Origin: an uncultured Pseudobutyrivibrio sp.
GTDB lineage: Bacteria; Bacillota; Clostridia; Lachnospirales; Lachnospiraceae
Assembly: GCA_946403965.1 (NCBI GenBank)
Contig: CAMJBT010000015.1
Coordinates: 1-52,459, forward strand
DNA length: 52,459 bases
Direction: 5' to 3'
Of the stretch, positions 1 through 52,459 are shown in pieces; the first letter of the stretch is position 1, and the number at the start of each line of letters is the position of its first letter. The position numbers and the translations under genes were made by a program. The notes under the pieces were generated by a model. That model was not told where the DNA came from. It did no database searches and saw only the letters and a list, made by a program, of their open reading frames with translations.

Positions 1-63
1 AGGTACAAATAGTATATAGTAGTCAAAACAAACTATCTTTTGACACCCTAATCCTGTAAAGTA

Positions 64-106
64 AAAAAGGATTCAGTGACTATCACATAGCCTCTGAATC
101 CTTTTT
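64..106. terminator. Bidirectional rho-independent terminator
   Basis: A 13-bp perfect stem (65-76 with 94-106, core GGATTCAG/CTGAATCC) has an A-run on its left and a T-run on its right, so it can terminate in both directions. It lies just past the stop of the TSCPD gene on the minus strand. Confidence 0.8.
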
Positions 107-133
107 ATTTCCCGTAGTTTTTACAGCCCTTGT

Positions 134-385
134 TTATTTACCTAAAGCTTCTTCGATTCCCTTTGCGAGCTGATCAGCACAGCTAGTGCCCTTCATTCCA
201 CAAAGATTACCTTTTAGAATTTCAACTGTGTTTGCAGCGTCAGCTCCCTCTAAAAGCTTACCGATAGCCTTTGTGTTTCCATCACAACCGCCAGTAAATT
301 TCACATTGTGAAGCTTGCCATCCTCGATTTCAAAATCAATTTGTCTAGCACATACTCCCTTAGGAATAAATGTATGTTTTTCCAT
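134..385 (-). CDS. TSCPD domain-containing protein (TIGR03905-type)
   Basis: Small (83 aa) cytoplasmic protein. It carries the glycine-rich GGCDGN segment and the C-terminal GTSCADQLAKGI motif that define the TSCPD family. That domain also occurs at the C-terminus of some B12-dependent ribonucleotide reductases, but the free-standing version has no established reaction. The start at 385 was chosen because AAAGGAGA sits 5 nt upstream; a longer frame would begin at 412 without a comparable site. The YARHG gene lies upstream on the same strand with 41 nt between them, so co-transcription is possible. Family assignment is confident; function is unknown. Confidence 0.85.
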   Translation of the reverse strand: MEKHTFIPKGVCARQIDFEIEDGKLHNVKFTGGCDGNTKAIGKLLEGADAANTVEILKGNLCGMKGTSCADQLAKGIEEALGK

Positions 386-426
386 ATTGTCTCCTTTTAC
401 TTCTTCATCCACATTTTGCCAGTTTA

Positions 427-1164
427 TTATAGTGGATCAATTGAATTAAGCATATCCAAATTTTTTACTTCTGTCTCAGTAAATGTCTTTTCATCGAAGT
501 CAGCAGGCAAAATAGATGGTGAATACCAAACCTGACCCATGAAATAGTTGTAAAGCTCTTTATCTCTAAATGAATAACCATGACGAGCGTACATTTCATT
601 TTTTATAGCATGAATAACCTCTGGTGCAATTCCATCAAAATCAGATGGAGAATAAACCTTGTTTGCTGTATCAGCTAGATATGTACAATAACGAGCATTT
701 CCAGAAATACCTTTTGTATCCCAATACTGAGAAACCTGACTCCAATATTTATTTCCTTCAAGATATTTTGAACGCTCTGTAACGGCTGCATCCACTTCTG
801 CCTGAGACCAGTCAGCAATATTCGAAGCATACTCACCTGGATCCACAACCTCAATTACTACATCTTCATAATCCTCTGGATTAACCTCTTCCATTGAAGA
901 ACCAGCCTCTATATTCTCTTCTTCAGCCGACTGCTCTTGAACAGGTGTAGCTGCATTTTCCTCTTTCACCGCCAAAGTCTTCTTTTCGTGATTCATTATA
1001 TTGAAAGTAATAACGCCTACCAGAATACCAACAACTACGCAAGACACACCTTCAATAATCCATCTTTTTGCATTTGGATGCTCCGTCAGAAAATCTTTCA
1101 CATCGTAAAATCTGTCAACAATCCAATCGACTACATCCAATACTCTGTCCTTAAAATCTTCCAT
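427..1164 (-). CDS. Membrane-anchored YARHG domain protein
   Basis: 245 aa. A charged N-terminus is followed by one transmembrane segment (about residues 35-58), an acidic linker rich in Glu (about 70-115) and a C-terminal YARHG domain containing MYARHGYSF followed by a WYSPS segment. YARHG is an extracellular domain of unknown function common in Firmicutes, often attached to peptidases or cell-wall proteins. The topology suggests a cytoplasmic N-terminus and an exported C-terminal part. GGGAAG lies just before the ATG. No catalytic motif is visible. Domain identification is good; the role is unknown. Confidence 0.8.
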   Translation of the reverse strand: MEDFKDRVLDVVDWIVDRFYDVKDFLTEHPNAKRWIIEGVSCVVVGILVGVITFNIMNHEKKTLAVKEENAATPVQEQSAEEENIEAGSSMEEVNPEDYEDVVIEVVDPGEYASNIADWSQAEVDAAVTERSKYLEGNKYWSQVSQYWDTKGISGNARYCTYLADTANKVYSPSDFDGIAPEVIHAIKNEMYARHGYSFRDKELYNYFMGQVWYSPSILPADFDEKTFTETEVKNLDMLNSIDPL

Positions 1165-1323
1165 TATTCTTCCCTTTTACCTGTATTTTTCCCTATTTGC
1201 AGATCTAAATCCCGCAATCCATTATACAGTATAACACAACTTTTTCATTTATGTTACAAATATTACGTTGCCCCAATTCACACCAATTCCCACACACTCC
1301 AGAGACCCTAACCAATCCCAACA

Positions 1324-1921
1324 GCTCCCCAAATTTATCCTCCCAAAGCCTCCCACCCCGGCAGGGCACCTCTCTTCGTCCTTGGCATGATTGACCAAGA
1401 ATTTTGCATTTTCTTAATACTACTTCTGAGCTTTCGTAGGTGTACTTTCACAGCTTTTACAATTCTTGAAGAAATGTGTGAACTGCACAGACACAGAATT
1501 TAATTTATATAAATGCATCATGAACAGTACTAGGGATTACTTGTCCTCATATTACATTCGCCAAGAGGAATCAGGAAACTGAGTTTTGTGAATTTGGGCA
1601 CCGTTCGAGATTCACGTCCATGTTCAACTCTCCCTGACCTCGCCGTCCATGGCTCGGTCTGCCCAAATTCGCAAAACTCACTTTCCATTCCTCTAGGCTC
1701 ATTCCAAAATCGAACAAGTAATCCCTAGTACTGTTCATGAAGCATTTACTCAAGTTGTTGACTGTGTCTGTGCAGGGCAAACAGAACTGAAAGAATTGTA
1801 AAACTTTGAAAGAACACCTACTAATAAGAACGCGAGGAAGTAGTATTTAGAAAATACAAATTCTTGGGCTTTGCCAAGGACGAAGAGAGGTGCCCTGCCG
1901 GGGTGGGAGGCTTGGGGAAGC
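1324..1921. mobile_element. Large foldback (inverted-repeat) element, MITE-like
   Basis: This 815-bp gene-free gap (1165-1979) is mostly one long inverted repeat. The outermost block is 41 nt and perfect (1346-1386 against 1873-1913), and GC-rich. Further perfect blocks are 13 nt (1484-1496 with 1762-1774) and 27 nt (1518-1544 with 1714-1740), and an inner stem GTTTTGTGAATTTGGGC pairs with 1662-1678 with one mismatch. Intervening stretches also align with mismatches and small indels. The apex lies near 1600-1660. No transposase frame is present, and the reading frames inside are fragments. A non-autonomous foldback element is the best reading; a very long hairpin RNA is the alternative. The outer GC-rich end shares a motif with the palindromic element at 21485-21621. 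Confidence 0.7.
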
Positions 1922-1922
1922 A

Positions 1923-1959
1923 AAAAAATAGAGAGCCAATCGGGATTGATTAGGCTCTC
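1923..1959 (-). terminator. Terminator after alaX-like gene
   Basis: GAGAGCCAATC (1931-1941) pairs with the segment ending GGCTCTC at 1959, and on the minus strand is followed by a run of seven T (1929-1923). It lies 20 nt after the editing-protein stop and immediately abuts the foldback element. Confidence 0.8.
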
Positions 1960-1979
1960 CATGATATTTAATTGGTGTG

Positions 1980-3125
1980 TTAAAGGGTTTGTTCGATGAC
2001 GCTTCTTGTGGCATTTATGCTGCCTTGTGCCATTTGTGGACTTCCGCCACATTTTGCCCCTAAAAGTTCTCTAAGGCCTGTTGCAATGGCTTTGCAATCC
2101 CTTGTACGGCTTCCAATGACAAAGTTGTAGCCTTCATCATCATTTCCTGAGAAAATGGCACAAAGTCCAGAATGTTTTTCAACCAGAGCGTTTACTCCAT
2201 CTCTCATATTCTTTGAATCTATATCCTCTGTGAAGATCGTTACGTCTGCAAGCTCAGATGGATAGGCCTGGATTTTGTCTAAAAGGATTTTTGCTTTTAT
2301 CTCAGAAATATCATAATTCAATTGCTTATTATTTTTCATTATTGAAGTGATTTTTTCTGGAATTTCATCCTCCTGGCAATTAAGCAGTTGGTATGCCTTT
2401 GATAAGATATCCATTCTGCGGTTGTAATCTTTAAGTGCTCTAAGTCCGCAAAGAAAATATACACGTACGCCACCTTTGTACTTTTCAAAGGATGTCACCT
2501 TTACCATTCCAACCTGACCAGTTGATTTCACATGTGGAGCACAGCAAGCACAAAAGTCAATTCCTTCCACTTCGACTATACGAATCGGTCCGTCTATTTC
2601 TTTTTTGCTGCGGTATTCAAGTGTTGCCAATGATGCTTCATCTGGATAATAAGCTTTTACTGGCACATCTGCTGCTACTACTTCATTTGCAAGACGCTCA
2701 ATAAAAGCTATCTGTGTATCATCTAATTCTATATTGAGATCTAAAGTGACTGTATTGTCGCTAAGGTGAAAGCCTACATTTTCAGCACCATAAATATTAT
2801 GTGCCAAGCCTGTAAAAATATGCTCTCCTGTGTGCTGCTGCATGTTGCCAAAGCGATGATGCCAATCTATGATACCAGACAAGGTAGCGCCTACCTCAAA
2901 AGCCCTATCGCAGTAGTGCACGATTTCATCATCCTCTACCTGTACATCAATTACTTTGCCTTCACCAAGTAGTCCTATGTCACTGGTCTGACCGCCCTGC
3001 TCCGGGAAAAACGCGGTCTGATTCAAGACAACTCTATAGCCCTTTTCTGATTCCTGACAAGACTCTACCTGTGCTTCAAATTCTCGTAAAAAAGCATCAT
3101 TGTCATATAATGCAATTGTTTTCAT
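1980..3125 (-). CDS. Alanyl-tRNA editing protein, AlaX-L type with DHHA1 domain
   Basis: 381 aa cytoplasmic trans-editing hydrolase expected to deacylate mischarged Ser- or Gly-tRNA(Ala). The N-terminal beta-barrel is followed by a zinc-binding editing core with QQHTGEHIF (His98, His102) and a C-x3-H pair in CACCAPH (Cys194, His198). The C-terminal part is a DHHA1 domain ending in CGGSPQMAQGS, typical of AlaRS-derived proteins. The catalytic aminoacylation domain of AlaRS is absent, so this is not alaS. AGGAG precedes the ATG. An uncharacterised 139-aa gene lies 45 nt upstream on the same strand and may be co-transcribed. Confidence 0.9.
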   Translation of the reverse strand: MKTIALYDNDAFLREFEAQVESCQESEKGYRVVLNQTAFFPEQGGQTSDIGLLGEGKVIDVQVEDDEIVHYCDRAFEVGATLSGIIDWHHRFGNMQQHTGEHIFTGLAHNIYGAENVGFHLSDNTVTLDLNIELDDTQIAFIERLANEVVAADVPVKAYYPDEASLATLEYRSKKEIDGPIRIVEVEGIDFCACCAPHVKSTGQVGMVKVTSFEKYKGGVRVYFLCGLRALKDYNRRMDILSKAYQLLNCQEDEIPEKITSIMKNNKQLNYDISEIKAKILLDKIQAYPSELADVTIFTEDIDSKNMRDGVNALVEKHSGLCAIFSGNDDEGYNFVIGSRTRDCKAIATGLRELLGAKCGGSPQMAQGSINATRSVIEQTL

Positions 3126-3170
3126 TAATTAATCTCCTGAAACATAAACCAAAAGATTTACTTTATTATT

Positions 3171-3590
3171 CTAGTTTTTTCCGATAGGAATACCAAAGAT
3201 TTTTGTTTGGAACCCTTCATATAGCGTGTTGTAATCAGTGTAACTAATGTTGCACTTGAAATGCTGATTCCAAACTTCTTTCAAAGTGTCGCAGATTTCT
3301 GATCCGTTTTCTTCCTCTGAAAGGATTGTAGGAAATACATAATAAATCATGAAATAGTTGAGGTTCATCTGGTCTGTCCCGCGAACCTTTCCAAACTTTT
3401 TAAAGCTTGTAAAAACATCCTCACAAAACTGATTACATTCTGCTGCAACATCATCAGACTTTACCAAAGTTGTAAGTTCCCCATATCTATCATCTTTAAA
3501 TTTGCTGGTATGTGCCTCGTATTCTTTCTTACTATGAACCTTGCTTAAATAGGCTACATCCTCAAAAATCTTATTAACGTTGTAACTCAT
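3171..3590 (-). CDS. Conserved hypothetical protein
   Basis: 139 aa, soluble, with no signal peptide or membrane segment. It looks largely helical and is rich in Lys, Glu, Phe and Tyr, and has no motif I recognise. It is followed by the alanyl-tRNA editing gene on the same strand. Its codon use resembles its neighbours and its frame is intact, so it is probably a real gene, but I cannot name a function. Confidence 0.65.
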   Translation of the reverse strand: MSYNVNKIFEDVAYLSKVHSKKEYEAHTSKFKDDRYGELTTLVKSDDVAAECNQFCEDVFTSFKKFGKVRGTDQMNLNYFMIYYVFPTILSEEENGSEICDTLKEVWNQHFKCNISYTDYNTLYEGFQTKIFGIPIGKN

Positions 3591-3686
3591 AACACCTTCT
3601 CCATTTCTGAACTACTATTTTTGAAAAATTCTTGCTCAAACGAACCTAAAATCATTCAACTAGGTGCTATTTTACAATATTTCACG

Positions 3687-3692
3687 TATAAT
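3687..3692 (+). promoter_or_regulatory. Putative -10 box for ylmH-like gene
   Basis: A perfect TATAAT lies 24 nt before the ATG. I do not see a convincing -35 hexamer at normal spacing. AAAGGA at about 3704-3709 is the ribosome-binding site. Confidence 0.45.
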
Positions 3693-3716
3693 TAAAACTC
3701 ACAGAAAGGAAATATT

Positions 3717-4484
3717 ATGAACGACGATGAACTGTTTTTTTACAAAAGATTATTAGAGCTTTCCAATAGAGCCTATCAAAATAATATCTATACCTTCAGC
3801 GATTTTCTAAGTCTTAGTCAGCAGGAGGTTATGTATCAGGTTGCAAGAGATAAAGCATTTGCACCTATCTCCTATGATTTGTTTGGCGGCTATGAAAACT
3901 GTGAAAGGAAAATGGTTCGCTTCGGAAGTGAAGCAGACTTTGGATATGATGTAGATTTTCCTATTAAATGCATAAAAGTGGAACCTTTGGCAAAAAAATT
4001 TGCAAAAGAATATACCCATAGGGATTATCTTGGTTCACTGATGAGTCTTGGAATTGACCGAAAAAAATTCGGCGATATCTTCGTTGATGGTATGGATGCT
4101 TATATCTATGCCGATGAATCTACCGCCGATTATCTTCTTGAAAATTTTATTTCTGTTGGCAGAAACTCTGTAAAGTGCTCCTACTCAGAGCTCCCAGAAT
4201 CCTTCAAAAAAGCAGCTCTTAAGGAAGCCACCATTCAGGTTGCATCTCCACGTGCAGATGCAGTCATTGCCCGAGTCTACAACCTAAGCCGTAAGGATAC
4301 ACTGCCTTATTTCACTGAGAAAAAAGTTTCTGTGAATGGTCATATAGTTGAAAATAACGACAAAATACTTTCCGCTGGCGACTCAGTATCAGTCCGTGGA
4401 TTTGGTAAATTTAATATTGTAGAAGAGTGTGGGCTGTCCCGAAAAGGGAAACTCAATCTAATAGTTGAGATATTTGGGAGATAA
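3717..4484 (+). CDS. ylmH: YlmH-like RNA-binding protein (S4 domain)
   Basis: 255 aa. The N-terminal two thirds match the YlmH layout, an RRM-like fold, and the C-terminal S4 RNA-binding domain occupies about residues 180-245 (SPRADAVIARVYNLSR through VSVNGHIVENNDKIL). In other Firmicutes YlmH is encoded in the division cluster with sepF and divIVA and has been linked to rescue of stalled ribosomes. Here it stands alone. Its 3' end overlaps the 3' end of the convergent NAD(P)HX repair gene by 32 bp, with no terminator between. Symbol by family similarity only. Confidence 0.8.
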   Translation: MNDDELFFYKRLLELSNRAYQNNIYTFSDFLSLSQQEVMYQVARDKAFAPISYDLFGGYENCERKMVRFGSEADFGYDVDFPIKCIKVEPLAKKFAKEYTHRDYLGSLMSLGIDRKKFGDIFVDGMDAYIYADESTADYLLENFISVGRNSVKCSYSELPESFKKAALKEATIQVASPRADAVIARVYNLSRKDTLPYFTEKKVSVNGHIVENNDKILSAGDSVSVRGFGKFNIVEECGLSRKGKLNLIVEIFGR

Positions 4485-5961
4485 TATCTCCAGCCAACAA
4501 TCCTTTGATTCCAACTGAAGCTGATGCAATGGTTCCAGCTGCTCCATGCACATAGGCTCCAGCCTTGGCTGCGAACATTGCATCATACTTTTGACCAAGC
4601 AAAGCACCAATTATTCCTGCTAGCACATCTCCACTTCCCGGCGTTGCCAGGGCTTCATTTCCACTACAGCAATAGTATTCTTTTCTACTATCACATATCA
4701 CTTCTGTATGATTTTTCAAAACTACAATACAATTATGTTTTGAAGCAAATTTTTTTGCTGTATCAGCCATAGTGTAGTTTATTTCCTTTAATTGTTGTCC
4801 ACACAATCGCTCCATTTCCTTTAGATGAGGAGTAAGAATGACAGGAACACGCTCACCAATTTTATCCAGCAAATCAATTTCTTTGGATAACAGGTTCAGG
4901 CCATCTGCATCTATTATTACAGGCACCTCGATTTGTCTTGCCACCGTTTCCATTATCTTAATTGAATCATCACTCACAGCCAGTCCCGGACCTACAACCA
5001 CCGCATCTGCCCATGCCAGCTGTGCTTTGAGGCCATCTTCATCATAGGATTTATAACCTTTGTACATAGCTTCTGGCAGGTTCTGTTGAATAGATGAAAT
5101 ATTGTTTTCATGGGTGTAAACCTTTACCAGACCAGCACCTGAAACAAGTGCTGCCTTTGCTGCTAAATAACAGGCTCCATATATTTCCTCACTGCCTGCT
5201 ATCACAAGAACCTTGCCACAATTTCCTTTGTTGGCCGTCACACTTCTTTTTGAAATCCCCTCCAAAATAGTTTTATCAATGAGTTCTGCAACATCTTCTT
5301 TTCTGGTATATATTCCAACATCCTCAACCTTCACATTTCCTGAAGCGACCTTGCACTCTCCAAGTACAAGTCCTTTTTTCATATATGCAAAGGTGACGGT
5401 AGTTGATGCACTAACTCCAGCTTCTCCTAAAAGTTTTCCACTATCTGTATCAAATCCAGATGGCATATCCACAGCAACAACAGACTTTCCACTTTCATTT
5501 ATAAATCTGGCGGCAACGGCAAACTCTCCTTCAAGGCCACGGGTAAGTCCAATACCAAACATAGCATCTACGAACAGGTCACAATCCCCGAATTGCTTTG
5601 ACAATTCTTTGACGCTGATATCATCTATATTCCATGGATAGATAATTTCGGTACCATAATTTCCTGCTATCTCAAGCTCTTTTCTAAGAGATGCAGAAAA
5701 CCTCTTTGAGTCTCCTAACATGATGACTTTAACTGACACACCCCTGGTATGAAGAATTCTTGCTATAGCTACACCATCTCCACCATTGTTTCCAGGGCCA
5801 CAGAACACACCTACCTTTTTTGTATCTTTAAAATCTTCTGAAATTACTCTACAGACACAGAGCGCTGCCCTCTCCATCAAAACCAGGCCTGGTACACCAA
5901 AACGCTCTATTGTCTCTGTATCACATGCCTTCATTTCTGCTGCTGTTAATATTTTTTTCAT
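4453..5961 (-). CDS. nnrDE: Bifunctional NAD(P)H-hydrate epimerase / ADP-dependent dehydratase
   Basis: 502 aa metabolite-repair enzyme. The N-terminal YjeF_N domain (about 1-215) carries GPGNNGGDG (residues 55-63) and epimerises damaged NAD(P)HX. The C-terminal ribokinase-like domain (about 230-500) contains PGSGDVLAGIIGALLGQ, with the catalytic Asp at residue 445, and performs the ADP-dependent dehydration to NAD(P)H. Length and domain order are normal for the bacterial fusion. The ATG follows a weak AGG-type site. It converges on the ylmH-like gene and overlaps it by 32 bp. Confidence 0.92.
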   Translation of the reverse strand: MKKILTAAEMKACDTETIERFGVPGLVLMERAALCVCRVISEDFKDTKKVGVFCGPGNNGGDGVAIARILHTRGVSVKVIMLGDSKRFSASLRKELEIAGNYGTEIIYPWNIDDISVKELSKQFGDCDLFVDAMFGIGLTRGLEGEFAVAARFINESGKSVVAVDMPSGFDTDSGKLLGEAGVSASTTVTFAYMKKGLVLGECKVASGNVKVEDVGIYTRKEDVAELIDKTILEGISKRSVTANKGNCGKVLVIAGSEEIYGACYLAAKAALVSGAGLVKVYTHENNISSIQQNLPEAMYKGYKSYDEDGLKAQLAWADAVVVGPGLAVSDDSIKIMETVARQIEVPVIIDADGLNLLSKEIDLLDKIGERVPVILTPHLKEMERLCGQQLKEINYTMADTAKKFASKHNCIVVLKNHTEVICDSRKEYYCCSGNEALATPGSGDVLAGIIGALLGQKYDAMFAAKAGAYVHGAAGTIASASVGIKGLLAGDIISQISQLLD

Positions 5962-6053
5962 GTCCTGACCTCAAATGATTTATTTACTGATAAGTGATAT
6001 ACTACTTAGCATAATTATAAATAATATAACAAAAGTTTTATAGGAGAATTATT

Positions 6054-7130
6054 TTGAAAAAGAAAATAGTTATCGGACTTTGGATTTCATTGTTTGTACT
6101 TGTTATTGCTTTCTGCTCAATGATTATTTACCAACACAAATTGGAAAAAGACAAGCAGGAAGAAGCCCTTGCCCAAATAGAAAAAGAAGAAGCTGAACAG
6201 CAAAAAATCGAAGAACAAGAAGCTGCTTTAGCAGAAGCTAAAGAAACTACCACTACACTTGAACCTGACAAGGTTAAATATACCTTCACAGATTTTGATG
6301 CTACCTACTATTCTCAGAGCAAGGCAAATGTCCGTGAAGAGCCTTATGACACAGCTGAAATACTTGGTACTCTTTCTCTTGATCAAAGAGTCACTATTGT
6401 TGCCAAGTGTGATCAAACCGATTATTACAAAATCAAAACAAATGGTGATTATGGATATGTGGCCTTTCATGATTTATCCGAAGAATACATTCCTATTCCA
6501 CTACCTTTATCCAACAAGTCAGTTCCATCTGCCACAAAAGATATTTTATTCATTGGTAATTCTATCACCCTTTATCCTGCAACTAAGGATTGGTGGGGAT
6601 CAGGCTGGGGCTGTGGTGCTACCGCTCCTGAAAATGATTATGTTCATCTGACTGTTGCGGCTAAAGGATATCATTCATTTGATTATATGTCACTTCGATC
6701 TTGGGAGTTTTCAAACACTAGAAATTATGAGCTTGATGATTTAGATCCATATATAACAAAATATCAGTATGGAACTATTGTGATTGAGCTTGGAGAAAAT
6801 GTTAAAAATCACGAGACTCATTTTAAAGAAGATTTAACAGATATGATTAAATACATCAAGACCTACAATCCTAATGCAAGGATTGTAATGCTTGATAACT
6901 TTTGGCCTTACAAGAGTATTATCTCCACCAAAAAAGCTGTTGCTTCTGAAAATGGAATCACCTATGTAAGTCTTTCAGATATTCAAGGTGTACAGGATTA
7001 TATGCTGAAGGCTGGTGACCAGTATACAACACCAGATGGAACGGTTTACACCATAGGCTCTTTCCTTGCTGGCCACCCAAACGATGCCGGCTTCTCAGCC
7101 ATCGCTCAACGCCTGATTTCAGCACTTTAA
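6054..7130 (+). CDS. Membrane-anchored SH3-domain SGNH/GDSL-like esterase
   Basis: 358 aa, starting at TTG with TAGGAG 7 nt upstream. An N-terminal signal anchor (about residues 5-26) is followed by a Glu/Ala/Gln-rich coiled-coil-like stalk (30-65), a bacterial SH3-like domain (about 82-142) and an SGNH hydrolase domain with the nucleophile motif GNSIT (Ser170), a GEN block and HPND (His341). The Asp usually three residues before the His is not present (Leu338), so a Ser-His dyad or inactivity is possible. SH3 domains usually bind cell wall, so an exported envelope esterase or acyl-transfer protein is likely. It converges with and overlaps by 4 nt the AlgX-like gene of the acylation operon. 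Confidence 0.75.
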   Translation: MKKKIVIGLWISLFVLVIAFCSMIIYQHKLEKDKQEEALAQIEKEEAEQQKIEEQEAALAEAKETTTTLEPDKVKYTFTDFDATYYSQSKANVREEPYDTAEILGTLSLDQRVTIVAKCDQTDYYKIKTNGDYGYVAFHDLSEEYIPIPLPLSNKSVPSATKDILFIGNSITLYPATKDWWGSGWGCGATAPENDYVHLTVAAKGYHSFDYMSLRSWEFSNTRNYELDDLDPYITKYQYGTIVIELGENVKNHETHFKEDLTDMIKYIKTYNPNARIVMLDNFWPYKSIISTKKAVASENGITYVSLSDIQGVQDYMLKAGDQYTTPDGTVYTIGSFLAGHPNDAGFSAIAQRLISAL

Positions 7131-8410
7131 TTGCTGAGCACATTTATTACTCTTTGTACAGTGTGAAACGCTTCGTAGTCGTAACGTTCCACCGCTTCAA
7201 TAACTATTATGTCTGCATTTTTAATATCGGTAGTTACATCACTCATGTAATCTCTATGAGCAAATGTGCACTGTGAAAAATCTTTTGATAAATAAGGAAT
7301 CATATTTACACGGAAGCTGTCGCCAATAAGGCACAGCTTCTTTTGATTTTGACTGGTGGAAGTAGTATGGCAAATCTTTTTTTCTAAATTCACACCATCA
7401 ACTAAAACCTCTGGTCTATAATCTATCACTGCCTCCACATCATCATGAGTCACCATAGAATCTGGAATTCCCATATATGTATAAAGCTCATATTTCTCCG
7501 CATCCATAGTGCCTGTAATCCACTGAGATGGTGGAGTCTGTTCCATACCCATGGCTCCGTAGAGAGCATTGGTTCCATAAAGTGCACCAATATGGTTCCA
7601 ATGGGTATCATACTTGTAATACACCTGGCTTTGAGTGGAAGCTTGCAATTCCTCAAGCAACGGATACAAAAACGGCATGGACGACTCTTCCTGCATACGC
7701 ACATATAGACGCTGTATACGCCTAAAATCTGTTGATACATCTACTGTTGGCATGTACTGTGGATAGACAGAGGATTTATTTGGTGCAATGTAGATATACA
7801 CCTGCTTTCCCTGATTATCACAAATGCTCTTTAGTCGGTTTGAAATGTTTATATAGTGATTGATGGTATCATCATCCAAAAGGTTGGTACCCTGATAGCA
7901 CTCAATCTCATTTTCTCCATATAAAAACAGCCATCCATCTCTAGCAATAATTACATCTTGATATACATGAAGCGGAAAGTAGTTGTCATCTGCCACTTGT
8001 TCTACCGGTTCTTCACTTTCAACTTCCTCGCCAGGCACGATTGGTCTGTTGGTAACACCTCTGTCCACCTTCTTTTTACTTGCATCTGCACTATACAATT
8101 TCTGTCCCAACGACATGGCCACTTTCTGATACTTTGCGTCCACACAATCATTTAGTTCTTTATACCAGGAAATCATTGTATATCTAAAAGGAATCCTGTC
8201 ATCTATAAACCCAGACACACTTTCCCCTGTATTTAAAAGGTTTTTCCATTCAATCTTTTGCATGTCTCTTTTTTCTGTTTCAACAACAGACAGCTTGTTA
8301 TATTTAGCAGGTGTAACGACACGAAGTGCTGCGCCTCCCACCCATGGAAATACAAGGACACCTAAAAAAATCAATATGAAGATTCTGTTTTTCAATTTTG
8401 AAAAGTTCAT
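7127..8410 (-). CDS. AlgX/AlgJ-like SGNH-fold O-acyltransferase component
   Basis: 427 aa from the ATG at 8410, chosen because GAGG lies 9 nt upstream and this start leaves 22 nt after the MBOAT stop. One N-terminal membrane segment (about residues 10-30) places the rest outside. The catalytic signatures of the AlgX/AlgJ (DHHW-like) family are visible: DTHWN with Asp268 and His270, and GDSF with Ser365. These proteins take acyl groups exported by an MBOAT partner and attach them to a polysaccharide. It is the last gene of the PH-acyltransferase-MBOAT operon, which fits an AlgI/AlgJ-type pair. The acceptor polymer is unknown. Confidence 0.8.
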   Translation of the reverse strand: MNFSKLKNRIFILIFLGVLVFPWVGGAALRVVTPAKYNKLSVVETEKRDMQKIEWKNLLNTGESVSGFIDDRIPFRYTMISWYKELNDCVDAKYQKVAMSLGQKLYSADASKKKVDRGVTNRPIVPGEEVESEEPVEQVADDNYFPLHVYQDVIIARDGWLFLYGENEIECYQGTNLLDDDTINHYINISNRLKSICDNQGKQVYIYIAPNKSSVYPQYMPTVDVSTDFRRIQRLYVRMQEESSMPFLYPLLEELQASTQSQVYYKYDTHWNHIGALYGTNALYGAMGMEQTPPSQWITGTMDAEKYELYTYMGIPDSMVTHDDVEAVIDYRPEVLVDGVNLEKKICHTTSTSQNQKKLCLIGDSFRVNMIPYLSKDFSQCTFAHRDYMSDVTTDIKNADIIVIEAVERYDYEAFHTVQRVINVLSN

Positions 8411-8432
8411 CCTAAAAATCCTCATGACAAAT

Positions 8433-9899
8433 CTAGAACTGATAATAAATAAATGGATTATAGGTTCCATTTACAAGGAACAACAAGCTTAGAAGAAGCA
8501 GTGCAAGACATACCAACATATTTCCTTTCACCGCCTTTACACTCATGTGAGCCTGAACAAAACCGCCAAATATTGAAGCACAAACAAAGGCTATTACTCC
8601 CATACCTGAAAGGTAATTTAAAAGATTTAGCGGCTTGAATCCTCCGATAAACATTCTGGAAATGAAAGTACCTGCCGCTATGATCGTTTCCGCTCTAAAT
8701 ACTACCCAAAGCAAAGTCACCACTATAAAAATCAACATGCGATTAAAAAACTTGATCGGATTCTTCGCAAGTATTTTCCCAAACCACAGTCTTTCAAATA
8801 TCAAAAGCATGCCATATACAAGTCCCCATACAAGGAAGGTCCAGTTGGCACCATGCCATATTCCTGTAAGTAAAAAAACAATGAAAATATTAAAGCAGGT
8901 GTCTCCCATTCCGTGTCGACTTCCACCAAGTGGTATATATACATAGTCTCTAAACCATGTGGACAGTGAAATATGCCAACGTCTCCAAAATTCCTGAATT
9001 GATTCAGACCTGTACGGATGATTAAAATTTTCCTTGAAATCAAAACCAAACATTTTTCCAAGCCCTATTGCCATATCAGAGTATCCACTGAAATCATAGT
9101 AAATTTGAAATGTGTAACAGATGGCTCCTAGCCACGAAACCGTCACATCAAGCTGCGATAAATCAGATGCCCATATTTTGTCTGCTATAGACGCAAGGGT
9201 GTTTGCAATCAATACTTTTTTGGCTAACCCGAAACAAAAACGCTTAATTCCTTCAGCAAACTCATATGAACCTACGCTTCTTTCGGAAAGCTGTGTAGCG
9301 ATATCCTTATAATGGACAATTGGGCCAGCAATCAACTGTGGAAAGCAGGAAATATAAAGAGCAAAGTACCACAGATTTGCTTGAAGCTCTGCATCATTGT
9401 TATAAACATCAATAACATAAGAAAGCGCCTGGAAAGTGAAGAATGAAATACCAACAGGTAATACAATTTCTGGAATCCCAAGAATTCCTGTTCCCACACC
9501 TGAAAAAATACCAGTAACACGTTCAGCTTTTGATAAATCACCTGGAAATAATAAATTCTCTATGGTAGCTATAAAGAAATTGAAATACTTAAAAAAGAAC
9601 AGCATGCCCATATCTGCAAGGACAGCAAAAATAAGCCCCAAACGACCAACCAGACGTGAATGGCGATTTGGAGCGCAAAGAAAGCCAGCCCCCCAGTTTA
9701 TAAATATCACTACACCAATAAGCAGAAGATACTTTATCCCACCGAAGGCATAAAAAATCAAGCTTTCAACAAGTAATATGTAATTAGACAATCTAATTCT
9801 GCGATCTATTCCACCACCAGTGATTCTTGGAACACCATAGTACACCAAGAGACACAGTGGCAAAAAGATTGTGCAAAATATAAGTGAGCTAAATACCAA
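8433..9899 (-). CDS. MBOAT family O-acyltransferase (AlgI/DltB-like)
   Basis: 488 aa polytopic membrane protein, about ten or more hydrophobic segments. It carries the MBOAT core EFWRRWHISLSTWFRDYVY (about residues 300-320) followed by IPLGGSRHG, and the invariant His in LTGIWHGANWTF. Family role: transfers acyl groups from a cytoplasmic donor across the membrane to a partner. The start is TTG with GGGAGAG a few nt upstream; it begins 1 nt after the stop of the acyltransferase-3 gene, implying coupling. The direct partner is probably the downstream AlgX-like protein. No dltA/dltC genes are adjacent, so D-alanylation is less likely than acetylation. Confidence 0.88.
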   Translation of the reverse strand: MVFSSLIFCTIFLPLCLLVYYGVPRITGGGIDRRIRLSNYILLVESLIFYAFGGIKYLLLIGVVIFINWGAGFLCAPNRHSRLVGRLGLIFAVLADMGMLFFFKYFNFFIATIENLLFPGDLSKAERVTGIFSGVGTGILGIPEIVLPVGISFFTFQALSYVIDVYNNDAELQANLWYFALYISCFPQLIAGPIVHYKDIATQLSERSVGSYEFAEGIKRFCFGLAKKVLIANTLASIADKIWASDLSQLDVTVSWLGAICYTFQIYYDFSGYSDMAIGLGKMFGFDFKENFNHPYRSESIQEFWRRWHISLSTWFRDYVYIPLGGSRHGMGDTCFNIFIVFLLTGIWHGANWTFLVWGLVYGMLLIFERLWFGKILAKNPIKFFNRMLIFIVVTLLWVVFRAETIIAAGTFISRMFIGGFKPLNLLNYLSGMGVIAFVCASIFGGFVQAHMSVKAVKGNMLVCLALLLLSLLFLVNGTYNPFIYYQF

Positions 9900-9900
9900 T

Positions 9901-11004
9901 TTACTCTCCCTTTTCCTCTAAGATAAGTTTTCTAAGAGGTTTGTGTTTATTGAACCACCCTACAGTGAAATAACAACATAATGCACCTATAAATGTAATT
10001 AAGGTACAAAGAAATGCCTTCATTGCAAAGCTATATTCTTGAAACAGATCCTGCACCAATCTGATTGCATAGAACTGATTCAAATAAATCATAAGACTGG
10101 CTCTTCCAAGACCATAAAAAATTGGTTTGTCAAAAAAATCTCCCCATGGATTAACATCCAAAAAAGAAAGAATAACACCAAGCCAAAGCACAAAGATTAC
10201 AGGATAGCTATAGTCCACATCCATCTTTGTACAGGCAAAATAGAATGCGGTTATATAGCAACCAAGTTCCAATAATGCCAATAATACTTTTCCAGTTTTT
10301 GTAAATTTGTATTTACTAAACTGACGAGTGAGACTGCAGGTACAACACCCCAATGCCATCTCCGATAAACCTCTAAGAAAGCATTTGTAGAACATACCTG
10401 TCCATCCATCTATACCTGCGATTCCATCAAACTCATGGTTCATATATCCCAAAATAAAAAGTGCCAACAATGGGCAAATTATTTTTACGAATACTTCATA
10501 ATGTCGACGTAGCAATGGGTAAAAAATAAATGTGACCATCAACCACACATCCACATACCAGGTCAACTTATTGACCCAATTACTATCGAATCCAAACACC
10601 TGTAAAAAGAAAATAGATGCCCAGGAATCAACGACATACTGAAGCCTGTCACTAGTTGTCTTTTCCAAATAATACGCATTTACGATAATTGTAAGAATGA
10701 TTGCAAAAAGATGGTACGGAAATATGTTCCAGAACTTCTTTTTCATTACAAGGGCTGTCTCTGTACCTATAAATTCTGTAGATTGCTCACGCTTTGCATA
10801 TGCAGCCGATGCCAACAGATATCCAGATACAATAAAGAAGAATTCTACACCGATATATCCTCTTGCAAAGAAGTTCAATCCTGTATGTCCAAGTTCAATC
10901 AAATCATCACCAGCAAAACGCTTGTGAATATGAAAAAATAAAATCGCTAAGGCAAAAATAAAACGCAAAAACTCAACTCGTCCATTTCTCTTAGTTTTTG
11001 TCAT
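9901..11004 (-). CDS. Acyltransferase family 3 membrane protein (OafA/YrhL-like)
   Basis: 367 aa with about ten membrane segments. The N-terminal signature GRVEFLRFIFALAILFFHIH and the RGYIGVEFFFIVSGYLLA segment are diagnostic for acyltransferase-3, whose members O-acetylate surface polysaccharides, peptidoglycan or teichoic acids using acetyl-CoA. Its stop is 1 nt from the MBOAT start and its own start is 5 nt after the PH-domain gene stop, so the four genes form one transcript. Two unrelated membrane acyltransferases in one operon suggest two modifications of the same envelope polymer, or a sequential pair. That part is inference. Confidence 0.88.
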   Translation of the reverse strand: MTKTKRNGRVEFLRFIFALAILFFHIHKRFAGDDLIELGHTGLNFFARGYIGVEFFFIVSGYLLASAAYAKREQSTEFIGTETALVMKKKFWNIFPYHLFAIILTIIVNAYYLEKTTSDRLQYVVDSWASIFFLQVFGFDSNWVNKLTWYVDVWLMVTFIFYPLLRRHYEVFVKIICPLLALFILGYMNHEFDGIAGIDGWTGMFYKCFLRGLSEMALGCCTCSLTRQFSKYKFTKTGKVLLALLELGCYITAFYFACTKMDVDYSYPVIFVLWLGVILSFLDVNPWGDFFDKPIFYGLGRASLMIYLNQFYAIRLVQDLFQEYSFAMKAFLCTLITFIGALCCYFTVGWFNKHKPLRKLILEEKGE

Positions 11005-11009
11005 ACTGA

Positions 11010-11396
11010 TTATAACTCTCCATCATGATTGTCATCGTCAAAGTCTACGTCACCACCCATATATTCACGGCTGGAAACGCGATTTGCCTTGCGCTGCTGT
11101 TCCACCTGTACAGAAAGCATTTCCTTCACATTTGCTGAGTTCTTTACGTTTTTGATTTCAAACGTTCCCAGACTCTTGTCTGAAGAAGTGACCAGGATTG
11201 AGCCTACGCCAAAAATTCTCTGGCCAAAGCTGCGCTTAAGCTGTAAATCTAAAATTCTATATAATCTAACTTCATTTTGTTCCAAGTTAAGAAAACCTGT
11301 CTCTACAAAAAATCGATCTTCACTCATACTATATTTTGTAAAGCTGAGAGGAAGACCAAAATGTCTTTTTCTATCGTGCCATAAAATATTCGCCAT
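11010..11396 (-). CDS. Bacterial PH-like domain protein
   Basis: 128 aa from the ATG at 11396, preceded by AAGGAGG at ideal spacing. It is soluble, with the beta-strand pattern and phrases such as ILWHDRKRHFGLPLSFTKY, EVRLYRILDLQLKRSFGQ and GVGSILVTSSD that fit the DUF304 / bacterial PH domain family. The last 15 residues are very acidic. It is the first gene of the acylation operon. Known bPH proteins are often membrane-associated and of unclear function. Confidence 0.7.
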   Translation of the reverse strand: MANILWHDRKRHFGLPLSFTKYSMSEDRFFVETGFLNLEQNEVRLYRILDLQLKRSFGQRIFGVGSILVTSSDKSLGTFEIKNVKNSANVKEMLSVQVEQQRKANRVSSREYMGGDVDFDDDNHDGEL

Positions 11397-11447
11397 GATT
11401 ACCTCCTTAATCAAATAATCGTCATTTTTATTATACCCATTCTGTAA

Positions 11448-11485
11448 CTTTAAAACAAATAGGAGCCTATCAAATGATAAGCTCC
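11448..11485 (-). terminator. Terminator of the ABC-CPBP operon
   Basis: GGAGCCTATC (11462-11471) pairs with GATAAGCTCC (11476-11485) with one internal mismatch, and on the minus strand leads into a T-rich tract. It lies 7 nt after the CPBP protease stop. Confidence 0.7.
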
Positions 11486-11492
11486 AGATTAA

Positions 11493-12347
11493 TTACTCTG
11501 TAGTTGTTACTTCCATAGTTCCTTCGTGTTTTGCAATCACATTTATAAGAAGTCTGCTAATAAAAAATGAACCAATTGCCAGTACTCCAAAGATTACAAC
11601 CATTACCTTTATTGTTACTCCATCTGCTCTGACTGATTCAGCTGCAGCGCCAATATCCTGGCCTCCATTTCCAGCACTTTGTACTGCCATTTTCATAAAG
11701 GCCAACATAATAGTATTTGAACCATTAACAAAGAAATGCATCAAGATGGAGGTAACTGTACTACCACTGGCACGATTCGTATATGCGAATAATATACCCA
11801 ACACCCATGCATAACAAAACTGATTAAAGTTTAGATGAAGCACACCAAACAAAAATCCTGAAAGAATTGCTGATGCTGCAAAGGGCATTATTTTATCAAA
11901 TCTGTTTTGGAAAAATCCACGCATAATCAATTCTTCACTAATTGGAGCAATTATAGCTACTGCAATGAAAGTATTTAATAGTGAAGTGTTCATTAACAAA
12001 TCCATAGATTGCACCATAGTATTTGGTACAAACAACTGGGAAAAGACATTTGCAAAAACAAACATCGGACTTGCTACCATAGTTAAAAATAAAGTAAGAA
12101 AAACTGTTCCAACTTTTATCTTTTTTATATTGTATGCCTCTAGAAATCCTTCACCTTTCATTCGTGTATACAAAACAGTTACAAGTACAAGTAATATATC
12201 TAAGATCAATGTGGCAACTAAAATATTATATTCGAAACCTGTGATCTCGAGAAATTTTGTTTTACCAAATGAAATTGCCATCACTATCAGTACTTCTATT
12301 ACAAAAACACCAAGTAATTTTATAAATTCTTTTTTGTCCTTAAGCAT
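11493..12347 (-). CDS. CPBP family intramembrane metalloprotease
   Basis: 284 aa with about eight membrane segments. The CPBP (CAAX protease/Abi) motifs are present: EELIMRGFF (Glu138-Glu139, Arg143), a glycine-rich FGVLHLNFNQF with His171, and a third conserved MHFFVN segment. Bacterial members process lipid-modified or peptide substrates or give bacteriocin self-immunity. It is the last gene of the GntR-ABC operon, starting 13 nt after the permease stop, with AAGGA upstream. That context suggests a role in peptide or antibiotic handling, but the substrate is unknown. Confidence 0.85.
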   Translation of the reverse strand: MLKDKKEFIKLLGVFVIEVLIVMAISFGKTKFLEITGFEYNILVATLILDILLVLVTVLYTRMKGEGFLEAYNIKKIKVGTVFLTLFLTMVASPMFVFANVFSQLFVPNTMVQSMDLLMNTSLLNTFIAVAIIAPISEELIMRGFFQNRFDKIMPFAASAILSGFLFGVLHLNFNQFCYAWVLGILFAYTNRASGSTVTSILMHFFVNGSNTIMLAFMKMAVQSAGNGGQDIGAAAESVRADGVTIKVMVVIFGVLAIGSFFISRLLINVIAKHEGTMEVTTTE

Positions 12348-12360
12348 TGTTTTTTCCTTC

Positions 12361-13032
12361 CTATGAATTGAATTTAACTTCTATTTTTCTGAATGTGAGC
12401 CAATTAATCAATATTCCTGCTATTACAGCCACAACTATTCCAATCCAGAATGTAATCTGAATCGAGTCCCCATTTGGAACTGTTTCAAATATAAAGCTCA
12501 TAATAGCCTTATACCCTTTTTTCAATACAGCCAGATGTGGCCCTACAAAACATAAAAACATAAAGCAACCATAATAAATCCAATATGCAATCTTGCCGTA
12601 TTTGATTATATTATTCGCAACCAGTCCTTCCAAGAGCATAAATAACACATAACAACATCCCGCAGCAGTAATAATAATGCTTTTTTCTACATCTATTAAA
12701 AGCACACATGCAAGAATTGTCATTATCATTATTTCAAGAAAATCTACAATTCTACTGTAAATAAAAAGTTTTTTTCTAGGCATTCCAAAAGCCAGACCCC
12801 TAGGTATCTCATCTACACTAATTAATATCTTCCAAAATACATTAATACCTATATATAATCCAAAAAAGGCACCAACTGTTATATGATAGGCTTTTCTAAA
12901 TGATTCAGTTTCTTTAGCAGCTATTACAAGTAATCCTATTATGATAACAACAGCCATAAACGCAAACATAGCAAAGCACATTAATAAACCGCTCTTTTTT
13001 AATTGAGCAATTGCTCTAATATCATTTTTCAT
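12361..13032 (-). CDS. ABC-2-like transporter permease subunit
   Basis: 223 aa with about six hydrophobic helices and little else. Its position directly after an ABC ATPase and another membrane protein, and before CPBP, makes it the second membrane subunit of the exporter. GGAGGAAAT precedes the ATG. The charged segment GMPRKKLFIYSR after the second helix resembles the first cytoplasmic loop of ABC-2 type permeases. The neighbouring 211-aa protein has a matching GGRRKDIFWGE loop, so the two probably form a heterodimer. Confidence 0.7.
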   Translation of the reverse strand: MKNDIRAIAQLKKSGLLMCFAMFAFMAVVIIIGLLVIAAKETESFRKAYHITVGAFFGLYIGINVFWKILISVDEIPRGLAFGMPRKKLFIYSRIVDFLEIMIMTILACVLLIDVEKSIIITAAGCCYVLFMLLEGLVANNIIKYGKIAYWIYYGCFMFLCFVGPHLAVLKKGYKAIMSFIFETVPNGDSIQITFWIGIVVAVIAGILINWLTFRKIEVKFNS

Positions 13033-13045
13033 ATTTCCTCCAAAT

Positions 13046-13681
13046 TTAAATAACCATTAGCCTTTGATATAGTTTATACACCCATATTTCTAATACTATG
13101 TACAATATAGAAGCAACTAATCCAAGCAATGCAACACTGTATGGCGGGAAATCAAAAAAACCTAGACTACTCATAGCCATTGCATATCCAAATGAACCTG
13201 CTATTACCACAACCCCCAATATCACATATCTACCAAATTTTCCTACTGTAAATCCAATAATAACCCCGATTGGGCCTGCAATTATTGCAAATATTATTCC
13301 ACTTAAAATATTTACTACATATCCTGTGTTGCTGGAAACAATCGCTACAATTATGTACAACAAACTGTTTATAAAAACTATTGTGAATTGCTTTATAATT
13401 TCACCCCAAAATATATCTTTTCTTCGTCCACCCATAGCAAGTACTATATTGTCGTACCAATTTGGGCCATACATGGAATAAACTCCATTCATCAAAATCA
13501 CAAAGACTATTCCTAAAGAAAGCAAATTTTCTATGGCATATTCAATACCAGACATACTATGATTGCTGGCTTCCAAAGATTGAAACAGTATAATTACACT
13601 TTGGATTAATACGCACCAGCCGCTTGCCTTCAATCCTTCTATAAAATAGTACTTAGCGGACACTTTCGAAAGATTGCTCAT
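13046..13681 (-). CDS. ABC-2-like transporter permease subunit
   Basis: 211 aa from the ATG at 13681, where GGAGGGGG sits 5-7 nt upstream; it starts 1 nt after the ATPase stop. Six membrane helices with the loop MGGRRKDIFWGEII, the hallmark of the coupling helix in YtrC/YtrD-like and ABC-2 permeases. It pairs with the following 223-aa protein. The encoded exporter has no substrate-binding protein, as expected for a drug or peptide exporter or a sensor of envelope stress. Confidence 0.72.
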   Translation of the reverse strand: MSNLSKVSAKYYFIEGLKASGWCVLIQSVIILFQSLEASNHSMSGIEYAIENLLSLGIVFVILMNGVYSMYGPNWYDNIVLAMGGRRKDIFWGEIIKQFTIVFINSLLYIIVAIVSSNTGYVVNILSGIIFAIIAGPIGVIIGFTVGKFGRYVILGVVVIAGSFGYAMAMSSLGFFDFPPYSVALLGLVASILYIVLEIWVYKLYQRLMVI

Positions 13682-13682
13682 A

Positions 13683-14561
13683 TTAAGCCCCCTCCCTCTC
13701 ATCTACACACATTGCATAAAACAAACTCTGTAATGGAACTGGCTCTACCTGAACCTCATTTCCAAAACTATCGACAGGCTCCTCAGCAAGAACTGTAACC
13801 ACTTTGTTGCGTCCAATACTTTCTGGATGATAAATCTTGAACCCTTCTACTGCTTTGTTTACAGCATCTACCTCACCTGAAACACGATAAGCCCTAGACA
13901 GAAGATCTTCTGTATTATCTTCATACTTGATTTCACCATCATCAATAATAATTACCTTTTCAAAAAGAGAAGCAGCTTCTTCAATAATGTGTGTACTGAT
14001 GATGAATGTTCTTCCTGTATTTGCATATTCCTCAATTACCAGCTTATAGAACTGTTCTCTTGCAACTACATCAAGTCCAGCCACAGGCTCATCCATAATT
14101 GTAATATCAGCTTTGCTGGCCAAAGCAACAATAATTGTAACTGCTGATAGCATACCCTTAGAAAGCTTGCTGATTTTTTTCTTTGTATCAATTCCAAATT
14201 TTTCAATAAGCTCTTTAGCATATTCCTCATCCCAGTTTGCATAGAAAGCTCTAGCTGTAGCCAAATACTCCTTAACCTTTAAAGTATTAGGGCCAAATAT
14301 GGTCACCTGATTAATTTCTCTGGAATAACATATATGAGAAAGTGCATCTGCATTTTCCCATACAGGCTCACCATCCAATGTCACTGTACCTTCTGTAGCA
14401 GGATTTTGAGCTGTTAGAATAGACAGTAAAGTTGTTTTACCGGCACCATTCCTCCCAATCAAACCATATATTTTTCCTTCTTCAATATCGATATTTACAT
14501 TTTTTAGGACTGTGTCCTTTCCATATTTTTTAACTATATTCCTACCAGATAATGTTCCCAT
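13683..14561 (-). CDS. ABC transporter ATP-binding protein (YtrB-like)
   Basis: 292 aa. Walker A is GRNGAGKT (residues 36-43), the signature is a variant LSKGM in place of LSGGQ, Walker B is ITIMDEPVAGLD, and the H-loop is in FIISTHI. The final 70 residues form a small C-terminal domain seen in ABC-2 exporters. AAAGGAGG precedes the ATG, 16 nt after the GntR stop. Gene order GntR(YtrA-type)-ATPase-permease matches ytr-like operons of Firmicutes that respond to cell-wall antibiotics. The inducer here is unknown. Confidence 0.88.
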   Translation of the reverse strand: MGTLSGRNIVKKYGKDTVLKNVNIDIEEGKIYGLIGRNGAGKTTLLSILTAQNPATEGTVTLDGEPVWENADALSHICYSREINQVTIFGPNTLKVKEYLATARAFYANWDEEYAKELIEKFGIDTKKKISKLSKGMLSAVTIIVALASKADITIMDEPVAGLDVVAREQFYKLVIEEYANTGRTFIISTHIIEEAASLFEKVIIIDDGEIKYEDNTEDLLSRAYRVSGEVDAVNKAVEGFKIYHPESIGRNKVVTVLAEEPVDSFGNEVQVEPVPLQSLFYAMCVDEREGA

Positions 14562-14577
14562 AGTTCCTCCTTTATAA

Positions 14578-14940
14578 TTACTCTACAGAATCAATCATTT
14601 TCTTTAACTCTGATCTGCTAACACCAATCAGTTTCGCCTCTGTGATAATCTTTTTTACAAAAGTTTCCATGAAACTCTTTCTTCTTTCTTCCATAATTTT
14701 CTCCTTTGCTCCCTTTTGTACAAACATTCCTATTCCTCTCCTCTTGTATAGAATTCCCTTATCTACCAAAAGATTGATGCCCTTCGCTGCTGTTGCAGGA
14801 TTTATTTTGTAAAACTTAGAAAGCTCTGTTGTGCTAGGTACCTGCTCCTCTTCATGTAAAATATCTCGAAGAATTTCATCCTCAATCATTTCACCTATCT
14901 GCAGATAAATTGATTTATCTTCCCCTAAATTATCTAGCAC
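14578..14940 (-). CDS. GntR family transcriptional regulator, YtrA subfamily
   Basis: 120 aa with a GTG start. The frame can begin at 14949, but there the AAGGAGG would touch the codon; the GTG at 14940 has 8-nt spacing and is preferred. The N-terminal winged helix (about residues 1-70: QIGEMIEDEIL, PSTTELSKFYKINPATA, KGILYKRRGIGMFV) is followed by a short helical tail, the YtrA arrangement without a large ligand domain. It heads the ABC-CPBP operon. A perfect inverted repeat overlapping the promoter -10 (14967-14992) is the expected operator, so it probably represses its own operon. Confidence 0.88.
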   Translation of the reverse strand: MLDNLGEDKSIYLQIGEMIEDEILRDILHEEEQVPSTTELSKFYKINPATAAKGINLLVDKGILYKRRGIGMFVQKGAKEKIMEERRKSFMETFVKKIITEAKLIGVSRSELKKMIDSVE

Positions 14941-14966
14941 CTGGCTCACCTCCTTATTCTGTTCGC

Positions 14967-14992
14967 TGGTTAATTACTTGTGTAATTAACCA
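14967..14992 (-). promoter_or_regulatory. Operator palindrome for the YtrA-like regulator
   Basis: Perfect 11-bp arms TGGTTAATTAC (14967-14977) and GTAATTAACCA (14982-14992) with a 4-nt spacer. It overlaps the -10 hexamer of the operon promoter, an ideal repressor position. Size and symmetry suit a GntR dimer. Confidence 0.8.
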
Positions 14993-15018
14993 TATCACCA
15001 ATCTATCCATTTTGTCAA
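14989..15018 (-). promoter_or_regulatory. Promoter of the GntR-ABC-CPBP operon
   Basis: On the minus strand a consensus -35 TTGACA (15018-15013) is followed by 18 nt and a -10 TATGGT (14994-14989), then the operator and the AAGGAGG site of the regulator gene. Confidence 0.75.
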
Positions 15019-15033
15019 CTATAAATTGAAATT

Positions 15034-15095
15034 TACAAAAAAAGCCTGGCAAAGTAATAGTGATTTCCATAATCCCTATTACCTTGTCAGGCTTT
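15034..15095 (-). terminator. Terminator after MBL-fold gene
   Basis: A long stem (15041-15060 with 15075-15095, AAGCCTGGCAA-GTAATAG and its near complement) is followed on the minus strand by a run of seven T. It starts 8 nt after the hydrolase stop. Confidence 0.82.
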
Positions 15096-15103
15096 GGTTT
15101 ATA

Positions 15104-15925
15104 CTAAAACTCCATTACCATTCCAACCTTAAGCTGATGAATTCTGTTTCCAAACTCGGCCTTCATGATGTCATACGCCCTATCCTTTGTACAATGTCCA
15201 GTATAAATCTGATCTATTCCAGTTCCACTAATATCCTGGGCAATTCGTTCCACTACTTTATCACGTTTATTAAACAAATGAAGACCACCAATTAAAGCAT
15301 GCAGATGCTTGTCAGGAAATGTTCTTTTGACTTCGTTAATAATGTTTACTGCTCCACCATGGCAACAACTGTTTAATATAACAAGACCTCTATCCGTATC
15401 AAGCACTAGACTTTGTTCATGAGAGAAATCATCCGGCTTGGTGTAGGTCTGGCTTTTTCTATACATCATTTCACTACGGCCAATCCATTCTAGTCTGGCA
15501 GTTTTATGTGGAATAAGATACACTCCATCACACAATTCATAGTCTCCATGCAAAAGTTCAATTCTATCTGCATAATCCTCTAATAAAGTCTCTGGAATAC
15601 CTATATACCTTTTAGAAAACAATTTCATATGATAACAATCGGGTGCCACTGATTCTCTCATATAAAATTTCGCCTTTGTGTTATCTTTGAAAAATCGCGG
15701 AATACCATTGGCATGATCATAATGAGCATGACTTAATACTCCATAATCAATCGTACTAATGTCAAACCCAAGCTTTTCCAGATTATCTGCAAATAACTCT
15801 GTTGAACCAGCATCAAGAAGAATTTTTTTATTTCCATATTCAACCAGAATACATAATCCCCATTCTCCCTTTAGATCACCATCTGGAATATTGTCCACTA
15901 TAACAGTTATCTTTGTCTTTTCCAT
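15104..15925 (-). CDS. MBL-fold metallo-hydrolase
   Basis: 273 aa from the ATG at 15925, which has AGGGGG about 8 nt upstream. The metal-binding motif is SHAHYDHANG (HxHxDH), with further metal ligands in NSCCHGG and TGHCT. The layout matches the branch often annotated as 7,8-dihydropterin-6-methyl synthase-like MBL hydrolases, found in archaea and anaerobes, whose real substrates are unclear. It follows the RlmD-like gene by 47 nt on the same strand and ends at a strong terminator, so it is probably the last gene of the yhaM-rlmD-MBL unit. Confidence 0.82.
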   Translation of the reverse strand: MEKTKITVIVDNIPDGDLKGEWGLCILVEYGNKKILLDAGSTELFADNLEKLGFDISTIDYGVLSHAHYDHANGIPRFFKDNTKAKFYMRESVAPDCYHMKLFSKRYIGIPETLLEDYADRIELLHGDYELCDGVYLIPHKTARLEWIGRSEMMYRKSQTYTKPDDFSHEQSLVLDTDRGLVILNSCCHGGAVNIINEVKRTFPDKHLHALIGGLHLFNKRDKVVERIAQDISGTGIDQIYTGHCTKDRAYDIMKAEFGNRIHQLKVGMVMEF

Positions 15926-15972
15926 CTCATTGCCCCCTGTTAATGTAAATAAAAGCCAACTATCTTTTATAA

Positions 15973-17361
15973 TCATCTGTGGAGTTTGTACAATAACGCC
16001 ACCGTTTCAGTATGCATAGTATGACCGAATTGATCGCAGACTGTATACTTCTGCAAATGGTAGCCGTTTTCCTCAAGGTGCTTCAGGTCACGGGCTAAGG
16101 TGGCACTATCGCAGCTGACGTAAACAATGCGGTCTGGCTGCATTTTTACCATGGTATCTAAAGCCACTACATTGCAGCCTTTACGAGGAGGATCTACCAT
16201 AATGACATCTGGATGAGACATCTTTTCGTAAATCTCAGGCAGTACTATCTCTGCTTCTCCGCAGTAGAACTCGGCATTTGATAGTCCATTGAGCTTTGCA
16301 TTGGCCTTGGCGTTTTCTATGGCCTGTGGCACTACCTCAATTCCTATCACACGTCCAGAGTGCTTTGCCATGGAAAGAGAAATGGTGCCAATACCACAGT
16401 AGAGGTCCCACACTTCTTCCTTTCCAGTAAGTGAAGCATATTCTAATGCCTTACTATATAATCTTTCCATCTGATCATGGTTGACCTGATAGAATGAATT
16501 TGCACTGATATCAAAAGCGATGGTATCACCATTTGTAAGAGTAATGGTATCCCTGATAGCTTCCTTGCCATAAAGAACTTTTGTCTCATACCCCATGATG
16601 ACATTGTCACGTCGAGTGTTAATGTTCAAAACCAATGATGCAAGAGTTGTCTCTACACTTCGTATATGCGATATTAGAGAATCAACCTTTGGCAATGATT
16701 CACCGTTGACTACTACACATACCATTATTTCGCCAGTTGCCCTACCTTCTCTCACCAGTACGTGACGAATTAATCCTTTGCCACTAGCCTCATCATAAGG
16801 AGCGACTTTGCATTCTTTCATGTAGTCTATTACCGCATATACGATATCCATACTCTTTTTAGAGCATATCTTACAGTCATCAGATGGAACTATTCTATGG
16901 CTTCTGGCCCCATAAAATCCTGCAATAATATTCCCTTCCTTATCTGTACCAATTGGCACCTGTGCCTTATTACGATAACGAAGTGGTTCTGTCATTCCAA
17001 GAATCGGCTCGCGAATAGAATCTACATAAGCTCTATCATATCCACCAATCTTTACTAGATTATTAGCTACTATATTGTCCTTAATCTCAAGCTGCTTTGC
17101 ATAATCTACCTGCATGATTTGGCAGCCGCCACACTGCTTTGCATTGGGGCAGGCTGGCTCAACCCTATAAGGACTGGCCTCAACAACTTCTTTTAATGCA
17201 GCAAAACAATAGGTCTTTTTAACCTTTGTAATAATGACATCACAAACATCACCAACCACTGCATCTTTGACAAAAATGGTCACACCATCAGTGTGACCAA
17301 TTCCAGCCCCCTCAAGGGACATATCTTCTATTGTTAATCTTACAATATCGTTTTTATTCAT
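15973..17361 (-). CDS. rlmD: 23S rRNA (uracil-C5)-methyltransferase, RlmD/RlmCD family
   Basis: 462 aa. The N-terminal TRAM RNA-binding domain (about 1-60) is followed by an iron-sulfur motif CPNAKQCGGC (Cys71, 77, 80, with a fourth Cys in DDCKIC) and a SAM-dependent methylase domain with YCGIGTISLSMA, VDPPRKGC and the catalytic CDSATLARDL block. Family members methylate U747 and/or U1939 of 23S rRNA; Gram-positive enzymes can do both (RlmCD). The ATG overlaps the stop of the upstream yhaM-like gene by 1 nt (TAATG), implying translational coupling. Confidence 0.9.
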   Translation of the reverse strand: MNKNDIVRLTIEDMSLEGAGIGHTDGVTIFVKDAVVGDVCDVIITKVKKTYCFAALKEVVEASPYRVEPACPNAKQCGGCQIMQVDYAKQLEIKDNIVANNLVKIGGYDRAYVDSIREPILGMTEPLRYRNKAQVPIGTDKEGNIIAGFYGARSHRIVPSDDCKICSKKSMDIVYAVIDYMKECKVAPYDEASGKGLIRHVLVREGRATGEIMVCVVVNGESLPKVDSLISHIRSVETTLASLVLNINTRRDNVIMGYETKVLYGKEAIRDTITLTNGDTIAFDISANSFYQVNHDQMERLYSKALEYASLTGKEEVWDLYCGIGTISLSMAKHSGRVIGIEVVPQAIENAKANAKLNGLSNAEFYCGEAEIVLPEIYEKMSHPDVIMVDPPRKGCNVVALDTMVKMQPDRIVYVSCDSATLARDLKHLEENGYHLQKYTVCDQFGHTMHTETVALLYKLHR

Positions 17362-18311
17362 TAATTCTTTCCTGTTCTACGGATGTTTGAATCAAGCAGA
17401 CGATTGAATCCCTGCCATGTCAAATTGTTCTCCTCAACATTCTCAAGAGCCTCGTAGATTGTCTCAAGCTTTGCGTCAATATTGTCCGCAAATGAAAGAG
17501 CAATTGCCTCTGCAATAGCTGGCTTCTTTGGTGAGCCAAACTCAAGCTCCCCATGGTGTGAAAGGATACAGTGAATAAGCTCTTTACGCTTTACCTCTGG
17601 GAATCCTTCGATAGTATCAATAGCTCTATCAATCATATTTGCACCAACATAGATGTGCCCAAGGAGCTGGCCCTCATCTGTGTAGTCGTTTCTAGGAAAC
17701 TCTGAAAGCTCACGAACCTTTCCAATATCATGAAAGATTGCAGCTGTAATAAGCAAATCCCTATCCAAAAATGGGTACTGTCTACTAAAATAATCACAGT
17801 TTGTAGCAACTGAAAGTGTATGCTCCAAAAGACCACCTGTGAAACCATGGTGAACAGACTTTGCAGCCGAATGAGACTTGAACGCCTCGATGAAGCTCTT
17901 GTCCTCTACAAAATATTTATTAAGTAATGCTCTCATGTATGGAGCCTTTACTGACTGAATAAGCTTTGTCAAATCAGCCCACATAACATTAACGTCCTTC
18001 TTACTAGAAGGAATATAATCTGAAATCTCGAATTCGCCAGGATTAGCCTTGCGAAGACGCTTTATATTAAACTGTAATGCACCATTCCAGCTAGTGATAT
18101 CACCTGTAACAGTGATGAAATCCAACTCATCATAATCGCTGATACCTTCGGAATCAACATCCCAAATTTTTGCATCAATAGTGCCTGACTTATCACATAG
18201 TGTCAGGGATTCAAACGCCTTTCCATTTTTAGAAATTCCCTGCGACTTTTTCTTGCACAAATATGTCTCTGTGCCTCTGTCTCCCTCTTTGAGAGTGTTA
18301 ATATATTTCAT
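17361..18311 (-). CDS. yhaM: 3'-5' exoribonuclease YhaM-like (OB fold + HD domain)
   Basis: 316 aa. An OB-fold nucleic-acid domain (about 10-100) precedes an HD hydrolase domain with the metal motif FHDIGKVREL and downstream ILSHHGELEFGSP. YhaM trims RNA (and single-stranded DNA) from the 3' end. Length and architecture are typical. GGAG lies 6 nt before the ATG. It is translationally coupled to the rlmD-like gene. A consensus promoter and two short hairpins lie in its leader. Confidence 0.9.
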   Translation of the reverse strand: MKYINTLKEGDRGTETYLCKKKSQGISKNGKAFESLTLCDKSGTIDAKIWDVDSEGISDYDELDFITVTGDITSWNGALQFNIKRLRKANPGEFEISDYIPSSKKDVNVMWADLTKLIQSVKAPYMRALLNKYFVEDKSFIEAFKSHSAAKSVHHGFTGGLLEHTLSVATNCDYFSRQYPFLDRDLLITAAIFHDIGKVRELSEFPRNDYTDEGQLLGHIYVGANMIDRAIDTIEGFPEVKRKELIHCILSHHGELEFGSPKKPAIAEAIALSFADNIDAKLETIYEALENVEENNLTWQGFNRLLDSNIRRTGKN

Positions 18312-18328
18312 TCAATTCTCCATTTCTA

Positions 18329-18357
18329 AGCTCCACAAGGAGCTGCAGCAATGCTGC
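18329..18357 (-). promoter_or_regulatory. Twin hairpins in the yhaM leader
   Basis: Two abutting stem-loops, AGCTCC/GGAGCT (18329-18344) and GCAGC/GCTGC (18345-18357), sit in the short leader between the predicted transcription start (about 18366) and the yhaM RBS. They may stack coaxially. Their role is unknown; RNA stability or autoregulation of the ribonuclease is possible. Confidence 0.5.
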
Positions 18358-18372
18358 CAAAAATCCTTTTTT

Positions 18373-18401
18373 ATTATAAAGTATGACAGAATTATAATCA
18401 A
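18373..18401 (-). promoter_or_regulatory. Promoter of the yhaM-rlmD-MBL unit
   Basis: On the minus strand, -35 TTGATT (18401-18396), 17 nt, then a perfect -10 TATAAT (18378-18373). Confidence 0.75.
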
Positions 18402-18446
18402 TCCTGATGGGAATCCTTTAATTCTTCTTAGGTTCCCATCAGGATT
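18400..18446 (-). promoter_or_regulatory. Perfect 14-bp inverted repeat next to yhaM -35
   Basis: AATCCTGATGGGAA (18400-18413) and its exact complement (18433-18446) enclose a 19-nt loop that itself begins with CCT and ends with AGG. There is no T-run, so it is not a typical terminator. It touches the -35 box and could be an operator or the tail of an RNA structure. Confidence 0.5.
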
Positions 18447-18472
18447 AACTATGATGCTATAATCTACATAAT

Positions 18473-18511
18473 AAAAACAGGACTCAACCTCGAAGGATGA
18501 GTCCTGTTTTT
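18473..18511. terminator. Bidirectional terminator after the membrane-bound GH3 gene
   Basis: A 14-bp perfect stem (18473-18486 with 18498-18511, core ACAGGACTCA/TGAGTCCTGT) is flanked by A- and T-runs. It starts 12 nt past the GH3 stop. Confidence 0.85.
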
Positions 18512-18522
18512 GTGTTTTGGAA

Positions 18523-21456
18523 TTATTCAGCCTCTACTGTAGGCTCAACTTCATTCTTTTTCTTTAAGTATGTCTTGATAGTACGATACTCAAGGAATGC
18601 AATCAGTAGGATTAGAAGTGCATCTACACCGTAGAGAAGTTTAACCCATGTAGGTAAACCTGTGTTTACAGCAGAATCATATGCACGACTGTTTACTACT
18701 GTGTAAAGGATGTTCTTTGAAGCCTGTCTCATTGCGATTACAGATGTAGCAGATGTCTGATCAGTAACTGTTGACTGCTCTGTCTCGTATGTAGCAAGCA
18801 TGAGGTCACAACCGTTTCTAATCATTCTGTCTGAATCCTGATAGCCGTATCCACCGAAGTAGTCTGTCTCTGCAAGACCTCTGAAGCCCCACTCATCACG
18901 AAGTACTGTGTTGAGAAGTGGTGAGCATGCCTCTGCTGGGATTGTACCAATGTTGTTGAATGCAACCATTGTTGCAGCTGGGTTTGCATTCTTAAATGCA
19001 ATTTCAAATGACTTAAGGTAGATTTCACGCATTGACTGCTCGTTGAGCCATGTGCAAAGAAGACCTGTACGGTTTGTTTCCTGGTCGTTTGTTGCAAAGT
19101 GTTTTACGTATGAATATACACCGTGCTCTCTTGCACCCTGTACTGCGTTTGCACACATCCAACCAGCAAGAACGCCATCCTCTGAGTAATACTCAAAGTT
19201 ACGTCCTGCAAATGCAGATCTGTGTGTGTTTGTTGCTGGAGCATACCAGCCTGATACATCCATTTCGTTGGCCATCTTGCCAATTGAATCACCAAAGGCG
19301 TGTGCTAAATCTTTGTTCCATGTGCATGCAATCATTACTGCTGCTGGGAAACCAATTGAACCCTGGCCAGTAAAGTTGTTGTTGATTGAAGCAGGACCAT
19401 CACAATCGTAGGTCATAACCTTTCCAATTGAATCAACTGCTGATGTCTCGTATCCACCAAGTGCGATAAGAGTGTTCATATCTGAAACTGTAAGCTCATC
19501 AAGAAGCTCATCCCACTTAGCATCGTCGTAGTCTAAGCCTCGAAGATCAGCAAGCTTAACACCATTTTTTGCACCTGTAGTAGGCATAACATCTGAGTCA
19601 TTATTGTAGTCCGTTGGGTCATAATTTGTCTCGTTGAAATATGTTGCTTTGAGTTCGTCACCCATTTCGAATGATGTTGGAGCTGCAGTAGCTTCATCGT
19701 AATTAGCAAATCCATCTGTTCTTGAAAGGTATGTAAAATTTTCACCCTTAGCAAAATCAAACTGGTTTGTTGCTGCAACCTGATCTGAGTCACGCTTGTT
19801 TGACTCGTCGTATACTACAGTAGAATCAACTGTTACTGTATCTGTAGCAATTTTGTTGTGTGCGTCTGAATTAATTGAAATCTCATAATCACCTGCTTCA
19901 AGTACATAGCAGCCTTCCCCGTCTGTATCATAAGAAGCCATATCCTCTACTGGGAATGATACTGAAACTGTCTCTGAAGCACCTGGCTCAAGTGATGAAG
20001 TTTTTGCAAACTGAATAAGATTTGCAGCTGACTTCTCAATACCACCGTTTGTATATGGTGGATTATAGTAAACCTCTACTACATCTTTTCCGGCAACATC
20101 GCCAGTATTTGTAACTGTTACATCAAATGAAACTGTCTTGCCATCTGATGTTACATCACCCATTTCCTGAGTAAATGTTGTGTATGATAATCCATATCCG
20201 AATGGATATACAACCTGTGAATCGTAATCAAATTCCATGTTGCCAGCCTGTGCCTCTGCATAGGCTGTCTCATAAAATCTGTAACCAACATAAATACCTT
20301 CTACATAGTTTACAAAAGTAGGATATGACTTTCCGCCTTCAGCAAACATATTTTCTACACCAAACTCATCCATGTTTGTGTAATCGAAATCACCAAAGTT
20401 ATTTGCTGTTGGAGTAGCAAATAAATCTGCAACAAATGTATCTGCTGTCTTACCTGAAGGATTTACCTCGCCTGCAAGAATCTCGCCAAGACCATCGAAT
20501 CCTGTTTGACCAGTACCAGGGCAATAAAGCACTGACTTAATCTGTGGATACTGGTTGACGAAACCAAGTTCCATAGCATTTGCTGAATTTACAACTACAA
20601 CTACTTTATCAAAGTTTGAAGTAACTTCGTCAAGAAGCGCCTGCTCTCTGTTTGAAAGCTCAAGATAAGACTTAGAAGCATCTAAATCATCCTTCTGATC
20701 TGAGTAACGCACTCCAGTTGCTCCAAAGAAGCCAGAGCCATCGTCACTAAATGTTTCTTTACCATCATATGACTGTGGAAGGTCTGCACCTTCTCCGCCA
20801 GAACGAGCGATAAAAAGAATTGCTGTGTCAGAATATTCCTTTGCATCCTTAATGAGGTTGCCATATTCTGAAACCTTTGGCTCAGGAATTGTCCAATCCT
20901 GTCCCATCATGCCAACTGTTGGTCTTTCTGATCTCCAGCCTGTATAAAAATCTACAAGATCCTGATTGTATTCGATACCAGCATCTGAAAGGCCTGTAAG
21001 GAAATCTACTGTTGGATATGATGCTGAAAGAGCACCTGAACCTGTTCCACCGTAGATTGGATTTGTTGAAGACCATCCAAATACATTAACTTTTGTTCCT
21101 TCTGCAAATGGAAGTTCCTTATCGTCATTCTTAAGAAGAACAACACCTTCCTCTGCAATTTCTGTACAGAGATCTTTTGCCTCTGCAATTGATTCTTCTG
21201 AAATTTTTCCACCGCCCATGGCCATGTTTACCATTGAATAAAGTGGTGATAACAATATGTTTGAAACAACGATAACCACTGTCAATAAAAACGCAAGCCA
21301 TGCCTGCTTTCTAATAAAGCCTTTAAGAGGCTTTCTTAATTTCATCACCGCAACTGTGCAGATGATTGCAAGTGCAAGAACAACACCAATTATTATGAGC
21401 TGCACTTTAATCTGTTCGAGGACGGCTAATACGTCCGCAATGTTGATTGATAACAT
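18523..21456 (-). CDS. Membrane-anchored GH3 beta-glucosidase with inverted domain order
   Basis: 977 aa from the ATG at 21456 (AAGGAG 9 nt upstream; an earlier frame start lies in the GC-rich repeat). Two N-terminal membrane helices (about 18-38 and 51-73) are joined by a basic loop. Next comes the GH3 C-terminal sandwich domain (GVVLLKND, YGGTGSGALSAS), then a fibronectin-III-like domain, then the GH3 N-terminal barrel (CDGPASIN, GRNFEYYSEDG, KHFATNDQETNR) with the nucleophile Asp865 in ETDYFGG, and a last membrane helix (about 939-957) with a basic tail. The inverted order is known for some Butyrivibrio and Ruminococcus beta-glucosidases. By the positive-inside rule the catalytic part is extracellular, tethered at both ends. 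Confidence 0.88.
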   Translation of the reverse strand: MLSINIADVLAVLEQIKVQLIIIGVVLALAIICTVAVMKLRKPLKGFIRKQAWLAFLLTVVIVVSNILLSPLYSMVNMAMGGGKISEESIAEAKDLCTEIAEEGVVLLKNDDKELPFAEGTKVNVFGWSSTNPIYGGTGSGALSASYPTVDFLTGLSDAGIEYNQDLVDFYTGWRSERPTVGMMGQDWTIPEPKVSEYGNLIKDAKEYSDTAILFIARSGGEGADLPQSYDGKETFSDDGSGFFGATGVRYSDQKDDLDASKSYLELSNREQALLDEVTSNFDKVVVVVNSANAMELGFVNQYPQIKSVLYCPGTGQTGFDGLGEILAGEVNPSGKTADTFVADLFATPTANNFGDFDYTNMDEFGVENMFAEGGKSYPTFVNYVEGIYVGYRFYETAYAEAQAGNMEFDYDSQVVYPFGYGLSYTTFTQEMGDVTSDGKTVSFDVTVTNTGDVAGKDVVEVYYNPPYTNGGIEKSAANLIQFAKTSSLEPGASETVSVSFPVEDMASYDTDGEGCYVLEAGDYEISINSDAHNKIATDTVTVDSTVVYDESNKRDSDQVAATNQFDFAKGENFTYLSRTDGFANYDEATAAPTSFEMGDELKATYFNETNYDPTDYNNDSDVMPTTGAKNGVKLADLRGLDYDDAKWDELLDELTVSDMNTLIALGGYETSAVDSIGKVMTYDCDGPASINNNFTGQGSIGFPAAVMIACTWNKDLAHAFGDSIGKMANEMDVSGWYAPATNTHRSAFAGRNFEYYSEDGVLAGWMCANAVQGAREHGVYSYVKHFATNDQETNRTGLLCTWLNEQSMREIYLKSFEIAFKNANPAATMVAFNNIGTIPAEACSPLLNTVLRDEWGFRGLAETDYFGGYGYQDSDRMIRNGCDLMLATYETEQSTVTDQTSATSVIAMRQASKNILYTVVNSRAYDSAVNTGLPTWVKLLYGVDALLILLIAFLEYRTIKTYLKKKNEVEPTVEAE

Positions 21457-21484
21457 TCTCTCTTCTCCTTCCATTTTAGAGCCC

Positions 21485-21621
21485 GCTGGTTTTCCTAATC
21501 TTTCAAGCTCCCGCAGGGCACCTCCCATACCTTCGCATGGGCACCCTCCCGCCGGCGTAGGTCCTTCCCATGCTCGGCATGGTGCCTCCCCGCTCGCGCT
21601 TGCTTAGTCTGAGAAACCAGC
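21485..21621. repeat. GC-rich palindromic element
   Basis: About 137 bp bounded by GCTGGTTT (21485-21492) and AAACCAGC (21614-21621), far richer in GC than its surroundings. Inside are nested hairpins such as CCCATGCTCGGCATGG and CCCATACCTTCGCATGGG, and two imperfect direct repeats of about 28 nt. On the minus strand it contains GAGGTGCCCTGC-GGG then AGCTTG, nearly matching the end of the foldback element at 1890-1914. It fills most of the gap between the GtrA-like and membrane GH3 genes. Either a MITE/REP-like repeat or a structured RNA. Confidence 0.65.
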
Positions 21622-21664
21622 TCATCTATAAGCCAAAAGTGATTACACCTTGGATTATCTATAA

Positions 21665-22216
21665 TTATTCGTTTTTGGGGGTTTCTGGAAAGATGATCTT
21701 GTTTACGAAGAAGAAGACCACCATAGAAACGCCTCCGTTAAGTACTGTAGTTCCAATGTTATATACGAATGGAGCTACGAACTTTCCTGCTACTGCAACC
21801 CAAATACAATTGATTGAGTTTACGATGCAGGTGATTAAAATAAATGCAAGTATATACCATGCAATCTGCTTTCCTGCCTTATCGTGATTGCGGAACACCC
21901 AGAGCTTCTGGATTGGGAAATTAATACATTCACCAATAATCATTGCAATCATGTATGCTGTAAAATATGCCAAACCACCATGTGCCTGATCATATCCAAG
22001 AATATTCCACTGAAATGTTTCTCCAGCAATTGTAAGAGGAATGCCTGGCCATCCAAATGAACGGTCTCCTAAAAAAGCAAATGCAGCTGGGAGAAATGTA
22101 AGCAATAAATATTTAAATACTGTAATGGCATTACTTACTATTACAAATAAGCCACCCTCTCGTACCCATTTAGAAACTGCTGGATGTTTCTCTGCAAAAT
22201 TGTTCCAAAAATTCAT
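21665..22216 (-). CDS. GtrA-like membrane protein
   Basis: 183 aa from the ATG at 22216, with TAGGAG 8 nt upstream. Four to five membrane helices; FVIVSNAITVFKYLLL, GECINFPIQKLWVFRNH and the closing helix fit the GtrA family (integral membrane proteins involved in lipid-linked sugar export or surface glycosylation). It begins 20 nt after the stop of the GH3 gene and so is probably co-transcribed with it. An insert between the first two helices (FLGDRSFGWPGIPLTIAGE) is longer than I expect for the family. The link to a beta-glucosidase is unexplained. Confidence 0.72.
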   Translation of the reverse strand: MNFWNNFAEKHPAVSKWVREGGLFVIVSNAITVFKYLLLTFLPAAFAFLGDRSFGWPGIPLTIAGETFQWNILGYDQAHGGLAYFTAYMIAMIIGECINFPIQKLWVFRNHDKAGKQIAWYILAFILITCIVNSINCIWVAVAGKFVAPFVYNIGTTVLNGGVSMVVFFFVNKIIFPETPKNE

Positions 22217-22236
22217 ATCTAAATCTCCTAATACCA

Positions 22237-24597
22237 CTAATTATTCTGACGTAAACGTGCTTCGTACTTCTTATTAGCTCTCTTATTTTTGAAAAAGCCT
22301 ACGATGACGCCACCTAATCCTCGGAAGAAATGTCCGTTAACCATTGTGACAATCGATTCTGTCATTTCACGAGAAACTGCTCCGCCAGTCATCTTGCTCA
22401 TAGCTCTAAAAGGCATGTTGTAGATAAACATAATATTCAAATCTGGAACCCCCTTCTCATTAGACTGATCCAGTTTTTTCTTTAAAATCTTATATACTAA
22501 TCTTGCCAATCCACTCTTAGCATCTTTCATCTGACAGAAAGCGTCGTTTATATCAAGTGGACCAACCTTTTCCTCTGGAAGTGGCTGTGCGTATAGTTTT
22601 TCAAATTCCTCATAGTGAACATTGCGAACCTTTCCAGTCTTGTAGCTTGGAAGTTCATCAATGTTGTATGGCAAATCTGTAATTGTACCTGCCTTCGTGA
22701 TAGAACCTGTCAGCTTAATATCCGCAACACTTGCACCAACATAAATCTGATATTCACCATCTTCAATTTCCCACTTGTTTGATACAGTTGAGAAGTAGCG
22801 GAATGTCTTGTCATCAAATGGAATCTCCACATCTACTGACTCACCCGCTTTGATCCATACCTTCTTAAAGCCCTTAAGCTCCTTCTTTGGACGAATGAGA
22901 CCGGTTTGTTCCTTACCAACATAAAGCTGTGCTATCTCGGCACCATGGCGTTTACCTGTGTTTGTGATTGTAAATTTAACTCCATTATCTGAAACTGTAA
23001 GTGCGCTATACTGGAATGTGGTGTAGCTAAGTCCATAGCCAAATGGGAACTGAACTGCCACTTCAGCAGTATCGTAATAGCGATACCCGATGAATGGCCC
23101 CTCTCTATACTGAAGATTTCTCTTGTCCGTATTTGCATAATTAACAACTGAACAATCCGTATATGCGAATGGGTACGACTCTGAAAGCTTACCAGTTGGT
23201 ATTTCTTTTCCGGTAATAATATCAAGTAAAGCCGAGGCACCTGCCTGCCCTGTAAGGTAACCATGAAGCAACGCTTGAAGTTTTGGGAGCCATGGCATCT
23301 TTACTGATGATCCAGCACTCATTACACCGATGATATGCTTGTTGTAAACTGTAAGTTCTTCAAGCTCCTTTATCTGATACTCAGGCACATCCATCGACAT
23401 TCTATCTCCACCTTCTGACTCTGCAATTTCGTCAAGTCCAAAGAAGAATAAAACAACATCTGCATCCTGAGGATTCTCCACAACTATAAGGTCGTAATTC
23501 TTAATCTGCTCTGCAATTGTCTCAACCTTTGTTGAATTAACCTGTGAACTACCTGACCCCTGATAACGAGGCTTTTCAACGAATGGCCCTCTAAGACAAA
23601 CCTTTGTGCCAGCCTCAATTGGGAGGATATCCTCGTCATTTTTAAGAAGCACTGCAGAATTTACAGCTGCCTTTTTTGCAATTGCATGATGCGCTTCCTT
23701 GTCGAATCCCTTGCCATGATCATTTTCTTTGAAATAAATAGCTGCCTCAATAATAGGAAGAATTGCTCTATCGATTTCCTCTTCAGTGATTCTTCCTTCA
23801 CCTTCTGTAGCAGCCTTGATAAGCTCTCTTGCTGAGTCAAGACCAGGATTTGGCATTTCCACATTAGACTGGCACTTAACTCCAGCCACATGATCATTAC
23901 TAGCTCCCCAATCTGTAACAACAATACCGTCAAATCCCCATTCATTTCTAAGGATATCTACCAACAAGTGTTCATTCTCATTGGCATACTTGCCGTTTAC
24001 TTCGTTGTAGGCAGACATGATTGTCTTTGCCCCACCTTCCTTAACAGCAATTTCAAATGCTGTAAGGTAAATCTCACGAAGTGTACGCTCGTCTACTACA
24101 GCATTCATGGCCATTCTGCGATACTCACGAGAGTTCACTGCAAAATGCTTTGGGCAAGAGTAAACATGTTTACTCTGAATACCTCTTACATAAGAAGCTG
24201 CCATTTTACCGGCCAAAATTGGATCCTCGCTGAAATATTCAAAATTTCTACCACAAAGTGGAGAACGCTTCATGTTGAGACCTGGTCCAAGCAGCACATC
24301 TACATTCTGTGCAACTGCTTCTTCTCCAAGGGCTGCACCAATTTCCTCTCCCAGTGATGGGTCCCAACTGTTTGCTACAGTAGCTGCTGTTGGAAAACAT
24401 GTTGCAGGAAGTGATGCATTAAGTCCCAAATGGTCGCCTGCACCTTCCTGGCGACGCAAACCGTGAGGACCATCGGAAAATGTAATTGACTGAATCCCCA
24501 AACGTTCAATATCACGTGATTCCCATTCATTCTTACCGCTTAAAAGTGCGGCCTTCTCCATTATTGTAAGCTTTGAAATTATTTCTTTAGCATCCAT
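22237..24597 (-). CDS. GH3 beta-glucosidase, canonical domain order, cytoplasmic
   Basis: 786 aa, no signal peptide. The N-terminal barrel has SDGPHGLR, GRNFEYFSEDP and KHFAVNSRE; the nucleophile is Asp229 in VTDWG. The C-terminal sandwich (AVLLKNDEDILPI, RYQGSGSSQVN) follows, then a fibronectin-III-like domain (FGYGLSYTTF onward), then a roughly 100-residue extension (about 690-786) rich in Lys/Arg that is not part of standard GH3. Expected to release glucose, or another beta-linked monosaccharide, from short oligosaccharides taken into the cell. CGGAGG precedes the ATG. Confidence 0.9.
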   Translation of the reverse strand: MDAKEIISKLTIMEKAALLSGKNEWESRDIERLGIQSITFSDGPHGLRRQEGAGDHLGLNASLPATCFPTAATVANSWDPSLGEEIGAALGEEAVAQNVDVLLGPGLNMKRSPLCGRNFEYFSEDPILAGKMAASYVRGIQSKHVYSCPKHFAVNSREYRRMAMNAVVDERTLREIYLTAFEIAVKEGGAKTIMSAYNEVNGKYANENEHLLVDILRNEWGFDGIVVTDWGASNDHVAGVKCQSNVEMPNPGLDSARELIKAATEGEGRITEEEIDRAILPIIEAAIYFKENDHGKGFDKEAHHAIAKKAAVNSAVLLKNDEDILPIEAGTKVCLRGPFVEKPRYQGSGSSQVNSTKVETIAEQIKNYDLIVVENPQDADVVLFFFGLDEIAESEGGDRMSMDVPEYQIKELEELTVYNKHIIGVMSAGSSVKMPWLPKLQALLHGYLTGQAGASALLDIITGKEIPTGKLSESYPFAYTDCSVVNYANTDKRNLQYREGPFIGYRYYDTAEVAVQFPFGYGLSYTTFQYSALTVSDNGVKFTITNTGKRHGAEIAQLYVGKEQTGLIRPKKELKGFKKVWIKAGESVDVEIPFDDKTFRYFSTVSNKWEIEDGEYQIYVGASVADIKLTGSITKAGTITDLPYNIDELPSYKTGKVRNVHYEEFEKLYAQPLPEEKVGPLDINDAFCQMKDAKSGLARLVYKILKKKLDQSNEKGVPDLNIMFIYNMPFRAMSKMTGGAVSREMTESIVTMVNGHFFRGLGGVIVGFFKNKRANKKYEARLRQNN

Positions 24598-24639
24598 AGT
24601 AATCCTCCGTTTTCTGTATATTAATTTATCACTAGGCAG

Positions 24640-24667
24640 AAAAAAAAGTTGTCCCGAAGGACAACTT
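24640..24667 (-). terminator. Terminator after histidine kinase gene
   Basis: AAGTTGTCC (24646-24654) pairs with GGACAACTT (24659-24667) around CGAA, followed on the minus strand by eight T. It ends the two-component operon. Confidence 0.88.
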
Positions 24668-24701
24668 GTCGTTTTTTCATGATAACTTGCATTTGATACA
24701 G

Positions 24702-26060
24702 CTAGTTTTTATTTGCCAATATAATCTTTACTTTGAACCAGCCATCTTCGAAGCTACAATTCATTGCGCCACCATACTTTTCAGCTACCTGTGAAATGGA
24801 TTTGAGGCCAAAGCCATGCTTTACGTTATCTTTTTTTGTAGTCTTTGGAAGATTACCATTTTTGAATAATCCCCTCTTTTCATTCTTTCTAAGTCTTACA
24901 TTTGAGCTTTCAGAATAGTTTTCACACTCCACTATAATAAATTGATTACGAGAACGGACAGAGAGTGTGATAAGCCGTTTGTCTTTCTCCTCAACCTGTT
25001 GTGAAGCTTCTATGGCATTATCAAGGATATTACCAAAGAGAGAACAAATATCCTTCACATGGATATCCGATAATAAATCACCGTCCACCATGGCATTTAA
25101 GGTAATATTTTTCTTTTGGCACTGAAGACTTTTTGTAGTGAGAATAACATCAAGAACCTTATTTCCCGTATTCATAAAAGATTCCTGAATGGCAATTGCC
25201 TGCTCCATGTCCTCAAGCACCTCTGCGCGTCGAGCAGGATCATCCTCGTTCTTTAATGCCATGACATAGTGTTTCATGTCATGCATTTCTTTTCGAAGAG
25301 CTTCTGAATTATCTACAGCAAGCTTGTACTGTTCGTACTGTTTTTGAAACAGCTGATTAATGGCCGTACTTTCATTTTTTAAAGCCATTTCGTTTCGACG
25401 TCCCATTTCTGTCATCAACATCAGCATTCCTCCGAAATCAACCAAAGTCCTGACATATAGCATGTTCTCTGTAGCAGAAAATGGTGTTCTTGTATTTACG
25501 AAGCTGATATTTGAAATAATAAAAGCACCAACACCTGTTATTACAACGCTGACCAATTCCTTTGTGGTAATGTTTAAATTTCTATTTGGTGCTATATTCA
25601 CACGTTCCACATTAAAATAAATACTGTAAGTACATAGGTACACAATGAGCATTACACATAAAGATGCAATGAAAGATTCCTTGTGTCCAAAACGTACCAA
25701 CCAAACATATAGCTGCTTGTATAGACTGGCTGCAAACTCTGCCAAAACAAAGGCATGAATTGTAAGAACACCGCAATCTTTTGGCTTGATATCAAGCACC
25801 AAATACAAGGCAAGATATATCAATCCAACTGCTGCAACCATTGATATAATCCATAATGATAATGGAAGAATTCCTGCAACCCATTGAAAGGCAACTTGAA
25901 TAATCAACACAGCTACGCATTGTCCCACAAAGGTTTTGCCATGATATTTCCTCTTGTAAATATTAAAATACACAAAAACCGCCAGCCATTCGGCAAGGGC
26001 GGTAAATAATCTAGGTGTGTCCTGTAAATTAACAGGATTTAGAAATTCGATATAATCCAT
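24702..26060 (-). CDS. Sensor histidine kinase, AgrC-like GHKL type
   Basis: 452 aa. The first ~205 residues hold six or seven membrane helices. A coiled segment leads to the phosphoacceptor region MHDMKHYVMAL, and the C-terminal GHKL ATPase domain has an N box DICSLFGNILDNAIEAS and a G box KHGFGLKSI. This is the HPK10 class that senses peptides or other small extracellular signals. AAGGGG precedes the ATG, 9 nt after the response-regulator stop. No agrB/agrD-like peptide gene is present nearby, so the signal may be encoded elsewhere. Confidence 0.9.
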   Translation of the reverse strand: MDYIEFLNPVNLQDTPRLFTALAEWLAVFVYFNIYKRKYHGKTFVGQCVAVLIIQVAFQWVAGILPLSLWIISMVAAVGLIYLALYLVLDIKPKDCGVLTIHAFVLAEFAASLYKQLYVWLVRFGHKESFIASLCVMLIVYLCTYSIYFNVERVNIAPNRNLNITTKELVSVVITGVGAFIISNISFVNTRTPFSATENMLYVRTLVDFGGMLMLMTEMGRRNEMALKNESTAINQLFQKQYEQYKLAVDNSEALRKEMHDMKHYVMALKNEDDPARRAEVLEDMEQAIAIQESFMNTGNKVLDVILTTKSLQCQKKNITLNAMVDGDLLSDIHVKDICSLFGNILDNAIEASQQVEEKDKRLITLSVRSRNQFIIVECENYSESSNVRLRKNEKRGLFKNGNLPKTTKKDNVKHGFGLKSISQVAEKYGGAMNCSFEDGWFKVKIILANKN

Positions 26061-26069
26061 TTTGTCCCC

Positions 26070-26774
26070 TTAAAGAATATCCTCTGTAAGAGCTGCCATA
26101 AACTCTTTTTTGCGAGCTCTACTTATTGGCAACACTTCTCCACTGGTCAATATTACTTCTTCCTTTTGAACTGCTTCTACATAGGAAAGATTAACCACAT
26201 AAGCATTGTGACATTTACTAAAACCATGTTCTGAAAGCATCTCCTCAAATCTCTTTAATGGACCTAACGTAACATAATCCTGATTGTCACAATGGAGGAT
26301 CACATTATTTCTTTGACTTTCAATATAATGAACAGTTTCTACATCAAGTTTCAGCTGCTTGTCATCTACGGAGATTTTTACATAGACATGCTGTTGTTTT
26401 GCTTTGACACGTGTTGTAGCCTTCAAAAAAAGCTGTTCAAACTGAGTATAGGGAACAGGCTTCAGTACATAACCCAAAGCATCAACAGCATACCCTTGTA
26501 CTGCATACTGTACCGTGGATGTGATAAAGATAATGATTACATCTGAGTCTACTTTACGTATTTTCTCTGCTGCAGCCATGCCATCTAAGTGCTTCATCTG
26601 AATATCCAAAAGGATAATATCAAACTGCCCCTTGTAGTCATCTACCAAATCTATTCCATCAGGAAGATGTGAAATGACAAACTGCTCCTTATGCTCATTT
26701 CCATATTGATTTATGTAGTTTTTTAACAGATTTGCCTGCTCGACCTCATCCTCAACAATGCATACATTAATCAT
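26070..26774 (-). CDS. LytTR family response regulator
   Basis: 234 aa from the ATG at 26774. The receiver domain (about 1-120) has the acidic pocket VEDE and the phosphorylation site in IILLDIQM. The C-terminal LytTR DNA-binding domain (about 135-232) has VHYIESQRNNVILH, FSKCHNAYVVNLSYVEAV and LPISRARKKEF. It is the partner of the downstream GHKL kinase. The start is uncertain, since the best RBS is weak and 13 nt away; an ATG at 26798 has none. Targets cannot be predicted from the window. Confidence 0.9.
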   Translation of the reverse strand: MINVCIVEDEVEQANLLKNYINQYGNEHKEQFVISHLPDGIDLVDDYKGQFDIILLDIQMKHLDGMAAAEKIRKVDSDVIIIFITSTVQYAVQGYAVDALGYVLKPVPYTQFEQLFLKATTRVKAKQQHVYVKISVDDKQLKLDVETVHYIESQRNNVILHCDNQDYVTLGPLKRFEEMLSEHGFSKCHNAYVVNLSYVEAVQKEEVILTSGEVLPISRARKKEFMAALTEDIL

Positions 26775-26848
26775 GTTTATAAAATACCTTACATTCAAAC
26801 AAAGTTCAATTAAGACACTCTTTATATAATTTAACCTAAGACAAAATG

Positions 26849-26887
26849 AAAAATCCTTGTGGACCGTCTAGTAAAGAAGTCCACAAG
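26849..26887 (-). terminator. Terminator after ddh
   Basis: CTTGTGGAC (26856-26864) pairs with GTCCACAAG (26879-26887); the minus strand then runs into GGATTTTTC. It lies 11 nt after the ddh stop. Confidence 0.78.
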
Positions 26888-26897
26888 AATATCTATT

Positions 26898-27875
26898 TTA
26901 TAAGAAGTGTGCTCTAAGCTCATCTGCTGCAACAGGTGAAAGATATGCTGGTGCAATATCAAATACAGTCTTTGCACCTGTAACACCTTCACTGTTCAAA
27001 CGTGATACCGCTCTTGCATAGGCAGTTAAAACTGCACCTGTGAATTCTGGATTAGAGTCAAGATTCAAGCTATATTCGATCACATGCTTATTTCCATCAA
27101 ATCCAGTTTCGCCAGTGTAGATTACACTTCCTCCATGAGGAAGACCACTGTGGTTCTTCTTGAGTTCCTCTTCTGTAATAAAGTTTACTGTAGTATCGTA
27201 GTCAGCAAAATAGTTTGGCATTTCTTTGATTTCTTTTTCAATGCGAGCCTTGTCCGCACCGTCTTCTACTACCACATAACACTCTCTTGTATGTTTTTCT
27301 CTTGTAGTAAGCTCTGGATTTTCACCATTTCTAACTCTCTGAAGAGCCTCTGGTACTGGCACTGTGTACTGTCTGGCATCAACAACACCTTCGATACGAC
27401 GAATAGCATCAGAATGTCCCTGACTTACACCCTTACCCCAGAATGTGTAGGCCTCTCCCTTTGGCAAGATTGATGTTGCATATAAACGATTCAAAGAAAA
27501 CATTCCTGGGTCCCAACCACATGAGATAAGACCAATCTTTCCAGCCTCCTTTGATGCCTTTTCTACATTTGCAAAATGCTCTGGGATTCTTGCATGTGTA
27601 TCAAATGAATCGATAACATTATAAAGTGCTGCGTACTTTGGAGTCATCTCTGGTAAATCTGTAGCACTTCCACCACAGATAATCAGAACATCAATATCTT
27701 CCTTTCCTGTATCCAAATCTGCTGTAGATTTCACTGGTACGTTAGTCTTCACTGTAACAGACTCTGGATTTCGTCTTGTATAAATAGCCACAAGCTCCAT
27801 ATCTTCACTAAGACTAACTGCAGCTTCAACACCACGTCCTAAATTTCCATATCCTAAAATTCCAACTTTAATCAT
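26898..27875 (-). CDS. ddh: meso-Diaminopimelate D-dehydrogenase
   Basis: 325 aa. NADPH-dependent enzyme of lysine and peptidoglycan precursor synthesis, converting tetrahydrodipicolinate plus ammonia directly to meso-DAP. The N-terminal Rossmann motif is GILGYGNLGRG; characteristic blocks are CGGSATDLPEM, SCGWDPGMFSLNR and KGVSQGHSDAIRRI. Length matches the family (about 325 aa). GGAGG precedes the ATG, and a TATAAT at 27908-27913 on the minus strand is the likely -10. The gene stands alone between two terminator-bounded units. Confidence 0.93.
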   Translation of the reverse strand: MIKVGILGYGNLGRGVEAAVSLSEDMELVAIYTRRNPESVTVKTNVPVKSTADLDTGKEDIDVLIICGGSATDLPEMTPKYAALYNVIDSFDTHARIPEHFANVEKASKEAGKIGLISCGWDPGMFSLNRLYATSILPKGEAYTFWGKGVSQGHSDAIRRIEGVVDARQYTVPVPEALQRVRNGENPELTTREKHTRECYVVVEDGADKARIEKEIKEMPNYFADYDTTVNFITEEELKKNHSGLPHGGSVIYTGETGFDGNKHVIEYSLNLDSNPEFTGAVLTAYARAVSRLNSEGVTGAKTVFDIAPAYLSPVAADELRAHFL

Positions 27876-27980
27876 CGTGATTCCTCCTGTCTTTTTTTCC
27901 TGTAGGTATTATATTGCTTGCAATCTAATTTTTCTACTATATTTCACTTTTATTGACAAAAATCCTCACCCTCATCATCA

Positions 27981-28009
27981 TTGAGAAACACACAATATTG
28001 TGATAGGAT
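27981..28009 (+). promoter_or_regulatory. Putative promoter of GH42 gene with internal palindrome
   Basis: -35 TTGAGA (27981-27986), 17 nt, -10 TAGGAT (28004-28009). A 12-bp perfect palindrome CACAATATTGTG (27991-28002) fills most of the spacer and is a candidate operator for substrate-responsive control. Confidence 0.5.
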
Positions 28010-28078
28010 TTAATCTATATGGGGGAAGCCCGATATGTTCTCTTCTAAATGAAGAGACTTAGTAAAGGAGAAGACGAA

Positions 28079-30124
28079 ATGAAAAAAGTATTGTTCCCAA
28101 AGATAAATGGGTTTTTACACGGGGGCGATTACAATCCTGAACAGTGGTTGGATAGGCCTGACATCCTTAAAAAGGATATTGAGTTAATGAAAGAGGCTGG
28201 CATAAACACCGTAACAATGGGTGTTTTTTCTTGGGCAGTCCACGAGCCAACAGAAGGCAACATCAGCTTAGATTGGCTTTCAGAAATAATGGATCGTCTA
28301 TACGATAATGGAATCTACACAGTCCTTGCCACACCATCTGGAGCCCGCCCTGCATGGCTTGATGAAAAATATCCATCCGCTATGCGTTGCAACGAAATGG
28401 GGGTTCGTAATCATCACGGTGTACGTCACAATCACTGTATGCAATCACCAGAATACAGGGAAAAAGTCCGAATCATTGATACTGCTTTAGCTCAGAAATT
28501 TGCAAAGCATCCTGGTCTTTTAATGTGGCACATTTCTAATGAATTAGGAGGATATTGCTACTGCGATACCTGCCGAAAGAAATTTCAGGAATGGCTTGCT
28601 GATAGATACGACCACGATATCAACATACTAAATAAAGCCTGGTGGACCACCTTTTGGTCTCACACTTACAACAGCTTTGATCAAATTGATCCGCCATACG
28701 CAAACGGTGAAAACTGTGTTCTTGGATTAAATCTGGATTGGAAGAGATTCTCAACCTGGTCTGCTACCGATTTCATGAAATTCGAAATTGATACACTACG
28801 TGCTGCTGGAGCAAAAGAACCAACAACCACCAACTTCATGGAAATGTTCTACGACTATGACTATCACTATATGAGCCAGTTTATCGATGTTATCAGTTGG
28901 GACAACTATCCTCAAAATCACAACAACTGGCAGACAGATGCAGCTCATATGTTGGAGCGTAGCTTTAATCATGCACTATTCAGAAGTTTAAAAGTAGATA
29001 AACCATTTATGATGATGGAATCTGCACCTGGTGTTGTTAATTGGCGACCTTACAATAAATATCGTCGTCCTGGTATGCACAAGCTTGTATCTTTACAGGC
29101 CTTAGCTGCTGGTTCAGACACTGTGCAGTATTTCCAGATTAGAAAAAGTCGTGGTTCATCAGAACAATGGCACGGTGCAGTCATCGACCATCTTGGAACA
29201 AATGACACCAGAGTATTCAAGGAAGTTGCTTCACTTGGAAAAGATTTAAAACGTATATACGAAGTCACTGGTTCCCTTTCAAATAATAAAGTTGCCATAG
29301 TTTTTGACTGGGATAATCGATGGGCTATAGATGATGCCTGGACTCTCGCACAGGATACAAAAAAATTTGACGAAACCTGTATGAGCATCTACAACGAATT
29401 TATGAGCCTTGGAATAGAGCCAGATATAGTTTCTTCTGACAGTGATTGGAGCAACTACAAAATTATCTGTGCACCAATGCTTTATGTTTTACACGATGGA
29501 ATTGGCAAAAAGATTGCAGATTTCGTTGAAGCCGGTGGCCAATTTATGAGCACCTACTTCACTGGTTATGTAAACAAAGATTTACTAGCTAACCTTGGCG
29601 GTTTTCCTGGTGATGGACTTGATAAAATATTCGGTCTTCACTCAGAGGAAATTGATGCTCTTTACCCAGAAGATCAAGTATCTATCAGTATTTTGGACAA
29701 AGCTGACAAGCGTTCACATTCAATTCAGGTACATGATTATCAAGAAATGCTTCGCGATGTTACAGCTGATGTTCTTGCAAGATACAAAGACGATTACATG
29801 GCTGACACTCCTGCTATCACAAGAAACAGCTATGGTGAAGGCCACGCATATTATGTAGCCTGCCGCACAGAACAGAACGACCTTGAGTTTCTTTATAGAG
29901 AAATGTTGGAACATGCTGGTATTTCATACAGAAAAATACCAGAAGGCATCGAGAAGCATAGCCGTTTCTCTGATGATTATAGATACGACTTCTATCTAAA
30001 CTGTACCGACAAACCAATTGCTATTAAGGATATCCAAGGCATCGACATCCTTTCTGACGAAAGTGTAGAGCATCAGCTCACCCTTGAAAAATACGGGGTA
30101 GCGATTATTAAAAATCATATCTAA
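28079..30124 (+). CDS. Beta-galactosidase, glycoside hydrolase family 42
   Basis: 681 aa from the ATG at 28079, which has AAAGGAG upstream. The N-terminal barrel begins GGDYNPEQW and contains the acid/base Glu155 in HISNELGGY and the nucleophile Glu314 in MMMESAPGVVNW. Four cysteines (Cys120, 160, 162, 165) form the zinc cluster seen in many GH42 enzymes. A trimerisation domain (about 390-600) and a small C-terminal beta domain follow. No signal peptide, so it acts on imported galactosides such as galacto-oligosaccharides or arabinogalactan fragments. It is a single-gene unit closed by a strong terminator. Confidence 0.93.
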   Translation: MKKVLFPKINGFLHGGDYNPEQWLDRPDILKKDIELMKEAGINTVTMGVFSWAVHEPTEGNISLDWLSEIMDRLYDNGIYTVLATPSGARPAWLDEKYPSAMRCNEMGVRNHHGVRHNHCMQSPEYREKVRIIDTALAQKFAKHPGLLMWHISNELGGYCYCDTCRKKFQEWLADRYDHDINILNKAWWTTFWSHTYNSFDQIDPPYANGENCVLGLNLDWKRFSTWSATDFMKFEIDTLRAAGAKEPTTTNFMEMFYDYDYHYMSQFIDVISWDNYPQNHNNWQTDAAHMLERSFNHALFRSLKVDKPFMMMESAPGVVNWRPYNKYRRPGMHKLVSLQALAAGSDTVQYFQIRKSRGSSEQWHGAVIDHLGTNDTRVFKEVASLGKDLKRIYEVTGSLSNNKVAIVFDWDNRWAIDDAWTLAQDTKKFDETCMSIYNEFMSLGIEPDIVSSDSDWSNYKIICAPMLYVLHDGIGKKIADFVEAGGQFMSTYFTGYVNKDLLANLGGFPGDGLDKIFGLHSEEIDALYPEDQVSISILDKADKRSHSIQVHDYQEMLRDVTADVLARYKDDYMADTPAITRNSYGEGHAYYVACRTEQNDLEFLYREMLEHAGISYRKIPEGIEKHSRFSDDYRYDFYLNCTDKPIAIKDIQGIDILSDESVEHQLTLEKYGVAIIKNHI

Positions 30125-30125
30125 A

Positions 30126-30170
30126 AAAAAAGACTTCCTTTAAAGTATTACTCTAAAGGAAGTCTTTTTT
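30126..30170. terminator. Bidirectional terminator between GH42 and DUF4097 genes
   Basis: A 17-bp perfect stem (30126-30142 with 30154-30170; core GACTTCCTTTA/TAAAGGAAGTC) is flanked by A- and T-runs. It serves the two convergent genes. Confidence 0.92.
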
Positions 30171-30171
30171 A

Positions 30172-30918
30172 CTAAAATGGCTTTTCCCAATGTTTACCAT
30201 TTACCTTCACACTACCAAATGAACAATCAGCCTCGATATTATTATCAGATGTTTCTGGTGCATTTATCACAATATCACCTGCAGAACAGTTACATTGAAT
30301 TTCGTTATATTTACCTGCAATATCAATATCTCCAGCATTAGCATTTACTTCGATTGCCTTTACATTAGCATCAACATTTATGTCTCCAGCGTTTGCCTCA
30401 ATTTCTATACTGTCTCCTGAAAGATCATTAATATCAATATCTCCTGCATTTACTTCCATATCAAGAACTGTAACCTTTATTCCCTGGATATCTATATCAC
30501 CTGCGTGAACATCCATGACAATATTATCAACAGCGTCCTTTGGAATCACAATATCTACTCTGCTATCATCATAAAGATTATTTACATGTGATACTTTCTT
30601 AGTCTGGTCAATTATTAATTTGCCTTTTTCCACCTTTACTGTTGGCTGGCACTTTTCTGGGAATGTAGTACTTACAGAAAGAGCATTTCCAGAAGTTATA
30701 TTAATGTCTGCAGCATTCATATCAATAACAATTTCTTCTACTGTCTCATTTGAGAAATCATATGCCTGCTCTTTGGCATCCCCCAGATTTACCTTTGTTC
30801 CAAACCAACTAAATTTGAAAAAACTGTATGTATGTCCAAATATAGCAACCACCACAACAACTAATGTTATCAACCATATTATCAATAAATACTTTTTAGT
30901 CCACTTCTTATTTTCCAT
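30172..30918 (-). CDS. DUF4097-type beta-repeat membrane protein
   Basis: 248 aa. One N-terminal membrane helix (about 10-30) is followed by a beta-helix-like domain with at least five copies of an (H/N/S)AGDI(D/N/V) motif spaced roughly every 18-22 residues, plus a related NAADIN copy. This is the repeat pattern of DUF4097 (putative adhesin) proteins. It starts within 4 nt of the HAAS gene stop, and its RBS lies inside the end of that gene. PadR-HAAS-DUF4097 is a recurrent Firmicutes gene set, likely concerned with envelope stress or surface properties; the function is not established. Confidence 0.82.
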   Translation of the reverse strand: MENKKWTKKYLLIIWLITLVVVVVAIFGHTYSFFKFSWFGTKVNLGDAKEQAYDFSNETVEEIVIDMNAADINITSGNALSVSTTFPEKCQPTVKVEKGKLIIDQTKKVSHVNNLYDDSRVDIVIPKDAVDNIVMDVHAGDIDIQGIKVTVLDMEVNAGDIDINDLSGDSIEIEANAGDINVDANVKAIEVNANAGDIDIAGKYNEIQCNCSAGDIVINAPETSDNNIEADCSFGSVKVNGKHWEKPF

Positions 30919-30921
30919 GAT

Positions 30922-31893
30922 TTATTCCTCCTCCGCTTCAAATGCAACAATAAGTATCCTATGAAGAATTGCTGCAATTGGCCAAATAATCCATGTAATA
31001 TGCCAATACATTGTAACAAAGCTAATCATAAGATATAAACATGTGATTGTTGGCCAATACACTTCCATTACACCTTCAGCGAACTTGCTGGTATACACGA
31101 TGTCCCCATTATCTCTTCCGTAACTACCGCTAATAGTTGTGGAATCGTTTAATTTCAAAACCTTGTCATAACTTCCCATAACTGTGCATGCATAAATAAT
31201 CATCAATACGCCAACACCCACAAAGTAAAATATACAAAGAGATAATGAATCCGTAATATCAAGTGCTACAACTGGTATCCAAAGAATAAACAGCATAACG
31301 GCTACACAAATCATCAATGCATGTGCAGTTCTAAATGCTTTACGCTTTGACTTGACCATATCCGCAGTCGCCATGTCAATCTGGCAAAGCTCCTTATCAA
31401 GGAAACTCCACTCGCTACCTCTAATCCCTGCCAAAATAAAAAGTGCCACCGCAACAGCAATACTTACAAACATTCCAGAAATTCCAAGTCCCTCAGCGAA
31501 TCTGCTTTTACTAAATAGCTCAGATATCACTGGCCAGGTAACAGATGTGATGCATAGAAGTACTCCAACACCGATTAACAATCCATTAACTCTGACAACT
31601 CCTAAAAATGTTTCAATCTCATCCATTCTAAGGAAATGTCTTGGTCTGGACTCTTCTCGATCATGAGATTCTTTAACTTCCTTTTGGAGGCCAAGATCCT
31701 CAGCCAGTTCATCCAGATTGCCAAACTCAGAAATAACAGTACCTACAGCAGTATTTTCATTAACACCATCTTCTATCATTTCGTTATATTTATCTTCCAT
31801 CATCTGCAAAAGCTCGTCCTTAGCTTTTCTGACTTCAGGAGTATTTGGCATGCTTGCAAACATTGCTTCTAAATAACTCTTTATTGTTTCCAT
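30922..31893 (-). CDS. HAAS domain (DUF1700-like) membrane protein
   Basis: 323 aa. The first ~75 residues form the helical HAAS signalling domain (YLEAMFASMPNTPEVRKAKDELL, GVNENTAVGTVISEFGNLDELA). A hydrophilic linker and about six membrane helices follow. HAAS proteins are typically encoded beside PadR regulators and are thought to bind them or transmit a membrane signal. AAAGGAG precedes the ATG, 20 nt after the PadR stop. A role in controlling the PadR-like repressor is inferred from context only. Confidence 0.8.
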   Translation of the reverse strand: METIKSYLEAMFASMPNTPEVRKAKDELLQMMEDKYNEMIEDGVNENTAVGTVISEFGNLDELAEDLGLQKEVKESHDREESRPRHFLRMDEIETFLGVVRVNGLLIGVGVLLCITSVTWPVISELFSKSRFAEGLGISGMFVSIAVAVALFILAGIRGSEWSFLDKELCQIDMATADMVKSKRKAFRTAHALMICVAVMLFILWIPVVALDITDSLSLCIFYFVGVGVLMIIYACTVMGSYDKVLKLNDSTTISGSYGRDNGDIVYTSKFAEGVMEVYWPTITCLYLMISFVTMYWHITWIIWPIAAILHRILIVAFEAEEE

Positions 31894-31913
31894 ATTTTTC
31901 TCCTTTAAATCCC

Positions 31914-32252
31914 CTAACGTTCAATAAATCGTTCAATTACTTCTTTTGTCAAATCCCATTCCTCACACTTAGTGTGATAAAATGCCTTACCGGCCTCTGT
32001 CACCCTGTAATAGGTTCGCTTCTTGCCATTTCCTTCAGGATCTGGGTCTGCAACGAATGATTCGATATATCCGTTTTTCTCCATTCTAGTGAATGCAGAA
32101 TAAAGAGTTGTTTCCTTGATTATGTATTTCTCTTCAGTTATCTGTTTAATCTGCTTTGATATCTCATAACCGTAGGATGGCTCTTTTATCAGGATACTAA
32201 GAATCATGGTGTCGTTGTAGCCACGAATTACGTCACTACTAATCTCAACCAT
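31914..32252 (-). CDS. PadR family transcriptional regulator
   Basis: 112 aa, the short PadR form. The winged helix holds ILSILIKEPSYGYEISKQI, TTLYSAFTRMEKNGYI and a wing with GNGKKRTYYRVTEAGKA; a short C-terminal helix mediates dimerisation. AGGAGG sits just upstream of the ATG. It heads the PadR-HAAS-DUF4097 operon. The leader carries tandem repeats that are plausible binding sites, so autoregulation is likely. Confidence 0.9.
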   Translation of the reverse strand: MVEISSDVIRGYNDTMILSILIKEPSYGYEISKQIKQITEEKYIIKETTLYSAFTRMEKNGYIESFVADPDPEGNGKKRTYYRVTEAGKAFYHTKCEEWDLTKEVIERFIER

Positions 32253-32270
32253 ATATATCCCTCCTATGTC

Positions 32271-32298
32271 TATCGTACTACGTCTATCATACTACGTC
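32271..32298 (-). promoter_or_regulatory. Tandem 14-nt repeats in the PadR operon leader
   Basis: Two head-to-tail copies of TATC(G/A)TACTACGTC (32271-32284 and 32285-32298) differ at one base. A GATGAA/TTCATC palindrome follows (32300-32315), and another CGTAGTA-type copy (minus strand) lies at the -10 region. Likely PadR operators. Confidence 0.55.
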
Positions 32299-32325
32299 TG
32301 ATGAAGTATTTCATCTGTTGAAGTA

Positions 32326-32354
32326 AATATACTACGACAGCCGAAGTATGTCAA
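32326..32354 (-). promoter_or_regulatory. Promoter of the PadR-HAAS-DUF4097 operon
   Basis: On the minus strand, perfect -35 TTGACA (32354-32349), 17 nt, -10 TATATT (32331-32326). A long leader of about 65 nt then carries the repeats. Confidence 0.85.
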
Positions 32355-32399
32355 CACCTTTTTTAATTTTTACAGTGGGTGGAACTATTATTGGGGTGT

Positions 32400-32427
32400 G
32401 TGACATAAGTGTGATAATTCGTATGAT
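32400..32427 (+). promoter_or_regulatory. Promoter of the 43-codon gene
   Basis: -35 GTGACA (32400-32405), 16 nt, -10 TATGAT (32422-32427). Together with the AGGAGG at 32513-32518 it leaves a leader of about 95 nt before the small gene. Confidence 0.55.
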
Positions 32428-32528
32428 ATTATTTTTTCAACAAAAGGTGCTACGGAAAATAAAAAAGTAGCCGATAAGATATTTAGAACAAAAAAGATTC
32501 TAAAAAATTCATAGGAGGATTTTAAAAA

Positions 32529-32660
32529 ATGGTAATTGGTGAAATCATTAAATGTTGCACAATCGAGGAGGTTTTTAGAAAGGCTTTTGACTTACAAAGT
32601 CAGGGAATTAAAACAGAGTTTGTAACAGCCAACACTCTTAGAGTAGTTGGATTTGCATAA
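32529..32660 (+). CDS. Small protein of unknown function (43 aa)
   Basis: The ATG at 32529 has a perfect AGGAGG 10 nt upstream and a promoter-like pair further up, and the gene ends before a strong bidirectional terminator. The product begins MVIGEIIKCCTIEEVFRKAF and ends NTLRVVGFA. It looks like a compact alpha/beta mini-domain with a CC pair at residues 9-10, without a signal peptide or membrane helix. I do not recognise a family. The complete set of expression signals makes a real gene much more likely than chance. Confidence 0.65.
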   Translation: MVIGEIIKCCTIEEVFRKAFDLQSQGIKTEFVTANTLRVVGFA

Positions 32661-32718
32661 ACACAATTTTGGTAATAACTTTTTCTTTTTCATTTTATTT
32701 CTTCCTTTTTACCCAAAG

Positions 32719-32760
32719 AAAAATAGCTACCGGGAGCGATTGCTCCAGGTAGCTATTTTT
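32719..32760. terminator. Bidirectional terminator
   Basis: AAAAATAGCTACC (32719-32731) pairs with GGTAGCTATTTTT (32748-32760), with an inner GGAGC/GCTCC stem. It ends both the 43-codon gene and the convergent 7-TM gene. Confidence 0.9.
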
Positions 32761-33425
32761 TATCCACGTGTTCGCAATGATCTGTACATGAACAGGCAAA
32801 GCAAAATTTCTCCAATCATTGAAAAGAAAAAAATCAATTCAAAATTTCCGGTGGCTGGTCCTATTGCTGAAAAAACAAACATAAAAAATCCAGCTAAAAA
32901 GAAATTAGGTTTTTTCTTTTTGATCCATACCCATATTCCTGACCCGATTACAGGAAGTACTGTTCCAAAGGATAAAAGTCGTCTTACCTTTTCGGCCCAT
33001 ATTGGTGTAAGGTCAGATGTAACATAGCGATATGTTTTGCCTAAAGTCTCAGGCTCCAACTTGACAGCAAATCCCTGAGCTGTACCCACAACCATTAGTA
33101 TGATGGTTGCTATCCAAAGAATTTGCATTGGACGCTTTTTTAATTCCAAAGTATATCCGCATATTGGAAACATAAGCGGAATCAACATGCCATGGGCGAT
33201 AAAGCGTACCTTACTTATACTTTCAGTCATCCCATCTGGATTTATTGAACCTAATGCAATCAAAAATGCATCAAGGAAAAGTCCTATGGCAACCATAAGC
33301 ATACAAAGTGTAAGTGGACTTTTATCCCTGGAAAACTGTCTGAAAAACAGCATCATAAACCCTAGCTCAATCAACACGATTAGGCCTATTCCAATATTCA
33401 TATACTCGATTATAAAACTATTCAT
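32760..33425 (-). CDS. Seven-helix membrane protein of unknown function
   Basis: 221 aa with about seven hydrophobic segments joined by short loops, including a basic IKKKKPN loop after the fifth. No enzyme or transporter motif is apparent. It follows mutS2 by 23 nt on the same strand and may be co-transcribed. The RBS before the ATG (GAGAG) is weak. Its stop codon lies at the edge of the terminator stem. Confidence 0.6.
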   Translation of the reverse strand: MNSFIIEYMNIGIGLIVLIELGFMMLFFRQFSRDKSPLTLCMLMVAIGLFLDAFLIALGSINPDGMTESISKVRFIAHGMLIPLMFPICGYTLELKKRPMQILWIATIILMVVGTAQGFAVKLEPETLGKTYRYVTSDLTPIWAEKVRRLLSFGTVLPVIGSGIWVWIKKKKPNFFLAGFFMFVFSAIGPATGNFELIFFFSMIGEILLCLFMYRSLRTRG

Positions 33426-33448
33426 ATTACTCTCATTTCTAAAACTAT

Positions 33449-42520: not shown

Positions 42521-44203
42521 TTATTTAAAAATAGGCTTTAAAGCATCAGCAAGCTTGTCTTTCATAGCCTCAGCTTCTGCAAGATCCTTGCCCTTTGTAG
42601 TGAAGTAAGCCTTAATCTTTGGCTCTGTACCTGAAGGACGAACAACAACTGTGCTGCCATTCTCAAGGCCATAGATAAGAACGTTTGCTGAAGGAAGTCC
42701 TGTCTCAGCTGTGTTCTTGTAATCTGTAACCTTTGAAACTGCAATACCTGCAAAATCTGCTGGTGGGTTCTCACGAAGTGAGCTCATGATACCTGCCATT
42801 GTGTCCATACCTGAAAGTCCAGGGAACTCAAATGAGTCAACCTTGTTGAGATAGCGACCATACTCTGCATAAATCTCCTCAAGACGCTGCTTAATAGAGC
42901 TTCCGATGCTGCGGTAATATGCAGCCATCTCGCAAATAAGCATTGAGCCAATAACAGCATCCTTATCACGTACATAAGGACCAGCAAGGTATCCGTATGA
43001 CTCTTCGAAACCGAAGATAAATCTGTCAACTTCGCCATCTGCCTCAAGGCCAGCAATCTGATCACCAATCCACTTGAAACCTGTAAGAACTGAACGAAGC
43101 TCTACGCCATAGTGCTCTGCAACTGCATCTGCAAGTGGTGTAGAAACGATAGACTTAACTGCTACAGGGTTCTTTGGCATTGTGCCCTTTTCGATACGTC
43201 CTGCTGCAATGTAGTCAAGAAGAAGTACACCAACTTCATTTCCAGAAACAAGCTCATAGCTTCCATCTGGGCACTTCATAGCAATACCAACACGGTCTGC
43301 ATCAGGATCAGTAGCAAGCATAAGATCTGCGCCCTCTTCCTTTGCAAGCTCAAGACCAAGCTTGAGAGCATCAAAGATTTCTGGGTTTGGATAGCTACAT
43401 GTTGTGAAGTAGCCGTTTGGGTATTCCTGCTCAGGAACGATAGTGATATCTGTGATACCGATATCGTTAAGAACACGTGTAACTGGCACTAAACCAGAAC
43501 CATTAAGTGGGCTGTAAACAAGCTTAAGACCAGCAGTCTTGCAAAGACCTGGACGAACCTGACGCTCCTCGATTGCTGCGTAGAAAGCATCCTTGCAATC
43601 ATCGCCAACGAACTTGATAAGTCCCTTCTCAACGCCCTCTGCAAATGACATAACCTTTGCACCTGTAAGTACATCAGTCTTCTGTATCTCAGCATATACG
43701 ATAGCTGCAGCATCATCTGTCATCTGGCAGCCGTCTGGACCATAAGCCTTATAACCATTGTACTTTGCAGGGTTGTGTGAAGCTGTCACCATGATACCTG
43801 CATTGCATTTATAATATCTTGTAGCAAATGAAAGTGCTGGAACTGGCATAAGTGCATCGTAAATACGAACATTAATACCGTTTGCTGCAAGAACACCAGC
43901 TGCTGTCTTTGCAAACACATCACTCTTAAGACGTGAGTCATAGCTGATAGCAACTGTCTGATTGCCACCCTGAGTCTTTACCCAATTAGCAAGACCCTGT
44001 GTAGCCTGACGTACAACATAAATATTCATTCTGTTAGTACCTGCTCCAAGTACACCACGAAGTCCTGCTGTACCAAATGCAAGCGCTACTGCAAATCTGT
44101 CTTTAATTTCTTCATCATTACCACTAATTTTGTTAAGCTCTGGCTTAAGATCACAATCCTCAAGGTCTGCTTCAAGCCAACGCTTATAATCGTCCATATA
44201 CAT
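42521..44203 (-). CDS. Phospho-sugar mutase (phosphoglucomutase/phosphomannomutase)
   Basis: 560 aa from the ATG at 44203, chosen because GAGGAG is 9 nt upstream (an earlier ATG directly touches the RBS). Four-domain alpha-D-phosphohexomutase: catalytic phosphoserine Ser142 in TASHNP, metal loop DPDADRVG, sugar loop GFEESYGYL and phosphate-binding RPSGTEPKIKAY. Interconverts glucose-1-P and glucose-6-P (and perhaps mannose phosphates). The size matches the PgcA-type enzymes of Firmicutes. It has its own strong promoter. Confidence 0.92.
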   Translation of the reverse strand: MYMDDYKRWLEADLEDCDLKPELNKISGNDEEIKDRFAVALAFGTAGLRGVLGAGTNRMNIYVVRQATQGLANWVKTQGGNQTVAISYDSRLKSDVFAKTAAGVLAANGINVRIYDALMPVPALSFATRYYKCNAGIMVTASHNPAKYNGYKAYGPDGCQMTDDAAAIVYAEIQKTDVLTGAKVMSFAEGVEKGLIKFVGDDCKDAFYAAIEERQVRPGLCKTAGLKLVYSPLNGSGLVPVTRVLNDIGITDITIVPEQEYPNGYFTTCSYPNPEIFDALKLGLELAKEEGADLMLATDPDADRVGIAMKCPDGSYELVSGNEVGVLLLDYIAAGRIEKGTMPKNPVAVKSIVSTPLADAVAEHYGVELRSVLTGFKWIGDQIAGLEADGEVDRFIFGFEESYGYLAGPYVRDKDAVIGSMLICEMAAYYRSIGSSIKQRLEEIYAEYGRYLNKVDSFEFPGLSGMDTMAGIMSSLRENPPADFAGIAVSKVTDYKNTAETGLPSANVLIYGLENGSTVVVRPSGTEPKIKAYFTTKGKDLAEAEAMKDKLADALKPIFK

Positions 44204-44242
44204 ACTCTTCATCTCCTCGTGTTGTATTAAAAAACTCCTTTA

Positions 44243-44271
44243 ATTTTAAGTTTTCTCTAACTAACTGTCAA
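44243..44271 (-). promoter_or_regulatory. Promoter of phosphoglucomutase gene
   Basis: On the minus strand, perfect -35 TTGACA (44271-44266), 17 nt, -10 TAAAAT (44248-44243). Confidence 0.8.
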
Positions 44272-44290
44272 CAATATATATCATGTTGGC

Positions 44291-44325
44291 AAAAAAAGCC
44301 ACTAAATAATAATTATCTAGTGACT
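44291..44325 (-). terminator. Terminator after mtnN
   Basis: AGCCACTA (44297-44304) pairs with TAGTGACT (44318-44325) with one G-T pair, followed on the minus strand by seven T (44297-44291). Confidence 0.8.
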
Positions 44326-44341
44326 TTCATTTCATATAATA

Positions 44342-45028
44342 TTATTTAATTCTATTGATTACTTCTAACACAATATCAATCGACTGTTCTGCTGCCTTAC
44401 CAGCAAATGTGTTGTAATCCATCGCACTTCCATCTCCATCTGAAATAGAACGGATAAGTGTAAATGGGACATTGTTGATATAACATACGTGAGCAATGCT
44501 TGCACCTTCCATCTCAGCTGCAATAGCCTGGAAGTTGCGACGAATCCTGTCTCTCTGTTTGTCTGTGTCCACAAACATATCGCCAGAGGCGATTACACCT
44601 ACCTGGTATGTTATGCCTTTATCCTCGAGAACTTCACACACAATCTTTGTAAGTTCCTTATCAGCTTCGAAATTAATTACATTGATTCCTGAGATAAGAC
44701 CAACTGGATCACCAAGAGCCGATGTGTTCATATCATGCTGAACAGCTGACTCTGCAACAGCCACATCAAGAACTTTAAGATCCTTTACAAGAGAGCCTGC
44801 GACACCTATGTTAATCACATGATCAACACCAAAGTGAAGGATCATAATCTCCGTACATACTGCTGCGAAAACCTTACCAACTCCACTTACTGCTGCAACT
44901 ACATCAACACCATCTATTTGGCCCTTTATAAACTGGATACCACTAACTGACTCCAAAACAGGATTTTTAACAGATGGCTTAAGATTTTCAATTTCCATCT
45001 GCATAGCACCAATAATTCCAAGTGTCAT
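44342..45028 (-). CDS. mtnN: 5'-Methylthioadenosine/S-adenosylhomocysteine nucleosidase
   Basis: 228 aa. Cleaves the glycosidic bond of SAH and MTA, releasing adenine. Family marks are GIIGAMQMEIE, NIGVAGSL, SGDMFV, AAEMEGASIAHVC (catalytic Glu region) and ISDGDGSAMDY. LuxS, which uses its product S-ribosylhomocysteine, is encoded directly upstream. AAGGAG precedes the ATG. An 84-nt hairpin lies in the 142-nt gap from luxS and ends about 5 nt before that RBS. Confidence 0.93.
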   Translation of the reverse strand: MTLGIIGAMQMEIENLKPSVKNPVLESVSGIQFIKGQIDGVDVVAAVSGVGKVFAAVCTEIMILHFGVDHVINIGVAGSLVKDLKVLDVAVAESAVQHDMNTSALGDPVGLISGINVINFEADKELTKIVCEVLEDKGITYQVGVIASGDMFVDTDKQRDRIRRNFQAIAAEMEGASIAHVCYINNVPFTLIRSISDGDGSAMDYNTFAGKAAEQSIDIVLEVINRIK

Positions 45029-45045
45029 AATCTACTCCTTTTCTC

Positions 45046-45129
45046 GCCAGTCACCCAGACAAGCCATATATTACTACGCTCATCTAACACGATTCGCTTT
45101 AGTAACATATGAGCTTGTCTACTACTGGC
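45046..45129 (-). ncRNA. Structured leader of mtnN, possible cis-regulatory RNA
   Basis: Four nested helices: 45046-45051 with 45124-45129 (6 bp), 45057-45064 with 45113-45120 (8 bp), 45065-45069 with 45107-45111 (5 bp), 45071-45075 with 45101-45105 (5 bp). They enclose an internal loop of 5/3 nt, a bulged A, a 1x1 mismatch and a 25-nt apical loop. No T-run follows, so it is not a normal terminator. It starts about 8 nt after the predicted start site set by TATAAT at 45144-45149 and ends just before the RBS. I do not recognise a known riboswitch. Confidence 0.6.
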
Positions 45130-45143
45130 TATTTAAACTCTTT

Positions 45144-45149
45144 ATTATA
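45144..45149 (-). promoter_or_regulatory. Putative -10 box upstream of the mtnN leader
   Basis: A perfect TATAAT on the minus strand in the luxS-mtnN gap. The -35 region falls at the end of luxS and is poor, so the promoter may be weak or activator-dependent. Confidence 0.45.
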
Positions 45150-45170
45150 ATTGTAACTATTTATTTTACA

Positions 45171-45632
45171 CTATACTGGATATGTGAATTCCATGTTTGT
45201 CCACGAATTCAATACGTCTAGGTAACGAGCACACTCCTTCTTAGCAAGCTCGATATCCAGGTTCTCGTAGTGACCACACTCGATAGCACTCTTTCCAAAT
45301 ACATCTCCATCATGATCTACAGTCTGCTGGAACACCTTCTTTACTACTTCGAAGGTCTTCTTTGAATCAACACCCTTTACTACAAGATAGAAGCCTGTTT
45401 GGCATCCCATTGGCCCAAAATAAATAACATTGTCTGCAATTTCTGAATTACGTATATACGTAGCAATCATATGCTCTACAGAATGCATTGTGGCATTATC
45501 CATATAGTCTCCTGCATTTGGCTTACGTGTACGTAAATCATATGTAATAATATCCCCATCATCTACACGTGAAATGTAGAAGCCTGGAGTAAGAATATTG
45601 TGATTAATTGTAAAACTTTTAATTCTCTCCAT
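45171..45632 (-). CDS. luxS: S-ribosylhomocysteine lyase LuxS
   Basis: 153 aa. Metal site HSVEH (His50, His54, with catalytic Glu53) plus Cys119 in IECGHY; active-site Cys77 in FGPMGCQTGFYL. Produces homocysteine and DPD, the precursor of AI-2. The normal length is about 150-160 aa. It follows the DJ-1-like gene by 13 nt and precedes mtnN, so both SAH-recycling enzymes are adjacent. Confidence 0.95.
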   Translation of the reverse strand: MERIKSFTINHNILTPGFYISRVDDGDIITYDLRTRKPNAGDYMDNATMHSVEHMIATYIRNSEIADNVIYFGPMGCQTGFYLVVKGVDSKKTFEVVKKVFQQTVDHDGDVFGKSAIECGHYENLDIELAKKECARYLDVLNSWTNMEFTYPV

Positions 45633-45645
45633 TTTGTTCCTCTTT

Positions 45646-46194
45646 CTATTTATATACTACAGACTTTGCAATCTGCTCTGCAGTAGCTTCATCTGTAAAT
45701 GTCTTTATTATTTCAAGCGCAAATGGGATAGCAGTTCCTAAGCCACGGCTAGTGATGATGTGGCCATCGTGACACACTGGATCAGTAGAAAACTCTGCGC
45801 CTACCAAATCCTTTTCCATTCCCGGATAACAAGTGGCCTTTTTCCCATTAAGGATTCCAGCCTTACCCAACACTGTTGGTGCTGCACAAATAGCTGCAAG
45901 ACCCTTTTTGGATGTATTAAACCCATGCACCTGATCCATGAGTGGTTCGCAAAGCTCAAGATTAAGAGTGCCTGGCATTCCACCTGGAAGCACAAGCATA
46001 TCTGCGCTTTCAAAATCTGTATTCTCAATTAATTTGTCGCAATATGTGGTGATACCATGTGCACCTGGGACTTTTTTATTGCCAGTAATAGATACCATTT
46101 CTATTTCAATTCCTGCACGTCTAAGCAAATCAACAACTGTCAGAGCCTCTATTTCCTCATGACCTTCCGCCATAAAAATTAATACTTTACTCAT
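45646..46194 (-). CDS. DJ-1/PfpI family protein (ThiJ/YajL-like)
   Basis: 182 aa from the ATG at 46194 (GGGAGG about 6 nt upstream). The class-I glutamine amidotransferase-like fold shows MAEGHEEIE at the N-terminus and the nucleophile elbow AAICAAPTVLG with Cys103. This matches the DJ-1/YajL branch, proposed chaperones or deglycases for carbonyl-damaged proteins; enzyme activity is debated. It is co-oriented with luxS at 13-nt spacing. A GCTGAC/GTCAGC stem lies in its leader (about 46223-46248). Confidence 0.87.
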   Translation of the reverse strand: MSKVLIFMAEGHEEIEALTVVDLLRRAGIEIEMVSITGNKKVPGAHGITTYCDKLIENTDFESADMLVLPGGMPGTLNLELCEPLMDQVHGFNTSKKGLAAICAAPTVLGKAGILNGKKATCYPGMEKDLVGAEFSTDPVCHDGHIITSRGLGTAIPFALEIIKTFTDEATAEQIAKSVVYK

Positions 46195-46356
46195 GAATAC
46201 CTCCCATATTTTCTTTAGTCCTGCTGACAATTTTATTGTTTGGTCAGCAAAAATCCTATTTCGCAACATCTTTATAATATCACAAAATTACAAGCTTTAC
46301 ATTATGACTTCTTGCAGGCTACTTAAGAAAAGCTGGCCTAACAATGAATTAGTAAT

Positions 46357-46393
46357 TAAAAAACCTCCCATGTGAAAATCCACACAGGAGGTT
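46357..46393 (-). terminator. Terminator after cstA
   Basis: AACCTCCCATGTG (46362-46374) pairs with CACACAGGAGGTT (46381-46393) with one mismatch, then a T-run on the minus strand. Confidence 0.85.
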
Positions 46394-46431
46394 TCATTGT
46401 TAATCACTTACCAAATTCATCATTCCACTTT

Positions 46432-47892
46432 TTAAATATGATGTAATAAGTGGAAGTGCTTTGATGTTTCATGATCTTTTATTGTCGCGTGTAAAAAAAT
46501 ACCAAGAAAAGCAGCTGCTGCAACCACACCGATTGGATAGGCAATATTAGTTGATAAATGCAAGCACTCCGGTGCGCAGAAGAAATATGTCACAGAAACT
46601 GCTGACATAAATGTTGCAGGAACTACTGTAATCCAATAGTTCTTTCCATTCTTAAATAGGAACATAGCTGCCGTCCATAGAGCTATCATAGCAAGTGTCT
46701 GATTAGACCAGCTGAAATATCTCCAAATTACATTGTAATTTAACTGACTAATCAATGCTCCAGAGATAAGTAATGGAACACAGATATAAAGTCTCTTTAT
46801 ATATGATTTTTGATTAATATTGAACCAATCTGCAATTACAAGTCTTGCTGAACGGAATGCAGTATCTCCAGATGTGATTGGACATGCAATAACACCCAGC
46901 ATCGCAAGTACAATGCCAAAGCCACCCATTGTCTTTGTGCAAATATCATAAACGCAAGTAGCCTGTCCATTAGCAAGCATCTCAGTCAATCCAACTGTCA
47001 ATCCACCAGTTCTTGCGTAAATTGCACTACCTGCAGCTGCCCAAATAAGAGCAATAACGCCCTCACTTACCATTGCACCATAGAAGACCATGTGGCCTTC
47101 CCTCTCTGACTTACAACATCTAGCCATTAGTGGAGATTGTGTTGCATGGAAGCCAGAAATTGCTCCGCAGGCAACTGATACAAACATCATTGGCCAAATT
47201 GGATTGTGAGCTGGATGTAAGTTGGCCAACTGGATTTCAGGAATTGTGTATCCATGAGTTACAATACCAACAGCAACGCCAATAGCCATAACTATCAAAC
47301 AAATACCAAACACTGGATAAAACTTTCCTATAATCTTATCAATAGGAATAAATGTGGCTATAAAGTAATATATTAAGATAATAGCCAACCAGAAATAAGT
47401 ATTTGTCAGAATTCCTGTTCCGCCCTGATTACCAATCAAAAGAGAAATCAAGCCTGCAGGTCCTACAGCAAACACTGTTCCGACCATAACCAAAAGAACT
47501 ACGCTGAATATGCGCATAACGGTTTTCATAACATTGCCAAGATATAATCCTGTTAATTCAGAAACACTGGCACCATCATGTCTCATGCTCATAAAGCCAA
47601 CAGAAAAATCATGAACTCCACCTGCAAATATTGTTCCAAGTGTAATCCAAAGAAATACTGATGTGCCCCACTGAGCACCGGCTAATGCTCCGTATATAGG
47701 ACCCAATCCAGCAATGTTCAAAAGTTGAATTAGGAATAGTTTCCATTTTGGCATAACTACAAAGTCTACACCATCGTTGATACGTACAGCCGGCGTTTCT
47801 CTGTCGTCAGGCCCATATATTCTATCAACAAACTTTCCATAAACGAAGTATCCCCCAATAAGTACCGCCAGACAAATTAAAAAGCTTATCAT
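46432..47892 (-). CDS. cstA: CstA family carbon-starvation/peptide transporter
   Basis: 486 aa with about 12-14 membrane helices. Family features: an N-terminal GKFVDRIYGPDDRETPA segment, NIAGLGPIYGALAGAQWG, VHDFSVGFMSMRHDGAS and ISGFHATQSPLMARC. CstA-type proteins import peptides or, in Gram-positives and E. coli BtsT relatives, pyruvate. This is the short form, lacking the C-terminal extension of E. coli CstA (about 700 aa). GGGGG precedes the ATG. It has its own promoter and terminator, so it is a single-gene unit. Confidence 0.88.
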   Translation of the reverse strand: MISFLICLAVLIGGYFVYGKFVDRIYGPDDRETPAVRINDGVDFVVMPKWKLFLIQLLNIAGLGPIYGALAGAQWGTSVFLWITLGTIFAGGVHDFSVGFMSMRHDGASVSELTGLYLGNVMKTVMRIFSVVLLVMVGTVFAVGPAGLISLLIGNQGGTGILTNTYFWLAIILIYYFIATFIPIDKIIGKFYPVFGICLIVMAIGVAVGIVTHGYTIPEIQLANLHPAHNPIWPMMFVSVACGAISGFHATQSPLMARCCKSEREGHMVFYGAMVSEGVIALIWAAAGSAIYARTGGLTVGLTEMLANGQATCVYDICTKTMGGFGIVLAMLGVIACPITSGDTAFRSARLVIADWFNINQKSYIKRLYICVPLLISGALISQLNYNVIWRYFSWSNQTLAMIALWTAAMFLFKNGKNYWITVVPATFMSAVSVTYFFCAPECLHLSTNIAYPIGVVAAAAFLGIFLHATIKDHETSKHFHLLHHI

Positions 47893-47941
47893 ATGCTTTC
47901 ACCCCCATTCTCATATTTGTCCTATGGAACTTTATATCTAA

Positions 47942-47970
47942 ATTATAAACCCATTTAATACACAATACAA
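47942..47970 (-). promoter_or_regulatory. Promoter of cstA
   Basis: On the minus strand, -35 TTGTAT (47970-47965), 17 nt, perfect -10 TATAAT (47947-47942). Confidence 0.72.
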
Positions 47971-48032
47971 TAGATATGACGAATATGTTAGCGTTATTCC
48001 TAATTGTTTTATTTTTCAGATTTTTCAATAAT

Positions 48033-48094
48033 AAAATCCCCTTGTTGGAGATATTGCTGCATAACTTAAAGCAATATCCTCACTCAAGGGGATT
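48033..48094 (-). terminator. Terminator after the minimal SUF operon
   Basis: Outer stem AATCCCCTTG (48035-48044) with CAAGGGGATT (48085-48094), and inner stem ATATTGC (48051-48057) with GCAATAT (48071-48077). On the minus strand a short T-tract follows. Confidence 0.78.
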
Positions 48095-48141
48095 ATTTTA
48101 ATCATATGAATATTAAATTGCTTTATGAAAACATCATCGGA

Positions 48142-49065
48142 TTATCTAAGGAATCCAGCCACAATCTGCTCTTCTGCTTCTTCCTCTGTAAGGCCTAAAG
48201 ACATGAGCTTAATAAGCTGATCTCCTGCGATTTTTCCAATGGCTGCCTCGTGAATAAGAGCTGCATCCACATTCTTTGCATCAAGCTTTGGAATAGCAAC
48301 AACATGTGCATTGCCCATGATGATAGCATCACAAGCTGCATGACCATTGCAGGCTGTGTTACCTTCTATAGCAACCTCAAAAATCTGCTCTGAATCATCC
48401 TTTGCAACTGAACGCGATACAACATCTGCGCTAGAGCCCTCTCCTTCCAACACAACTCTATAGTCTGAAGTGGCTGTCTGTGAACCGTGAGTCATAAGGG
48501 CTTCGTGAATAAGAAGTGTAGCGCCCTCTTTTAGCTCTGCAAGATTGGTGCGAACTGTAGAATCTACACCCTTAATCTGCACCATCTCCATTTCAACATA
48601 GCTGCCTTCTTCCTGATAAACATTTGTAACAGGATTTAGGATGCGGGCACCCTTGCCATCGCCTTCACCATAATGCTTTTCAACATACTTGATTCGAGCA
48701 TTTTTACCTACATGGAAAGTATGAATTCCATCATGCTGAGAATCCTGATCACCACAGTTATGAATACCACATCCTGCTACGATTGTAACATCTGCATCTT
48801 CACCGATGTAAAAATCGTTGTATACCATATCCTTCAAGCCACTCTCTGAAAGAACAACCGGAATATGCACGCTTTCCCCCTTTGTTCCTGGCTTTACAAT
48901 AATATCAATTCCAGGCTTGTCTTCTTTTGAGACAATATCAATATTTGCAGTAGTATTACGTCCTGCGCTAGTACCATTGGCACGGATGTTATATGCACCC
49001 TGAGGAATGCTATCTAAATCAGCAACCTCATGTAAAATATTTTTTTGAATTGCATCAAGAGCCAT
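48142..49065 (-). CDS. Short SufB/SufD-like scaffold protein (SmsB-type)
   Basis: 307 aa consisting of little more than the SufBD beta-helix domain, whereas ordinary SufB is about 470 aa. Recognisable segments are YIGEDADVTIVAGCGIHNCG, GKNARIKYVEKHYGEG, NTACNGHAACDAIIMG and EAAIGKIAGDQLIKLMSLGLTEEEAEEQI. Together with the SufC-like ATPase it should assemble iron-sulfur clusters as a two-component minimal SUF (SMS) machine. Its ATG overlaps the sufC stop by 1 nt (TAATG), with GGAGG in the end of that gene. Cysteine ligands cannot be assigned by eye. Confidence 0.85.
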   Translation of the reverse strand: MALDAIQKNILHEVADLDSIPQGAYNIRANGTSAGRNTTANIDIVSKEDKPGIDIIVKPGTKGESVHIPVVLSESGLKDMVYNDFYIGEDADVTIVAGCGIHNCGDQDSQHDGIHTFHVGKNARIKYVEKHYGEGDGKGARILNPVTNVYQEEGSYVEMEMVQIKGVDSTVRTNLAELKEGATLLIHEALMTHGSQTATSDYRVVLEGEGSSADVVSRSVAKDDSEQIFEVAIEGNTACNGHAACDAIIMGNAHVVAIPKLDAKNVDAALIHEAAIGKIAGDQLIKLMSLGLTEEEAEEQIVAGFLR

Positions 49066-49805
49066 TATTCCTCACCTCCTAATCTCTCGCAAGCAATGCT
49101 TGCTGCAGAATCTGTACCAAGAAGTTTTGGAAGAATTACATCCTTTGGTCCCTGAGTCTTAACCTTGCCGTTTTCGATAACAACAATTTCATCTGCAATG
49201 TTAAGGATACGCTCCTGATGTGAGATAACAATAATAGTACCCTTTATTGTCTTTCTCATGTTTTCAAATACCTTTATAAGGTTTTGGAAACTCCAAAGAT
49301 CAATACCAGCCTCTGGCTCATCAAAGATAGAAAGCTTTGTACCTCGTGCAAGCACTGTGGCAATTTCGATACGCTTAAGCTCACCACCTGAAAGTGATGA
49401 ATTTACTTCACGCTCAACATAATCCTTGGCGCAAAGTCCAACCTTTGAGAGATACTCACATGCTGTTGCAACCGAAATATTCTCACCTGCTGCAAGACGC
49501 AGTAAATCAATTACTCTAATTCCTTTAAAATGAACTGGTGCCTGGAAAGCAAAACTGATTCCCATTTTTGCACGTTCAGTGATATTTCTGTCTGAAATAT
49601 CCACACCATCCAGAATAATCTGGCCTGATGTAAGTTGATTAACACCCATAATAAGCTTTGCAAGTGTAGACTTACCTCCACCATTTGGGCCTGTGATGAC
49701 AATGAATTTGCCATCTTCTACTGTAAGGTCGAGACCATCGATGATTTCCTTTGTAGTATCACCCTCATCATCAACCCTATAAGTAAGGTTTTTGATTTCT
49801 AACAT
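49065..49805 (-). CDS. sufC: SufC-like ATPase of minimal SUF system
   Basis: 246 aa soluble ABC ATPase. Walker A GPNGGGKS (39-46), Q-loop in ISFAFQAPVHFKG, signature SLSGGELKRIEIA and Walker B LSIFDEPEAGIDLW, followed by ISHQERIL. The SufC-type divergences (FAFQ, EPEAGID) separate it from importers. GAGGAG precedes the ATG. It is the first gene of a two-gene operon; no sufS, sufU or sufR lies next to it. Confidence 0.9.
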   Translation of the reverse strand: MLEIKNLTYRVDDEGDTTKEIIDGLDLTVEDGKFIVITGPNGGGKSTLAKLIMGVNQLTSGQIILDGVDISDRNITERAKMGISFAFQAPVHFKGIRVIDLLRLAAGENISVATACEYLSKVGLCAKDYVEREVNSSLSGGELKRIEIATVLARGTKLSIFDEPEAGIDLWSFQNLIKVFENMRKTIKGTIIVISHQERILNIADEIVVIENGKVKTQGPKDVILPKLLGTDSAASIACERLGGEE

Positions 49806-49943
49806 ATTTAGTTACTCCTCTAAAATATCTGTTTACAAGGATAATGCCGTGCCAGCGGCTATTACCCTATAATTAATAGGACAATTTTGTGCCTTAATAT
49901 AATAACACGAAACAACTTCTTTCTGTTAAAAAATAATCAAACG

Positions 49944-49977
49944 AAAGGTCTAATGAGAAATGTTCTCACTAGACCTT
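49944..49977. terminator. Hairpin terminator downstream of AGCS gene
   Basis: Interrupted stem AAGGTCTA-TGAGAA (49945-49959) with TTCTCA-TAGACCTT (49963-49977). A strong T-run follows only on the plus strand; on the minus strand the tract is weaker, so termination of the symporter transcript may be partial. Confidence 0.6.
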
Positions 49978-50014
49978 CATTTTTTTGAAATAAGATTATC
50001 AAGTAGACACCATA

Positions 50015-51424
50015 TTATTCCCAGAAACTAATTTCGTCTTCATCAAGGCCAACATGTTTCACCTTGAAAACGGGATTTTTACCCGTCTTCATCTGGGACT
50101 CATAATCCTTTAAAACCTTATCTGCCACACCATACAACAATGCACAGCATGGTAGGTTGATTATAGTCATAAGACCCATAGTAATATCAGCAGCAGCCCA
50201 TGCCGCATCCATAGAAACAATTGCCCCAAGGAATATTACTGCCACACAGCACAATCTAAATATCACCATAAATCTACCACTTGGATTCTTCTTACCATTG
50301 AGATAAATTAACGCGTTATCCACATAGTAAAGGTTTCCAAGTAGGGTTGTGAACGCAAACAGAATCATGGCGCCAGTTATAAACAGTGGTCCGAAGTGAC
50401 CAAACACTGTAGAGATAGCGTTCTGAACATATAGAATACCGCTAACATCTTTTGATGGGGCAACACCTGAACTTAAACACATAAGGCCTGTTGCTGTACA
50501 AAGTAGAATAGTATCGATATATACGGATACTGTCTGTACCAAGCCCTGTTTTACCGGATGAGTAACATTTGCTGATGCAGATGCATTTGGTGCCGAACCA
50601 ACACCTGCCTCATTAGAATAAAGACCACGTTTTATGCCATAGATAAGACATGATCCAGATACACCTCCGAAGATCGACTTAAAGTCAAAGGCATTTTGGA
50701 AGATAGTAACAAACATGGCTGGCACATTAGAGATGTTTGCAATTATGACAATTATTGCCACAATAACATAGCAAATTCCCATAAATGGAACCAACACTTC
50801 TGTTAACTTAATAATCTTCTTACCACCACCAAGAATGCAGATTGCTACCAATGTTGATATAACAATCCCCACAACAATAGGTGTCACCTTTGGGTTGTAA
50901 AAGCTATATGCTGCAAATGATGACTGTAAATTGTATGAACAAAGAAGATTAAAGCCTACTGCATATGTGCAAATCAAAAATATGCAGAATAACACAGAAA
51001 GCCAAGGTGCATGTAGAGCCTTTTCTATATAATAAGCAGGACCTCCATAGCAGCTGTCATCTTCTTCTCTCTGTTTGTATACCTGAGCAAGTGTACTTTC
51101 CACAAAAGCTGAAGAAGCACCAATCAAACACATAATCCACATCCAAAAAATAGCACCTGGACCACCCAAACAGATGACTGTAGAAACACCAACTATATTT
51201 CCAGTACCAACACGTGATGCTGTAGAAACCATAAGTGCCTGGAATGAAGAAACATGAGCCTTGTCCTCAGGCTTTTCCATTACAAGTCTGCAGGCCTCTC
51301 TAAATAAACGAACCTGAACAAATCTAGTTCTAAAAGTAAAATATAATCCTGCAATTCCCATTACAATAATAAGGATAGGATAATACATCAGGTCATCAAT
51401 ATTTGTTAATAAATCTAATATCAT
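50015..51424 (-). CDS. Sodium:alanine symporter family protein (AGCS)
   Basis: 469 aa with about 11 membrane helices. Family signatures: FRTRFVQVRLFREACRLV at the N-terminus, VSSFQALMVSTASRVGTGNIVGVSTVI and the GLYSNEAGVGSAPNASASA motif. Imports alanine or glycine with sodium (or protons). It has its own promoter upstream and is separate from the minimal SUF operon. Confidence 0.9.
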   Translation of the reverse strand: MILDLLTNIDDLMYYPILIIVMGIAGLYFTFRTRFVQVRLFREACRLVMEKPEDKAHVSSFQALMVSTASRVGTGNIVGVSTVICLGGPGAIFWMWIMCLIGASSAFVESTLAQVYKQREEDDSCYGGPAYYIEKALHAPWLSVLFCIFLICTYAVGFNLLCSYNLQSSFAAYSFYNPKVTPIVVGIVISTLVAICILGGGKKIIKLTEVLVPFMGICYVIVAIIVIIANISNVPAMFVTIFQNAFDFKSIFGGVSGSCLIYGIKRGLYSNEAGVGSAPNASASANVTHPVKQGLVQTVSVYIDTILLCTATGLMCLSSGVAPSKDVSGILYVQNAISTVFGHFGPLFITGAMILFAFTTLLGNLYYVDNALIYLNGKKNPSGRFMVIFRLCCVAVIFLGAIVSMDAAWAAADITMGLMTIINLPCCALLYGVADKVLKDYESQMKTGKNPVFKVKHVGLDEDEISFWE

Positions 51425-51456
51425 TCAAACTCTCCATTTCAATTAAATACCGTGTA

Positions 51457-51485
51457 ATTATATAAGGAATGTTTTGTTTTAGCAA
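51457..51485 (-). promoter_or_regulatory. Promoter of AGCS gene
   Basis: On the minus strand, -35 TTGCTA (51485-51480), 17 nt, perfect -10 TATAAT (51462-51457). Confidence 0.75.
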
Positions 51486-51601
51486 ACTCTTTTACAAATT
51501 TAAATAATACTTCTGTTACTATGTCACCCTGTTTTTCTCAATTCTATAAAACAATTCACTTTATAGAACAAGTTTTAGACTCTATCTGTTAAAAAAGAGG
51601 C

Positions 51602-51630
51602 TTTAGTGATTTGCAGGTTTATGCTATTAT
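51602..51630 (+). promoter_or_regulatory. Putative promoter of hisJ
   Basis: -35 TTTAGT (51602-51607), 17 nt, -10 TATTAT (51625-51630), about 24 nt before the ATG. Confidence 0.5.
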
Positions 51631-51653
51631 GCTGTTGTTTGAAAGGAAAAAAT

Positions 51654-52439
51654 ATGTTAGCAAACTATCATTCACACACAGTCAGATGCAATCATGCCTC
51701 TGGCACAGAAAGAGAATACATTGAAAGCGCCATCAAAAATGGTTTCAAAATCCTTGGCTTTTCTGACCATGTTCCACAACCATATCCAGCCGGATTCGAC
51801 TCTCATATCAGAATGAAAATGAGTGCGGTTGAGAATTACACCGATACATTGGTGAAGCTACGTGATGAATACAAAAAAGATATCGATATCAAGATTGGAT
51901 ACGAAGTTGAATACACACACAAATACTTCGACAAACTTATTCTTCATCTAAGACAATATCCTCTTGATTACATTATTCAAGGACAGCACTTCGTCCCTGA
52001 TGAATTCACTGGTTTCTACTCAGGTGCCATGACGGAAGATGAGGAAAATGTTGCTGCTTATGCTGACCTTACAATCGAAGGAATGGAGACTGGATGCTTT
52101 AGTTATTTGGCTCATCCTGATTTAATTAACTATGTGGGACCAGATGAGATTTTCAATAAACATATGAAGAGAGTGGTTCATACAGCAATAAAACTTAATA
52201 TTCCTTTAGAGGTAAATATGTTAGGCTTTTCCACTGGTCGCAATTATCCTTGTGACAGATTCTTCAGTATGGCTGCCGAAATGGGAGCATCATTTGTAAT
52301 TGGTTGTGATGCCCACAATCCTATAGATGTAAGACAACCTGAGACTGTCCCTGGTTTCTGTGAGTTTCTGAACAAACACCACATCACATTTGGTGACAAT
52401 ATAAGGGTAATCAAACTATCTGAGGGGCAGTCTTTTTGA
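51654..52439 (+). CDS. hisJ: Histidinol-phosphatase, PHP family (HisJ-like)
   Basis: 261 aa from the ATG at 51654 (AAAGGA 8 nt upstream; an earlier frame start has no RBS). PHP metal-binding motifs are NYHSHTVRCNH at the N-terminus, GFSDHVPQP, a Glu in GYEVEYTHKYF, YIIQGQHFV, YLAHPDL and IGCDAHNP at the C-terminus. Family role: dephosphorylation of histidinol phosphate in histidine synthesis. PHP-fold enzymes also include other phosphoesterases, and no his genes are visible here, so the specific substrate is a family-based assumption. 20 nt of sequence follow its stop with nothing to call. Confidence 0.85.
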   Translation: MLANYHSHTVRCNHASGTEREYIESAIKNGFKILGFSDHVPQPYPAGFDSHIRMKMSAVENYTDTLVKLRDEYKKDIDIKIGYEVEYTHKYFDKLILHLRQYPLDYIIQGQHFVPDEFTGFYSGAMTEDEENVAAYADLTIEGMETGCFSYLAHPDLINYVGPDEIFNKHMKRVVHTAIKLNIPLEVNMLGFSTGRNYPCDRFFSMAAEMGASFVIGCDAHNPIDVRQPETVPGFCEFLNKHHITFGDNIRVIKLSEGQSF

Positions 52440-52459
52440 GGGTCTAGTTTGAGGGTTTG

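What the first reader, a model, noticed from the sequence alone, without database searches (positions are those of the whole stretch)
1324..1921. ~600-bp imperfect foldback element filling an intergenic gap
The arms pair over nearly 300 nt each, with perfect blocks of 41, 27 and 13 nt and co-linear imperfect stretches between. Nothing inside is a convincing gene. This is far longer than a terminator or an ordinary REP hairpin. The outermost segment is GC-rich and better conserved than the middle, as expected for transposon ends, while the inner pairing is kept despite substitutions in both arms, as would be needed for RNA structure.
Basis: seen in the sequence. Interest (0 to 1): 0.7.

Follow-up and report, generated by a model that had tools for sequence, protein, structure and literature searches.

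The report
Mobile foldback DNA with TwoAYGGAY tip
A 700-base hairpin-shaped DNA insertion in a rumen bacterium is one of many mobile copies whose tip is a known "RNA motif" of unknown function, and its arms seem to stay matched through DNA copying rather than because an RNA needs them.

Summary
The foldback is real (MFE -354 against -163 kcal/mol in shuffles) and larger than reported: about window 1280-1979. It is an insertion: six relatives align flush across the site without it. It belongs to a dispersed non-coding family in Pseudobutyrivibrio. Its tip is the Rfam motif TwoAYGGAY (RF01731, minus strand 1550-1708, 62 bits), found in 27 of 29 genus genomes, at least 38 copies in one. Of 24 sister copies with both 14-bp ends, 6 have exact 8-bp target duplications and 9 at least 7 of 8 (0.45 expected), so the family is mobile and MITE-like; its transposase was not found. 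The arms are unusual. Inner arms and tip are conserved between copies, whereas an outer GC-rich block pairs within each copy but differs between copies. G-U pairs do not exceed A-C mismatches in the arms, so the pairing does not look selected as RNA. In two orthologous pairs the interior is inverted with breakpoints in or near that block; in another the tip is replaced. Arm homogenisation plus spacer inversion is what replication template switching is reported to produce. The transposon idea is supported; the RNA-covariation idea is not, except perhaps for the tip.

The parts
1280..1979 (-). Whole foldback element, strand given as that of the TwoAYGGAY motif; outermost paired ends CACACCAATT (1280-1289) and AATTGGTGTG (1970-1979), directly after the stop codon of the gene 1980-3125(-)
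   Evidence: Arm display to 271 nt beyond the core; sequence; 6 of 28 relatives align flush without about 709 bp between window 1267 and 1977-1980
1550..1708 (-). Tip: TwoAYGGAY motif RF01731 with two ATGGAC loops
   Evidence: cmscan 62.2 bits, gathering 43; both loops found by pattern
1388..1549 (.). Inner arm, one side; sequence conserved between copies, imperfectly paired with 1709-1871
   Evidence: Arm display; 90% identity to the C16 copy over window 1380-1879
1709..1871 (.). Inner arm, other side
   Evidence: As above
1346..1387 (.). Outer GC-rich block, one arm: 42 nt perfectly paired with 1872-1913; sequence differs from that of the C16 copy
   Evidence: Perfect pairing; C16 homology stops at window 1380-1879
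1872..1913 (.). Outer GC-rich block, other arm
1280..1345 (.). Outermost, weakly paired part of one arm
1914..1979 (.). Outermost part of the other arm, including a small hairpin whose sequence recurs at four other places of the own genome
   Evidence: side hits for window 1925-1969

Best explanation
It is one copy of a non-autonomous, foldback (MITE-like) mobile DNA family that carries the TwoAYGGAY motif at its tip. Shown: the family is dispersed, the window copy is an insertion, and sister copies have 8-bp target duplications. Inferred: an unidentified transposase acting on the ends moves it, and copies persist between genes, often just after a stop codon. Also inferred: each copy's arms stay complementary because the two inverted repeats exchange sequence with each other, by replication template switching at the hairpin or by arm-to-arm recombination. 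That process changes both arms of the outer block together and sometimes flips or swaps the interior. The conserved tip and inner arms may be needed for movement or may make a short RNA; this is not resolved.
For: Copies in the own genome at C16, C35, C42, C63, C1 and C28 and in 24 of 29 genus genomes by DNA, 27 of 29 by RF01731. Six flush empty sites. 24 end-matched copies: 6 exact and 9 at least 7/8 target duplications, shuffled mean 0.45, maximum 4 of 5000 shuffles; one exact case is the C1 copy of the own genome. Block: own opposite arm is the nearest relative of the left arm in 55 of 76 copies, inner arm in 3 of 76. Compensated double changes in the block, mostly one-sided changes in the inner arms. 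G-U against A-C: 290/379 inner, 366/460 outer in 76 copies; 134/130 and 68/82 in a reduced set. Interior inverted between orthologous sites with breakpoints about 150-210 nt from the core. Young copies with mixed arms (L175, L182) beside copies homogenised to either version (L094, L100). Template switching homogenises arms and inverts spacers (PMC8604942, abstract and passages; PMC7202029, abstract and introduction).
Against: No transposase was found; the IS4 candidate failed. The window copy itself shows no clear target duplication and its ends differ from the 14-bp ends of the duplicated family. 15 of the 24 end-matched copies have fewer than 7 of 8 matching flank bases. Most genomes are drafts, so flips and swaps may partly be assembly errors. 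In some pairs block double changes are not compensated (L093/L099: 0 of 6). The block is not always faster: it is as conserved as the rest in L152/L161. Template switching was inferred from end states; no event was seen.
Confidence: 0.68

Rival explanations
1. It is a large structured non-coding RNA (for example a CsrA-sequestering sRNA) on the TwoAYGGAY strand, and the long arms are an RNA stem kept by selection.
For: Tip matches RF01731; published prediction of CsrA binding (PMC4333381, passages); CsrA is found in 28 of 29 TwoAYGGAY-positive genomes against 22 of 32 negatives over the cut-off; 29 apical hairpins have 4 G-U, 0 A-C and 16 G-A pairs.
Against: No G-U excess in the arms; only 29 of 109 cores keep two or more exact AYGGAY loops and 24 keep none; no promoter above chance; orientation relative to the neighbouring gene balanced, 33 to 27; the CsrA co-occurrence is confounded by kinship.
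Confidence: 0.15
2. Mobile foldback element, but the arm pairing is kept by selection for a DNA hairpin needed for transposition, not by arm-to-arm copying.
For: Pairing without wobble preference; long paired arms in most genus copies, 76 of 109 with over 190 nt.
Against: The family's 8-bp duplications and terminal repeats resemble ordinary DDE transposition (general knowledge), which needs no long hairpin; copies long resident at orthologous sites still pair; mixed-arm young copies and interior inversion are not predicted.
Confidence: 0.12
3. The tip unit inserts into the centre of pre-existing unrelated palindromes, which form the outer arms.
For: An IS4-family element of these genomes does sit in hairpin loops; outer arms differ between copies.
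Against: Young copies share block and ends and have the duplication outside them; the empty site read in full has no such palindrome; no duplication seen at the block/inner boundary (by eye).
Confidence: 0.04

Closest known systems
TwoAYGGAY RNA motif (Rfam RF01731)
   Same: The tip scores 62.2 bits over the cut-off of 43, with two ATGGAC loops.
   Different: Rfam models 168 positions; here it is the tip of a 700-bp foldback that moves. In three readable loci of other Lachnospiraceae genera the pairing extends only 50-78 nt beyond the core, in G032 and G036 32-129 nt.
Bacterial MITEs / foldback transposons
   Same: Non-coding, multi-copy, terminal inverted repeats, 8-bp duplications in sister copies, empty sites.
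   Different: Long arms with a copy-specific paired block; no parent transposon found.
REP/REPIN elements
   Same: Dispersed intergenic palindromes.
   Different: REPs are described as 20-40 bp (PMC3733652, search listing); this is about 600-750 bp. A RAYT partner was not tested.
Quasipalindrome / template-switch mutagenesis
   Same: Arm homogenisation and spacer inversion (PMC8604942, abstract and passages).
   Different: The inversions reported there are of spacers of a few bp in yeast; here arms are 200-300 nt and the flipped segment is about 500-600 bp.

Membership tests
TwoAYGGAY RNA (RF01731) | Covariance-model score over the gathering cut-off | tested here: met
   62.2 bits against 43
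TwoAYGGAY RNA (RF01731) | Two AYGGAY hairpin loops | tested here: met
   Two ATGGAC in the window core; but only 29 of 109 family cores have two or more
TwoAYGGAY RNA (RF01731) | Made as an RNA | not testable with these tools
   No transcript data
MITE (non-autonomous DNA transposon) | Terminal inverted repeats | tested here: met
   Foldback to CACACCAATT ends in the window copy; 14-bp ends in 24 sister copies
MITE (non-autonomous DNA transposon) | Target-site duplication | tested here: inconclusive
   Clear in 9 of 24 sister copies; none evident for the window copy by reading
MITE (non-autonomous DNA transposon) | Several copies and empty sites | tested here: met
MITE (non-autonomous DNA transposon) | Parent element with the same ends | tested here: inconclusive
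   Ends sought in 7 genomes; IS4 candidate rejected; no other candidate
CsrA-sequestering sRNA | CsrA in the same genomes | tested here: met
   28 of 29 positives; also 22 of 32 negatives
CsrA-sequestering sRNA | CsrA binding | not testable with these tools
   Prediction only (PMC4333381, passages)
Structured RNA, long arms | G-U commoner than A-C on the sense strand | tested here: not met
   290/379 and 366/460; 134/130 and 68/82
REP/REPIN | Short palindrome of 20-40 bp | tested here: not met
   About 700 bp

The most novel reading that the evidence does not exclude
In Pseudobutyrivibrio, and perhaps more widely in Lachnospiraceae, the TwoAYGGAY "RNA" is mainly the tip of a mobile foldback DNA element. 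Its self-complementary arms, including a copy-specific hypervariable block, are kept paired by template switching between arms, which also flips and swaps the interior. DNA-level arm homogenisation would then imitate the base-pair covariation by which structured RNAs are recognised.
Probability: 0.35. Interest if true: 0.72.

Novelty: new variant of a known kind. Interest (0 to 1): 0.55.

Why it matters
It gives an orphan Rfam family a physical context, a mobile foldback element. It offers a natural family of long palindromes in which arm-to-arm copying in bacterial chromosomes could be watched. It also warns that covariation in palindromic mobile DNA need not mean RNA structure; counting G-U against A-C on the claimed strand is a cheap check. 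Long palindromes are commonly held to be unstable in bacteria (recalled), yet some of these are found at orthologous sites of different species.

Tried and rejected
IS4-family transposase as mobiliser: first accepted because an element in G028 seemed to share the 14-bp end. Rejected when its own ends proved to be CAATGTCATTAAGTTAA and several related copies proved to sit in hairpins with the loop duplicated.

First G-U/A-C count (756/961 over 109 copies) had 11 loci in antisense orientation; repeated with orientation corrected on 76 long-armed copies. The early orthologue profile had the same fault for some pairs; replaced.

Hypervariability as a constant fast mutation rate: rejected as a general statement, because the block is as conserved as the rest in L152/L161 and only partly diverged in L058/L115, but nearly unalignable in L060/L062. 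4-fold sites of the L060/L062 flanks are 78% identical (which also counted some shadow reading frames).

Insertion of the inner unit into unrelated palindromes: rejected. Terminator or attenuator: one weak terminator-like site, at chance level. Coding: no convincing ORF. Papers on bacterial foldback MITEs with covarying arms: none seen in the listings. Of 109 copies, 33 with arms of at most 190 nt, some of them cut by contig ends, were left out of the long-arm counts. In one search three of six loci (L283, L284, L287) were misplaced or near contig ends and are not used.

Full report
WHAT IS THERE. The reported inverted arms are real and far beyond chance. The perfect blocks are 42, 27, 14 and 13 nt. 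Pairing continues past the reported coordinates to about 1280 and 1979, ending in CACACCAATT...AATTGGTGTG, directly after the stop codon of the gene 1980-3125(-), which has alanyl-tRNA-synthetase-type domains (PF07973, PF01411). The next gene on the same strand carries a YARHG domain (427-1164); a promoter-like site at 1248-1221 lies outside the insertion, but the scan finds no more sites than shuffles do.

IT IS AN INSERTION. The flanking gene was found in all 29 genus genomes searched. Of the 28 relatives, six (G021, G020, G022, G028, G027, G005) align up to both sides of the site and have 3-7 bp where the window has about 709 bp. The G021 site, read as sequence, shows the stop codon, a short spacer and the next gene. 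The other 22 align less closely at the junction and were not scored.

IT IS A FAMILY. The own genome holds further matches at C16 (90% identical over 57-556 of the 598-base query), C35 (78%), C42 (the two arms adjacent, tip missing), C63 (partial), C1 and C28 (tips of C1, C16 and C28 also by RF01731). DNA matches occur in 24 of 29 genus genomes, own included, RF01731 matches in 27 of 29, with 38 in G008, where the scoring stopped at 38 candidates. In the wider family 35 of 200 genomes match, with at most 13 candidates scored per genome; 0 of 14 control genomes match. All 15 named loci with an inner-arm pattern are Pseudobutyrivibrio. The minus-strand tip is the TwoAYGGAY RNA, first listed among candidate structured RNAs (PMC2864571, passages) and predicted, not shown, to bind CsrA (PMC4333381, passages).

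IT MOVES. Many copies of G008 are homologous over about 610 bp, with ends GTTACYATTCACRG. Among 24 copies from several genomes with both ends (at most 3 mismatches in all), six have identical 8-bp flanking repeats and nine at least 7 of 8; shuffled flanks give 0.45 on average and never more than 4 in 5000 trials. One of the six is the C1 copy of the own genome; another (L167) also holds an IS110-type gene. Fifteen of the 24 fall below 7 of 8; that these are older is inference. The window copy has different ends and no clear duplication. The mover is unknown: an IS4-family element was considered and rejected.

ANATOMY. In 34 aligned G008 copies a middle of roughly 480 columns is conserved (0.76-0.95 per 20-column bin), flanked on each side by about 40 GC-rich columns (0.62-0.66 G+C) where conservation drops to 0.56-0.58. 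Yet within a copy these stretches pair. Across 76 long-armed copies the left block (150-215 nt from the core) is closest to its own right block in 55, but the left inner arm to its own right arm in only 3. Between close copies, inner-arm changes are mostly one-sided, while in the block many changes are double (135 pairs compared, 40 printed): L154/L158 has 14 double changes, all Watson-Crick, and 6 single; but L093/L099 has 6 double changes, none compensated.

DNA OR RNA PAIRING. If a transcript of the TwoAYGGAY strand were selected for its arms, G-U should be commoner than A-C. It is not: 290/379 in inner and 366/460 in outer arms of 76 copies, with A-C ahead in 45 copies and G-U in 21 for the outer arm; 134/130 and 68/82 in a set reduced for similarity. 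The outer stem of the core itself gives 118/108. The 29 distinct apical hairpins give 4 G-U, 0 A-C and 16 G-A pairs, too few to decide but in the direction of RNA. No known RNA was run as a control of this test.

FLIPS AND SWAPS. Eight orthologous-site pairs were called from both flanks: four with the tip in the same orientation, four inverted. One of the same-orientation pairs (L093/L147) rests on a 126-nt right flank only. In L043/L044 core and arms are 87-100% identical per 30-nt bin on one strand out to about 210 nt, while the flanks are collinear on the other strand from about 180 nt outward; L059/L165 switches at about 150-210 nt. In L058/L115 the arms are mostly 70-100% identical per bin, but the core and the nearest 60 nt only 55-65%, so the tips belong to different variants. 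In L060/L062 flanks and inner parts are mostly 77-100% identical, but block bins fall to 45-57% (25-45% in the 20-nt bins). Interiors group mostly by genome or species group even for shared sites: L089 and L155 share a site, yet each is nearest to copies of its own genome. Independent insertion at the same site is not excluded for the distant pairs, and draft assemblies may misplace such sequences.

MECHANISM. Template switching at imperfect inverted repeats makes arms identical and can invert the spacer (PMC8604942, abstract and passages; PMC7202029, abstract and introduction). Both signatures appear here. I therefore favour transposition by an unidentified transposase (movement shown, enzyme inferred), then arm exchange during replication or recombination (inferred), with constraint on tip and inner arms (inferred). 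None of the 24 end-matched copies lies inside a long ORF; 9 of 24 lie within 11 nt of a facing stop codon. For the 76 long-armed copies the nearest facing gene is co-oriented with TwoAYGGAY in 33, opposite in 27, and absent within 120 nt in 16.

WHAT IS NEW. Seven papers hold the term TwoAYGGAY (five listed) and four hold RF01731. In the passages seen of five of them none mentions a mobile element or long arms, although one notes extra covarying pairs that lengthen a helix of TwoAYGGAY (PMC7657543, passage). PMC7682815 was seen only in a listing. Absence from print beyond these searches is not claimed.

Noticed in passing
L254, L255, L256, L258, L253 (G024, G013, G010, G006, G025): IS4-family elements (ends CAATGTCATTAAGTTAA) sit in short palindromes, mostly followed by T runs like terminators, with about 9-11 bp of the loop duplicated.
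   Followed up: partly
L118 (G028:C1:1517000-1522000), 2407-4510: Foldback arms on both sides of a relative of the IS4 transposase: another element seems inserted in the TwoAYGGAY tip.
   Followed up: partly
L167 1008-3352 (G014:C197): A foldback copy with an exact 8-bp duplication holds an IS110-type transposase gene (PF01548, PF02371).
   Followed up: partly
L168 1001-1193 (G000:C53) and L172 274-467 (G019:C77): A second non-coding type of about 193 bp with the same 14-bp ends and a different interior.
   Followed up: no
window 1925-1969: A small hairpin inside the element's outer end recurs at four other places of the own genome: two in C1, one each in C42 and C16 (side hits).
   Followed up: no
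G036:C47:139778-140356 and C33:53805-54433; also G138:C1:72285-72913 and 113114-113694: Pairs of TwoAYGGAY matches in opposite orientation a few hundred bases apart, seen repeatedly.
   Followed up: no
outer blocks of many copies, e.g. window 1346-1387: The 5' arm of the block is C-rich on the TwoAYGGAY strand (0.34 C, 0.21 G over 76 copies); unexplained.
   Followed up: no
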